A DNA stretch of 53,754 nucleotides, taken from contig CAIQWD010000054.1 in the NCBI GenBank assembly GCA_903875445.1, positions 1 to 53,754 on the forward strand. The letters are read 5' to 3'. Every line of letters begins with the position of its first letter. Position 1 is the stretch's first letter. The stretch is from an uncultured delta proteobacterium (GTDB taxonomy: Bacteria; Desulfobacterota; Desulfobulbia; Desulfobulbales; Desulfocapsaceae). Below are positions 1 through 53,754 of this stretch, piece after piece. The notes beneath the pieces were generated by a model. That model was not told the DNA's origin, did no database searches, and saw only the letters and a program-made list of their open reading frames with translations. The translations under genes were made by a program, and so were the position numbers.

Positions 1-300
1 AACGATGTGCGGGAAGCCCTCACCGCCGTCGGCGTCAATGGTGTAACGGTGACCGAAGTGAAGGGGTTTGGCCGCCAGAAAGGCCATACCGAGATCTATC
101 GCGGTGCGGAATACATCGTTGAATTTTTGCCGAAAGTGAAACTTGAAGCGGCCATCCCCGATGAGCTGCTCGACAAAACCATCGAGGCGATAAAAAAGGC
201 GGCGTATACCGGGCAGATTGGTGATGGCAAAATCTTCGTCTTCGATCTTGAACAAATAATGCGAATTCGTACCGGAGAAACCGGTAACGAAGCAATCTGA
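1..300 (+). CDS. glnB: Nitrogen regulatory protein P-II, 5' truncated
   Basis: PII trimeric signal protein that reads 2-oxoglutarate and ATP/ADP and controls ammonium transport and assimilation. The window opens inside the gene: the first codons read N-D-V-R-E-A-L, which matches PII from about residue 13, so the true start lies upstream, and the GTG at 7 is not a start. The T-loop is intact, with GFGRQKGHTEIYRGAEY, including the tyrosine (position 51 in the family) that is uridylylated in proteobacteria. The C-terminal GDGKIFV block (B and C loops) is present. It lies 19 nt upstream of amtB, the usual glnK-amtB pairing, so this copy is probably the GlnK-type paralogue that plugs AmtB. GlnB and GlnK cannot be told apart from this part. 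Confidence 0.93.
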   Translation, partial: NDVREALTAVGVNGVTVTEVKGFGRQKGHTEIYRGAEYIVEFLPKVKLEAAIPDELLDKTIEAIKKAAYTGQIGDGKIFVFDLEQIMRIRTGETGNEAI

Positions 301-319
301 CACCAGAGGGAGTGATCTC

Positions 320-1717
320 ATGAAAAAGTTACATATCTTTCTTTTTGCCCTGTTTGTTTTGGCGCTCGTCGACACTCTTGCCGGTACCGCCTTTGCCGCC
401 GATGCCCCGGTTCCCAATAAAGGCGATACCTCCTGGATGATCGTTGCTACCGTGCTGGTGTCATTGATGTCGATCCCTGGACTGGCCTTGTTTTACGGCG
501 GCCTGGTGCGCACCAAGAATATGCTTTCGCTGCTGATGCAGGTATTTACCGTATTCTCCCTATGTATGGTTTTGTGGGTCATCTACGGCTATAGTCTCGC
601 CTTTACCGAAGGCAATGCCTTCTTCGGCGGATTCACTAGAATCTTTCTGAAGGGCATCACCGTCGACTCGGTGGCAGCGACGTTTAGCAAAGGGGTAGTA
701 ATTCCCGAGATGATCTACGTCTTCTTCCAGGCAACCTTTGCGGCCATTACCCCGGCCCTGATTCTCGGTGCCTTTGCCGAGCGCATGAAATTCTCGGCGG
801 TGCTCGCCTTTATCGCCCTGTGGTTCACCTTTGCCTACCTGCCTATCGCCCACATGGTCTGGTTTTGGGCGGGCCCTGACGCCTACACCGATGCCGATGC
901 AGCCATCAAAGCCGGAGCAACCGCCGGTTTTCTCTTTCAGAAAGGGGCGATCGACTTCGCCGGTGGTACCGTCGTCCATATCAACGCTGCCATTGCCGGT
1001 TTGATCGGCGCCTTTATGGTGGGAAAACGTGTCGGTTACGGCAAAGAATCCATGGCCCCGCACAGCCTGACCATGACCATGATCGGTGCCTCTCTTCTTT
1101 GGGTGGGTTGGTTCGGGTTTAATGCCGGCTCAAATCTTGAAGCAACCGGGGCGGCTGCCCTGGCCTTCGGCAACACCATGACCGCGACCGCTGCTGCTGC
1201 TTTGTCCTGGCTCTTTGCCGAGTGGATGCTCAAAGGTAAACCGTCAATGCTCGGTGCCGCATCAGGTGCTGTTGCCGGTCTTGTCGCCATTACCCCGGCC
1301 TGTGGCTTTATAGGGATTGGTGGCGCCCTGGTACTCGGTTTGTTGGCCGGGGTAATTTGTCTCTGGGGCGTAAACGGTCTGAAACGCCTGCTCGGTGCCG
1401 ATGATGCGCTTGATGTCTTCGGTGTTCACGGGGTGGGCGGTATTCTTGGGGCACTCATGACCGGTGTCCTCGCCAACCCTGATCTTGGCGGGGTCGGCGT
1501 GTATGATTACGTGGCCAACAAGGTGGCCGATTATTCAACGATGGACCAGATGATCAGTCAGCTCTGGGCTGTCGGTACGACTATTCTCTGGTCCGGTTTG
1601 GTCTCCGTCATTGCTTACAAACTGGTTGACTTGGTTATCGGCCTGAGAGTCACGGTCGACGAGGAGCGCGAAGGTTTGGATACTTCCAGCCACGGCGAGT
1701 CGGCGTATAAATATTGA
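320..1717 (+). CDS. amtB: Ammonium transporter (Amt family)
   Basis: Inner-membrane ammonium channel, 465 aa. The N-terminus is a signal peptide ending near TAFA-ADAP, followed by about eleven hydrophobic helices. Family hallmarks are visible: ALFYGGLVR in helix 1, the first pore histidine in GGTVVHINAAIAG, and the second in DVFGVHGVGGILGALMTGV. The start is supported by an AGGGAG ribosome-binding site 8 nt upstream. It follows a PII gene by 19 nt, so the two are almost certainly co-transcribed and the PII protein gates the channel. The C-terminal cytoplasmic tail (VDEEREGLDTSSHGESAYKY) is of normal length. The operon ends at a strong terminator at 1741. Confidence 0.96.
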   Translation: MKKLHIFLFALFVLALVDTLAGTAFAADAPVPNKGDTSWMIVATVLVSLMSIPGLALFYGGLVRTKNMLSLLMQVFTVFSLCMVLWVIYGYSLAFTEGNAFFGGFTRIFLKGITVDSVAATFSKGVVIPEMIYVFFQATFAAITPALILGAFAERMKFSAVLAFIALWFTFAYLPIAHMVWFWAGPDAYTDADAAIKAGATAGFLFQKGAIDFAGGTVVHINAAIAGLIGAFMVGKRVGYGKESMAPHSLTMTMIGASLLWVGWFGFNAGSNLEATGAAALAFGNTMTATAAAALSWLFAEWMLKGKPSMLGAASGAVAGLVAITPACGFIGIGGALVLGLLAGVICLWGVNGLKRLLGADDALDVFGVHGVGGILGALMTGVLANPDLGGVGVYDYVANKVADYSTMDQMISQLWAVGTTILWSGLVSVIAYKLVDLVIGLRVTVDEEREGLDTSSHGESAYKY

Positions 1718-1740
1718 GATCTGAGGTAATAGCATAAAAA

Positions 1741-1782
1741 AGGCCCCCTTCCGGATTTTCTTCCGGAAGGGGGCCTTTTTTT
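1741..1782. terminator. Bidirectional rho-independent terminator
   Basis: A perfect 15-bp stem (AGGCCCCCTTCCGGA at 1741-1755 and its complement at 1762-1776) has a 6-nt loop. It is followed by a T run on the plus strand and preceded by an A run at 1736-1741. It therefore terminates both amtB (plus) and the thiolase gene that converges from the minus strand. Confidence 0.95.
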
Positions 1783-1807
1783 GTGAAACGGGGAAAGCGA
1801 AGTACGG

Positions 1808-3097
1808 TTAGCCGACGCGTTCGGCGATCATCGCCATACCCATGCCGCCGCCGATGCACATACTGAACAGGCCGCGTTGCTTGCCTTGCCGCTGCATCAT
1901 GTGCATGCCGGTTACCACCTGGCGGGCGCCGGTGCAGCCGATCGGATGGCCGATGGAGATGGCGCTGCCGACCTGGTTAGGCAGGTCGAGCTCGATGTTC
2001 AGCTCCCGCATGCAGCCGATCGCCTGGGCGGCGAAGGCCTCATTCAGCTCGATCATATCGATGTCGCCCATGGTCATTCCGGTTTTTTTCAGGGCGGTAC
2101 GAATGGCCGGCACCGGTCCTAAACCCATATAGGCTGGATCGAGACCGCCGGAGGAGAAGCCCTTGATCTCAAGGATCGGCTGCAGCCCCAGTTGCTTGGC
2201 TTTCGAGGCCGACATCAGCAGCACCGCCGCCGCCGCGTCGTTAATGCCGGAGGCGTTGCCGGCGGTGACCGAGCCGTCTTTCTTGAATACCGGGCGAAGC
2301 CGGCCCATTTTTTCCATATTGGTGTCCATCGGCCGTTCATCGGTGTCGATGATCATTTCGCCCTGGCGGGTTTTGATGACGATCGGTACGATTTCCTTCT
2401 TGAAGTGGCCTTCCCGGATGGCCGCGCGAGCCCGTTCGTGGCTGAGGACGCTCAGTTCATCCTGCTCCTGGCGGCTGATGCCGTATTTGGCGGCGATATT
2501 TTCGGCGGTAATGCCCATATGGTAGCCGTAAAAGATTTCGTAGAGGCCGTCAAAGACCAGGAGGTCGGTGACGTCGCCGCGGCCGCTCACCTCCATGCGA
2601 TAGCCCCAGCGGGCTTTCGGCAGGGCCATCGGCACCATCGACATGTTTTCCATACCGCCGGCAATGATTGCATCGGCCTGGCCGGCCATGATCGCGGTGG
2701 CGGCCAGGGTTATGGCTTTCAGTCCGGAGCCGCACACCTTGTTGATGGTGAAGGCGGCGGTTTCCTTGGGGATGCCGGCGCGAATCATCGCCTGGCGCGC
2801 CGGGTTTTGGCCCTGGCCGGCTTGCAGGACATTGCCCATGATGACTTCGTCGATTGTCAGGGGGATGGCGGCCTGATCCCAGGTGGTGGCTGTCTCAAGA
2901 GGAATCGGTCCCTGATCCTTTAATTTCTCGGGTTTGCCGGCTTCCATGGCGCCGTCGAGTGCTGGGCGGATGTTTTTCCGTTTCAGCACCTCTTTGATCA
3001 CCGCCGCACCCAACTCTATGGCCGGTATATCCTTGAGGGCGCCACCGAAATTGCCGACGGCGGTGCGAGCGCCACTGACTATTACGACTCGTTCCAT
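1808..3097 (-). CDS. Acetyl-CoA C-acetyltransferase (thiolase) with an insertion
   Basis: Biosynthetic-type thiolase, which condenses two acetyl-CoA to acetoacetyl-CoA or the reverse in acyl degradation; 429 aa. The nucleophilic cysteine is C122 in NKVCGSGLKAI. The conserved NEAFAAQA, GHPIGCTGAR and CIGGGMGMA blocks hold the histidine and second cysteine. The enzyme is about 35 residues longer than the usual 390-395. The extra residues lie at about 44-80, between the first helix region and DEVIMGNVLQAG, and are rich in K, P and E. It stands alone on the minus strand, convergent with amtB and divergent from the esterase gene. The paralogue (AtoB, PhaA, FadA-like) cannot be assigned from sequence, but it is closest in pattern to AtoB. 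Confidence 0.92.
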   Translation of the reverse strand: MERVVIVSGARTAVGNFGGALKDIPAIELGAAVIKEVLKRKNIRPALDGAMEAGKPEKLKDQGPIPLETATTWDQAAIPLTIDEVIMGNVLQAGQGQNPARQAMIRAGIPKETAAFTINKVCGSGLKAITLAATAIMAGQADAIIAGGMENMSMVPMALPKARWGYRMEVSGRGDVTDLLVFDGLYEIFYGYHMGITAENIAAKYGISRQEQDELSVLSHERARAAIREGHFKKEIVPIVIKTRQGEMIIDTDERPMDTNMEKMGRLRPVFKKDGSVTAGNASGINDAAAAVLLMSASKAKQLGLQPILEIKGFSSGGLDPAYMGLGPVPAIRTALKKTGMTMGDIDMIELNEAFAAQAIGCMRELNIELDLPNQVGSAISIGHPIGCTGARQVVTGMHMMQRQGKQRGLFSMCIGGGMGMAMIAERVG

Positions 3098-3232
3098 GAC
3101 TTTCTCCTAAATAGAAATGACAGTTAACGTAAAATGAATAACAATGTCTGTCTATATTACCGTATGATCTGGACTAGGGGAAGGGTATATTCTCCCTTTT
3201 GCTGTTACTTCTTATGTGAGGATGGTGGGCGG

Positions 3233-4165
3233 ATGGATGCAATTGCACCGCAGCTTGCAGCATGGCTGGAAAAATATAATCGCCTGATGGACGCCTGGCT
3301 GGAAAAAGGTGTTTATCAGACGCCGACAACCGCCAGGGACGGGCTGGCGAGACTTACTCGAAGCCTGGTAACCGAGGTGCCGGATGTGGCGCTGATACAT
3401 GACGTGTTTGTTGACGGTCCCGGTCATGCGGTGCCGGTCCGGGTCTTTCATCCTTATCCGGACTTGGCCCTGCCGGTTCTCATGTATCTGCACGGCGGCG
3501 GGCATGTGGCCGGCAGTGTGGCGGTGTTTGATTCCATCTGCCGGAAAATAGCCCTGGCAACGCGGCATCTGGTCCTTGCCGTCGAATATCGGTTGGCCCC
3601 GGAACATACTTATCCGGCGGGCTTACAAGACGCGCTGGCGGTTATTGGCGGATATCGTCGTTTGCTGACGCGGATGGGCTTGCAGTACCAGCCCCGTCTG
3701 GCTCTTGCCGGAGACAGTGCCGGCGGGGCGATGGCTGCAACCCTTGCCCATGGTCTGCAGAGTGAGGGGCCAGAGACGATCAGCCATCTAGTCCTTCTCT
3801 ATCCAAGCCTTGACTACACCCTCAATCTGCCGTCGGTGGCGACACTCGCAAGGGGATATTTCCTCGAAACAGAGCGAATTCGCTGGTTCCTCCAGCAGTA
3901 TTTCCAGAATAATGAAGACAGGCGGGCGGTCTCACCCCTGTTTATGGATGTCCCGGCCGGTTTCCCACCAACCCTTATCGTCTCCGCCGGATTCTGTCCG
4001 CTGCGGGATGAAGCACTGCAGTATGTCCGGGTCTTGAAGAACCGTGGAGTGGCGGTCCGGCATGTACATTGCGACGATATGATTCACGCCTTTCTCAATA
4101 TGGAGAGTCTGGTCCCGGAGAGATGCCGGGCGGTGTACGAGGCGATGGCCGCTTTTCTTTTCTAA
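3233..4165 (+). CDS. Alpha/beta hydrolase, HSL-type esterase/lipase
   Basis: Carboxylesterase of the hormone-sensitive-lipase (family IV) type, 310 aa. The oxyanion-hole motif HGGG begins at H87, the nucleophile is S162 in GDSAGG, and the catalytic histidine is about H285 in MIHAFLNM, with an acidic residue in the preceding RDEAL segment. I chose the ATG at 3233 over the upstream in-frame start at 3134, because a purine-rich GGATGGTGGGCGG stretch precedes it and the extra 33 residues do not look like a domain or a signal peptide. The protein lacks a signal peptide and is probably cytoplasmic. The substrate is unknown, likely a short-chain acyl ester. The gene is divergent from the thiolase gene. 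Confidence 0.88.
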   Translation: MDAIAPQLAAWLEKYNRLMDAWLEKGVYQTPTTARDGLARLTRSLVTEVPDVALIHDVFVDGPGHAVPVRVFHPYPDLALPVLMYLHGGGHVAGSVAVFDSICRKIALATRHLVLAVEYRLAPEHTYPAGLQDALAVIGGYRRLLTRMGLQYQPRLALAGDSAGGAMAATLAHGLQSEGPETISHLVLLYPSLDYTLNLPSVATLARGYFLETERIRWFLQQYFQNNEDRRAVSPLFMDVPAGFPPTLIVSAGFCPLRDEALQYVRVLKNRGVAVRHVHCDDMIHAFLNMESLVPERCRAVYEAMAAFLF

Positions 4166-4402
4166 GGTGTCGATTGATCATGTCAGTATTGGTGAGTTAC
4201 GGTCAGTTCTAAAGATCAAGGGCGCAATTATTGACAACAGACGCGTAGCCGGATAAGTCTATTCGGTTGGACTAAAGCTCTCGTCAAACCGGACTTTTCC
4301 CAGGTCTCATCGGGGAAAAATCTTCGCCCGGAACATGTAAATAAATTATGTCAGGGTTTCAACCATTCCTTCCATTTCGATAACAACAGGCAAAATGCGG
4401 AA

Positions 4403-5341
4403 ATGAATCAATCCTCCGAAACGAAATTTCTGACCACAAAGGAGGTGGCAAAACTCCTCAAGGTCAATGAAAAGATGGTGTACTCCCTGGTCAATGAGAA
4501 GGGTTTGCCGGCGACCAAGATCACCGGGAAATGGATGTTTCCCCGCCGCTTGGTCGAGGAATGGTTGGAGATGAACATCCTCAATTTCCACCGGAACGGG
4601 GTGGAAAAGTCAGCGGATTCCGGCCGGTTGCTGCTTGCCGGAAGCGATGATTTGCTTTTCGGCCGGACCCTGAGCCTTTTTCATAAAAAAGCCCACGGCA
4701 TCGTTGCCTTTTTTGCAGGTCTCGGCAGCATGGGCGGGATCAAGAGTCTCCGCCGGGGCTTATGTCATATCGGCGTTTGTCATCTGCTCCAGGATGATAA
4801 CAACGAGTACAATTTCGACTTTGCCGAAAGGGAACGCGACCGGTTGCCGGTTTTTGTCAATTTCAGCAAACGCGAACAGGGCATCCTCCTGCAGAAGGGC
4901 AACCCCAAAAATATCCGGTCGATTGCCGATCTTGCGCAGCCGGGGGTGCGAATCGTCAATCGACCCGTGGGTACCGGAACCCGTCTGCTGCTTGATTACG
5001 AGATTGCCAAATCGGTCGTTTCCTCCTCGGATATCGACGGTTATCAGACTGAAGTTTCGCGGCATTTGGATGTGGGACTGGCGATTCTTGCCGGCCAGGC
5101 CGACGCCGGTCCGGCGATTCGCCCGGTGGCAGGACTCCTCGACCTTGATTTTCTGCCGCTCCGCTGGGAACGATTCGATCTCCTTATCGCCCGGGAGCAT
5201 TTTTTTGATCAGGGGGTGCAGCAGTTCTTAGGCCTGTTGCACGATCCGGCATTTCGTAAGTTGGCGGATTCCTTCGTCGGCTACGATCTTTCACTTTGCG
5301 GTACAATGGTTTATCCGGATATTTTAACCAAAGGAGAATAA
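4403..5341 (+). CDS. HTH regulator with periplasmic-binding-protein-like domain
   Basis: One-component regulator, 312 aa. Residues about 7-55 form an excisionase/MerR-like winged HTH (LTTKEVAKLLKVNEKMVYSL, then KWMFPRRLVEEW). Residues about 75-305 match the PBP-like domain found in HTH-plus-substrate-binding regulators: GSDDLLFGRTL, GSMGGIKSLRRGLCHIGVCHL, VNRPVGTGTRLLLDYE, LDVGLAILAGQADAGPAI. Such proteins often sense molybdate or tungstate, or another oxyanion, and sit next to the matching ABC transporter. No transporter is adjacent here, so the ligand is unknown. The upstream 237 nt hold a TTGACA at 4231 with a poor -10 (TAAGTC), and a 7-bp inverted repeat TTTTCCC/GGGAAAA at 4295-4319 that could be an operator. 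Confidence 0.85.
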   Translation: MNQSSETKFLTTKEVAKLLKVNEKMVYSLVNEKGLPATKITGKWMFPRRLVEEWLEMNILNFHRNGVEKSADSGRLLLAGSDDLLFGRTLSLFHKKAHGIVAFFAGLGSMGGIKSLRRGLCHIGVCHLLQDDNNEYNFDFAERERDRLPVFVNFSKREQGILLQKGNPKNIRSIADLAQPGVRIVNRPVGTGTRLLLDYEIAKSVVSSSDIDGYQTEVSRHLDVGLAILAGQADAGPAIRPVAGLLDLDFLPLRWERFDLLIAREHFFDQGVQQFLGLLHDPAFRKLADSFVGYDLSLCGTMVYPDILTKGE

Positions 5342-5350
5342 AGACCAAGG

Positions 5351-5387
5351 GGTGATTGAGGCCAGCGCTCTCCACGTCCCAATCACC
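5351..5387. repeat. 8-bp inverted repeat between convergent genes
   Basis: GGTGATTG at 5351-5358 pairs with CAATCACC at 5380-5387 across a 21-nt loop. It lies between the convergent regulator and stress-protein genes. It may help terminate transcription, but there is no T run, so this is only a candidate. Confidence 0.35.
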
Positions 5388-5411
5388 GGTGCACTGCTAA
5401 GGAGTCCGGGA

Positions 5412-5804
5412 TTATTTCACCGAAACCACCGGACAAGCTGCCTTGAGAATGACATACTGGGCAGTTGAACCAAAAAGGATTTTACCGACCTTCGATCTGC
5501 TTTTTACGCCGATCATGATTTCACTGCAATTATTTTCCGCAGCAAAGGTGACGATATCTTCCCCCGGGGTTTTCCCTCGGATGAGGAGATGGGCTTCGTA
5601 TCTGATGCCCCTGTCGGCCAGGAATTTTTTCGCCTCTTCCAGCATTTCTTCCGCTTCCACGACCTGTTCCTTGGTGGTTTTGTCGCCACCCGAAAGCGAG
5701 GTGATCAACTGTACCTCGCCGGCAAAGGCCCTGGCATGTTGAGCTGCAAGTTCAAGGAGATCCTTGCCGATATTGGTGCCCCTGTAGCCAACCAAGATTT
5801 TCAT
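5412..5804 (-). CDS. Universal stress protein (UspA family)
   Basis: Single-domain USP, 130 aa. The fold starts with MKILVGYRGTN and ends with the nucleotide-binding stretch IGVKSRSKVGKILFGSTAQY followed by CPVVSVK. The G-x2-G-x9-G(S/T) pattern is only approximate, so ATP binding is likely but not certain. A GGAGGTAG-like ribosome-binding site precedes the ATG at 5804. It is monocistronic. USP proteins of this size act as cytosolic dimers in stress survival; no partner gene is adjacent. Confidence 0.92.
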   Translation of the reverse strand: MKILVGYRGTNIGKDLLELAAQHARAFAGEVQLITSLSGGDKTTKEQVVEAEEMLEEAKKFLADRGIRYEAHLLIRGKTPGEDIVTFAAENNCSEIMIGVKSRSKVGKILFGSTAQYVILKAACPVVSVK

Positions 5805-6030
5805 GTGTTTCTACCTCCGGTAAAAAGAAAAAGAATTAAGAGAATGAGACTGTATACAATTGTAGCCCTGTGAACGATACAGGCAAATATTACCATATTC
5901 CGGCGGATGTAAAGCCTGAAACCGCATCAATAATCCCTTCAGTATTTGTTTTTCCAAGTATATACTCTATTGCGATGGAAAGGATTTAAGAGGGTACCAT
6001 AAAATAATCCAGTTTGCCGGGGGCAGGAGT

Positions 6031-8379
6031 TTGTTGGAATTTGCCGCCCTGCAACGGGAAAAACTTCTCTTGGCTATGGATTGTCAATACACTCTCACTC
6101 TGCTCGCCGTTCTTGAGCAGCTTGGCTCTCCGGTTGTCGTTTTTACGGGCGATGCGGTTATTGCCGTATGTAATAGCGCCTGTGAAAAATTGTTGGGGAT
6201 TTCTCCAGCCGGACAGGCAAGTGGCCGCCGCCTGAGTGATTTGGGTCTTGGACTGGTCGACATGGATGGAAATCCATGGCCTGACCGGGGATTTCCGTGG
6301 CAGCAAGGCAAGGCGCAAAAAGAGGCGACCTCGTCGTTTATTTTTGGTTTGCGACCTCCGTCGGCAACGGAACCCATCTGGTTCAGTGCGACAGTGAAAC
6401 CGGGGCGAGTAAGCGATGAAGGGGAAAATCTCATCTTTATGACGCTTGCCGATGTCACCGAACTCATACGTAAAAACCGGGCACATGCGCAGATCTACCA
6501 GGCCAAGAATGAATGGGAGACGACGGTTGATGCCCTGCAGGACATCGTTACCATCCAGGACAGGGAGATGCGCATTGTCAGGGCCAACAAAGCGGCGCAT
6601 GATCTCTTCGGCTATCGGCTCGGGAAGTTGAAGGGCAAAAAATGCCACCAGGTTTTTCTCGGGAGAACAGAGCCCTGCGCAGGTTGCCCGGTGCAGGAAA
6701 CAGGGGGGGATTGCTGTCCCCATACGGGAACCATCTATAACGATGTCCTTGGCAGAACCTTCAGCGTTTCCTCATTTCCGATTTTTGCCGAAGACGGGCA
6801 AATGCATCTGTTGGTCCACGTCGCCCGCGATGTCACCCAGTATCTGCAGAACGAATTGGAAAAAAATCGGTTGATGGCAGCTATCGAACAGGCCTCGGAG
6901 GCGGTGGTCATCGTCAATCGCCAGGGGAAGATTGAGTATGTCAATCCGGCTTTCGAGGTAAGCTCCGGCTATTCCCGGGTCGAGGCGATCGGCAACAAAC
7001 CGAATATCCAGAAGAGCGGGGTCCATGACCGACAATTTTACGAAGCCATGTGGCAGACACTTCTCAACAAGCGGGTGTGGCGGGGCCGGTTGACCAACCG
7101 ACGGAAAAACGGCACCCTGTATAAGGAGGATGCGACCATTTCTCCGGTACTTGACCCCTCCGGCGAGATAATCAATTTCGTTGCTCTGAAGCGTGAGGTA
7201 ACCCGGGAGGAGGTGTTGGAACAGCAGCTGCATCAGGCGATGAAGATGGAAGCCCTGGGTACGCTTGCGGGCGGCATCGCCCATGATTTCAATAATATTC
7301 TGGCTGCCATGATAGGTTATGGGGAGATGGCCAGGGATCGCCTAGCGCCGGATCATCCGGCAAGAAAGGATCTCGATCAGGTGCTTGCCGGCGGCGATCG
7401 GGCGGCCGATCTGGTTAAACAGATCCTAACCTTCAGTCGAAAAGAGAGCTATGGCCAGTTCAGAGTGTTTAAACTGCAGCATATCCTCAAGGAGATCATT
7501 AAATTATTGCGACCCTCTCTGCCGGCCACCATTGATCTGCAGCATGACATAGATACTACCTGTCGTTCGATTCTTGCCGATCCGGGGCAGCTTTATCAGG
7601 TGGTGATGAATCTGTGCACCAATGCCAGGCAGGCGATTGGCGGTAATCATGGCCGTATTTTCATCAGACTGTCCGAGGTGCGGAATGTGGTTCGGCAAAA
7701 TGGCGGTCACGGGAGTGAATCGGGTGCCTATCTCGATCTTGAGGTAAGTGATAGCGGCTGCGGCATAGAAGCCGAGAAACTGGAGAAAATTTTCGATCCG
7801 TTTTTCACGACTAAAAGAAAGGATCAGGGCACCGGCCTCGGGCTCGCGGTGGTGCATGGCATCATAAAAAAACATAAAGGAGAGATCCAGGTAACCAGCA
7901 AGGTTGGAATCGGGACAACATTTCATGTCTATTTAGCCGTCGATGGTCGGGAGTCCGAGTCTCGGGAAAAGAGTGCTGTTGCAGCAATCGGTGGCGATGA
8001 AAGGATATTGGTCATCGACGATGAGGTGCCGGTCGGCGAGGTGTTACGGGGAATCCTCGAGCAGGTTGGTTATCAGGTCATGACCTTCAACGACAGTATT
8101 GCTGCGGTGAAACTGTTTCGAGAAAATCCCCATTGTTGCGATCTGGTGCTGACCGATATGTTGATGCCCAATATGACCGGGGCTGAGCTGGCACGGGAAA
8201 TTCTTGCCTTGCGGCCGGATATGCCTATCATTATGGTTACAGGACATAGCGATACTTTTGATGTGCATCGGGCGAGGCAGATCGGGATTCGTGACCTCAT
8301 CCTGAAACCCGTGAAGAGGGGAAAACTTCAACAAACAGTTCGCAAGGCGCTGGATTATGGCAAGAATTCTGATAATTGA
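6031..8379 (+). CDS. PAS-domain hybrid sensor histidine kinase
   Basis: Cytosolic hybrid kinase, 782 aa from a TTG start. No membrane segment is evident. Domain order: PAS about 30-145; PAS about 162-272 carrying a cysteine cluster (CHQ at 205, CAGCP at 216-220, CC at 228-229); PAS about 281-395; HisKA with H418 in GGIAHDFNN; HATPase about 515-635 (NARQAI N-box, SGCGI, GTGLGLAVVHG); receiver about 655-775 with acceptor D709 and K759. The start is uncertain: AGGAG at 6025 is very close to TTG 6031, TTG 6034 would be better spaced, and an ATG lies at 6076. The 3' end overlaps the next response regulator by 23 nt, so the two are translationally coupled. The cysteine PAS suggests redox, metal or gas sensing (inference). 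Confidence 0.92.
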   Translation: MLEFAALQREKLLLAMDCQYTLTLLAVLEQLGSPVVVFTGDAVIAVCNSACEKLLGISPAGQASGRRLSDLGLGLVDMDGNPWPDRGFPWQQGKAQKEATSSFIFGLRPPSATEPIWFSATVKPGRVSDEGENLIFMTLADVTELIRKNRAHAQIYQAKNEWETTVDALQDIVTIQDREMRIVRANKAAHDLFGYRLGKLKGKKCHQVFLGRTEPCAGCPVQETGGDCCPHTGTIYNDVLGRTFSVSSFPIFAEDGQMHLLVHVARDVTQYLQNELEKNRLMAAIEQASEAVVIVNRQGKIEYVNPAFEVSSGYSRVEAIGNKPNIQKSGVHDRQFYEAMWQTLLNKRVWRGRLTNRRKNGTLYKEDATISPVLDPSGEIINFVALKREVTREEVLEQQLHQAMKMEALGTLAGGIAHDFNNILAAMIGYGEMARDRLAPDHPARKDLDQVLAGGDRAADLVKQILTFSRKESYGQFRVFKLQHILKEIIKLLRPSLPATIDLQHDIDTTCRSILADPGQLYQVVMNLCTNARQAIGGNHGRIFIRLSEVRNVVRQNGGHGSESGAYLDLEVSDSGCGIEAEKLEKIFDPFFTTKRKDQGTGLGLAVVHGIIKKHKGEIQVTSKVGIGTTFHVYLAVDGRESESREKSAVAAIGGDERILVIDDEVPVGEVLRGILEQVGYQVMTFNDSIAAVKLFRENPHCCDLVLTDMLMPNMTGAELAREILALRPDMPIIMVTGHSDTFDVHRARQIGIRDLILKPVKRGKLQQTVRKALDYGKNSDN

Positions 8380-9736
8380 TGATGACAGTGGTTTAGTGGA
8401 GATGCTTACCGATCAATTAACGGGTGGCGGTCATAGGGTGGTGTCTGCAGGTAATCTGCAGGAGGGGCTTTTGCTCCTGCGGCAGGAACCAATTGATATA
8501 GTTTTGCTCGATGTCCAGTTGCCGGACGGCAATGGCTTGGAATATATCCCGATGATAACGGGTGCAGCGACAAAACCGGAAGTGATCATCATTACCGGCC
8601 AGGGCGAGGCGGATGGCGCGGAAAAGGCAGTGGTCGGCGGCGCCTGGAGTTATATTGAAAAGCCCCATGTTATCCGTGAGTTGTCCTTGCAGCTTGCCCG
8701 TGTCCTGCAGTATCGCCGGGAAAAACAGAAGGTGACAACCGTCCTGGTATCGCTCAAGCGGGACAAGATCATCGGCAGCAGTCCCGCCATACGACGCTGT
8801 CTCGACCTGGTGGCCCGGGCCTCGGCAACCGATGTCAGCGTCCTCGTGAGCGGGCCGACCGGTACCGGTAAGGAGCTGTTTGCCAGGGCCATTCATGAGA
8901 ACAGCGCCAGGGCCGATAAAAACTTCGTCGTTGTCGATTGCGCGGCCCTACCGGAAACACTCATTGAAAGCACTCTTTTTGGGCATGTCAAAGGGGCTTT
9001 TACCAATGCCGAATCTCCCCGGGACGGCCTGGTGAAGCATGCCCATCAGGGAACACTTTTTCTCGATGAGGTGGGAGAGCTGCCGATCAACATCCAGAAA
9101 ACCTTTCTCCGCCTTCTGCAGGAGCATGAATATCGGCCGGTAGGGTCGTCAACGCAACAATACAGCGACTTCAGAGTAGTGGCTGCAACCAATAGAAATC
9201 TGTACGAATGTGTGCAAAAGGGTACTTTCCGAGAGGATCTGCTGTTCCGGTTGCAGGCCTTTACCATTGAACTGCCGGAATTGAAGAGTCGCCGGCAGGA
9301 TATTCGGGAGCTGGCACTGCATTTTACTGCCAAACTCTGTCAACGATACGGCATGGAGGTTAAAGGGGTTGCCGGGGATTTCCTCGATGTCTTGGACACC
9401 TACGAATGGCCGGGTAATGTCCGTGAACTCTACCAGACGATGGAGCATGTATTCACTAATCCGCTGCTCGGACCGACCTGTTTCGCCATTCACCTGCCGG
9501 AAAAATTCCGGGTGCAGCAGGCCCGTGCCGGGATCAAGGCGAAAATATCGGCGGGTATCGTTTCCCCCTGTGCCTTTCCGACCTGGCAGGATCATAAAAA
9601 TATCTGTGAGATAGAATACCTGCGCAGATTGAAATGTACCGCCGGCGGTAATGTTACCGAGGCGGCGCGGCTCTCCGGGATATCCAGAACGCGCCTCTAT
9701 CAGCTTTTTGAAAAACACGGTGTAGAGTTTTCCTGA
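8357..9736 (+). CDS. Sigma-54-dependent response regulator (NtrC family)
   Basis: Transcription activator of 459 aa: receiver about 1-120 with D52 and K102, AAA+ domain about 138-375, and Fis-type HTH at about 425-459 (GGNVTEAARLSGISRTRLYQ). Walker A is GPTGTGKE at 166-173 and Walker B is LFLDEVG at 234-240. The sigma-54 contact loop is GAFTNA (213-218) rather than the canonical GAFTGA. It is the cognate partner of the overlapping hybrid kinase: phosphorelay from H418 via D709 or directly to D52 is expected. Target promoters cannot be read from this window. The gene converges on the SGNH-like gene with only 23 nt between. Confidence 0.94.
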   Translation: MARILIIDDDSGLVEMLTDQLTGGGHRVVSAGNLQEGLLLLRQEPIDIVLLDVQLPDGNGLEYIPMITGAATKPEVIIITGQGEADGAEKAVVGGAWSYIEKPHVIRELSLQLARVLQYRREKQKVTTVLVSLKRDKIIGSSPAIRRCLDLVARASATDVSVLVSGPTGTGKELFARAIHENSARADKNFVVVDCAALPETLIESTLFGHVKGAFTNAESPRDGLVKHAHQGTLFLDEVGELPINIQKTFLRLLQEHEYRPVGSSTQQYSDFRVVAATNRNLYECVQKGTFREDLLFRLQAFTIELPELKSRRQDIRELALHFTAKLCQRYGMEVKGVAGDFLDVLDTYEWPGNVRELYQTMEHVFTNPLLGPTCFAIHLPEKFRVQQARAGIKAKISAGIVSPCAFPTWQDHKNICEIEYLRRLKCTAGGNVTEAARLSGISRTRLYQLFEKHGVEFS

Positions 9737-9759
9737 TGCCGGGGAACAGGGCTTTTTCT

Positions 9760-10983
9760 TTACTGCAGGATGTTGGCTGTTTCCTTTGGGTGATCGGCAC
9801 GATACTGCCGGCGCGCATGGCTAAAATTGACAAGATGCTGCTCAATCGTGTCGCCACGTAACTCAACGCCGAAGGTGTTTTGTTGCCCTTCCTGGCCTGC
9901 TGCAAACAGTTCTTCAAGAATCTTAAGCCCCACCTCACTGCGATAATGCGACTGTTCCCAATAATTCTGCATGCTGTCGTTACCGGTTGTCTGGGGGATT
10001 TCTTCAGTGGTAATGCGGTTAAAACCGGAAAAATCATAGAGCCGGATATCGCAGCCTCCCTGTCTTCTGGCATCGACCATTTTTACCAGGGCTCTTTTCC
10101 AGGCATCGAGGTCGTCCGTAAGGGTCGCCCAATAGGATAACTCGGCCAAGGCGTGGATCGGTTGAAGGTACAGGCGAAAGAGGGTGCCGCTTTGGCAGTA
10201 ATCACTCGTTACCTGGTCGAGCAGCTGGATAGTGGCGGCAACATCCTCAGGAGTTCCCAGAGGCTCCTTTTTCTTTAAGACCTCTTCAAAGGCCTTTTTC
10301 GTTCCACCTTCGTTCCGCATGATTACTTCCAGACACTGCGAAGATTTATGGCCGTAATATGCCAAAAGTGAGAAACAGCTTTGCTCGGATTTTCCCAATA
10401 CGATATTGAGAGCATCGCCGGTCATCGCCATCGAAATGGATCGTTTGATATTCAAAAAGGTACGGCGGATCGGGTAGGAAGCCCCTTCGGCCACCAGTTC
10501 CTTATTAAAATCGGTGTTCCCGGTTTTCTCCCTGAATTGCCAGCCATAGTCAAGACCCCAGACAACGATCTCCGGGCGGTGAAAGAAGGCTGTGTGCCTC
10601 AGCATGTTGACGGCATCGCCGACAGAGGCGCCACTGATGGCGAGATTGAAAACCCGCTTGCCGGTAAACAGCGGGCTCTCCGTCGGCAGGCCGATTTCGG
10701 TTCTCGAACTCCCAAGATAAACGACCTCGGGTTGGAAACGATAGGCGGCGTAGGTTTTGGCCCAGGGCATGATTTTTTGCTGTGCCGGGCTGAGTCGATG
10801 TAGCAGCGGGCTGTCCCATTGATGGATGAAATAGGGGTCAATCGTATAGTTCATGGTGACGATCAAACCAAGGAGTAACAGCGCCGATACACCTATTGCC
10901 AAAAAATAGATGGGCAAATTGCCCTTTTCGGAAGCATTGTTCATAGGCTCAGGCACACTAGAATTGCGCATAAATAAAATCAC
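9760..10983 (-). CDS. Membrane-anchored SGNH-like protein of acyltransferase operon
   Basis: A 407-aa protein with one N-terminal membrane segment (about residues 25-45, LPIYFLAIGVSALLLLGLIV) and a long extracytoplasmic domain. The stretch VVYLGSSRTEIG resembles the SGNH nucleophile block, NLAISGASVGD follows, and a C-terminal NYWEQSHYR could supply the histidine. It directly follows an MBOAT gene and overlaps it by 26 nt, as AlgJ/AlgX- or PatB-like proteins follow AlgI/PatA. The inferred role is transfer of acetyl groups to an exopolysaccharide or wall glycan outside the membrane. The start could instead be the ATG at 10971 or 10944. I see the motif pattern and the context; the substrate is unknown. 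Confidence 0.72.
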   Translation of the reverse strand: MILFMRNSSVPEPMNNASEKGNLPIYFLAIGVSALLLLGLIVTMNYTIDPYFIHQWDSPLLHRLSPAQQKIMPWAKTYAAYRFQPEVVYLGSSRTEIGLPTESPLFTGKRVFNLAISGASVGDAVNMLRHTAFFHRPEIVVWGLDYGWQFREKTGNTDFNKELVAEGASYPIRRTFLNIKRSISMAMTGDALNIVLGKSEQSCFSLLAYYGHKSSQCLEVIMRNEGGTKKAFEEVLKKKEPLGTPEDVAATIQLLDQVTSDYCQSGTLFRLYLQPIHALAELSYWATLTDDLDAWKRALVKMVDARRQGGCDIRLYDFSGFNRITTEEIPQTTGNDSMQNYWEQSHYRSEVGLKILEELFAAGQEGQQNTFGVELRGDTIEQHLVNFSHARRQYRADHPKETANILQ

Positions 10984-12408
10984 TGGTTCGCTCGATGCTC
11001 AAAATACAGAGGGCAAAGATGCAGCCGACTGCGATTCCCCACCGGATATTCGGCGACCATTTCACTGGGAAGATCGAAGGCGCAGAAGGTTTCATCTCGT
11101 GACCTTTCTCGGTGAAAAGAAACAGCTCGTTGGTATTGGGCAGATAAAAAGCAATAAGAGTGCCTGCGAGCAGTATGAGATAACCGGGAAAATCAATTTC
11201 CGTCACCGGGGAGATGCCATTTATCCCCACCATTCCGGCTAGTACCTTGAAGGCTGAAGTCACATTCTGCGCACGGAAAAAACACCAGGCAACCATCACC
11301 GCAAGAAAGGTAAGAGTTCTATTAATAGAATTTGTGAGCACCGTCGGTTGCCTGTACCTGTTTCGCATCGCATATTGCCAGCCATGCTGGATGCAAAGAT
11401 ACATACCATGCAGCCCGCCCCAGATAACAAATGTCCAATTGGCTCCATGCCATAAACCGCCCAGCAACATGGTCAAGATGAGATTGCGATGCGACTCAAT
11501 TGTCCCCGCCGGTTGCCACCGAGGGGTATGTAAAGATAATTACGAAGAAATCTGGAGAGGGAGATATGCCACCTCTGCCAAAAATCGCTGACGCTCGTGG
11601 CCTTATAAGGAGAATTGAAGTTAATGGGTATTCGCAAGCCCATTAATCGCGAGACCCCTATGGCCATATCGGAATAGCCGGAGAAATCAAAATAGAGTTG
11701 CAGGGTATAGGCGAGCATTCCTAGCCATGCCTGAAGGAATTGCGGGCTGCCACCGGCAAAAACCGGAGTAATTGCCGAGGCCAGATTGTCGGCAATCAGT
11801 AATTTTTTTCCCAGGCCAAAGACGAAGAGAGAAATACCGATGGCAAAATTATTGGACTTTACCTGGTAATTGTTTGAATCGGAAAACTGCGGTAGCATCT
11901 CCTGGTGATGGAGGATGGGGCCGGCAACAATATAGGGGAAGTAGGAGGCAAATAACAGATAGTGGGTGAAATTCAATTCCTTGATTTTCCCATGAGAGGC
12001 ATCAACTAATATGGAGATCTGGGTAAAGGTGAAAAAGGAAATCCCTACCGGCAGGATAATGTTGAGAAGAGGCATATGGCCCGAAGTGACATCGTTAAGA
12101 GATACAATAAAAAAGTTAACATATTTGAAGAAGCCGAGAAGGAGGAGGTTGAAAGCGATTGCGGCGGTCAACCACCACCTGCCGCTTGTTGGGGTTGCTG
12201 AGATTATCCGCTTGCAGGCAGAGTAATTAACAACAATCGATGTCAAGAGAATGGGGATAAATCGGTAATCCCACGAACCATAAAAGAAGAGGGATGCCAA
12301 AATGAGCCAAACTGCCGCCCATTGCCTGCTTTTTCGAGCAAAGAAATAAAAACCGAAGAGAGTAACAGGGAGAAAAAAAACAATAAATGAATAGGAATTG
12401 AACACCAT
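10958..12408 (-). pseudogene. MBOAT O-acyltransferase (AlgI/PatA-like), frameshifted
   Basis: Multi-pass membrane acyltransferase that moves acyl groups across the membrane for polysaccharide O-acetylation. The N-terminal part (12408 to 11473, 311 aa) runs to YIPLGGNRRG and then leaves frame. The rest (about 11500 to 10958) continues with RNLILTMLLGGLWHGANW, holding the invariant catalytic histidine. Adding one base to the C4 run at 11504-11507 (G4 in the coding strand) joins the parts into 483 aa, the normal family length, reading GGNRRGT-IESHRNLIL. As printed, the first product lacks the catalytic histidine and is inactive. The start at 12408 gives a typical first helix (MVFNSYSFIVFFLPV). 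The cause may be a real mutation, phase variation or a sequencing error. Confidence 0.87.
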
Positions 12409-12841
12409 AGTTACACCTTAACCGGTTTAATGGCAACTTGTCCTCAGGCAGCCATCCGTAAATGGATTGGGCTGGGCATGAATGTACTGCAATAGACTTT
12501 TTGACACACCTCGAAAACAATCACAAGAAGAAGACAGCGTGTTTCTTCATCCATCTATTCTTTTCCTTCCTTGTGCTCCTCGGCAACCATTATAGCGGTT
12601 TTTATAAGAGTCATAGTAACTGTTAACAAAAGCGTGTGCTGTTAACATTTGTTGACAGTTTTCGGGCCTAGAGGATTTCCGGCAATAATTAAGATCTTTC
12701 CATAACGTGCTGAAAACACATCAGATGCGAGTATCTCGCAGAGATTCATGGGCAAAATGGCACAGATGGTGCTTTTGCAGCGGGGGAAGGTCACAGTGTT
12801 CGCAATGGTTGACAATCGGATTTCAGTACTACGTGGAAGGT
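12409..12841. other. Intergenic region between divergent operons
   Basis: About 430 nt without a convincing gene, between the MBOAT gene (minus) and the chemotaxis-type operon (plus). It is AT-rich in the middle. It holds an imperfect inverted repeat at 12618-12660 and TTGACA boxes at 12652 and 12809 without good -10 partners. A 97-codon minus-strand open frame here (12227-12520) overlaps the MBOAT start and has no family features. Confidence 0.5.
12618..12660. promoter_or_regulatory. 13-bp imperfect inverted repeat, putative operator
   Basis: AACTGTTAACAAA at 12618-12630 pairs with TTTGTTGACAGTT at 12648-12660 with one mismatch. The centre contains a third TGTTAACA element (12640-12647). 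Three half-site-like GTTAAC/GTTGAC elements suggest a binding site for a dimeric regulator, located about 180 nt upstream of the chemotaxis-type operon. The regulator is unknown. Confidence 0.4.
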
Positions 12842-13243
12842 ATGAGGACATTTTTTTTCTCGGCGAGGCAAGAGACCTGCGCTACTGAGTGCCGGTGGTG
12901 GATATGCCCGCAGCGTTACTTAGCGGCGTTGCGGAAGATTGACAGTTTACGGAAGATAGAAATCTTTGATGAGGCGCCTTCCGGTTTCTCCCGGATTCCG
13001 GAAACATCCCCGAAAAATGGCGATCTGATAATCCTCTACGCTAAGAATTTGGATGATCTCGAGGCGATGTTGCGAGCCAGGGAATTATTCGACGGACTGA
13101 AAAAAATCCTGGTCGTCGCCGAGCAGACTCCGGGAGACGATAAAAGATATCATCTCCTGGAACCTCGATATATCACCCAATCTTGGCGAAATATCGATGA
13201 GTTGGAAGCGGTCATTCGTAAAATGTCAGGGTCGGTTCACTGA
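12842..13243 (+). CDS. Small conserved-looking protein upstream of triple-CheW gene
   Basis: Unrecognised protein of about 133 aa if it starts at the ATG at 12842. A GTG at 12833 and an open frame back to 12707 are also possible, but the earlier part is rich in W, C and R and looks non-coding. The C-terminal two thirds has alternating hydrophobic strands and helices (GDLIILYAKNLDDLEAML, GLKKILVVAEQ, ITQSWRNIDELEAVIRKM) reminiscent of a Rossmann-like or receiver-like fold, with no acceptor aspartate that I can place. The stop lies 20 nt before the triple-CheW gene, so it probably belongs to the same operon and to signalling. No function is assigned. Confidence 0.55.
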   Translation: MRTFFFSARQETCATECRWWICPQRYLAALRKIDSLRKIEIFDEAPSGFSRIPETSPKNGDLIILYAKNLDDLEAMLRARELFDGLKKILVVAEQTPGDDKRYHLLEPRYITQSWRNIDELEAVIRKMSGSVH

Positions 13244-13263
13244 TTATTACAAGGAGTACGGTG

Positions 13264-14796
13264 ATGGTACAACAGCAATTATTTGCCTCTTTTCTCCTCG
13301 ATAAATCGGAAGGCTTGGAAATTGCTCTGAGGGCGGAAAGCGTTGCCGAGGCTACCCCCGTCACCGGGCATATTCAACGTTTACCCGCAAGCCTTGATTT
13401 CGTCGAAGGTATCATGCATCTCAGGCAAGAAGCTATCCCGCTCATTAATCTGAAAAAAAGGCTGGGACTCGCCCAGCAGCAGTACGACGAGACTGCCAAG
13501 GTTGCGGTGGTTAAACTTTTCCACCGCCGTTACGGCTTACTCTTTGACGATATCAAGGAAGTTTTCGCGGTGAATCCGGCGGACATCCGCAAGGTGGACG
13601 GTGCCCTGCAGACCGACGATAAGATCATTTCCTCACTTATCACCCTGGAAAAGGGAGAAAGAACCGTCGAACTCCTCGATCTTAACAATCTTTTCCCCGG
13701 CAGTGCCATCGAACTTGAGAAAATCGGCGATGCCTTGCTGAACGATAACAAAGAGGCCAGAGTGACCCGCTATTCCCGGTATGTAATTTTTGCTTTTGCC
13801 AATCAATTGTATGGCGTTCCGGTAGAATACACGCAGGAGATCACTTTTTTCGATGCGGTCGAGCAGATGTATCGCGGCGGTGTTGAAGAGGAAAATCCGC
13901 AGTTCAGCAGTTCCATCAAGGATCTTTTTCAGCACAGCAATATCGACGGTTCTCTGACCTTGCGTGGGCGAAGAATTCCGGTGTTGAACGCCAGGAGACT
14001 TCTTGCCGGACCGGGTGTTGCGGGCGACGAATACCTGGGCGAGAAGACGAGGATTCTCGTGGTCTCGGACGACACCTTTGCGGTGGGCCTTATTGTTGAG
14101 GAGGTGAAGGCTATCGAGACCATTGCCGACGATGAAATTCTGCCTCTCGGAGGTGGAGGGAATACACCAATTACCGGGATTTATCAAAGAAAAGACGGCT
14201 CGAATATCATGTTGTTGAACATGGATATCTTGATCGATGGCCACTCCGACGAATTAAAAGCTCTGGCGCGTTTAAGCAGCGAAACCGAGGTGGTGAAGAC
14301 CAAAGGAAAAGAAGCGGTAAGCAGCGCCCACCATCTCATTACCGAAAACTGCTACCTGGTTTTTTGGATTGGTAAACACATGGCGGTGCAGCTCAAGGAT
14401 GTTCAGGAAATTATCGAAAAGACCGGGGTGCTGGGATTGCCCGGAGCAAGCACCTTCAAAAGCGGGGTGATTAACCTGCGCGGGCTGGTGGTTCCGGTGA
14501 TCAACCTTCGAGAATTTTACGGCTATCCCCCAGGGCAGAAGAACACGGGGGAACGAAAGCTCATTATCTGCAGAAGTGAAGCAACTACGGTGGCCCTGGA
14601 GGTGGATGGCATTGTGACGATTTACAAGCAGGAACAGTATCAACATACTTCATCGGTCAAGAAGGACCTGAACAAAAGGCGGGACACCCTCGACAGATTG
14701 ATAGTATACGAGCATGAAGAGCGGAGAAGTGAACATGTGCTGGTTGTCAACATTCACAATCTGATCCGCAATCATCTTGAGGTGGAGACCGCTTAA
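13264..14796 (+). CDS. Scaffold protein with three tandem CheW domains
   Basis: A 510-aa protein made of three CheW-like domains: about 3-155 (LRQEAIPLINLKKRLGL, LFDDIKEVFAVNPADI), about 170-335 (VIFAFANQLYGVPVEYTQEI, LRGRRIPVLNARRLL, VGLIVEEVKAIETI), and about 350-505 (YLVFWIGKHMAVQLKDVQEI, FKSGVINLRGLVVPVINLRE, VALEVDGIVTIYK). CheW couples chemoreceptors to the kinase CheA. A fused triple module would give several interfaces in one array position. The ATG at 13264 is 7 nt after AAGGAG; the GTG at 13261 is less well spaced. It is followed 53 nt later by a soluble chemoreceptor, but no cheA, cheY, cheR or cheB is in the window. Confidence 0.92.
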   Translation: MVQQQLFASFLLDKSEGLEIALRAESVAEATPVTGHIQRLPASLDFVEGIMHLRQEAIPLINLKKRLGLAQQQYDETAKVAVVKLFHRRYGLLFDDIKEVFAVNPADIRKVDGALQTDDKIISSLITLEKGERTVELLDLNNLFPGSAIELEKIGDALLNDNKEARVTRYSRYVIFAFANQLYGVPVEYTQEITFFDAVEQMYRGGVEEENPQFSSSIKDLFQHSNIDGSLTLRGRRIPVLNARRLLAGPGVAGDEYLGEKTRILVVSDDTFAVGLIVEEVKAIETIADDEILPLGGGGNTPITGIYQRKDGSNIMLLNMDILIDGHSDELKALARLSSETEVVKTKGKEAVSSAHHLITENCYLVFWIGKHMAVQLKDVQEIIEKTGVLGLPGASTFKSGVINLRGLVVPVINLREFYGYPPGQKNTGERKLIICRSEATTVALEVDGIVTIYKQEQYQHTSSVKKDLNKRRDTLDRLIVYEHEERRSEHVLVVNIHNLIRNHLEVETA

Positions 14797-14849
14797 GCCG
14801 CTTTTAAAAAACAACCTATCAACCCGATTGGAAGCAGGAGAGGTGAAAT

Positions 14850-17192
14850 ATGGAAAACAAGGAAAGGACAGCAATGGGACAGGACACGGCATGTTTAGAA
14901 CTGCTTTTGGAACCGAGTTATATCGTCGATGAGAAAAGAATGATCACCTGGGCCAACACGCCATTCCTGACACGATTCAAGCTTACCAGGGAGGCCCTTC
15001 TTGCCAGGATGAGTTGTGAAGAGGCTTGTCCCACGCAGCTTTGCGGGACCAAGGATTGTCCGGTCGAAAAGTCGAGAAGGATCAATAAACCGGTTTCCAC
15101 CGAGGTGATTTATAAGGATCGCGACCAGAGCATCACCTTTTTCACCAGCAAAGCCATCCCGATGAACGGCAGCGGCAATACCTTCGTGACGTTGCACGAT
15201 ATCAGCGAGCAAAAGGCAACCGAAGCCCGGCTGCGACAGCTATCAACCGATCTTGATGTTATCCCCACACCGATTATCGAGATCGACACCAAGTTTTCCA
15301 TCACCTTCATGAATCCGGCAGGGGCAGCTATTGCTGGGCTTACGGTCGACGAGGTGATCGGTAAAAAATGCTACGATCTTTTTAAGACGCCGCATTGCAA
15401 GACGGAAAAATGTGCCTGTACCCAGGCAATGAAAACCGATTCGGTGGTGACCGAACAGACCATCGCCAGGCCGAGGGATGGAGTCATCATACCGATCAAA
15501 TATACCGGTGCACCGGTCAAGGACGCCAAGGGCAATATCAAAGGGGCACTTGAATATATTCTCGATATGACCGAGGAGATAAAACAGAAGCAGGTAGCGG
15601 ACGAGAAGATCGAGAACCTCAACACCCTGCCGACACCGATTCTTGCTATAGATACCGAGTTCACCATCACCTACATGAATCCGGCCGGGGCCGCAGTCGT
15701 TGGTTCGACGCCGGATGAGGTGGTGGGGAAGAAGTGCTATGACCTGTTCAAAACCCCGCATTGTCGGACGGAAAAGTGCGCCCTGGGACGGGCGATGCGG
15801 ACCGATGCAGTGGTCACCGAGCAGACCATTGCCCGCCCGGCGGAAGGAGTCATTATTCCGATCAAGTATACCGGGGCGCCGATCAAGGATGCCAAGGGCA
15901 ATATCAAAGGGGCGCTGGAATATGTGCTCGATATGACGGAAGAAGCCAAGCAGCGACAGGCGGCCGATGAAAAGATCGAAAACCTCAATACCATTCCGAC
16001 GCCGATAATGTCCATCGACACCGACTACAACATCACCTTTATGAACCCGACGGGTGCGGCGGTACTGGGACGGACCCCGGATGAAGTGGTCGGCAGGAAA
16101 TGCTACGATCTCTTCATGACCGATCACTGCCGGACGGATAATTGCGCCTGCGGCAAGGCGATGCGCACCGATGCCATCGTCCAGGCAGAGACCATCGCCA
16201 AGCCGAATGGCAAGGTGATCCCGATTAAATATACCGCTTCGCCGATCAAGGATGCCAAGGGCAACATCAAGGGTGCCCTGGAATATATCGCCGATGTGAC
16301 CGCGGAAAAGGCGGTGGAAAAACTCATCGGCGAAGCGGTAAGCGATGTCGATGCACTGGTCGGCGAATCGAGGCGGGCGATGGAACAGGCCAAGGCCAAG
16401 GTGGATGAAATGAACATTCTCATCGACACCGAGGTGCGTAAGCTCGACGGTTCGCTGAAGACCGTCAAGGAGATGGTCGACAACTCCGGGGCGATGCTCA
16501 ATCTCTCGACGGAATCGAACCGACTTGCCGCCGACCTGTCGAAGGAGGCGGAGACCGGCAAAGCCGCCGGCAAGAACGCCGAGCAGAAGCTGGTGGATAT
16601 CAACAGCACCATGAAGAAAAACAATGAGATGGTCAGCGGCCTGGTAAGTCAGCTGGAGAAGATCTCCGGCTTTGTCGATATCATCAAGGATATCGCCTCG
16701 AAAACCAATCTCCTGGCCTTCAATGCGGCGATTGAGGCGGCAAGGGCGGGTGACGCCGGTCGCGGTTTTGCAGTCGTTGCCGATGAGGTTCGTAAACTCG
16801 CCGAGAACAGCTCGAAATCGGCGATTGATATCTCCATTATCGTCAAAAAAGTGGAAAAGGACTCATTGCAGACCATCAACGCCATGCAGGCCGGAATGAC
16901 TATGCTCGATGATGGCGGCAAGGTTATCAATACCGCCCTCGATTCGATGGAGACCATTTCTAAGGGAATCGAGACCATTTCCCAGGCGGTCGATGGCCTC
17001 AGTCAGCAGTCAAAAAATCTCTGCAGCAGTGGTCAGAGCGTCATGCTGGAGATCGAAAATGTGGCGATGTCCTCCAAAGAAAATCAGCGGTCGACCGGTG
17101 TTGTCAATAAATCCTTGGCCGAGACCGTCGGGGCCCTTGAGCGGCTGGTACAGTCGAACAAGCACCTTCAGGATGCGGTACAGAACCTCTAG
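14850..17192 (+). CDS. Soluble methyl-accepting chemotaxis protein with tandem PAS repeats
   Basis: Chemoreceptor of 780 aa with no transmembrane segment, so cytosolic. An N-terminal divergent PAS (about 15-125) carries a cysteine-rich patch ([17 protein letters not shown]). Three near-identical 122-residue PAS repeats follow (about 132-253, 254-375, 376-496), each with PTPI, a GKKCYDLF-type motif, a HC(K/R)T(E/D)xC cluster and IPIKYT. The C-terminal half is the MCP signalling coiled coil with the hairpin tip [20 protein letters not shown] near 620-640. Start: ATG at 14850 after GGAGAGGTGAAAT. Its likely partner is the triple-CheW protein just upstream. The cysteines suggest redox, metal or cofactor sensing, which is inference. 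Confidence 0.95.
15243..16340 (+). repeat. Three tandem 366-bp in-frame coding repeats (PAS modules)
   Basis: The modules repeat with an exact period of 366 nt: equivalent proline codons of the PTPI motif fall at 15264, 15630 and 15996. Units 1 and 2 and units 2 and 3 share long near-identical stretches at both DNA and protein level, for example [13 protein letters not shown]-type endings. This points to recent duplication and possible copy-number change by recombination. Confidence 0.9.
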
Positions 17193-17245
17193 ATTGCCGG
17201 TGGGCTGGTGCAAAGACCTTGCCGGGCCGGGGGTAGCGAAGCCGT

Positions 17246-17806
17246 ATGATCTTTGGCGATAAAATAATGACACCGCGCCTCAGGATGCGGCGCTTGGTCG
17301 AAGGGGACCTGCCTCTCTTTCTCGCCTGGAGTCACAGTGATACGGCACACGGAGAATATCTGACACCCGAGCGGATCGATGTTCGGGACGGCAGAGAGAC
17401 TATCGCCAGTGGAGCGTGCTGGCAGGAAGGGAACCGGGTCTTTCTCATTGAATTGAAAGACGCCATACCCATCGGCACCCTGCGCTACTGGCTGCGGCCG
17501 GAGCGCAGGAGTTGTGCGGTTATGGCGGTGAAAATTGCCGATCCCGAACAGCGCAATAAGGGCTACGGTACGGAGGCCCAGAAATATCTTATCATCCATC
17601 TTTTTTCGCGGCTGAAAGCCCGGAGTGTCGAAATGTATACCGACATCAACAACAGGCCGCAGCAGCGATGCCTTACAAAACTCGGCTTCGAATTGGTTGA
17701 AACCCTTAACTATGACGATCATCAGGTGAAGCGGGTCGGCCACCTGTTCAGGATGGATGTCGCTCACTTTTCCAATAACCCGGTGTATCGGTATCATTAT
17801 GAATAA
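17246..17806 (+). CDS. GNAT-family N-acetyltransferase (RimJ/RimL-like)
   Basis: Acetyl-CoA-dependent acetyltransferase, 186 aa. It begins TPRLRMRRLVEGDLPLF, typical of the RimJ/RimL branch, and has the acetyl-CoA-binding segment VKIADPEQRNKGYGTEAQ (Q/R-x-x-G-x-G/A type) and a C-terminal NNRPQQRCLTKLGFELVE motif. The acceptor could be a protein N-terminus, a lysine or a small molecule. The stop codon overlaps the start of a histone-deacetylase-family gene (ATGAATAA at 17799), which implies translational coupling. No strong ribosome-binding site precedes 17246; the ATG at 17267 is an alternative start. Confidence 0.85.
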   Translation: MIFGDKIMTPRLRMRRLVEGDLPLFLAWSHSDTAHGEYLTPERIDVRDGRETIASGACWQEGNRVFLIELKDAIPIGTLRYWLRPERRSCAVMAVKIADPEQRNKGYGTEAQKYLIIHLFSRLKARSVEMYTDINNRPQQRCLTKLGFELVETLNYDDHQVKRVGHLFRMDVAHFSNNPVYRYHYE

Positions 17807-18830
17807 GCGGGTTGGGCTGGTCGTCGACGATCGTTTGTTAAAACATGTAATTCCACGTCATTCCCCGGAAAACCCGGGAAGAATCGGCAAACTATCGGCC
17901 TTGGTCCGGGAGCGTTACCGGACGGAGTGTCGTTTTTATCAGGCACGAACAGCTGCGGTTTCAGACATTGAAGCAGTTCATTCGCGATTTTATCTGGATC
18001 AATTGCGAGAGCACCAACTCCGTTCCGAGCCCTTTTCCTATGATCGCGACACCTACCTCATGAAGCATTCTCTGGCAACTGCCCATCTGGCTGCCGGTGG
18101 CTGCCTGGAACTCGCCGATCGGATCATGACGGGGGAAGTGGATCACGGGTTTGCCATGATCCGTCCACCCGGCCATCATGCGGAACCCGGCCGTGGCATG
18201 GGGTTCTGTATCCTCAACAATGTCGCTGTGACAGCCGAGTATCTGCGGCGCCGGTACCAATTAAACCGGATACTTATCCTCGATTTCGATGCGCATCACG
18301 GCAACGGCACCCAGGAGGTGTTTTACGACAGCGATGAGGTGCTGGTTATCTCCGTGCATCAGCGCGATATCTTTCCTTTTTCCGGCAAGGCGGGGGAGAC
18401 CGGCAGCGGCAAGGGCGAAGGATATACGATTAATCTGCCGGTTTTTGCCCAGTTCGGCGATGCGGAATATACCTTTCTCCTCGGCCGCATCCTCCAGAGT
18501 GTGGTCGAGCAGTACCTGCCGCAGATACTGTTGATTTCCGCGGGCTACGACGGTCACCGGGACGAAACGATCAGCGGCACGACTCTTTCCACCGAATGGT
18601 TTGGGCTGATTACCGCCATGCTCAAGCAGTATGCCCGGGAAATCTGTGGCGGTCGGTTACTCATGGTGCTCGAAGGAGGGTATAATCCGCTTTCCCTCGG
18701 GGCATCGGTTGTCGCCACCATAGACAGTCTGCTGACAGCACGGCGGGACAAGATCGGCATCTTTTTCTCGGAACGCGCCAACCAGTTGTTGAAAGATCAT
18801 CCGCTGCACAACAGATGGGCCTTGCAATAA
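17799..18830 (+). CDS. Histone deacetylase / AcuC family protein
   Basis: Zinc-dependent deacetylase of 343 aa. Family signatures: IRPPGHHAEPGRGMGFCILN (tandem active-site histidines), ILDFDAHHGNGTQEVF (metal ligands D and H), SAGYDGHRDE (ligand D), and LEGGYNPLSLG. The substrate may be acetyl-lysine in a protein (AcuC acts on acetyl-CoA synthetase), an acetylpolyamine, or another amide. I start at ATG 17799, which overlaps the GNAT stop by 8 nt; the 14 upstream codons from 17757 run inside the GNAT gene and do not resemble the family. The overlap with an acetyltransferase suggests an acetylation-deacetylation pair, which is inference. Confidence 0.93.
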   Translation: MNKRVGLVVDDRLLKHVIPRHSPENPGRIGKLSALVRERYRTECRFYQARTAAVSDIEAVHSRFYLDQLREHQLRSEPFSYDRDTYLMKHSLATAHLAAGGCLELADRIMTGEVDHGFAMIRPPGHHAEPGRGMGFCILNNVAVTAEYLRRRYQLNRILILDFDAHHGNGTQEVFYDSDEVLVISVHQRDIFPFSGKAGETGSGKGEGYTINLPVFAQFGDAEYTFLLGRILQSVVEQYLPQILLISAGYDGHRDETISGTTLSTEWFGLITAMLKQYAREICGGRLLMVLEGGYNPLSLGASVVATIDSLLTARRDKIGIFFSERANQLLKDHPLHNRWALQ

Positions 18831-18839
18831 GGAAAAATA

Positions 18840-19268
18840 ATGAAGAATCAAGTTGATGAACATGCCTTGAAAACCATTTTCCATGCCTGTCGCCAGTGCG
18901 GCACCTGCTGCAAGGGCTATCGGAAAATTGTTGTCCGGCCCGAGGAGGCCAAGTTCATCGAGAAAATGGGGGGACATGTAGGCGTTAATGTGAGCATGAA
19001 AGATATCCGCGAGAATGGCCTGGACGCGGCAGTCGACAGGGCTAAAAGTGGCGACAAACTGTACATGATCCACCCGGACGACAAGGGTTGCGTCTTTTTG
19101 GAACATCGGGACGGTAAATACCGCTGCAAGATCTATCACTATCGGCCGCAAACCTGCCGCGGCTTTCGCTGTAATCTCGTCGATGCCAGTTTTCTCCATC
19201 TCTTCGGTGGGGAGGGTGCCATGCATCTCCTCGGAAAAGACAGTTACGGGCTGCCGCTGAAAGGGTAA
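18840..19268 (+). CDS. YkgJ-type cysteine-cluster protein
   Basis: A 142-aa protein of the YkgJ/CxxCxxxCC family. The N-terminal CRQCGTCCKGYRKIVVRPEE has the hallmark cysteine group, and a second group is C-terminal (CVFL, YRCKIYHYRPQTCRGFRCN). The family is thought to bind zinc or an iron-sulfur cluster; its role is not settled. It starts 9 nt after the deacetylase gene with an AAGGA site, so it belongs to the same operon. A 12-bp inverted repeat with two mismatches (19269-19280 and 19311-19322) begins right after its stop and could end the transcript, though there is no T run. Confidence 0.85.
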   Translation: MKNQVDEHALKTIFHACRQCGTCCKGYRKIVVRPEEAKFIEKMGGHVGVNVSMKDIRENGLDAAVDRAKSGDKLYMIHPDDKGCVFLEHRDGKYRCKIYHYRPQTCRGFRCNLVDASFLHLFGGEGAMHLLGKDSYGLPLKG

Positions 19269-19464
19269 CGGGGATTATTGCAGGCGACCGCCGCACAAAG
19301 GCCAATAAGACAATTTTCCCCGATCAGCAGGGAAAAGCCTTGCTTGTTGTCGATAATTTTATAAAATATATCGAAATGATACTTTGCAAATTTGCTTGGT
19401 ATGCCTACAGGTATCATTGTCATCTCAGCTCGAAAGCGCGTTCATTTCCAGGCAGGAATCGGCT

Positions 19465-20784
19465 ATGGTCCATAAGTATCCAAAGGATTTGGTGCAAGAA
19501 CTTACCGTGCTCTGGCGGCTGGGGCCGCCGGGGATGGAGGTCTCCGGTTCGGGATACAGGAGACTGCCGGATGCCGAGGTGCTGGAGGAACTGGTATCGA
19601 CGGCGTATCAGGTCAGCCAGATGCAAGAAGAGGCTCGCGGTCTGCGTTTCCGGCTCATGCTTTGCGAGCCGGAGGATGTGGACGAAGATGGTTTCGGCGA
19701 GGCTCTGGGGCTCTTTACCCTCAATTTTACCGTGCCGCGGCCCTATAACGAGTACGAACTCCTGAAACTCGGCCCTTCCATAGACTACAACAATTCCCTG
19801 ATCGGCATGCGCTACCGCAAGGGTGAAGGCTTGCAGATCTGGGGCTTGATCCATTCCGGGTCGCGGTGGATGCATGTCATTCATGGCGGCAGCAAACAGG
19901 CAACCCCGCTGCCGCCGGCCCTTGGGGTTAACATCCTCGGCTCCGGTCGGCTGATTGTCTGTCGCGGAGTGGAAATACTTGCCCAGTTGAGCGGCGGCAA
20001 AATTATTTCCCCGTCGACCAACGTCTTTCGTTCGCAATGGGTCGCCAGGCGATTCGGACAGGTGCGCAGTGAACTGGCGGCAATGCATGAAGAAAATCCG
20101 CGCCGCGATCCGGGGGAGTGGGCGCGCATCGACCCCTCTTTTATCCCGGCCCTGTATCTTGAGTTTTTCAAGCATGTTATCAGCACGGTGCGGCGTTCCG
20201 GGCATGGCGGGACCATCATCTCCTTTCCAGCAGGCATGGATGATATGGTCACCCATGACAATCCTTATATTGATCTTAAATATCGCTTTGATGAAGGCAC
20301 CCCTCGTAACCAGCTGCGAAAGATTGTGCTGCGCATCATGGAGGTTCTAGCAAGAAACTGCGGTCGGCTCTATGGCCCTGAATATCTAGCGGGGTGGAAA
20401 GATTACGTGTCGCTGCAGACGGAAGAACTGGCGCAACTGGATGAGCGGGTGTTTAAGTATGCCCGGTTTATTGCCAGGCTTACCGGCGTCGACGGTGCGG
20501 TCGTGACCACCGAAGGCCTGGAGATTATCGGCTTTGGCGGCATCATCCAGGGGACCATGGAAATGGGTGGAATCGTCGCAAGAGCCCTTGACCCGGAAGG
20601 GGTTCGCCGGCAGGTCGAGCGGGTGGAAAGCGTCGGCACTCGGCATCGATCCCTGTACTATCTCTGCCATAAATTGCATGATGTCCTGGGAATAATCGTT
20701 TCCCAGGATGCTAAGGCCAGCGTCGTCACCTGGAATACCGAGAAGGTGACTTTCTGGGATGTCATCCCCATCGATTTCGCCTAA
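19465..20784 (+). CDS. Predicted DAC (diadenylate cyclase-like) protein, DACNV-type sensor
   Basis: A 439-aa protein. The C-terminal part has the two signature motifs of the DisA/CdaA diadenylate-cyclase fold: DGA at 343-345 (TGVDGAVVTTEGLEIIGFG) and GTRHR with R393-H394-R395, followed by LHDVLGIIVSQDAKASVV, which parallels the usual IVVSEETG strand. The larger N-terminal part (to about residue 300) contains GHGGTIISFP and no other familiar domain; it resembles the sensor regions named DACNV. The inferred function is c-di-AMP or related nucleotide synthesis, or a sensing derivative. No membrane helices are evident. I start at ATG 19465 (GGCAGGAA upstream) rather than 19384. Confident of the DAC motifs, less of activity. 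Confidence 0.75.
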   Translation: MVHKYPKDLVQELTVLWRLGPPGMEVSGSGYRRLPDAEVLEELVSTAYQVSQMQEEARGLRFRLMLCEPEDVDEDGFGEALGLFTLNFTVPRPYNEYELLKLGPSIDYNNSLIGMRYRKGEGLQIWGLIHSGSRWMHVIHGGSKQATPLPPALGVNILGSGRLIVCRGVEILAQLSGGKIISPSTNVFRSQWVARRFGQVRSELAAMHEENPRRDPGEWARIDPSFIPALYLEFFKHVISTVRRSGHGGTIISFPAGMDDMVTHDNPYIDLKYRFDEGTPRNQLRKIVLRIMEVLARNCGRLYGPEYLAGWKDYVSLQTEELAQLDERVFKYARFIARLTGVDGAVVTTEGLEIIGFGGIIQGTMEMGGIVARALDPEGVRRQVERVESVGTRHRSLYYLCHKLHDVLGIIVSQDAKASVVTWNTEKVTFWDVIPIDFA

Positions 20785-20790
20785 CTTCTT

Positions 20791-21888
20791 TTATTGTTGC
20801 CGGATGTGAAAATCATATTTTTTCAGATAGATTTCTGAAAGAGTGAGAAAGGCGGTGATGATGAGAGGGCCGTAGATAATCCCAAGAATTCCATAGACGG
20901 TCATCCCGCCGAGAATAGAGAGGAAGACCAGAAGGGTGTGCATGTGCACCCGGGTGCCGACCATCTTCGGTTTCACTAAATTTTCGACGCCGAGGGAGAG
21001 AATCAAACAGAAAACAACAAGAAAGATCCCTTCGTTCATTCTCTCGCTCATCATCAGTATGAATGCCGCCGGAAGCATTACCAGGCCGATGCCGAAAATC
21101 GGCATGAAGGCAATGACCGCCATGACGCATCCCCACAGAATCGGGGAATTTAATCCCAGGATGGAGAAAATCGCCCCGCCCAAAAAACCCTGGATAAGTC
21201 CGCAAATGCCGTTGCCTCTGAGAATTGCGTTGGCGATTTCTTGAAATTTATCGATCAGCAGCCGATTTTCATCTTCCGGCAAAGGGGAGATGCGGATCAT
21301 ATAATCGATCAACTTCGGTTGGTCGATGAGGAGGAAAAAGATGACCAGGATCATGAGGAAGAAAAAGAAAAGAAACTGCAGTACATTGGCCGCCCAGGCA
21401 CTGGCATGGTTATAGAGGAGCAAACCGCTTTCTTTGACGAGGTAGGAAAAGGTATCGGAAATCTGCGACGGTTTGAACCTGAAGCCGACCTGTTTCAATT
21501 GTTCTTGGAGTTGCAGGAGCAGGGGGTTTTCCTGGAGGAAGACCTGCAGTTTCAGGCCGATTCGGCTATCTCGTCCCCAGCTGTAGAGATTGAGTGCTTC
21601 ATCGGTCAGTGAAAAAACGAAAAAAATAAGGGGAATAAAGACGATGGCAATAATCAACAGGCAGGTGAGTGCCGAGGCCAGCTGCTGTGGAGTCTTTTTG
21701 CTGATAAAGATATAAATCGGCCGGAAGAGGTTGGTGAGGAGAAAGGATAAAACCAAAATTGACCAGAATGGCCAGAGAATCGCGCCAAAGAAGAAGATCG
21801 AGATTGCAAATACCAGGAGGAAGTATCTGATGCTCGTGGGGGTTGGGGATTGCCCGTTTGGCTGATAGCCTGTCTTGGGGTCGTTCAT
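20791..21888 (-). CDS. AI-2E family transporter (PerM/UPF0118)
   Basis: Inner-membrane permease of 365 aa with about eight hydrophobic segments. The pattern is typical: two early helices (FFGAILWPFWSILVLSFLLTN), a long soluble stretch at about 100-160, then paired helices and the conserved GGMTVYGILGIIYGPLI segment near the C-terminus. Members have been linked to autoinducer-2 export, Na+/H+ antiport or organic solute export; the substrate cannot be predicted. It converges on the DAC-like gene with 6 nt between. Downstream ORFs in other frames are shadows. Confidence 0.9.
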   Translation of the reverse strand: MNDPKTGYQPNGQSPTPTSIRYFLLVFAISIFFFGAILWPFWSILVLSFLLTNLFRPIYIFISKKTPQQLASALTCLLIIAIVFIPLIFFVFSLTDEALNLYSWGRDSRIGLKLQVFLQENPLLLQLQEQLKQVGFRFKPSQISDTFSYLVKESGLLLYNHASAWAANVLQFLFFFFLMILVIFFLLIDQPKLIDYMIRISPLPEDENRLLIDKFQEIANAILRGNGICGLIQGFLGGAIFSILGLNSPILWGCVMAVIAFMPIFGIGLVMLPAAFILMMSERMNEGIFLVVFCLILSLGVENLVKPKMVGTRVHMHTLLVFLSILGGMTVYGILGIIYGPLIITAFLTLSEIYLKKYDFHIRQQ

Positions 21889-22102
21889 GGGTGTCTCTGG
21901 AACAGTTACGGGTTCTCAGGTCGGTGAAATAGGGTTGCAATTGTTCTAACTGCTGAGGTATCCTGGGAGCTTCCATACGAACCGACCGGCAAGGCATGAT
22001 AATATCTCGTATCGGATAAAAAATTATAGATCCTCTCGTGGATTAAGCAAAGAAAAATAAGCCGTTGTAAATTAATAACCGAGTGGTACGTCGCGACCGG
22101 CA

Positions 22103-22159
22103 TAAGGGGTCGTAACGAAATGAGTGGCCAGGTAACGGTTATTTCGTAACGACCCCTAA
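22103..22159. promoter_or_regulatory. Long hairpin in the ilvE leader
   Basis: A 19-bp arm (22103-22121, TAAGGGGTCGTAACGAAAT) pairs with 22141-22159 with two mismatches around a 19-nt loop. It ends 23 nt before the ilvE start, close to the GAGGAG site at 22168. It has no T run, so it is not a plain terminator. It may be a leader control element, a protein-binding palindrome or a dispersed palindromic repeat. Confidence 0.6.
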
Positions 22160-22182
22160 GTATTGTTGAGGAGATTGGGAGA

Positions 22183-23266
22183 ATGTGGGAAGATCTTGAA
22201 GTTGCATTGGAGAAGGTGTCCGAGGAGAAATTACAGAAGAAGCCGTCACCCGACAAGCTCGGATTCGGAGTTCATTTTACCGACCATATGTTCCTTATGC
22301 AATGGAGTCGGGAGCACGGCTGGCATGATGCAAAAATCTGTGCAAAAGAGGCGTTTCGCATTGATCCGGCGGCAATGGTCTTCCACTACGGACAGGCGAT
22401 TTTTGAAGGCCTCAAGGCGTATAGGGGCAAGGATGACCAGTTGTTTCTCTTTCGCCCCAAGGATAATTTCGAGAGGATGAACCATTCCGCCGTACGCATG
22501 TGCATGCCGCGGATTCCGGTGGAGAAAATAGTCAATGTCCTCAAGTCGCTCATCTATCTTGAGAGGGAGTGGGTACCTCGCGGCGAGGGTGCAACTCTCT
22601 ATATTCGTCCGACAATGATTGCCGTCGAGCCGACGCTTGGAGTGAAACCGTCGTCCCTCTACTCCTTTTATATCATTCTATCCCCGGTAGGCGCTTATTA
22701 CGCCGAAGGGTGCAATCCCACCAGGATCTATGTCAGTGACCAGTATGTCAGGGCGGTAAAGGGCGGGGTCGGCAACGTAAAAACCGCCGGTAATTATGCA
22801 GCATCCCTGTATATGTCGGAAATTGCAAAAAAAAGAAGGTTGTACGCAGGTTTTGTGGCTCGATGCCTGTGAACATAAATACGTGGAGGAGGTGGGAACC
22901 AGCAACATCTTTTTCAGAATAGATAACCAGCTGCTCACCCCGCCGTTGGAAGGCTCAATTTTGGGTGGCCTTACCAGGGATTCAGTTATTAAACTGGTAT
23001 CCAGTTGGGGCCTGGATGTGGTTGAGCGCAGGATCTCGATTGATGAGGTGCTTGCGGCAAATAGAGAGGGCAGGTTGCAGGAGGTCTTCGGCACTGGAAC
23101 CGCGGCAGTTATCTCCCCCGTCGGAGAACTGTTTTATAAAGGCACCAGCTACAAGATTAATGATGGCCGGACCGGGGAAATATCGGCCAGGCTCTATTCG
23201 GAACTGCAAGCCATTCAGAACGGCTCTCAAGATGACCCGTTTAAATGGGTGGTGCGCGTCGGATGA
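22183..23266 (+). pseudogene. ilvE: Branched-chain amino acid aminotransferase, frameshifted
   Basis: PLP enzyme that makes or degrades Leu, Ile and Val with 2-oxoglutarate/glutamate. The first part (to the stop at 22872) covers GFGVHFTDHMFLMQW, FHYGQAIFEGLKAYRG, YIRPTM and the PLP-lysine region GNVKTAGNYAAS. The second frame continues from KKEGCTQVLWLDACEHKYVEEVGTSN to the C-terminus at 23266. Removing one A from the A8 run at 22827-22834 joins them as EIAKKEGCTQV and gives 360 aa, the normal length. Start ATG 22183 has GAGGAG and GGGAG upstream. The break may be a sequencing error, a true mutation or rescue by slippage on A8. Type II BCAT is the closest subclass by motif. Confidence 0.9.
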
Positions 23267-23351
23267 TTATGTGAAAAACCTCATAACCAGGCGGTGTTGT
23301 GACGTATTGCAGGAATCGCCCATCGTCTCTCGTTTTTTTTGAAAATCGCCC

Positions 23352-23379
23352 CTTGATTTTTGAGGATCACAGCCTATAT
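23352..23379 (+). promoter_or_regulatory. Possible heat-shock (sigma-32-like) promoter of groESL
   Basis: CTTGAT at 23352-23357 and CCTATAT at 23373-23379 are separated by 15 nt, similar to the CTTGAA-N13-15-CCCCAT pattern. No CIRCE inverted repeat (TTAGCACTC-N9-GAGTGCTAA) is seen in the 230 nt before groES. A 9-bp inverted repeat, TTTTTGCCC/GGGCAAAAA (23378-23419), follows immediately. Confidence 0.35.
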
Positions 23380-23429
23380 TTTTGCCCAGTTCGATATACC
23401 ACCCTGAAAATCGGGCAAAAAATCAATTT

Positions 23430-23463
23430 GGGACTCCTTTTGTTAACCCGCGAGTCCCTTTTT
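23430..23463 (+). promoter_or_regulatory. Terminator-like hairpin in the groES leader
   Basis: GGGACTC at 23430-23436 pairs with GAGTCCC at 23452-23458 and is followed by five T residues. It is an intrinsic-terminator shape only 36 nt upstream of groES. It could end read-through from ilvE, or attenuate groESL if the promoter lies upstream. Confidence 0.5.
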
Positions 23464-23498
23464 CCGTAACAAATCATTTGTCTAGTTAGGAGGTAGTA

Positions 23499-23789
23499 AT
23501 GAAGATTCGTCCATTGAATGATCGCCTTTTGGTGAAACGACTTGCAGAAGAGGCAAAAACAGCAGGTGGTATCATCATCCCTGATAGCGCCAAAGAGAAA
23601 CCGGCCGAGGGTGAAGTCGTTGCTGTTGGTCCCGGAAAATTAAATGATAAGGGTGATAGAGTTGCCCTTCAGGTTGTTGCCGGAGACCGGGTATTGTTTT
23701 CAAAATACGGTGGAACCGAAGTTAAGATTGATGGCGATGATTTTCTTATCATGCGAGAAGACGATATACTCGGGGTTGTTGTAAAATAA
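23499..23789 (+). CDS. groES: Co-chaperonin GroES
   Basis: Hsp10 lid of the GroEL chaperonin, 96 aa, full length. It begins [15 protein letters not shown], has the mobile loop [19 protein letters not shown] that docks onto GroEL, and ends with DDILGVV. A TTAGGAGGTAG ribosome-binding site lies just before the ATG. It is followed 78 nt later by groEL, forming the standard operon. Confidence 0.98.
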
Positions 23790-23837
23790 TTTTAAATATT
23801 TCGAGAAGTTGTTCGTGCTATTTTTTTAGATTGATAA

Positions 23838-25514
<1,677 letters not shown>

Positions 25515-25558
25515 GATTCTTCCAGCCGCTTCCCGCAGTTGGAGTATGGGTAAAAAAT

Positions 25559-25596
25559 GGAAGGTTCTGTGTTACTGGAACCTTCCAATTTTTTTT
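25559..25596 (+). terminator. Terminator of groESL
   Basis: Stem GGAAGGTTC (25559-25567) with GAACCTTCC (25578-25586), loop of 10 nt, then AA and an 8-nt T run. It sits 45 nt after the groEL stop. Confidence 0.92.
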
Positions 25597-25626
25597 GGCA
25601 GAAGCTCCATTTCTGAGCAAAAAGTG

Positions 25627-25655
25627 TTGACATGCAGGAATCGATAAGGTATTAA
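25627..25655 (+). promoter_or_regulatory. Sigma-70-type promoter of the CAU tRNA
   Basis: TTGACA at 25627-25632, a 17-nt spacer, then TATTAA at 25650-25655, placed 17 nt before the mature tRNA 5' end. Confidence 0.6.
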
Positions 25656-25672
25656 TTTTCGGCTTATCCTAC

Positions 25673-25749
25673 GGCGATGTAGCTCAGCTGGTCAGAGCAT
25701 GCGGCTCATATCCGCAGTGTCCGGGGTTCAAGTCCCTGCATCGCCACCA
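25673..25749 (+). tRNA. tRNA-Met (CAU), elongator type
   Basis: A 77-nt cloverleaf with encoded CCA. The acceptor stem is GGCGATG/CATCGCC, the D stem GCTC/GAGC, and the anticodon stem TGCGG/CCGCA around loop CTCATAT with anticodon CAT; the T arm contains TTCAAGT. The anticodon stem lacks the three G-C pairs of the initiator, so it is an elongator tRNA-Met or the CAU tRNA-Ile modified by TilS; sequence alone does not decide. It has its own promoter and terminator and is flanked by an integrase remnant. Confidence 0.93.
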
Positions 25750-25784
25750 ACAGTTCGTCCGGTACATCCGGCTTTATATATAAC

Positions 25785-25816
25785 CCCGCTATTCCGCAAG
25801 GAAAGCGGGTTTTTTA
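25785..25816 (+). terminator. Terminator of the CAU tRNA
   Basis: CCCGCT at 25785-25790 pairs with AGCGGG at 25804-25809, extended by an inner TTCC/GGAA stem around a GCAA tetraloop, then a T run to 25816. Confidence 0.9.
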
Positions 25817-25828
25817 TTGTCTAATAAC

Positions 25829-26100
25829 TTCTGCCGAGAGTGGTACTCAAAATTTTCTCCGTCTTGGGCAGTCAGCCACAGTAACAAGATCATCCGGTGT
25901 CTGGAATTCTATGTATTCCTTTGGTTGGGCAACAAGGCCAATCAAATCCATCGCTGCTTTGATTGCTAACGGTATTGCGCAGGATTGAGGCGAATGGTAC
26001 GCTGGAAACGGCGCATCGGACACAGCAGAATTGCAGCCTGGTTTTCCGCTATGCTGTGGCAACCGGCAGGGCGAGCGTGACTGTTATGCGGGTATGTGAA
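25829..26100 (+). pseudogene. Decayed P4-type tyrosine integrase remnant
   Basis: No single open frame reveals this, but two adjacent frames together spell a P4-family integrase segment. At about 25838-25936 the frame reads EWYSKFSPSWAVSHSNKI then IRCLEFYVFLWLGNK, as in the family's core-binding helix. A neighbouring frame then reads RPIKSIAA. From 25963 the third frame reads LLTVLRRIEANGTLETAHRT and VFRYAVATGRA. These align with the intact integrase at 51702 (ILRKIETRGSLEIARKV, FRYAIQTGRA). The arm-binding N-terminus and the catalytic C-terminus are gone, and stops and frameshifts are present. It begins just after the tRNA terminator, so it marks an old island insertion at this tRNA. The rest, to 26278, shows nothing I recognise. 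Confidence 0.8.
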
Positions 26101-26278
26101 GCCGCTCTAAAATTACACCATGTTAGAGGAGGGAAAGTTCGGAAGAGCTGTTCTGACGCTTTCAGTCTGGGATGGGTAAAATCAGAGCGAAATTTTTCAG
26201 GTTTTTGGGCGTAGTCCCTGACATTCGTTCCAGGCTGGTCCATAATAAGCTGTTGCCACCTTTACGGTTGGAAAATAT

Positions 26279-28385
26279 ATGAAAAATCTCACTAAACGCA
26301 CCTTGGCAGTCTTTCTGGTGCTTCTTTTTTTCACTGTCGGTTGTGGAATTGCACAAGATATCCAGAAGGTTGACCAGAAAAGAAACCAACTTATCGGTTA
26401 TATGCTGGACAAAGAACTTCCTGTCGTCCATTTCAGCCATAAGGAGATGAATGAATCCTTGTCCCTGGTGGCCTTTGATCTCTACCTGAAGCAGCTTGAT
26501 TACCAGAAAAGGTTTCTGCTGAGCAGTGATGTAACGGTACTGCGCTCCTTCGCCCCTCACATAGCGGACAACCTGGAGCGTGGGACCAATGTCCTGCCGG
26601 TAACCGGATACGATATCATGAAAAAACGGATCGGTCAGATTGAAAAAATGGTGGATCAGATAATGGCTACCGGGTTTGAAGTGAAGAGTGATGAAGTCTA
26701 TGAAACCGATCCCAAAAAAATCACCTATGCCGACGACCTGAAAGGATTAAAGGACAGATGGCGAAGGATAATGAAAGCGCAGGTTATTTACAGGTTTCTC
26801 GAACTTGCGGAGGATCAGAAAACAGCGAATGCGAAACTTCCAGAGGATGAGCTGTGGAAGCTGGCGAAAGAAAAGGAGTCCAAGGTTAATAAAGAGTTTT
26901 TTCTTCGTCTGCATCAAGAGACTCTGCAGGATCATTATGACCGCTTTTTTAATGCGATTGCCAGGGCCTTTGACCCACACACGAATTATCTTCCCCCCCA
27001 ACCAAAGAGAGGATTTTGATATTCAGATGCGAGGTAATCTGGAAGGAGTGGGGGCTCTTCTTCGCGAGGAGAACGGATTTATCAAGATTGTCAGCATCAT
27101 CCCTGGAAGCCCTGCCGCCAAACAGGGTATGCTTCAGGCCGAGGATATTCTCCTCCAGGTGGCGGAAAAAGGTGCCGACCCGGTTGAACTTACGGATATG
27201 CGTTCCAGTGATGCTGTGCGTCTGATCCGAGGACCTAAGGGAACTGAGGTTCTTTTGACGGTGAAGAAACCGGATGGGACAAAAAAGGTTGTCCCGATAG
27301 TCAGAGATGTGGTTCAGATAGAAGATACCTTCGTAAAAGATACGGTGATAGACGCTCCGGATGGCGGGAAGATCGGTTACATCCTGGTCCCAAGTTTTTA
27401 CAGGGATTTTGAAAAGACAAAAAGTGATGAAGTTGCCAGGAATGCCACCGATGATACTCGTAAGGCAATAGATAATCTGAAAAAAACCAATATCGAAGGG
27501 ATTATTCTTGATCTACGTAATGATGGTGGTGGCTCGCTGGGTGATGCCGTCGATATCACCGGGCTGTTCATCAAGTCTGGGCCTGTTGTTCAGATCAAGA
27601 ACAGCAACGGAAAGATCCGGATTCTCAACGATGACGATGATACTATTGAATACAGCGGTCCGCTTGTCGTTCTGGTGAACCAGTTTTCCGCGTCGGCCTC
27701 GGAGATTGTGGCCGCAGCCCTGCAGGATTATAAGCGGGCCATTATCGTCGGTGGCGAACAAACCCATGGAAAGGGGACTGTGCAGACCATTATAAATCTG
27801 AACAAAAATCTACGAGCTTCAATGTCAAAAGAAATTGGCGATCTCGGGGTGGTAACGGTGACTATCCAGAAGTTCTACCGAATCACCGGCGGTTCCACCC
27901 AGTACAAGGGTGTTGTGCCCGATATTATCCTGCCGAGTTTGTTCCAGCATCTGAAATCAGGTGAAAAGTATCTTGATTACTCTCTTCCTTGGGATCAGGT
28001 CGGGCCGGCAAAGTATACCTCCTTCAGCGGCAAGCCCATTGATCTGGACATGATCCGGAAAAGGAGTCTGCAGAGGGGTGAACATGATCCGGGTATGCAG
28101 GCCATCGCCGAGGAGGCGGCAAAGGCGGATGAACGAAGCAAACAGACCGCTATCTCATTGAAGCTGACAGATATGCGTCAGAAAATAGAAGAGGCTCGTG
28201 AGGAACGAAAAAAACTCAGTTTCCAGTTTCAAAATCACCAAACAAGGCTATATGATGATCAGTTGGATACCGCCGATGGAAAGGATGCCACAAAAGACGA
28301 TGTCCTCAGCTGGAAAGAAGAACTTAAGCAGGATCCCTATGTAGGTGAAGCAAAGAACATCATTGTCGATATGATAAGACAATGA
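26279..28385 (+). pseudogene. prc: Carboxy-terminal (tail-specific) protease, S41A, frameshifted
   Basis: Periplasmic Prc/Tsp-type serine protease that trims or degrades envelope proteins. The signal region (FLVLLFFTVGCGIAQ) has a plausible lipobox cysteine. The N-terminal part runs to HTNYLPP, then leaves frame and stops at 27019. The next frame continues NQREDFDIQMRGNLEGVGAL, then a PDZ domain (GSPAAKQGMLQAEDILL) and the protease core: LDLRNDGGGSLGDAV, the serine in NQFSASASEIVAAAL, and the lysine in THGKGTVQ. Removing one C from the C7 run at 26993-26999 restores a 701-aa protein. An 8-bp inverted repeat (28411-28441) follows the stop. As printed, the first product lacks the catalytic dyad. 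A sequencing error is a likely cause. Confidence 0.9.
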
Positions 28386-28567
28386 CAATATGGTTCTTTT
28401 CACCAGCTACTTTCGCCTATCATAGATCCTGTCAGGCGAAACCGACAGAGCATCTCTCTCTGGATGCGCCACAAATATCCTTGATATAGGGAGGTTATTC
28501 GTGCTATTTTTCAGGCGGAAGGTGAGGAGAGTTACGCATTTTCATTCATCCTTGTGGTTAGAGACAA

Positions 28568-29362
28568 ATGCATAGATTGCAGTACACTGAACATCTTTAT
28601 AGAACACCGGTCCGGCCTATATCCCTGCTGTCAAAAGTGTTTCCCTCGTTACTGTTTTATGTGCACCTCATTAGTATTGTGTGGCGATCGAGCAGGGTGG
28701 CCAAAAGGGGTGAGTATGGCGACGACAATTGGATTGAAAGTAGCCTGGAGGTGTTGCGACGACTAGAACAGGTGGGAGTTACAATAGATATATCAGGTAT
28801 TGAAAATATCGAGCAACAAAACGGACCGGTTGTTTTTGTAGCCAATCATATGAGCATGATGGAGACAATGCTTTTACCCGTTATTATTCAACCGATATTA
28901 CCGGTAACTTTCGTTGTCAAGGAAAGCCTTCTCGCTTATCCGGTATTCAAGCATATCATGTATTCCCGTCATCCCGTTGCCGTCAGCAGAATCAATCCTC
29001 GGCAGGATTTGAAAGTTGTCATGTCCGAAGGGGTCGATAGATTGCGAGCCGGGATTTCGATAATCGTGTTTCCTCAGACAACGCGATCGCATACGTTCGA
29101 TCCGGAAGAAATGAGTTCGATTGGTGTGAAGCTTGCAAAAAAAGCTGGGGTCCCGGTCATCCCTGTGGCTTTGAAAACGGATTGTTGGCAAAATGGTCCA
29201 TGGATCAAGGACTTCGGCAAGCTTGATATTTCCAGGACGGCGTACTATTCCTTTGGTGCTCCAAGAATGATTGTTGGCAAAGGTGATGAGGAACAAGGTG
29301 CAGTCAACGCGTTTATTGCTACTGCATTGAAAAAGTGGGGGCGGGATACCCAATCAAGATAA
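28568..29362 (+). CDS. 1-acyl-sn-glycerol-3-phosphate acyltransferase (PlsC family)
   Basis: Membrane-associated lysophospholipid acyltransferase, 264 aa. The catalytic block is VFVANHMSMMETMLLP, where the usual NHxxxxD reads NHxxxxE, and the substrate block FPEGTRS reads FPQTTRS. KLAKKAGVPVIPVAL follows, as in the family. One hydrophobic N-terminal segment (LLSKVFPSLLFYVHLISIV) could anchor it to the inner membrane. The acyl acceptor may be lysophosphatidate or another lipid; the altered acid residue and the QTT motif make the exact substrate uncertain. It is a single gene between the protease and the acidic-protein gene (minus). Confidence 0.85.
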   Translation: MHRLQYTEHLYRTPVRPISLLSKVFPSLLFYVHLISIVWRSSRVAKRGEYGDDNWIESSLEVLRRLEQVGVTIDISGIENIEQQNGPVVFVANHMSMMETMLLPVIIQPILPVTFVVKESLLAYPVFKHIMYSRHPVAVSRINPRQDLKVVMSEGVDRLRAGISIIVFPQTTRSHTFDPEEMSSIGVKLAKKAGVPVIPVALKTDCWQNGPWIKDFGKLDISRTAYYSFGAPRMIVGKGDEEQGAVNAFIATALKKWGRDTQSR

Positions 29363-29366
29363 GGTG

Positions 29367-29732
29367 CTAGTCCTCCTCCTCATCTTCAAGAAATTCTTCT
29401 TCGGGGTCTATCTCCTCGGGATCTTCGTCGGCGAGGCTTTCATCATTTTCTTCTGAATTATCATCCACAAAGCTGTCATCTTCAGACTCTATTACGTCAT
29501 CATCGTCATCCAGGCTGCTTTGTTGCCTGATTGCTTTGGGGATTTTCGATTCCGGCAGAACCAGTTCGGTGATTTTGGCAATCTCTTCGTTCAGAGTTGG
29601 ATCCTGAAGACAGACTTCACAAGTGGTCGCATGTTGCTCCATGAATGAGACCATGCGGGCCGGGGCCATGGTTTCTTCCCGAACACTGAGATACCACGAC
29701 TTAATCATTTTAATTAATCTTTCACACTGCAT
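29367..29732 (-). CDS. Hypothetical protein with acidic C-terminal tail
   Basis: A 121-aa protein I do not recognise. The N-terminal half is helical, with two cysteines in CEVC (residues about 38-41) and one near the start, and contains ARMVSFMEQHATTCEV. The last 45 residues are almost all D, E and S, ending EEEFLEDEEED, and are probably disordered. An acidic tail of this kind could bind a basic protein or metal. The start ATG at 29732 is 227 nt from the selenocysteine tRNA gene on the opposite strand. It may be specific to this bacterial group. Confidence 0.65.
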   Translation of the reverse strand: MQCERLIKMIKSWYLSVREETMAPARMVSFMEQHATTCEVCLQDPTLNEEIAKITELVLPESKIPKAIRQQSSLDDDDDVIESEDDSFVDDNSEENDESLADEDPEEIDPEEEFLEDEEED

Positions 29733-29959
29733 GTAGGATAAGAGTCTGCTTCCTTGAAGTTTTAGATGATGCGTTCGTTGTTGGCCATTGGGTCAAGTCA
29801 ATACACCGACAAGGCACAACACTATAATAAATAGTTGTTTTCAAGGTCAACACTTATTCCTCTCTTAGAGATTCTTTTCTTGTTTTAAAGAAAGAATTTC
29901 GTTAAGGTACTTATCCTCCTCTTGGAGGGTAGTAGTTTTCGCTTTTTACAGCATACCTT

Positions 29960-30057
29960 GGAAGTGGATAGGGCACTGGTGGCTCTCCCGGACTTCAAAT
30001 CCGGTGTAGCGGGTTAATAGCCCGTTAGGTGGGTTCGATTCCCATGCACTTCCGCCA
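29960..30057 (+). tRNA. selC: tRNA-Sec (UCA), selenocysteine tRNA
   Basis: A 98-nt gene with encoded CCA. The extended acceptor arm is GGAAGTGG with CACTTCC, the anticodon stem CCGGA/TCCGG encloses CTTCAAA with anticodon TCA, and a long variable arm (AGCGGGTTAATAGCCCGTT) and a GTGGGTTCGATTCCCAT T arm follow. This architecture is diagnostic for selenocysteine tRNA. SelA, SelB and SelD are not in the window. It implies that UGA is decoded as selenocysteine somewhere in this genome. Confidence 0.96.
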
Positions 30058-30133
30058 ATCTTCCGGCGTCAGGTTTTCTCCGGTAGTTGTCTCTTTTCCT
30101 GCTGCCCATTGTTATTGTTAGCAAAAACAATTA

Positions 30134-31000
30134 TCACTTTATCAGTGGATGTCCCATCGTTTGCCGCTGCTCAACATATGCTTCGGCAACTTTTCGCGCA
30201 ATATTTCTGATACGGCCAATATATCTGGTTCGCTCATTGACGCTGATTGCTTTACGGGCGTCAAGAAGATTGAATGTATGTGAGCATTTAAGGCAATAGT
30301 CATAGGCCGGAAGAATCAATTTCTTGTCAACAAGCCTGAGGGCCTCAGCTTCGTAAGTGTCAAAGAACATCAGGAGCTTTTCGACATTGGCCTCTTCGAA
30401 ATTAAAGGTGGAAAACTCAACCTCCGCTTGATGAAAAATCTCACCGTAGGATATCTGTTCATTCCAGGCGATATCGTAGACGCTCTCAACCCCTTGAAGG
30501 TACATGGCAATACGTTCGAGGCCGTAGGTTATCTCAACCGTTGTCGGGTAGAGTTCTATGGAACCCGCCTGTTGAAAATAGGTAAATTGGGTAATTTCCA
30601 TTCCATCCAGCCATACTTCCCAACCAAGGCCGGAAGCTCCGAGGGTTGGTGATTCCCAATCATCTTCGACAAAGCGAATGTCGTGGTCAAGCAGGTTGAG
30701 GCCGAATCTTTCGAGACTCCCAAGATACAATTCCTGGACATTCAGAGGCGATGGCTTGATGACAACTTGATATTGATAATAATGTTGCAGGCGGTTGGGG
30801 TTATTGCCGTATCGGCCATCGGTAGGGCGCCGCGAAGGCTGTGGATATGCCGATTTCCAAGGCTCAGGGCCTAATGCCCGGAGCAGCGTAGCGGGATGGA
30901 AAGTTCCGGCACCGACCTCCATATCGTAGGGCTGTTGGATAACGCACCCTTGCTCTGCCCAATATTGACTCAACTCAAAGATAATATTTTGAAAATTCAT
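30134..31000 (-). CDS. glyQ: Glycyl-tRNA synthetase alpha subunit
   Basis: Catalytic (alpha) subunit of the heterotetrameric bacterial glycyl-tRNA synthetase, 288 aa. The N-terminus [20 protein letters not shown] and the motifs [16 protein letters not shown] and [22 protein letters not shown] are clear. I use ATG 31000, since GGGGA lies upstream and the extra 51 codons from 31153 do not resemble the family. The beta subunit gene glyS is not the next gene on this strand: the neighbour in that direction is tRNA-Sec on the plus strand. GlyS must be encoded elsewhere, since GlyQ alone does not charge tRNA. Confidence 0.95.
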
Positions 31001-31202
31001 AGAAATTCCCCAGGGTCTGCTTTTGATCAAGGAATGCACAAAAAACGCTGTAGGCCTTCCTGCTTGGCAATGATTCCGTAGTATATAATTGTTATCTTGA
31101 CTTTTGTCTATGGGGTCATCATTGTGTTGCCCTGGAAGGAGTGAAATTCGCACCCATATTTCTCAAACGCAGTCAACACCATCAGTTTATGGACCCCATT
31201 GC

Positions 31203-31631
31203 ATGCAGACATTTTCTTCTTTTCAACAATCTTCGGAAATATCGCAGCTTCTTAAGGTAGCAAAAACTATAGCCATTGTCGGTCTGTCGCCAAAAGAAAA
31301 TAGGCCGAGCAATGTGGTCGGTCGTTACTTAGTTGCTGTCGGATATACGGTCTATCCCATTAATCCCGGACAGGATGAGGTCATTGGCAAGAAATGTTAT
31401 CCGGTTCTTGGGGACTTGCCTTTTCCAGTCGATATCGTCAATATTTTTAGGAAGTCAGAGGAAGTTCGGCCAATTGTCGATGAGGTGCTTGCATTGCCGC
31501 ATCTGCCGAAAGCTCTCTGGATGCAGCAGGGTATCAGCAACGAAGAAGCAGCGGAACTTGCGAGAAAAAAAGGGATTCTGGTAGTCATGGATCGGTGCAT
31601 AAAGATTGACCACGAAAATCTCATTCGGTGA
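31203..31631 (+). CDS. CoA-binding protein (YccU-like)
   Basis: A 142-aa single Rossmann domain of the CoA-binding family. IAIVGLSPKENRPSNVVGRY carries the GxSxxxxxxS nucleotide loop. [20 protein letters not shown] and VDIVNIFRKSEEV follow, and WMQQGISNEEAAELARKKG near the end matches YccU proteins. The role is not well defined; members bind CoA. I start at ATG 31203 (MQTFSSFQQS), because the in-frame upstream codons from 31104 do not match the family. It is divergent from glyQ and precedes uvrA by 45 nt. Confidence 0.85.
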   Translation: MQTFSSFQQSSEISQLLKVAKTIAIVGLSPKENRPSNVVGRYLVAVGYTVYPINPGQDEVIGKKCYPVLGDLPFPVDIVNIFRKSEEVRPIVDEVLALPHLPKALWMQQGISNEEAAELARKKGILVVMDRCIKIDHENLIR

Positions 31632-31676
31632 TAGCCGCCCAGGAAACAACCCCCCTTTTTCCCCACCAGCCCTACC

Positions 31677-34508
31677 ATGGAACCAAAGATACTGAGCATT
31701 CGTGGTGCCCGAATGCATAATTTGAAAAACATTGATGTCGACCTGCCACGAAATAGTCTGGTGGTGTTTACCGGAATCTCCGGATCCGGCAAATCAACGT
31801 TGGCATTTGACACACTTTACGCCGAGGGGCAGCGCCGCTATGTTGAGTCCCTTTCGACCTACGCACGCCAGTTTCTCGGGCAGATGGATAAGCCCGATGT
31901 CGATGCCTTGGAAGGGTTATCGCCGGCAGTATCGATTGAACAAAAAACGACGAGCAAAAATCCGCGTTCGACGGTTGGTACGATAACGGAAATATATGAT
32001 CATTTGCGCTTGCTTTTTGCTCGTTGCGGGCATCCTCATTGTCACCAGTGCGGCAGTGAAATTCAGGCTCAATCAATAGAAGACATGGTGAATGCCCTCA
32101 TGGCTCTGCCGGAGGAGACCAAGGTTATCCTCCTTGCTCCCCTGGTGACCGAAAGAAAGGGGAGGCATGAGCAGCTGCTGGTGAGAATTCGCAAGGAAGG
32201 TTTTGTTCGGGTGCGGATTGATGGAGATATCCTGCACGCCGATGATATTACATCACTTGATAAAAATAAAAAGCATTCCATAGAGATTGTTGTCGATCGG
32301 TTGGTTATCAAGGAATCCATGCGTCGGCGCCTGGCCGAATCGGTGAGTACTGCAGTCAAGCTTACCGAAGGCATTCTTTTAGTGCTCTTTCCTGACACCG
32401 CATCGGAAAAATTATTCAGTGAACTTGCTGCCTGCCATAAATGCGGGGTTTCTATGCCATCGCTTTCTACCCAGTTGTTCTCGTTTAATAATCCGCAAGG
32501 AGCATGTTCCGAATGCAGTGGTCTTGGGGTTAAGCAATTTTTTGATCCGGCGCTTATCGTCCCTGATACCCGAAAATCGATCAGTGAGGGGGCAATAGCT
32601 CCATGGGGGTGGCGTAAAGAGGAATCATACACGGGACATATGCTGGAATCTGTCGCCAAGCATTACGGTGTTTCACTGGTAACGCCATTTGAGAAATTTC
32701 CTGAAAAAATTCAAAATATCTTCCTGCATGGTTCCGGGATTGAGGAGATACCTTTTTATTATCGTAAAGGACAGCGGGTTCTCTCGGCAGTCAATCGATT
32801 TGAAGGGGTTATTCCTCAATTGGACAGGCGATATCACGAAACCCAATCAGCGATGATTCGTGAAGAACTCGGGAAGTACATGAATGAACAGCGCTGTACG
32901 CTTTGTTCCGGGGCACGGCTCAAACCCGAGGCTTTGGCAGTGCGAATCGGTAAGTGGTCCATATATGAAATTACTTGCTTATCCATCGAAAAGCTTCTTG
33001 AAGAATTGCCGGTGATTCCTTTATCCCCTCGTGAGAGGAAGATCGGCGAACCCATTCTCAAGGAAATTGTTGATCGGCTCTCCTTCCTTGAAGATGTTGG
33101 GTTGGGGTATCTGTCTCTGGAAAGAAGAGCAGGGACGCTTTCCGGTGGAGAGGCACAGCGTATTCGGCTTGCTTCCCAGATCGGATCGCGGTTGGCAGGA
33201 GTACTATATATTCTGGATGAACCGAGTATCGGTCTGCATCAACGTGACAATCAGAAGCTTATCAATACCTTACTGGAACTGCGAGATTTAGGTAATAGTG
33301 TGATTGTCGTGGAGCATGATACCGATACAATCTTGGCGGCTGATCATGTTCTTGATATGGGGCCTGGGGCCGGAATTCATGGTGGCAAGGTAGTGTACAA
33401 TGGATCAGTCGAAGGTCTGCTGGCGAGCGAAACTTCGGTGACGGGGGCCTATCTTTCCGGACGTTTGGCAATTGAAACACCAAAAGTAAGACGGCCGGTG
33501 CATGAAGGGCGCGGGAAATGGCTGCGTCTCCAGCATTGCAGTATCAATAATTTGCAGAACATAGAGGTATCCTTCCCCATTGGAGTTATTACGGCGGTCA
33601 CCGGGGTTTCCGGTTCGGGGAAAAGCTCTTTGGTAATAGAGACTCTCTATAAGCTTGTGAAGGGCGGATTGAGTAAAAAGGGCACAACCTTCAGCCAGGA
33701 TGGAGCCCTGTTATCCGGGCTGGAATTCATCGACAAGATCATTGATATCGACCAAACTCCTATCGGCAGAACGCCTCGATCAAATCCTGCGACCTATACA
33801 GGTGTTTTTACCCCTATTCGTGAACTGTTTGCTCGTTTGCCGGAATCTCGTTCCCGCGGATATAAACTGGGTCGGTTCAGTTTTAACATAAAAGGCGGGC
33901 GGTGCGAGGCATGCGAAGGCGAGGGGGTAAATAAAATAGTCATGCATTTTCTGCCCGATATTTATGTCGAGTGTGATACCTGTAGAGGGAAGCGCTACAA
34001 CAGTGAGACTTTGGAAATACAATACCGGGGCAAAAACATACACGAAATTCTCGCCATGACGGTCGAGGAAGGTTTGCTTTTTTTTAAAAACGTGCCGGTC
34101 ATACAAACAAAACTGCAAACTCTTTTTGATGTTGGGCTATCATATATTTCACTCGGACAGTCCTCAGTGACCTTGTCGGGAGGCGAAGCTCAGCGTGTAA
34201 AGCTTGCCAAGGAACTCTCGGGCAGGAGTAGCGGAAAAACCATTTATATTTTGGATGAGCCTACCACCGGTTTACATCCGGCAGACATTCAGCATTTGCT
34301 CAATGTTCTCAATCGCCTCGTCGATCAAGGCAATTCTGCAGTTATTATTGAACATAATCTTGATGTAATCAAGACTGCCGACTGGATAATTGATATCGGC
34401 CCGGAAGGAGGACATGGCGGTGGCCGGCTTGTTGCGGTTGGAACTCCCGAATTAATAGCAAACTCCAAGAAATCCTTTACAGGGAAATTTCTGCGGCAGA
34501 TCCTATAA
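31677..34508 (+). CDS. uvrA: Excinuclease ABC subunit A
   Basis: Damage-recognition ATPase of nucleotide excision repair, 943 aa, full length. It has two ABC ATPase halves: Walker A GISGSGKSTLAF near residue 36 and GVSGSGKSSLVIETLY near 645. Signature LSGGEAQRI appears in both. Zinc-binding cysteine pairs are visible (CHKCG/CSECSGLG; CTLCSGARL; CEACEGEG/CDTCRGKRY). LDEPSIGLHQRDN and LDEPTTGLHPADIQ are the two Walker B regions. It lies in tandem after the CoA-binding gene and before secB. No LexA-type operator is evident upstream. Confidence 0.98.
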   Translation: MEPKILSIRGARMHNLKNIDVDLPRNSLVVFTGISGSGKSTLAFDTLYAEGQRRYVESLSTYARQFLGQMDKPDVDALEGLSPAVSIEQKTTSKNPRSTVGTITEIYDHLRLLFARCGHPHCHQCGSEIQAQSIEDMVNALMALPEETKVILLAPLVTERKGRHEQLLVRIRKEGFVRVRIDGDILHADDITSLDKNKKHSIEIVVDRLVIKESMRRRLAESVSTAVKLTEGILLVLFPDTASEKLFSELAACHKCGVSMPSLSTQLFSFNNPQGACSECSGLGVKQFFDPALIVPDTRKSISEGAIAPWGWRKEESYTGHMLESVAKHYGVSLVTPFEKFPEKIQNIFLHGSGIEEIPFYYRKGQRVLSAVNRFEGVIPQLDRRYHETQSAMIREELGKYMNEQRCTLCSGARLKPEALAVRIGKWSIYEITCLSIEKLLEELPVIPLSPRERKIGEPILKEIVDRLSFLEDVGLGYLSLERRAGTLSGGEAQRIRLASQIGSRLAGVLYILDEPSIGLHQRDNQKLINTLLELRDLGNSVIVVEHDTDTILAADHVLDMGPGAGIHGGKVVYNGSVEGLLASETSVTGAYLSGRLAIETPKVRRPVHEGRGKWLRLQHCSINNLQNIEVSFPIGVITAVTGVSGSGKSSLVIETLYKLVKGGLSKKGTTFSQDGALLSGLEFIDKIIDIDQTPIGRTPRSNPATYTGVFTPIRELFARLPESRSRGYKLGRFSFNIKGGRCEACEGEGVNKIVMHFLPDIYVECDTCRGKRYNSETLEIQYRGKNIHEILAMTVEEGLLFFKNVPVIQTKLQTLFDVGLSYISLGQSSVTLSGGEAQRVKLAKELSGRSSGKTIYILDEPTTGLHPADIQHLLNVLNRLVDQGNSAVIIEHNLDVIKTADWIIDIGPEGGHGGGRLVAVGTPELIANSKKSFTGKFLRQIL

Positions 34509-34731
34509 GTGCATAAAAGTCAGTTACAAAACCAGTTCAGGGCTTGCTTCAAAGGTGGAAGTACGTTCTAATAGCGCCTTGCATCTATGGTAAGTATTGG
34601 CGATAAACTGGGAGGATTTTTTTAATATCAGGTTTTCAGATGATGGAAGCGGAACTGATTAATTTTGCCTTCCGACCTCTGCTTTTTTGCAACTCACCGA
34701 TAGACCCTTTTTCAATAACTTGGAGAATCAA

Positions 34732-35205
34732 ATGACAGAAATAACAAATGATGGAAACGTGCCAAGACCGGAATTTCGCATGCAAAAAATGTATATTAAA
34801 GATTTATCTTTCGAAAACCCCAACGCCCCTCAGATTTTTACGATCCAGCAAAAAATGGATCCGGGCGTTGAGGTGAATTTGCAGCTCAATAATCACCAGA
34901 TTGATACGGACCATTGGGAGGTGGTTTTGAAAATCACCGCCAAAGTCTCATCAAAAGATGAAAACAAAGTACTCTTTATCCTTGAAATTGAACATGCTGC
35001 CGTCTTCATGCTGCGAAATATACCAGCTGAGCACATCCAGATGTTACTGGGCGTGGATTGCCCAACACTGCTATTCCCGTTCACTAGGCAGATTGTCAGT
35101 CAGGTTTCGGTCGACGGCGGGTATATTCCATTTCTTATGGAACCCGTCAATTTTATGGCTCTTTATCAAAATGCCCAGAAGAAGAAAGGAGAGAACGGTA
35201 ATTGA
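34732..35205 (+). CDS. secB: Protein-export chaperone SecB
   Basis: Cytosolic homotetrameric chaperone that keeps preproteins unfolded and hands them to SecA; 157 aa. Family features: PEFRMQKMYIKDLSFENPNAP, LFILEIEHAAVFMLRNIP, and LLFPFTRQIVSQVSVDGGYIPFLMEPVNF. I start at ATG 34732, which follows TTGGAGAATCAA; the open frame extends back to 34687 without family similarity. It is 223 nt from uvrA. The downstream terminator at 35228 closes it. Confidence 0.95.
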   Translation: MTEITNDGNVPRPEFRMQKMYIKDLSFENPNAPQIFTIQQKMDPGVEVNLQLNNHQIDTDHWEVVLKITAKVSSKDENKVLFILEIEHAAVFMLRNIPAEHIQMLLGVDCPTLLFPFTRQIVSQVSVDGGYIPFLMEPVNFMALYQNAQKKKGENGN

Positions 35206-35227
35206 AAGATAAGAAAAAATAGAAAAC

Positions 35228-35261
35228 GGGGGCGATTGGCCGGTGTCAATCGCCCCCTTTT
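35228..35261. terminator. Rho-independent terminator of secB
   Basis: An 11-bp stem, GGGGGCGATTG (35228-35238) with CAATCGCCCCC (35247-35257), and an 8-nt loop are followed by TTTT. It lies between convergent secB and the lipoprotein gene and may serve both. Confidence 0.9.
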
Positions 35262-35286
35262 GGTTGCAAAGTAATAGAGAAAGGAA

Positions 35287-36300
35287 TTAGAGGCCGTAAG
35301 TTACAAAGTGGTTTACAAGTGTGTCAACCCCTTTTTCAATTGCTTTATTGAAGAGTGTGTCATACTGCTTGTCAGCAAAAATGGTTGCAGGAGCAACAAG
35401 GACTCTCACCCTGTTGGTCCAGATAACGTTTCCTGTTGCTGCTTCTTGTACCCATACGCGCATTTGTACTGCCGCTTGGTCAATTTTCCCGCTGGAGTGA
35501 GAGACCATGCCAAGACCTGCTCCAACTCCTGCCCAAGTGATAGTATTGGCATTTTCTTCAGCCATGCCAAGGAAAGTTTGGCCATCGTCCGCTGGCCATG
35601 CAACATTATGACCCAAAATGCCGCCAAGCAGCATTCCCGTGAGAGCTTCATTTCTTTCATCATAGGTGTCTGAGCTTGCAAATCCATTGAGAATCCTGTT
35701 GGTTCCGCCGTTTATAAATGGAAGAACGCCTTTTTTCCATGGAGCCCATGTAGCCTCCTGTCTGGTTTTATATTCAAGAATTCGCCCGCGAACAATATAA
35801 TCCGCCTTGAATCTACGACCCATTTTAGCAATTGCATTCGGAGTAATGGCATGAGTGCCGGGGCTGTTGGAAACGGTTTTGTCGGACTGGGTTTTTTGGA
35901 GTTGAATGTATCGTTGCAGTTCGTATTGCATGGCATCCGACCATTCATTGCTCAATTCAGCCGATAAGCTCTCGGTATTATTTCCTTCGTAGGAAGCAAT
36001 ATTGATGATGTTCTCGTCAACGAGATAGCCAAAGACATCCTCCTGGACAGCCATAGCAAATCCTTTGGCAACCAATCTGTCGGTAAGAGCTTCTGTAACA
36101 GCGAGATTCCGCCGATAAGCTCCAGCTATGCTTTCTGCGGATGTATAGTCAGCAAAGGGGAGGATGATAATAGTCCGGCCTCTGCCAAGAGCAATCGGAT
36201 TTGGAGAATCTGGCACATGAAGGGTCTCGACAACAGTCTGACCACAACCAATGAGCATTACAGCTGAAAGCAGATAGAGAACGAATTTGAACTTCTGCAT
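35287..36300 (-). CDS. Putative outer-membrane lipoprotein of the pilus operon
   Basis: A 337-aa protein with a lipoprotein signal: LSAVMLIGCGQ, cysteine at about residue 19. TIIILPFADYTSAESIAGAY followed by TEALTDRLVAKGF resembles the CsgG/FlgO-type lipoproteins, and the middle (MLLGGILGHNVAW, WAGVGAGLG) has glycine-rich hydrophobic stretches. RMRVW- and GNVIWTNRV-like strands follow. It is the last gene of the pilMNOP cluster, 54 nt after the secretin gene. It may help build or anchor the secretin, which is inference. I do not recognise a named family with certainty. Confidence 0.65.
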   Translation of the reverse strand: MQKFKFVLYLLSAVMLIGCGQTVVETLHVPDSPNPIALGRGRTIIILPFADYTSAESIAGAYRRNLAVTEALTDRLVAKGFAMAVQEDVFGYLVDENIINIASYEGNNTESLSAELSNEWSDAMQYELQRYIQLQKTQSDKTVSNSPGTHAITPNAIAKMGRRFKADYIVRGRILEYKTRQEATWAPWKKGVLPFINGGTNRILNGFASSDTYDERNEALTGMLLGGILGHNVAWPADDGQTFLGMAEENANTITWAGVGAGLGMVSHSSGKIDQAAVQMRVWVQEAATGNVIWTNRVRVLVAPATIFADKQYDTLFNKAIEKGVDTLVNHFVTYGL

Positions 36301-36354
36301 GATTATCTCCCTGAGAATTCGAATGAAATCGTGGTATAAAATTTATCTGAGGTA

Positions 36355-38340
36355 TTAAATGATTCGTGGTTTCAACAAAATGATAAGTTCTCGTTTTTTA
36401 GTCAATTTTGTTTCAGCACCGAAGAGGTACTTGAAGAAACCGAGATTACTTGTGCCGGGTATGAAGGTTCCGTCATCTTGTGTTGTGTTTGAGATCAATC
36501 CACCAATCACCAGCATTTCTCCATTTCTGACTTTCACTGTGGTACTCATTTCGCGGACATTAATAATCGGAAGTCCTACCGATCCAAGGCCTACAGCCCG
36601 ATATTCTATGGGTTCCACCAGTTCCGAGGTGACCGGCACGAGATTGAGAATGATTTGGTTATCATCAAGAATATTTGCAGTTAATGCGAGACCAACTCCG
36701 GAAAGTGCTCGAGCTGTTTCCGCGGAATAGGTTACAACGCCACCATTGGTAGCAGAACTGGTTACATCGGCTGTAATGGCATTTATATAAGTGACATTGC
36801 GACCAACGGTTAAAAGTGCAGGCTGTCCATTTAAAACACTGAGTTTCGGGTTTGAAAGTATGGTCGCGTGGCCTTGCGTACTGACGGCATTAAGGAATGT
36901 ATCGAAATTAAAAGCCGCAAGCGAAATTCCTCCACTCAGGGCTCCAGTGACGCCATTGGTGAGAACGGTGGCGGCTGAAACTCCCGAGGTTACAGCATTA
37001 CTCGCTACGTTCCCTAAAACATTGGTACCTGTAAAGGCGGTACTACCAGTGCTTGCCGTGACGGGAATAGGAAGCAAATTATCTATTGTTTGGTTACTAG
37101 TTGTTGTTGTTGTTGTTGTACCATTGACGGTATTTGTGTTGGAGAGAGTGGTAGAGCTATTGGTGTTATTCGTGGTGGTTTTCCCATATGTTTTTCCAAC
37201 GGTAAGTGTTGAATCGGGAACCGAAAGACTTGAAAGAATCTTGTTCCAATTGAGGCCAATAGAAGAACTGTCATCCAGTTGAACCTCAAGAATCTTTGCT
37301 TCAATTGACACCTGTTTGTACAATTCCTTCTGCAGTGTTTTGAAATACGTCTCAAGTCTCTCTAATATGGGGCGAGGGGCGGTTACAGTGATTAATCCAA
37401 CAGGCTTGTCTATGAAATATGTATTACCACCTTTTGATCGTCGAAATGTCGCACTGGCCGGCTGCTTATCAGGAGTATTGTCTTTTTCAGAAGCACTCTT
37501 GTAAGTTTTGCTGCCCTCCTCTTTTTTGGGAGTAGACGTCGAGTCTTGCTTCGAATTGCTGGCAGTATCGACCGAATCTGTAGACCAAATATTGAGAATA
37601 GCATTGAGATTATTCTCAATGCTATTCCAAGAATTAAACTCAACTCCTCCAGGGGCACCATCCCGCTGGTTGTTGACTGCGACACCTTCAGACATTAATG
37701 AAATTTCGCCAGCGACGTTGGCATTGCTGCCGCCACTGGCACCTTTAGCACCGCTACTAGTACCAGCACCTAAGACATCTCCACCGGTTTTGGTCTTGAA
37801 TGTCTGTTTGACAAATGGCATGGCGATATGGAACTGGCGGGTTTCTTTATATTTTATTATGATCGTGGAACCCTGCATCTCATGATAATAATCAACTTGG
37901 CGCAGGAGATTATCTATAGCTAAAAAAAAGTCATCATTGGCACTGATATTTACGTCGACCAGCACGTTTTGGTCAACATCGCTGGCCCAGGACACGTTCA
38001 TCCCCTTGAGGGCAGCGAGTCTCTTAATTATATCCCAGAGAGGTTGGGGGCCGCGAGTGGAGGTGATTCGAGCTTCTACCTTGAGCTTAGCCTCTTCAGC
38101 AATCGACAAGTCTTTTTCAGCCTTTTTGTCGACGAGATACGCGGGAGTCTGATATTGGACTGGAAGGCTGAGAGGTTGTGTAACGACCGGAGATATATTT
38201 GCCCCATCTTGAGGCATCATTGCTTCTTGCCCTGCCGGGTCATTTTTTTTCTGAGATTGCGTTTCGGTTATACAAGATGTGAGGAATGGTAAGAGGAGTA
38301 AGAGGCTGCTGCAAAATATAATATTCTTCATGGACTTCAT
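36355..38340 (-). CDS. MshL-like type IV pilus secretin
   Basis: Outer-membrane secretin of the MSHA/type IVa-like pilus system, 661 aa. The signal peptide ends with a lipobox (LLLPFLTSC). An STN/N0-like domain is at about 90-170 (LWDIIKRLAALKGMNVSWAS), and a low-complexity segment rich in T, N and S is at about 375-420. The C-terminal secretin core has TILSNPKLSVLNGQPALLTV, VRNGEMLVIGGLI and ELIILLKPRII. I use ATG 38340 (AGAGG upstream) rather than 38385. It follows the AMIN/TPR gene and is preceded by pilMNOP, so it probably supplies the PilQ pore. Confidence 0.87.
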   Translation of the reverse strand: MKSMKNIIFCSSLLLLLPFLTSCITETQSQKKNDPAGQEAMMPQDGANISPVVTQPLSLPVQYQTPAYLVDKKAEKDLSIAEEAKLKVEARITSTRGPQPLWDIIKRLAALKGMNVSWASDVDQNVLVDVNISANDDFFLAIDNLLRQVDYYHEMQGSTIIIKYKETRQFHIAMPFVKQTFKTKTGGDVLGAGTSSGAKGASGGSNANVAGEISLMSEGVAVNNQRDGAPGGVEFNSWNSIENNLNAILNIWSTDSVDTASNSKQDSTSTPKKEEGSKTYKSASEKDNTPDKQPASATFRRSKGGNTYFIDKPVGLITVTAPRPILERLETYFKTLQKELYKQVSIEAKILEVQLDDSSSIGLNWNKILSSLSVPDSTLTVGKTYGKTTTNNTNSSTTLSNTNTVNGTTTTTTTSNQTIDNLLPIPVTASTGSTAFTGTNVLGNVASNAVTSGVSAATVLTNGVTGALSGGISLAAFNFDTFLNAVSTQGHATILSNPKLSVLNGQPALLTVGRNVTYINAITADVTSSATNGGVVTYSAETARALSGVGLALTANILDDNQIILNLVPVTSELVEPIEYRAVGLGSVGLPIINVREMSTTVKVRNGEMLVIGGLISNTTQDDGTFIPGTSNLGFFKYLFGAETKLTKKRELIILLKPRII

Positions 38341-38395
38341 AAAAACCTCTTGGACTGGAATTGTTAAAAAAGTATCGAATCGCATAACTTATCTC

Positions 38396-40297
38396 TCAGT
38401 GTAAGTCCTTTGCGGCAAGGCGACCTTCTATATATTTTTTTAAATCTGGACGGAGTTGGAATCCCGAGGCCAGAATAGCTTGGTATTGTTTGCTCGCTTC
38501 TTTTACAAGGCCCTTTTTGTCAAGAATCCTGGCCTTGGCAACCATTGTATCGATATTTGGACCAAAGTGTCCCTCGAACTTTTGCAAAACCTTGAGAGCT
38601 GCGTCGTTTTGTCCGTTATTTTCTGAAAAGGCGGCGTAACTGAAAAGGGCCTCTTTCATAGGCGGGGAGCCGCTTATGCTTTGGGTAAAATATTCGGACG
38701 CTTCAGCAATTTGTTGCATATTGGCCAAACCGATAGCGGCGTAGAGTGCGGCTTGAGTATTCACCGGGTCATGCTGAAGGCTTTGTTTTGCATAAAAAAC
38801 AGCTTTTGCATTCATCCCGAGATTAACCAGGTAAAGAGCAGCTAGTCGATTTGAGATACCGGCATTTTCCGGCCAGAGTTCTATCGCTTTGGAGTAGGAA
38901 ATTGCAGCTTCTTCGTAGGCATTATTCTCTTCAAGTTTTTGTGCTTTAGCTATAAATTCTTTAGCTTCAATGATTTCCTTCGATTGTGCAGCGGATTTTT
39001 CGATAACCAGTGCTTCCTGCTCGATAACCTTGGAATCGGCTTGAAAGGCGAGATTATCTTCAGCTCGGGTAGGCCAGACGAAGGCCTTTTTGCTTGGATA
39101 TATGACAATAGTGTTGAAGCGTTCCTCTTTTTTCAGATCCATCAGGTTGAGGATAATATCAAGGGCGAAATCCCAAGGCACATCATTGAGGGCAAGAGTC
39201 AGCACACCTTGAACTTCTTCGTCAACGATTATATTAAGATCGGTTATCTGTCTGAAGAGGCGAAACACGTTGTGAATATCAATTTTATAAAAATCGACAC
39301 TGATACGTTGTTTATTGTAGCCGGATAAAGAAAAATCATTTGTCAGTGCGGCGACCTTTGCAGAGGGGGCTTTAGTGCTGATTTTTTCCGATCCGCTGTT
39401 CAGGAGTTTCTGGGATGATCCAATAAGGGCGTCCAAAGTGCTGTCGGCACCTGCCGGTTTTTCGACACTTGAGCCCTTTGTCGGCGTATGCGTTTGTGCG
39501 CCGGTTGTTTCATCTATCACTACATCAAGGCCGGTTGGTGCCGGTGAGACAGTGTATTTAAAGAGCTGGGAACTTGCAGAATCAAAAACAATGCGGACAC
39601 CTTTCCCTTTCGGTGTAACCCTGATCTTGGCAACCGAGGTGCCTATTTGCTTTTCGTGGACAAGTTCGTTGTATTTTACGTCGTTTATATCGATATACAT
39701 CCTTGGTAGCCGATCAGCTGCGCCACCTATCGTGTCAACGGTATATTTTTCGATTGAACCGCTGGCGATAAGAGATATGGTGGTGGTGTTAGGCGCACTG
39801 GTCACCTTAAAGTCTTTCAAAGAGAGTGGGCCTCCCTTTGATTCATTTGTGGTTGCGGAGGCACTCTTTGCATTTGCCGGCAGCAGCTTGATCTGTAAAT
39901 TGTTGTCTTTGACAGAAACTGAGTAATCATGGCTGTCGGCCAACGTGAATTCAAACCGCATAACCTGAGGATCTTGAGCTTTATGATCTGTTACGGCGAC
40001 CTCTGAGAAGCGGTTTTCCGGGATTTTGGCTATCGAAGGAGATAAATCTTTTGCAAAAAAGGCTCCGGCAACATCGACTATGACCCTAAAGGGGGAGAAT
40101 CGTTCTGACACCGTGTAAACGGGAGGAGATGTTCCGAAGATATTATAGGTAAGAGTGTTGTCGGCAACAGCGACTTTGATATCTGTTATTTCGTACGACA
40201 CACCGGGTTCGGACCTTGCTGGTGGAGTCTGAAAAACGAGCAAAAGGCAAAATGCGAACAAAACAGCTGGTTGGAGTTTGGCAAGCCATTTAAGCAT
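38396..40297 (-). CDS. AMIN-AMIN-STN-TPR protein of the pilus operon
   Basis: A 633-aa periplasmic protein with a signal peptide (LFAFCLLLVFQTPPARS). Two AMIN-like domains (about 35-135 and 155-265; FRVIVDVAGAFF, KGVRIVFDSAS) bind peptidoglycan in PilQ. Then comes an STN/N0-like domain at about 320-410 (ISVDFYKIDIHNVFRLFRQI, VDEEVQGVLTLALNDVPWDF). About five TPR-like repeats fill 440-630. The order AMIN-AMIN-N0 is that of PilQ, but the secretin domain is absent and TPRs take its place. It sits between pilP and the MshL-like secretin gene. It probably links the inner-membrane PilMNOP ring to the secretin or serves as a pilotin-like scaffold. Confidence 0.8.
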   Translation of the reverse strand: MLKWLAKLQPAVLFAFCLLLVFQTPPARSEPGVSYEITDIKVAVADNTLTYNIFGTSPPVYTVSERFSPFRVIVDVAGAFFAKDLSPSIAKIPENRFSEVAVTDHKAQDPQVMRFEFTLADSHDYSVSVKDNNLQIKLLPANAKSASATTNESKGGPLSLKDFKVTSAPNTTTISLIASGSIEKYTVDTIGGAADRLPRMYIDINDVKYNELVHEKQIGTSVAKIRVTPKGKGVRIVFDSASSQLFKYTVSPAPTGLDVVIDETTGAQTHTPTKGSSVEKPAGADSTLDALIGSSQKLLNSGSEKISTKAPSAKVAALTNDFSLSGYNKQRISVDFYKIDIHNVFRLFRQITDLNIIVDEEVQGVLTLALNDVPWDFALDIILNLMDLKKEERFNTIVIYPSKKAFVWPTRAEDNLAFQADSKVIEQEALVIEKSAAQSKEIIEAKEFIAKAQKLEENNAYEEAAISYSKAIELWPENAGISNRLAALYLVNLGMNAKAVFYAKQSLQHDPVNTQAALYAAIGLANMQQIAEASEYFTQSISGSPPMKEALFSYAAFSENNGQNDAALKVLQKFEGHFGPNIDTMVAKARILDKKGLVKEASKQYQAILASGFQLRPDLKKYIEGRLAAKDLH

Positions 40298-40300
40298 TTT

Positions 40301-40852
40301 CTATTTCTCTCCCTCTTTCTTGAGTAGCATAACGACCTCAGTGACGGTTTTCTTTCCTGCTCGAGTCACAGCTGTCTCTTCAATAATCACGGATTGTGGC
40401 ATGAATGTTTTGACAACGCCACGCCGTCCAATTTTCGTCCCTTCGGAAAGAACATATCCTTTACCGGTAAAGTCCTGCACCATGGCCATATTCTCACTGC
40501 CTTTTTTTATAAGTGCGACAAGAGTGAGTTGCCCTGGTTCAAAAAGTTGCATGCCGGTCAGTGGTCCTCCGTTGTCGAGGACTTCATCCATATCAACGTT
40601 CGATGCGGCCGCTTTTTCGGTTATAAAGGGAACAAAAGGGTCAGGTCTGTTTTCAAGTTTGTACTCAAACGCTTTGGTATTGTTCGGGTCGGAAGGGATG
40701 GCCGGCTTAGCGGTATCGCTGTCGGCAGAAATCGCCACATTAAGCCAGAGTGAAAGAACAAACATACAAGCCGACACAACAAGAATAGACTTTGTCCAGG
40801 CGTTTGACGAAAGAGGCAAAAATGAACAATCAAGATGGCGCATGAGTCTCAT
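40301..40852 (-). CDS. pilP: Type IV pilus assembly protein PilP
   Basis: A 183-aa protein that bridges the PilN/PilO inner-membrane complex to the secretin. A hydrophobic N-terminal segment (SILVVSACMFVLSLWLNVAI) is followed by a linker and the beta-domain: DPFVPFI, GPLTGMQLFEPGQLTLVALI, AMVQDFTGKGYVLSEGTKIG. In classical PilP the segment is a lipoprotein signal; here no lipobox cysteine is evident (the nearest, SACMF, is internal), so the anchor may be a membrane helix. It overlaps pilO by 4 nt, so they are coupled. It lies in the usual pilM-N-O-P order. Confidence 0.9.
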   Translation of the reverse strand: MRLMRHLDCSFLPLSSNAWTKSILVVSACMFVLSLWLNVAISADSDTAKPAIPSDPNNTKAFEYKLENRPDPFVPFITEKAAASNVDMDEVLDNGGPLTGMQLFEPGQLTLVALIKKGSENMAMVQDFTGKGYVLSEGTKIGRRGVVKTFMPQSVIIEETAVTRAGKKTVTEVVMLLKKEGEK

Positions 40853-41508
40853 TTTTTAGGAGTTTTGGGAAGCTCAACGTTTGTGAAGCGGTAGGTTACC
40901 AATACACAATCAGAGTTTAAAAGCATTTCTTCACCGTCTTTTTTCGGGGAACTCATTTTGATATTGGATACGGATACTATTCGTTCCAGTTTACTTACCT
41001 GATCAAAAAAGAAGCCCATATTGTGATAAGGCCCCCTGACATTGATAGTTACCGGAATTTCAGCATAAAAATCTTTTGGGACATCGGCAAGTGGTTTGAA
41101 TGTCAAAAAATCGAGTCCGGCATTTCTCCCCAATGCTGAAATGTCTTTGAGAAGTTTGGGTATTTCCTTGTCTTTCGGCAGGAGTGCTGATGTTTCCTGG
41201 AAGACAGCTGTCGCTTCATCAAGCTCTTTTTCAAATTTAGCGAGGTTGGCGGCTTTTGCCTCAACATCTTTGACTTCCTGAGTAAGTGTTGTTTTCTGAC
41301 TTTCCAGATTATCTGTTTTCGCGCTGTTTGGCTGATAAAAGGCGAAATAAAAAACCACCAGAGGGAGGAGGGCAATCACAACCGTAATGCCGAGTTTTAT
41401 TCTTGGCGCGAGAGGAATATACTTCTCGTCTATAAAAGTTGTGAATGCTGCGTTGCTTTTTTTCATGCTGTCATATTTTGAAGTGTAAATTTCGTTATTT
41501 CTTTCCAT
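40849..41508 (-). CDS. pilO: Type IV pilus assembly protein PilO
   Basis: A 219-aa bitopic inner-membrane protein. One transmembrane helix (LGITVVIALLPLVVFYFAFY) is followed by a coiled coil (LESQKTTLTQEVKDVEAKAA) and a ferredoxin-like periplasmic domain (ISALGRNAGLDFLTFKPL, IPVTINVRGPYHNMGFFFDQ). It forms heterodimers with PilN. I start at ATG 41508; the open frame also has a TTG at 41514. Either start overlaps the end of pilN (41495) and shows coupling. Confidence 0.93.
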   Translation of the reverse strand: MERNNEIYTSKYDSMKKSNAAFTTFIDEKYIPLAPRIKLGITVVIALLPLVVFYFAFYQPNSAKTDNLESQKTTLTQEVKDVEAKAANLAKFEKELDEATAVFQETSALLPKDKEIPKLLKDISALGRNAGLDFLTFKPLADVPKDFYAEIPVTINVRGPYHNMGFFFDQVSKLERIVSVSNIKMSSPKKDGEEMLLNSDCVLVTYRFTNVELPKTPKK

Positions 41509-42076
41509 CAGCAACTGCTGATTTTTTTGAATCGGGTTGTGAAACCGAACAAGTTAATTCGAAACTTTTAAGGTTCCTTCCCGATACGACCTTGAGGGAT
41601 GAACTGGTAAGGGAAACATCTTTTATAAAAGGAGATTCTTTAAGGTTGTCCATAAATTGAGCAACAGTTTGATTGTCAAGGGCCACCCCGGAAAGGGAAA
41701 GGGTGGCGTCCTGCTGTTGAAGAGCTTCCAGCCACATTCTTTGTTTGTCTATTCTCGCGGCAACCTCGTCGAGAACTCGAACGGTCAATGATGAGTCGGT
41801 TTTCAACTTATTGATTATCTCTGTCTTTCTAGCAAGTTCTTCTCGTTCTTTTTTAAGCTGAGCAATTTTATTAAGAGTAGGTGTGTATGAGTCTTTTTTC
41901 TTGTTGAGAGAGCTAATATCCGTCTCGAGACCGTCAATTTTCTGTATCTGGAGAAATGCCGTTGCGGCTAAGGAAGCAAGGACGATAACAAACAAAACCA
42001 CCATGCCAAAAAATTGTTTCTTGGCTATGGCTCGTTTTTTAAGTTGCCGTACAGGCAGAAGGTTAATCTTGAGCAT
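41495..42076 (-). CDS. pilN: Type IV pilus assembly protein PilN
   Basis: A 193-aa bitopic inner-membrane protein. The N-terminus MLKINLLPVRQLKKRA is the conserved motif that docks into PilM. One transmembrane helix (FGMVVLFVIVLASLAATAFL) precedes a coiled coil and a ferredoxin-like domain (SLSGVALDNQTVAQFMDNLK). It follows pilM by 24 nt. Standard length. Confidence 0.95.
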   Translation of the reverse strand: MLKINLLPVRQLKKRAIAKKQFFGMVVLFVIVLASLAATAFLQIQKIDGLETDISSLNKKKDSYTPTLNKIAQLKKEREELARKTEIINKLKTDSSLTVRVLDEVAARIDKQRMWLEALQQQDATLSLSGVALDNQTVAQFMDNLKESPFIKDVSLTSSSLKVVSGRNLKSFELTCSVSQPDSKKSAVADGKK

Positions 42077-42100
42077 CCGGTATCCTTGACAATAATAAAA

Positions 42101-43159
42101 TTATATTGCAGAGGGTCTTAAGGCAATCCCTGTGGCTATAGCCATTTCCGGTCCTATGCTGAGGAGATACGTAGGATCAATTTTTTTCGGATTCGATTCC
42201 ATCTTGAGAAACGGGTTGAAAAGCTCAACTGCAATTTCCGTTTCCAGTGCAAGAAAATCGAGAAGACCTGTAACTTTTGCCCCACCACCGCTTAAAATCA
42301 GTCTGTTGAGAGGTTGATCCGGATGGTTGGAGTGGTAGAGATCAATGGCCTTTTTAATCTCAAGGACCCATTGGGTGCAGGTGGTTGAAAAAATCCCCTC
42401 CACTTCTTGTCTTTTTTCCTCACTTGGTAAGAATCCTAGCTTAATAGCCTCAGCTTCTTCAAAGTCAATATCAAAAACATTCATTATCTGTTCGGTAAGC
42501 TGCCGACTACCAACAATAATATCTCGAGCAACAACAGAGATGCCTTGAGAAATTATGTTGATATTCATTTTTGCTGCCCCGATATCCACCAAGCCAACGT
42601 TTTCATTTGTTCGATAATTATGTTCGTAGCTGTTTTCGAGAGCAAAACCGTCAACATCAACAATAACCGGATTGAGATTGATGCTTCGCAACATTTCGAG
42701 ATAATCGTCGACGATCTCTTTTTTAGCAGCGACCAGCATAACATCGGTACGATCGCTGTCTTTTGAGTTAGTTTTCAGGTCTTGGAAATCGAAATAAACG
42801 TCTTCGATATCAAATGGAATATATTGCTCTGCCTCGGCCATGATATGCTCTTCCAGTTTGGCACCTTCCATAACCGCCAGGTTGACCTTTTTAACTATCA
42901 CCGAATAGCCGGAAATTGAAAACCCAACCGTTCGATTTTTGATTTTTAAGTTTTTAAAAAGATCAGCTATGGCCTTGCTGACGACCTCCGGATCATTGAG
43001 AGTTCCGTCATCTACCGCACCCTCCGGGAGAACTGTGCTGCCTAGAGTAACAATAGCATAGCCATTTGATGATCGTTTCAGTTGACAGACCTTGACAGCA
43101 TGAGAACCAATATCAAGGCCGACTACCAAATCTTTTTGAACTCCGAACGGCAATTTCAT
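42101..43159 (-). CDS. pilM: Type IV pilus assembly protein PilM
   Basis: Cytoplasmic actin-like (FtsA-like) ATP-binding protein, 352 aa, that binds the PilN N-terminus. VVGLDIGSHAVKVCQL is the phosphate-1 segment, VGLVDIGAAKMNINI the second, and LILSGGGAKVTGLLDF the adenosine segment. I start at ATG 43159 (MKLPFGVQKD, the family's N-terminus); the 20 upstream codons from 43219 look untranslated. No good ribosome-binding site precedes it. It is the first gene of the operon and has a likely promoter at 43249-43277. Confidence 0.95.
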   Translation of the reverse strand: MKLPFGVQKDLVVGLDIGSHAVKVCQLKRSSNGYAIVTLGSTVLPEGAVDDGTLNDPEVVSKAIADLFKNLKIKNRTVGFSISGYSVIVKKVNLAVMEGAKLEEHIMAEAEQYIPFDIEDVYFDFQDLKTNSKDSDRTDVMLVAAKKEIVDDYLEMLRSINLNPVIVDVDGFALENSYEHNYRTNENVGLVDIGAAKMNINIISQGISVVARDIIVGSRQLTEQIMNVFDIDFEEAEAIKLGFLPSEEKRQEVEGIFSTTCTQWVLEIKKAIDLYHSNHPDQPLNRLILSGGGAKVTGLLDFLALETEIAVELFNPFLKMESNPKKIDPTYLLSIGPEMAIATGIALRPSAI

Positions 43160-43248
43160 GACAGAGAAGGTGAGGAAGATTAATCGGGCAGCAGGTAACC
43201 CGAGCCGGTAATATACCAAAACGTCTGATTTTCCGTATACATACCGCT

Positions 43249-43277
43249 ATTAGTGCACATATTGAACGGTTTGTCAA
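43249..43277 (-). promoter_or_regulatory. Sigma-70-type promoter of the pilM operon
   Basis: On the minus strand TTGACA (plus coordinates 43277-43272) is followed after 17 nt by ACTAAT (43254-43249). The first pilM codon is about 90 nt downstream. Confidence 0.5.
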
Positions 43278-43542
43278 GAAAAGAAAGGTGATTTGTTGCA
43301 AAAATTGCTTATTTTACAAGACGTTAAAAACCATTATTAGTCATTAAAAGAAGCCGCCTACACAATATATGGAAGTTATTTCCCTGCCAAGCTCTTTATA
43401 TAGTGGGGTGTGTAATGCGGTCTCGGTATTATGTGTTTTTTATACGTAAATAGGAACTCGCTTGTAATTAAAGTATATTTCAAGTAATTTTGGCGAGGCG
43501 TTTTCGCGACTTCGGAAAATTCAATACAGGAAGAGGTGTGGT
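43278..43542. other. AT-rich intergenic region between pilM and lepB
   Basis: This is the upper part of a 383-nt gap between divergent genes. It is AT-rich. The lepB ribosome-binding site (AGGAAGAGG) is at 43528-43536. I see no further gene, RNA or clear lepB promoter here. Confidence 0.5.
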
Positions 43543-44187
43543 TTGGCCAGAGAGGGAAGAAGCAAGGGTGTTTTTCGAGAGTATTTTGAGGCTATTTGTA
43601 TTGCTGTTCTTTTAGCGTTATTCATCAGGACATTTGTCGTCCAGGCATTTAAAATACCTTCGGGGTCGATGCTTCCGACCTTGTTGATAGGCGATCATTT
43701 GTTGGTAAATAAATTCATTTACGGACTGCGGATTCCTTTTTCCGGCAAGGTGTTGGTGCCCTATAAAAAACCGGAACGTGGAGATGTTGTGGTTTTTCGT
43801 TACCCTAAGGACCGATCCATTGACTATATAAAGAGGGTCATAGGGACACCTGGTGATACCATCGAAATACGGACGAAGAAGGTATTTGTTAACGGGGAAC
43901 CGGTGCAGGATTCCCATGCTCATATCAGTTCCGCCGCCGTCCTCAATGCCGCTTCCAGTCCCAGAGATAATTTTGGTCCGGTACTGGTTCCGGAGGGACG
44001 CATTTTTGTGATGGGTGATAATCGCGATAATAGTTATGACAGCCGTTTCTGGGGATTTGTTGATCAGAAAGACATCCTTGGCAAGGCATTCGTTCTCTAT
44101 TGGTCTTGGGATATTGATAAGCCGCTTTTGTCTTTCGAGCGAATCGCCTCCGTGAGGTGGGGACGATTGGCTAACATCATCGATTGA
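43543..44187 (+). CDS. lepB: Signal peptidase I
   Basis: Membrane serine protease that removes signal peptides, 214 aa. The N-terminal helix ([20 protein letters not shown]) anchors it. The catalytic serine is S42 in [11 protein letters not shown] and the general base lysine is K97 in [13 protein letters not shown]. The [16 protein letters not shown] box near residue 165 is conserved. The start is TTG at 43543, 6 nt after AGGAAGAGG. Its stop lies 8 nt before the pyrB ATG. Confidence 0.95.
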
Positions 44188-44195
44188 CAGTGAAT

Positions 44196-45170
44196 ATGGC
44201 AGAAAAAATAGCGCTGGAGTATCAGTTTCAACATAAGCACATTTTTGGTATTGAGCAGCTGTCGGTACCGGATATCACCCATATCCTCGCGACCGCCCGG
44301 TCTTTTCGCGAGATCTCTAGTCGGCCGATCAAAAAAGTCCCAACCCTGCGCGGCAAAACCATAGTTAATCTTTTTTTTGAGCCTTCCACCCGAACTCGAC
44401 TTTCTTTCGAGATAGCGGCCAAACGGATGAGCGCCGACACCTTCAATATTTCCGCTGCTACCAGTTCAGCCACCAAGGGTGAAACGCTGATTGATACCGC
44501 CAGAAATATCCAGGCCATGAACCCGGATGTCATCATCTTGCGTCATTCAAGCTCCGGCGCACCGCAATTGCTTGCCCGGTATATCGACGCCTCGGTTATT
44601 AATGCCGGCGATGGTGCGCATGAACACCCCAGCCAAGGGCTTTTGGACATGATGACGGTAATCGACCACAAAGGAAGAATCGAGGGCTTGAAAATCGCCA
44701 TCATCGGCGATATTGCCCATAGTCGGGTAGCCTTGTCGGATATCATAGGCTTTACCAGAATGGGGGCACATGTACATGTCGCCGGACCACAGACCTTTAT
44801 GCCTTGCCATATTGCAAGGCTCGGTGCGACGGTTTGCTCTTCCGTCCAGGATGCAGTAAAAGGTGCCGATGTAGTAATGGCCTTGCGCATCCAAATGGAA
44901 AGACAAAATGATTCGCTTATTCCCAGTTTGCGAGAATATTCTCGCTTCTTCGGTGTGAGTCGCACTCTTCTCGAACTGGCAAAGGAGGATGTGATAGTCA
45001 TGCATCCTGGCCCTATCAATAGGGGCGTTGAGCTGAATCCCGATGTCGCCGATGGCGGCAGGTCTGTCATTCTTGAGCAAGTTACCAACGGGGTTGCGGT
45101 CCGTATGGCCCTTTTATATCTAGTGCTGGGCGGAAGCAAGGGCAGCGACGGGCAAGGTGAGGGCAGATGA
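44196..45170 (+). CDS. pyrB: Aspartate carbamoyltransferase catalytic subunit
   Basis: Second step of pyrimidine synthesis: carbamoyl phosphate plus aspartate to carbamoyl-aspartate; 324 aa. Motifs: the carbamoyl-phosphate loop [34 protein letters not shown], and [12 protein letters not shown] at the C-terminus. I start at ATG 44196; an in-frame TTG at 44184 overlaps the lepB stop. Its 3' end overlaps pyrC (ATGA at 45167), forming a coupled pyrBC pair. No pyrI is seen. Confidence 0.95.
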
Positions 45171-46441
45171 GTAGGGTAATCCAATTGAAAAATGGACGGA
45201 TTATCGATCCGTCACAGCAGAGCGACGAGGTTGCTGATCTTTGGATTAAGGACGGGATAATTGTCGATCACCGCTCGGTTGATGGTGAAAATGCCGAAGT
45301 CTTTGATCTTGCAGGCAACTGGGTGGTTCCCGGTCTCATCGATATGCACGTCCATTTGCGGGAACCGGGCGAGGAATATAAGGAAACCATTGCAAGCGGT
45401 TGCCGGGCGGCAGCCGCGGGCGGTTTCACCGCCGTGGCCTGTATGCCTAACACCAAACCGGTAAACGACAATAGTTCGGTAACCAGATTTATCTGCGAAC
45501 AGGCCGCCTCGTGCGCCGCTCGGGTCTATCCGGTGGGTGCGATCAGTCAGGAAAGTGGCGGCGAAAGACTTGCTGAATACGGGGAGATGAAGGCCGCCGG
45601 GGCGGTGGCGGTGACCGATGACGGACAACCGGTCGTCGACAGTCGTCTTATGCGCCGCGCCATGGAATACGCCTCCTCCCATGGGTTGCTGGTTATGTCG
45701 CATGCCGAGGAGATTTCCTTGAGCAGGGGCGGGTGCATGCACGAAGGGGAGGTTTCCACCCGTCTGGGATTGAGGGGTATTCCCGCAGCCGCCGAAAGCA
45801 TCATGGTGTATCGCGAGATCGCCCTTGCCGAATTGACCGGCGCCCGCGTGCATATTTCCCATGTGAGCACGGAGCAGGCCCTCGCGCTGATCGGCAACGC
45901 CAAGGCCAGAGGGATAAAGGTCACAGCGGAAACTGCACCACATTATTTCACCCTCACCGAGCAGGCCGTTCTGGGATATGATACCCATGCCAAAATGAAT
46001 CCGCCGCTCCGTACGGAAAAAGACCGGCAGGCGGTTCGCGCCGCCCTCAGGGACGGCACTCTCGATGCCATCGCCACCGACCATGCCCCCCACTCGGTTC
46101 TGCAGAAGGAGGTTGAGTTCAATCTGGCGGCGAACGGCATTGTCGGTCTGGAAACTTCTTTATCCCTGTCTCTTGTTCTTGTGCGGGAGGGGGTGATTGA
46201 CCCGGTCCGTCTTGTGCAGCTCATGAGCTGTGCTCCCGCCGCGATCCTTGGAGTGGCAGGCGGTTCCCTGCGCATCGGGGAGGCCGCCGATGTGACGGTT
46301 ATCGATCCGCAGCGGCGATTCACCTTTTCTGCCGAAAAAAGCCACTCCAAGGGCAAAAATACCCCATTTGATGGCTGGAAACTTCAGGGTAAGGCGGTTC
46401 TGACGCTTCTTGCCGGCAAGATCACCCACCGCGATCTTTGA
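45167..46441 (+). CDS. pyrC: Dihydroorotase
   Basis: Zinc amidohydrolase that cyclises carbamoyl-aspartate, 424 aa, class I type. Metal ligands and hallmarks: [32 protein letters not shown], and the aspartate and histidines in [11 protein letters not shown]. The carboxylated lysine common in class I enzymes is not evident, since residue use near KETIASG resembles bacterial class I enzymes with an aspartate or alternate ligand; this is not resolved here. It overlaps pyrB by 4 nt and converges on sfsA with a 3-nt gap. Confidence 0.94.
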
Positions 46442-46444
46442 TCT

Positions 46445-47167
46445 TTATCCCTTGGGGATGATACTGTTTTCTTCGCCCCTGAAGGGCAATGCGTTGACCA
46501 CATGAATGCCCGAGGGACTGACTCGGGCCTGGTAGATTAGCACCTTGACGCCCGCGGCGATCGCCCGGTGCAGAGCCTTGCCGTAATCGGGATCAATATG
46601 CACCGCCGGGGCGAAGTGATCTGCATCCAGGCGCTGGACGAGGAAAAAAATGACCGCTTCCGAACCCTCCTCCACCAGGCGCATGAGTTCCTGCAGGTGC
46701 TTGGTGCCCCGCGTCGTAACCGTATCGGGAAACATTGCGCAGCCATTTATGGCCAGAGAACAGTTTTTCACCTCCAGATAGGTGCTGCGGTCTCCCTGCA
46801 TAAGCTGCAGGTCAAGTCTCGTGTGCCGGGAAGTCTTGACTTCGGCGGCAATGCTGTCGATGTTCGGATATTCGGCAATTTTCCCGGCGAGCAGAGCCTC
46901 GGTCACCAGTTTGTTCGTTAGTGCCGTATTCACTCCAACCCAGGTCGTTCCGACCTTGATCATCTCCAGAGTGTACCGATATTTCCTCTTCGGGTTTTCC
47001 GATGTTGATAGGCAAACGGCGCTGCCGGGGGTCGAGCAGGTGAGCATGGTGCCGGTGTTGGGGCAATGGGCGGTGATGATGTCCCCGCTTTCGAGCCGTA
47101 TGTCCGCAAGAAAACGTTTGTATCTTTTGATAAGTATGCCATCTGTAAGCGGCGAGGGAAATTGCAT
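46445..47167 (-). CDS. sfsA: DNA/RNA nuclease SfsA
   Basis: A 240-aa protein of the SfsA family, linked to sugar fermentation and shown in some bacteria to bind or cut nucleic acid. The conserved stretches are KRYKRFLADIRLESGDIITA, HCPNTGTMLTCSTPGS, and the PD-(D/E)XK-like core TRLDLQLMQGDRSTYLEVKN with the acidic-lysine residues. It ends HVVNALPFRG. It is single and convergent with pyrC. The start ATG at 47167 (MQFPSPLTDG) matches family N-termini. Confidence 0.93.
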   Translation of the reverse strand: MQFPSPLTDGILIKRYKRFLADIRLESGDIITAHCPNTGTMLTCSTPGSAVCLSTSENPKRKYRYTLEMIKVGTTWVGVNTALTNKLVTEALLAGKIAEYPNIDSIAAEVKTSRHTRLDLQLMQGDRSTYLEVKNCSLAINGCAMFPDTVTTRGTKHLQELMRLVEEGSEAVIFFLVQRLDADHFAPAVHIDPDYGKALHRAIAAGVKVLIYQARVSPSGIHVVNALPFRGEENSIIPKG

Positions 47168-47340
47168 GATCGAGAGGCAAATGTCAGCTCATCTTGAGGT
47201 TGCGAATAAACACGGTTAGTGATACTAATTATAAAAACAATTTGTAGGTGGAAGCAACGAATCCAGATTTCCCCGGAGCCGAATCCATGGGAAGAAGTGA
47301 TGCGAGCATTCCATTCTAATAAAAAAGGAGAGGAAGGGCT

Positions 47341-48558
47341 ATGAAATTAGGCATCAACGGTTTAGGAAGGATAGGGAAGCTTTCTCTCTGGCACCATGTG
47401 GCGAGAAAGCATTTTTCCGGAGTGGTCGTCAATATCGGCCGCGAAGTAGGGCGAAATCTCACGGATCTTGCGGCAATGCTTGAAAAAGACTCGACCTACG
47501 GGCGCTTGGGTTCCTACCTGTATGGCCACAAATGCCCCCGGGTCATTGAAGAGATCAATGATGAGCGAGGAACCATGATGGTGAATGGTGTGCCGGTGAC
47601 CATCCTCCGTTCCGCCCGGAATCCGAAGGATATTACTTGGCAGGAAAACGGGGTCAAGCTGGTGGTCGATACCACCGGTATGTTTACCGATCCGACCACC
47701 GATCCGGGTGCCGAAAAGGGTGCCTTACGGGGGCATATGCAGGCCGGAGCGGACAAAGTCATCCTCTCGGCACCGTTCAAGATCAAATCGAAAGGCTTGG
47801 ACATGCCGGCCGACGCTATCACCACGGTGATGGGCATAAATGACGAGATGTACGATATGGGGCGGCATTCCGTGATTTCCGCAGCTTCCTGCACGACCAC
47901 CTGTTTGTCATATATGATTAAGCCGCTCCTGGAAAAGGTCGGAGCCGATAAGATTCTCAGCGCATCGATGGTTACCGTCCATGCCGCCACCGGAAGCCAG
48001 CAGGTGCTCGATCGACTGCCGAAGACCGGAGCCACCGATTTTCGCAAGAACCGCTCCATTCAGAATAATATCATCCTCACCACGACGGGTGCGGCGAAAG
48101 CCCTCTCCCTGGTTATTCCCGAGATGGCCTCCATCGGCTTTATGGCCGAGTCGGTGCGTATCCCGACCACCACCGGTTCTTTGATTATCCTGGTAGTCAA
48201 TCTCCAGGACGAGTTAGATTACCCAATAAAAAGGGACGCTATTAACGCCATTTACAAAGAATACGCCGGGATCAATCCCTATCTGAAGTTTTCCGAGGAA
48301 CAAAATGTTTCTAGTGACATTATTGGTCTGCCGGCTGCGGCCGCAGTGATCGAGGGCTCGGAGACCCATACCAGGACGGCGAATATCCAGGTCAATCTAG
48401 CGAAGGTGAAGGCCGACAGCCTGCGGCCCGGTGCTGATCCGATTGTCAACGTACCGGTCACCCAGGCCGTAATTTACGGTTGGTATGATAACGAATTCGG
48501 CAGCTATACCAACATGCTTGGCGATTTGACCGTGCATGTCAGCGAGGGGATGTTGTAA
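47341..48558 (+). CDS. gap: Glyceraldehyde-3-phosphate dehydrogenase, long form
   Basis: Glycolytic/gluconeogenic enzyme, 405 aa against the usual 330-340. The NAD(P)-binding start is GINGLGRIGKL, the catalytic cysteine is C184 in SAASCTTTCLS, and the C-terminal YGWYDNEFGSYTNML is canonical. The segment after the second strand reads VVVNIGREVGRNL instead of VAINDLT, so the aspartate that selects NAD+ is missing and an arginine follows. Extra residues lie between about 55 and 100. It leads the order gap-rimI-pgk-tpiA-secG. GGAGAGG precedes the ATG. The coenzyme preference should be tested. Confidence 0.93.
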   Translation: MKLGINGLGRIGKLSLWHHVARKHFSGVVVNIGREVGRNLTDLAAMLEKDSTYGRLGSYLYGHKCPRVIEEINDERGTMMVNGVPVTILRSARNPKDITWQENGVKLVVDTTGMFTDPTTDPGAEKGALRGHMQAGADKVILSAPFKIKSKGLDMPADAITTVMGINDEMYDMGRHSVISAASCTTTCLSYMIKPLLEKVGADKILSASMVTVHAATGSQQVLDRLPKTGATDFRKNRSIQNNIILTTTGAAKALSLVIPEMASIGFMAESVRIPTTTGSLIILVVNLQDELDYPIKRDAINAIYKEYAGINPYLKFSEEQNVSSDIIGLPAAAAVIEGSETHTRTANIQVNLAKVKADSLRPGADPIVNVPVTQAVIYGWYDNEFGSYTNMLGDLTVHVSEGML

Positions 48559-48567
48559 AAAACGCTG

Positions 48568-49005
48568 ATGATCGTCCGTGAGATGGGGCCGGCGGATCTT
48601 GCCGCTGTCGGGGAGATTGAACGGCATACCCTGACACCGTGGTCGTCGGTTGCACTCCGGCAGGAGTTGGAAGTGCAGCAGGGATCGTGTTTCGTCGCCG
48701 AGGCCGATGGCCGGCGAATAGTCGGCTGGTGCGCCTGCCGGACGGTCTGGCCCGAAGCGGAACTTCTGAAAATCGCCGTCGCCGAACGGGAAAGAAAAAA
48801 GGGCATCGGAAGTGCTCTCTTGCAACACTGCATTGGCGACTTGCAACGGCAAAGCTTTACAACACTTTTTCTGGAAGTTCGGGCCGCAAACGAGGCGGCA
48901 ATACGTTTTTATAATAGCCATGGTTTTTGTAAGGTCGGGATGCGACGAGCATATTATTCCGACCCGCAGGACGATGCGGTGATTTTACGAAAAGATATCT
49001 GTTGA
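48568..49005 (+). CDS. rimI: Ribosomal-protein S18 alanine N-acetyltransferase (RimI-like)
   Basis: GNAT enzyme of 145 aa that acetylates the N-terminal alanine of ribosomal protein S18, by family analogy. The acetyl-CoA loop is VAERERKKGIGSALLQHCI, and LEVRAANEAAIRFYNSHGFCKV is the RimI signature. It is inserted between gap and pgk, 9 nt after gap, and is part of that run of genes. Another GNAT substrate cannot be excluded. Confidence 0.86.
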   Translation: MIVREMGPADLAAVGEIERHTLTPWSSVALRQELEVQQGSCFVAEADGRRIVGWCACRTVWPEAELLKIAVAERERKKGIGSALLQHCIGDLQRQSFTTLFLEVRAANEAAIRFYNSHGFCKVGMRRAYYSDPQDDAVILRKDIC

Positions 49006-49043
49006 TGGTGGATTAACAAGCAAACAGATTTTTGGGGAGGATT

Positions 49044-50222
49044 ATGAAATCTATTCGCGATTTTTCTTTATCGGGCAAAAGGGTGCTGCTCCGGGTCGAT
49101 TTTAATGTGCCGATGGACGAGCAGAACCAAATCACCGACGATAATCGGGTGACCATGGTCTTGCCGACCATCCGTTATATCCTGCAGGAGAAGGGGAAAC
49201 TCATCCTCTGTTCGCATATGGGGCGACCCAAGGGCAAGCGGGTCGAGGCCCTTAGCCTGGCACCGGTTGCCGACCATCTGCAGTCCCTGTTAGGCGTAAA
49301 GGTGACCCTGGCACCGGATTGTGTCGGTGAGGAGGTAATGGCCCTCGTTGCAAAAATGGCCGCCGGTGAGGTGCTTCTTCTTGAGAATCTGCGCTTTCAC
49401 CTCGAAGAAACTGCTAATGATCCGGGATTTTCAGAACAACTGGCCAAGCTTGCCGATGTGTATATCAATGACGCCTTTGCCGCTTCCCATCGGGCGCATG
49501 CCTCCGTGGTCGGGGTAGCGGAGCTGGTGGCGGAAAAAGGCGCCGGTTTTCTGCTGCAGACGGAAATGGACTATTTCCGGAAATCCATGACCGAACCGAT
49601 CAGGCCTTTAGTGGCGGTTATCGGCGGCGCCAAAGTGTCCTCTAAACTTGGCGCGCTGGAGAATATGCTGGCTAAGGTCGATCGTATGATCATCGGCGGA
49701 GCGATGGCCAACACTTTCCTAAAAAGTATGGGGGTTGAGGTTGGGGCTTCGAAGGTCGAGGATGATCTGCTGGAGACGGCCAAGCGCTTTGTCGAGGCAG
49801 CAGATACCAAGGGAATCAAACTCCACCTGCCCGTTGATTTTGTAGTAGCCGACCGGTTTGCCGAGGATGCGGTGACCAAAACCGTTACCTTCCGCGATAT
49901 TCCCTCCGGATGGATGGCCCTCGATATCGGCCCGGCTTCGACGATCCTCTTCCAGGAAGCCCTGCAGGATGCCGGAACGATTATCTGGAACGGCCCGATG
50001 GGTGCTTTCGAGATCGATGCCTTTGCCCGGGGCACGATGGCCCTGTGCCGGACTGTGGCGGCGTCCCATGCCCTGTCCATCGTTGGCGGTGGCGACTCGA
50101 ACGCGGCGGTGAAAAAATCGGGGGAGGAAAAAAACATCTCCTATATGTCCACCGGCGGCGGGGCCTTCCTGGAACTGATGGAAGGCAAGGTGCTTCCCGG
50201 CGTGGCTGTACTCGATCGTTAA
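49044..50222 (+). CDS. pgk: Phosphoglycerate kinase
   Basis: ATP-forming step of glycolysis, 392 aa. Family features: RVDFNVPMDEQ, HMGRPKGKRVEAL, DAFAASHRAHAS, a NGPMGAFE segment and a C-terminal GGGDSNAAVKK with STGGGAFLELMEGK. I start at ATG 49044, preceded by TTTGGGGAGG; an in-frame GTG/ATG-like start at 49032 is less likely. It precedes tpiA by 27 nt. Confidence 0.97.
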   Translation: MKSIRDFSLSGKRVLLRVDFNVPMDEQNQITDDNRVTMVLPTIRYILQEKGKLILCSHMGRPKGKRVEALSLAPVADHLQSLLGVKVTLAPDCVGEEVMALVAKMAAGEVLLLENLRFHLEETANDPGFSEQLAKLADVYINDAFAASHRAHASVVGVAELVAEKGAGFLLQTEMDYFRKSMTEPIRPLVAVIGGAKVSSKLGALENMLAKVDRMIIGGAMANTFLKSMGVEVGASKVEDDLLETAKRFVEAADTKGIKLHLPVDFVVADRFAEDAVTKTVTFRDIPSGWMALDIGPASTILFQEALQDAGTIIWNGPMGAFEIDAFARGTMALCRTVAASHALSIVGGGDSNAAVKKSGEEKNISYMSTGGGAFLELMEGKVLPGVAVLDR

Positions 50223-50249
50223 CGTGAGTTGAAAAATCTGGAGAATGAT

Positions 50250-51008
50250 ATGGGTACGCGAAAGGCCTTGATTGCCGGCAATTGGAAAATGTATACCACC
50301 GTCGTCGATGGCTGCCGTCTGGCTCTTGATGTGGCCAAAACCGCCGGCAATTTTACCGACAGGGAAGTGCTCATAGCACCGCCCTTTACCATCCTCAGCG
50401 AAGTGGCGCATGTTCTTGCCGGCAGTGACATCATCGTTGCCTCGCAAAATGTCTGCTGGGCGGAAAAAGGTGCCTTCACCGGCGAGATCTCTCCGGTAAT
50501 GGTGCGGGCTGCCGGCGGCAGTGCGGCAATCGTCGGTCACTCGGAAAGGCGGCAGATCTTCGGCGAAACCGATGAGCTGATCAACCGCCGGGTGCAGGGG
50601 GCGCTTGCCTTTGGTTTGCTGACTATCCTCTGTATCGGTGAAACCTTAGACGAGCGGGAAAGCGGTAAGACTTTTGAAGTGCTGGCGGCGCAGCTGAAAA
50701 AAGGACTGGCGTCGCTTGCCGTCGCCGATATGGCAAAGGTGGTCATTGCCTATGAACCGGTTTGGGCGATCGGCACCGGCAAAACCGCGAGCAAGGAGCA
50801 GGCCCAGGAAGCCCATGCCTTTATTCGTGAAACGCTTGGTAAGATTTTTGAAAAAACCGTTGCCGAGCAAACACGGATATTGTATGGTGGCTCGGTTAAA
50901 CCAACCAACATTGACGAACTCATGGCGCAGAACGATATCGATGGCGCCCTGGTTGGTGGTGCCGCTTTGGATGCCGAGTCATTCGGGCGAATTATTCATT
51001 ATCAATAA
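50250..51008 (+). CDS. tpiA: Triosephosphate isomerase
   Basis: Interconverts glyceraldehyde-3-phosphate and dihydroxyacetone phosphate; 252 aa. Catalytic residues are K in AGNWKMY, H in VGHSERRQIF and E in AYEPVWAIGTGKTAS; the phosphate loop is YGGSVKPTN. The start is ATG 50250 after TGGAGA; an earlier TTG at 50229 also reads in frame. It sits between pgk and secG. Confidence 0.97.
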   Translation: MGTRKALIAGNWKMYTTVVDGCRLALDVAKTAGNFTDREVLIAPPFTILSEVAHVLAGSDIIVASQNVCWAEKGAFTGEISPVMVRAAGGSAAIVGHSERRQIFGETDELINRRVQGALAFGLLTILCIGETLDERESGKTFEVLAAQLKKGLASLAVADMAKVVIAYEPVWAIGTGKTASKEQAQEAHAFIRETLGKIFEKTVAEQTRILYGGSVKPTNIDELMAQNDIDGALVGGAALDAESFGRIIHYQ

Positions 51009-51028
51009 ATCGAAATCCCGACAGTCGT

Positions 51029-51406
51029 ATGGATACCCTGCTTACAATCGTACACGTCATAGTCTGCCTCTTCCTGGTTGGCATCGTCTTGCTCCAGCAC
51101 GGTAAAGGTGCGGATATCGGTGCGTCGTTCGGCGGGTCCAGCCAGTCGCTTTTCGGTACGGAAGGGCCACTGCCGCTGCTCAATAAAATCACAACCGCAG
51201 CGGCAATAATTTTTATGTTGACTTCCGTGACATTAGCGTATATTTCATCCCAGACCGGAAAGACATCGGTTATGAGCAAAGTCGCTGTCAGTCAACCGGC
51301 CCAGGTGCAGGAAGCACAACCCCTGGCCAAAGAGGACGCGCAGAAGGATGTTCCGACCGAGAGCAACACGAACACGGAAGCCGGCACCGAAAAAACGACA
51401 AAGTAA
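51029..51406 (+). CDS. secG: Preprotein translocase subunit SecG
   Basis: Small subunit of the SecYEG channel, 125 aa. Two transmembrane segments (LLTIVHVIVCLFLVGIVLLQ and LNKITTAAAIIFMLTSVTLA) flank HGKGADIGASFGGSSQSLFG. The C-terminal 40 residues are acidic and polar (KEDAQKDVPTESNTNTEA), longer than in short SecG proteins. It follows tpiA by 20 nt and the tRNA-Leu gene begins 14 nt after its stop, so the two may share a transcript. Confidence 0.95.
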   Translation: MDTLLTIVHVIVCLFLVGIVLLQHGKGADIGASFGGSSQSLFGTEGPLPLLNKITTAAAIIFMLTSVTLAYISSQTGKTSVMSKVAVSQPAQVQEAQPLAKEDAQKDVPTESNTNTEAGTEKTTK

Positions 51407-51420
51407 AGAATAATAAGTTT

Positions 51421-51505
51421 GCCGAAGTGGTGGAATTGGTAGACGCGCACGCTTGAGGGGCGTGTGGGGAGACCCGTGCCGGTTCGAGTCCGGCCTTCGG
51501 CACCA
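51421..51505 (+). tRNA. tRNA-Leu (GAG)
   Basis: An 85-nt gene with encoded CCA. The acceptor stem is GCCGAAG/CTTCGGC, the anticodon stem CACGC/GCGTG around TTGAGGG (anticodon GAG), the variable arm is long (TGGGGAGACCCGT), and the T arm is CCGG-TTCGAGT-CCGG. Its 3' end is the likely attachment site of the integrase that starts 197 nt downstream. Confidence 0.96.
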
Positions 51506-51540
51506 TTTTGTAGTCCAAAGATGTCCGATAACATCTTCAA

Positions 51541-51573
51541 AACCCGCATCCAGCAATGGATTGCGGGTTTTTT
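51541..51573 (+). terminator. Terminator after tRNA-Leu
   Basis: AACCCGCA at 51541-51548 pairs with TGCGGGTT at 51562-51569, with an inner TCCA/TGGA stem and a GCAA loop, followed by T residues to 51573. It separates the tRNA from the integrase. Confidence 0.9.
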
Positions 51574-51701
51574 CTTGTCTTCTTTGATCTAAAGACGTCC
51601 GAAGTTGTCCATTAAAATCCATTGATCAAAGGGTGTATTCTGGGGTATATTTCATTTCATGATCGAACTGACGATGAAAAATACACCCTGCGGAACCCGC
51701 A

Positions 51702-52943
51702 ATGCCTTCTCTTACTGTACTTGACATTCGCAATGCTAAAATCCCGTGTCGTCTAGCGGATGGTGGCGGTCTGTTCTTTGAAATCACCCTAACCGGGGTG
51801 AAACGATGGCTTTACAGATTTAAGATAGACGGCGTAAACGGCATGTACATCGTTGGCCGGTATCCTGAAATCTCCCTGAAAGAAGCGAGGGAAAGTCATC
51901 TCAAGGCAAAGACCCTTGTCAGACAAGGTATAAATCCTGCTAAGGCAAGAAGAGGAATAAAAAGAGAGAACATCGAGAAAGACAACAAACGCAAAGATCT
52001 ACGAACTAAGTCTTTGGAAAATATCGCACTTGAGTGGATCGAACAGCAACGTGAAGGCTGGAGTATCGACCATGCAAGAGCAATACTTGAAACGTTAAAG
52101 AGAGATGTATTTGGCAGAATTGGCGATCAGCCAATTGATACAATTACACCACCTGAAGTTCTGAAAATCTTAAGGAAGATTGAAACACGCGGTTCACTGG
52201 AAATCGCTCGGAAGGTCTTGCAAAGGATGAGTGCAGTTTTCCGATATGCAATTCAAACTGGCCGAGCCACGTACAATCCTGCGGCGGATATGCAAGGTGT
52301 ATTAAAGGCAAAAACAGTTGAACATATGCCGGCAGTTTATGACAAAGAATTATCAGAGTTGCTGAAGGAAATTAATTCCAACAACAAAATTCATATCACC
52401 ACCAAACTCGCACTGCAATTCACGGCGGCAACAGCGTGCAGATCAGGTGAAGTCAGAAATGCCCGTTGGACTGAAATGCTCCTGGAAGAAAGAGAATGGC
52501 ACATTCCTGCCGAGCGAATGAAAATGCGAAGACCGCATATCGTTCCCTTGTCAAAGCAAGCGCTGGCCATCTTAACTAGGGCATCAACTCTTTTTGGCAC
52601 GGAAGGCTTGATCTTCCCTAGTGTTCGTGACGCTAAAGAGCCTATGTCCGACAACGCCATGTCAAAAGCTCTTCGTGATATGGGATACCGAGGAAAGGCG
52701 ACACCCCATGGCTTTCGCACTTCTTTTTCTTCAATGGCCCATGAGCGATCTGGATTTCCCAGCGAAGTAATTGAGAAGGCACTTGCTCACGAAGAAAAGA
52801 ACAAGATTAAAGGAGCGTATAACCGAGCCGAATACCTTGAGCAACGGCGGCAACTGATGGACTGGTGGGGTAATAAATTGCAGACCCTTGAATTTGGTTC
52901 TGAAATCATACCGTTACGGAAAGTATCAAACCGCTCTGCTTAA
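51702..52943 (+). CDS. P4-type tyrosine integrase
   Basis: Site-specific recombinase of the phage P4 integrase family, 413 aa, apparently intact. The N-terminal arm-binding DUF4102-like domain (DGGGLFFEITLTGVKRWLYR, GRYPEISLKEARE) is followed by a core-binding domain (EWIEQQREGWSIDHARAI) and the catalytic domain: arginine in CRSGEVRNARW, HGFRTSFSS (H-x-x-R), histidine in ALAHEEKNKI and tyrosine in GAYNRAEYLEQR. Such integrases use the 3' ends of tRNA genes. It lies 197 nt after tRNA-Leu in the same direction, so tRNA-Leu is probably the attachment site of an island reaching beyond 53754. Confidence 0.94.
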   Translation: MPSLTVLDIRNAKIPCRLADGGGLFFEITLTGVKRWLYRFKIDGVNGMYIVGRYPEISLKEARESHLKAKTLVRQGINPAKARRGIKRENIEKDNKRKDLRTKSLENIALEWIEQQREGWSIDHARAILETLKRDVFGRIGDQPIDTITPPEVLKILRKIETRGSLEIARKVLQRMSAVFRYAIQTGRATYNPAADMQGVLKAKTVEHMPAVYDKELSELLKEINSNNKIHITTKLALQFTAATACRSGEVRNARWTEMLLEEREWHIPAERMKMRRPHIVPLSKQALAILTRASTLFGTEGLIFPSVRDAKEPMSDNAMSKALRDMGYRGKATPHGFRTSFSSMAHERSGFPSEVIEKALAHEEKNKIKGAYNRAEYLEQRRQLMDWWGNKLQTLEFGSEIIPLRKVSNRSA

Positions 52944-52978
52944 AGCAAATGCAAAACCACTACACCCCAGCCCTTGAA

Positions 52979-53256
52979 CCGACTCAAGACCGATGAGTGA
53001 CAGTGCCATTTCGTCGGTATTACGGCGTATGGGGTATGCCAAAGATGAGATGAGTGGCCACGGCTTCCGTAGCATGGCCAGCACCCTGTTGAATGAACAG
53101 GGCTGGAACCGGGACGCAATTGAGCGACAATTTGCCCATGCAGAGAGAGATAGTGTCCGAGCTGCCTATAACTATGCTGAGTTCATGTCGGAGCGAAATA
53201 AGATGATGCAGTCTTGGGCCGACTATCTGGATGGGATCAAAGCCGGAGCCAAAACT
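52979..53256 (+). pseudogene. C-terminal fragment of a second P4-type integrase
   Basis: About 92 codons match the end of a P4 integrase: RPMSDSAISSVLRRMGY, SGHGFRSMASTLLNE, RQFAHAERDSVRAAYNYAEF, MQSWADYLDGIKAGA. It holds the H-x-x-R, histidine and tyrosine of the active site but not the rest. It is clearly different in sequence from the intact integrase just upstream, so it is not a simple duplication. It is in frame with the following IS66 sequence (the joined frame starts at ATG 52993), a fusion produced by truncation. Confidence 0.85.
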
Positions 53257-53274
53257 TATGTTATATGTCCGGAC

Positions 53275-53754
53275 ATGACTATTGATATTGCCACATTGCC
53301 CGACGATCAGCTGCAACTGAAACAGATGCTGGTCGATTTCCAGGCCCGATTCGACAAGGAAACCGGTATCCTGCTGGAGCAAATTGGTCTTTTGCGTTCC
53401 TAACTGTATGGACGTAAAAGCGAGAAGGCCGGGCCGGAAGGTGGCCCTCAGCCATTGCCGCTCTTTGATATGCCCGAACCCAGCGGCGAAGAGGAGAAAG
53501 AAGAGGAGATCGTCGTTCCCGCCCATACCCGTAAAAAAAAAGGGCAGGAAACCGCTGCCGGAGAATCTCCCGCGGGTTGAACGGGTGCATGACTTTGATC
53601 CTTCGGAGAAAACCTGTGCCTGCGGCACCGAGCTCAGCCGAATCGGCGAGGAAGTTTCCGAGCAATTGGAGATTATCCCGGCAAAGATTCAGGTGATCCG
53701 CAATATCCGACCGAAATATGCCTGCCGGAATTGCGAGGGAGTGGAGGATAACGG
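53275..53754 (+). mobile_element. IS66-type transposase (TnpC) remnant, broken and running off the window
   Basis: The frame starts MTIDIATLPDDQLQLKQML and continues FDKETGILLEQIGLLRS, the N-terminus of IS66 TnpC. A TAA at 53401-53403 interrupts LLR(A/S)-KLYGRKSEKAG; the next residues LYGRKSEKAG follow at once in frame, so a single lysine codon has become a stop. At A9 (53533-53541) the frame shifts again and then reads KKKGRKPLPENLPRVERVHD and the zinc-type CACGTELSRIGEE and YACRNCEGVEDN. The tnpA and tnpB genes are not present upstream; the integrase fragment replaces them. The element is therefore a truncated, decayed remnant at the left side. The right end is outside the window. Confidence 0.88.

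Follow-up and report, generated by a model that had tools for sequence, protein, structure and literature searches.

We propose that the gene at 19465..20784 of the window (the whole stretch of 53,754 nucleotides analyzed here) encodes a soluble diadenylate cyclase that is regulated by a DACNV domain in a sulfate-reducer-type bacterium. We give this reading a probability of roughly 0.8, with the enzymatic activity predicted from sequence and a structural model. The domain arrangement is already named in databases. Diadenylate cyclases act as dimers whose DAC domains meet face to face, and by analogy with this family the window protein would share its substrate, product and dimer mechanism. Specifically, a cytoplasmic protein would bind ATP in its DAC domain (residues 226-433), at a site lined by DGA, RH(R) and VSQD; two DAC subunits paired face to face would join two ATP molecules to give c-di-AMP. 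The DACNV domain, together with the next ~95 residues, may respond to a cue in the cytoplasm by raising or lowering cyclase activity. The gene and its main regions are as follows.

19465..20784, + strand: DACNV-DAC protein, a 439-aa open reading frame with an ATG start
19558..19854, + strand: DACNV probable sensor domain, residues 32-130 (Pfam PF21751)
19855..20139, + strand: conserved region between DACNV and DAC, residues 131-225 (AlphaFold model)
20140..20763, + strand: putative DAC catalytic domain, residues 226-433, two inserts included (AlphaFold secondary structure, Foldseek, and hhalign to a CdaA profile)

The open reading frame 19465-20784 is a real gene under purifying selection. Its dN/dS against five orthologues is 0.03-0.11, at synonymous distances of 0.8-1.9 that are partly saturated, and an AGGA was seen by eye 7 bases 5′ of the ATG. 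The highest 19-residue Kyte-Doolittle mean of the protein is 1.32, which agrees with the preliminary description in finding no membrane helix.

With respect to catalytic residues, the translation carries both hallmark motifs of the DAC family (PF02457), DGA and GxRHR, exactly where they had been placed from the letters alone. A third motif stands where CdaA has VSEE.

20491..20499, + strand: DGA motif, residues 343-345 (translation, conservation in 80 sequences)
20635..20649, + strand: GTRHR motif, residues 391-395 (translation, conservation in 80 sequences)
20698..20709, + strand: VSQD motif, residues 412-415, at the place of CdaA VSEE (hhalign, conservation in 80 sequences)

When the letters of the protein itself were shuffled 20,000 times, DGA arose 2,131 times and its combination with G[TS]RHR a single time. 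Conservation was counted in a family set of 93 rows that reduce to 80 distinct sequences, built in part from a pattern-based scan of genome contigs from which the best 80 of 243 relatives were kept; 58 of these 80 loci were used and 22 left out. Among the sequences left out were L001-L003 (not DACNV), L005 and L010 (short or broken frames), L030 (unrelated and without DGA), L031 (like a DACND-type protein), and the second gene copies L006, L009, L032, L046 and L047. Residues D343, G344, G391, H394 and S413 are invariant in all 80 distinct sequences, with R393 found in 79, Q414 and D415 in 78 each, A345 in 77 and R395 in 67; the figures for 391-395 and 55-56 are inflated, since the two scan patterns covered the GTRHR and EE stretches. 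DGA and SQD lay outside these patterns, and the counts for D343, S413 and D415 are untouched by the bias. Two departures from CdaA were observed: the window protein has VDGA rather than HDGA, and SQDA where the SEE(T) metal-site motif stands. According to published work, DisA-type proteins, which use Mg2+, are without the His of CdaA (PMC12974146).

In terms of fold, the AlphaFold model of the window protein has a mean pLDDT of 85.6 and a pTM of 0.78. A Foldseek comparison with the PDB placed diadenylate cyclases at ranks 1-36 of the 50 matches listed, at probabilities of 0.63-1.00, and the other 14 were unrelated chains at 0.18 or below. By model and ranks the protein belongs to the DAC fold, although the best E is only 0.0036 and none of the 50 matches listed reaches 0.001. 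The earlier view of a DAC-like protein with both catalytic motifs is supported. By sequence, the PDB gave no match at E ≤ 10 and NCBIfam none at E ≤ 1. The model and the profile alignment also place the following features within the domain.

20203..20229, + strand: first DAC strand, HGGTIISFP, residues 247-255 (aligns to CdaA RIGALIVIE without columns 278-318)
20296..20418, + strand: helical insert in the DAC domain, residues 278-318 (AlphaFold helices 279-303 and 311-316)
20560..20619, + strand: second insert, before RHR and with VARALDPEG, residues 366-385 (hhalign to CdaA)

G248 of the first strand is present in all 80 distinct family sequences, and the second insert has a conserved ALDxEG whose D376 is found in 67 of the 80. 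Profile comparison was made with a CdaA profile of 12 sequences, namely the CdaA of the same genome, the fusion L002 and the 10 of 29 fetched CdaA loci that passed a motif and length filter. The 93-row family profile matched it at 83.0% (P = 9e-6), with DGA, GTRHR and VSQD/VSEE in register. Without columns 278-318, P was 2.1e-6 and the match reached upstream to 247-255, and without both inserts the match rose to 93.5% (P = 2.2e-7), these columns having been chosen for omission after the fact, with the model as guide. The 59-member alignment alone (the window protein and 58 of the best 80 of 243 relatives), before divergent members were added, gave 20.6% (P = 0.0011), and in forced global mode 0.1% (P = 0.37). 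Residues ~226-433 thus read as a DAC domain split by two inserts, on the evidence of profile and model. The 300-residue sensor region of the preliminary description was drawn too long, since residues ~226-340 appear, in the AlphaFold model and by hhalign, to be part of the cyclase domain.

The Pfam DAC model, which had been put forward as a check, gave a divided answer. With 12.7 bits, where the cut-off is 27, the window protein is not placed in the family by its score, and when the whole genome was searched for DAC at E ≤ 1 it did not appear among the matches; of ten sampled relatives of the same build, two exceeded the cut-off, at 27.4 and 30.0 bits. A DAC match at E ≤ 0.01 was found in 43 of the 59 alignment members, the window protein being among the 16 without one. 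A match at that level was likewise absent from L066, the only Desulfoprunum relative sampled. Read literally, the sub-threshold score is the outcome that the preliminary description had named as refuting its view; we do not take it as a refutation, because two of the ten relatives pass and the fold search lists DACs first. The poor score is probably due to the two inserts, and the split domain hints at why the DAC model under-calls proteins of this kind.

Against the cyclase reading stand the DAC score below the cut-off, the absence of the window protein from the genome-wide DAC matches and from the 43 members with a DAC match, the lack of any Foldseek E below 0.001, the weak hhalign result of the 59-member alignment alone, SQDA in place of SEE(T), the variable third residue of RHR, and the lack of a conserved neighbor gene pointing to a pathway. 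The low DAC score and the variable RHR residue would also suit a DAC-fold protein without activity, one binding ATP or c-di-AMP as a receptor or partner of other DACs. We regard such a protein as distinctly improbable, since the residues that matter in Leptospira CdaA are present and nearly invariant, and since the C-terminal half is under tighter constraint than residues 1-225 in all five comparisons (dN/dS of 0.017-0.087 versus 0.044-0.121). In Leptospira CdaA, activity was lost when either D172 (of DGA) or R203 (of GXRHRXA) was replaced, and conversion fell to 47.5% in the S222A variant (PMC12974146). From its SEET context and the CdaA alignment, S222 is probably the counterpart of S413.

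A different enzyme is also conceivable, in which the two inserts and SQD for SEE reshape the site of a DAC-fold protein that makes another cyclic or linear dinucleotide, or that feeds a private signal pool. Such an enzyme would fit the two inserts (278-318 and 366-385), of which the latter has a conserved ALDxEG (D376 in 67 of 80). It would also fit the presence of six DAC-type proteins in this one genome (window protein included), which exceed the apparent need of one c-di-AMP pool. Nonetheless, all three residues changed in Leptospira CdaA have counterparts in the window protein, and we consider another product unlikely.

The N-terminal region had been described as matching no sensor that could be named beyond a DACNV-like pattern, which is not supported: the window protein matches DACNV (PF21751) strongly, at 91.3 bits where the cut-off is 27, over positions 4-98 of the 98-position profile and residues 32-130, and is a member of this family. 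A genome-wide search placed the match at the same site, and all 59 alignment members match the model as well. The Pfam entry is called 'Probable sensor domain DACNV', and the domain is therefore already familiar to curators. Its role as a sensor is probable, judging from the architecture and the Pfam name. The following region, residues 131-225, is the one part of the chain left without a domain assignment; it is modeled with strands at 153-181 and helices at 191-209, and W135, G161, G168, W192 and H208 are invariant in all 59 aligned members. Modeled alone, residues 1-225 have a mean pLDDT of 78.8 and no PDB match below E 0.7 among the 50 Foldseek matches listed.

The helix and strand order in 37-181 of the AlphaFold model resembles, by eye, that of a DAC domain, as it would if the N-terminal region were a decayed second DAC domain and the chain a tandem DAC. 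In the same direction, the best hhalign stretch between the N and C halves pairs strand 153-159 with the VSQD strand, though not significantly. No DAC appears among the 50 Foldseek matches listed for residues 1-225, and hhalign gave P values of 0.15 and 0.074 for the N half against the C half and of 0.24 and 0.28 for the N half against CdaA. With secondary structure included, the native order scored 17.0, while among 24 circular permutations one reached 17.4, 22 fell at 16.7-16.9 and one at 15.4. A decayed DAC at the N-terminus is unsupported by Foldseek, hhalign and the permutation control, and we rejected it as highly improbable.

With regard to known systems, the DACNV-DAC proteins (PF21751 + PF02457) have the same two domains in the same order as the window protein, and no basic difference from them was found. 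A 2023 survey of DAC architectures by Galperin reportedly describes DACNV-type domains. Our literature search, which covered few subscription journals, found no paper on DACNV, nothing about tandem or degenerate DAC domains, and no experimental test of the DACNV-DAC arrangement. CdaA (DacA) shares with the window protein the DAC fold, DGA, GTRHR and the Ser of VSEE/VSQD. Unlike CdaA, the window protein has two inserts, no membrane helix and no His before DGA; the CdaA locus has the order cdaA-ybbR-glmM, and no YbbR or GlmM gene lies beside the window gene, which we do not count as a cdaA. DisA shares the DAC fold and the absent His before DGA, but the DAC domain of the window protein is C-terminal and no helix-hairpin-helix match was found at E ≤ 1, so that it is not a DisA either. 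The preliminary description was thus right to assign it to neither architecture. A DACND-DACNH-DAC protein of the same genome (C116) also has DACN-type modules ahead of its DAC domain, from other N-terminal families.

The window protein was found in 11 of 14 other genomes of the genus (one of the three without it is only 56% complete), in 2 of 21 of the same family and in 1 of 21 of the same order (protein search, E ≤ 1e-10). Across a phylum sample of 395 genomes, its own included, DACNV was matched at E ≤ 0.001 in 22, of which 20 also exceed the cut-off. The best 80 of the 243 scan relatives include Desulfobulbaceae, Geobacteraceae, Syntrophobacteraceae, Nitrospirae, Aphanocapsa (which we take to belong to the Cyanobacteria), Verrucomicrobia, Rubrobacteraceae and Polyangium. 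The nearest among them are Desulfobulbaceae, Desulfopila and Desulforhopalus, in keeping with the Gram-negative lineage suggested at the outset, and the window probably belongs to this group.

The gene looks like a stand-alone gene. It is flanked on one side by the gene of a CxxCxxCC protein and on the other by a convergently oriented gene for an AI-2E-type transporter, and eight open reading frames around it match other Pfam families. In a comparison of the window with 80 loci carrying flanks of up to 6 kb, no neighbor cluster comprising at least five loci keeps a constant position from lineage to lineage as a conserved operon partner would. The DAC cluster itself held 72 of the 80 loci and the window, the remainder having escaped a crude ORF picker. 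In the cluster of AI-2E transporters were 15 loci and the window; 14 of the 15 were Desulfobulbaceae kin or Proteobacteria and one was from Nitrospiraceae with the gene far off. A larger, mixed cluster (28 loci and the window, PAS-type signaling proteins included) was chained together. The neighbors differ between lineages, and no conserved one points to a pathway. At two loci, L081 (Geomonas) and L083 (Citrifermentans), the gene preceding DACNV-DAC is presumably nucleotide-sugar dehydrogenase-like. A presumed mutS stands further upstream, and the opposite flank carries genes that resemble dinB and lexA. This DNA-repair setting recalls DisA and may be due to chance. Elsewhere in the window, at 22183-23266 (+), two overlapping frames share what looks like one branched-chain aminotransferase gene, matching the Aminotran_4 profile at 2-134 and 128-222; the relative L064 has a single 360-aa frame, and the split is either a frameshift or an assembly error.

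A DAC protein is part of DS-2, a CBASS-linked defense system, and its predicted catalytic residues are needed for function (PMC13092281). As described there, the DS-2 DAC sits with a phospholipase and a CD-NTase, unlike the window gene. The window protein has no PADLOC match at E ≤ 0.01 in a library of 2023, which is older than the DS-2 report, and with its neighbors scanned by Pfam we rejected it as a known anti-phage defense protein. The gene after a DACNV paralogue of the genome (C13) matches the PADLOC candidate defense model PDC-S01 at 327 bits, and given this match and the age of the library, the wider family may conceivably have a defense role.

Five further DAC-type proteins are encoded in the genome, C101, C68, C116, C13 and C113 (the window protein being C54); a weak DAC match in C102 (72-aa frame, 13.4 bits) was left out of the count. 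C101 is the CdaA, adjoining what we take to be YbbR-like and GlmM-like genes, and C68, with GTRHH, is presumably a CdaA-YbbR-like fusion. C116 (L050:8127-9671) has a DAC match of 44.9 bits; its gene lies directly after an RNase II-like gene and, as called, overlaps it (L050:6152-9671). The DACNV proteins are C13, C113 and the window protein, with DGA/DGL and GTRH. Of these, C113 (L048:9427-10758) is a divergent DACNV-DAC with DGL and GTRHR, whose neighbors at 8477-9238 and 11032-12417 have no Pfam or PADLOC match at E ≤ 0.01, and C13 (L049:7189-10346) is the third DACNV-DAC, with GTRHI, its gene being immediately preceded by one for intracellular septation protein A (PF04279, 225 bits). The genome also contains two c-di-AMP riboswitches (RF00379, 90.2 and 87.2 bits against a cut-off of 38), whose positions and downstream genes are as follows.

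L136:5400-5544 and L135:3082-3219: RF00379 riboswitches, before a presumed KUP-like potassium transporter gene and a presumed lytic transglycosylase-like gene

In terms of c-di-AMP turnover, no PgpH-type 7TMR-HDED phosphodiesterase (PF07697) was found in this 95.3% complete assembly, and DHHA1 gave seven matches, five of them above the cut-off, one of these in a 335-aa frame. The five other DAC-type proteins and the two riboswitches make c-di-AMP signaling in this organism likely, and the window protein may have a share in it. We think it rather unlikely that the DACNV-DACs form a separate channel, in which the inserts of these soluble cyclases would lead to another nucleotide or to a private c-di-AMP pool, read by other receptors than those that answer to CdaA within the cell. 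Work on c-di-AMP has centered mainly on Gram-positive bacteria. The present genome provides a Gram-negative setting with riboswitches and several kinds of cyclase, three of the proteins being DACNV-DACs, and it offers the questions of why a cell would keep so many cyclases and what the soluble ones may sense.
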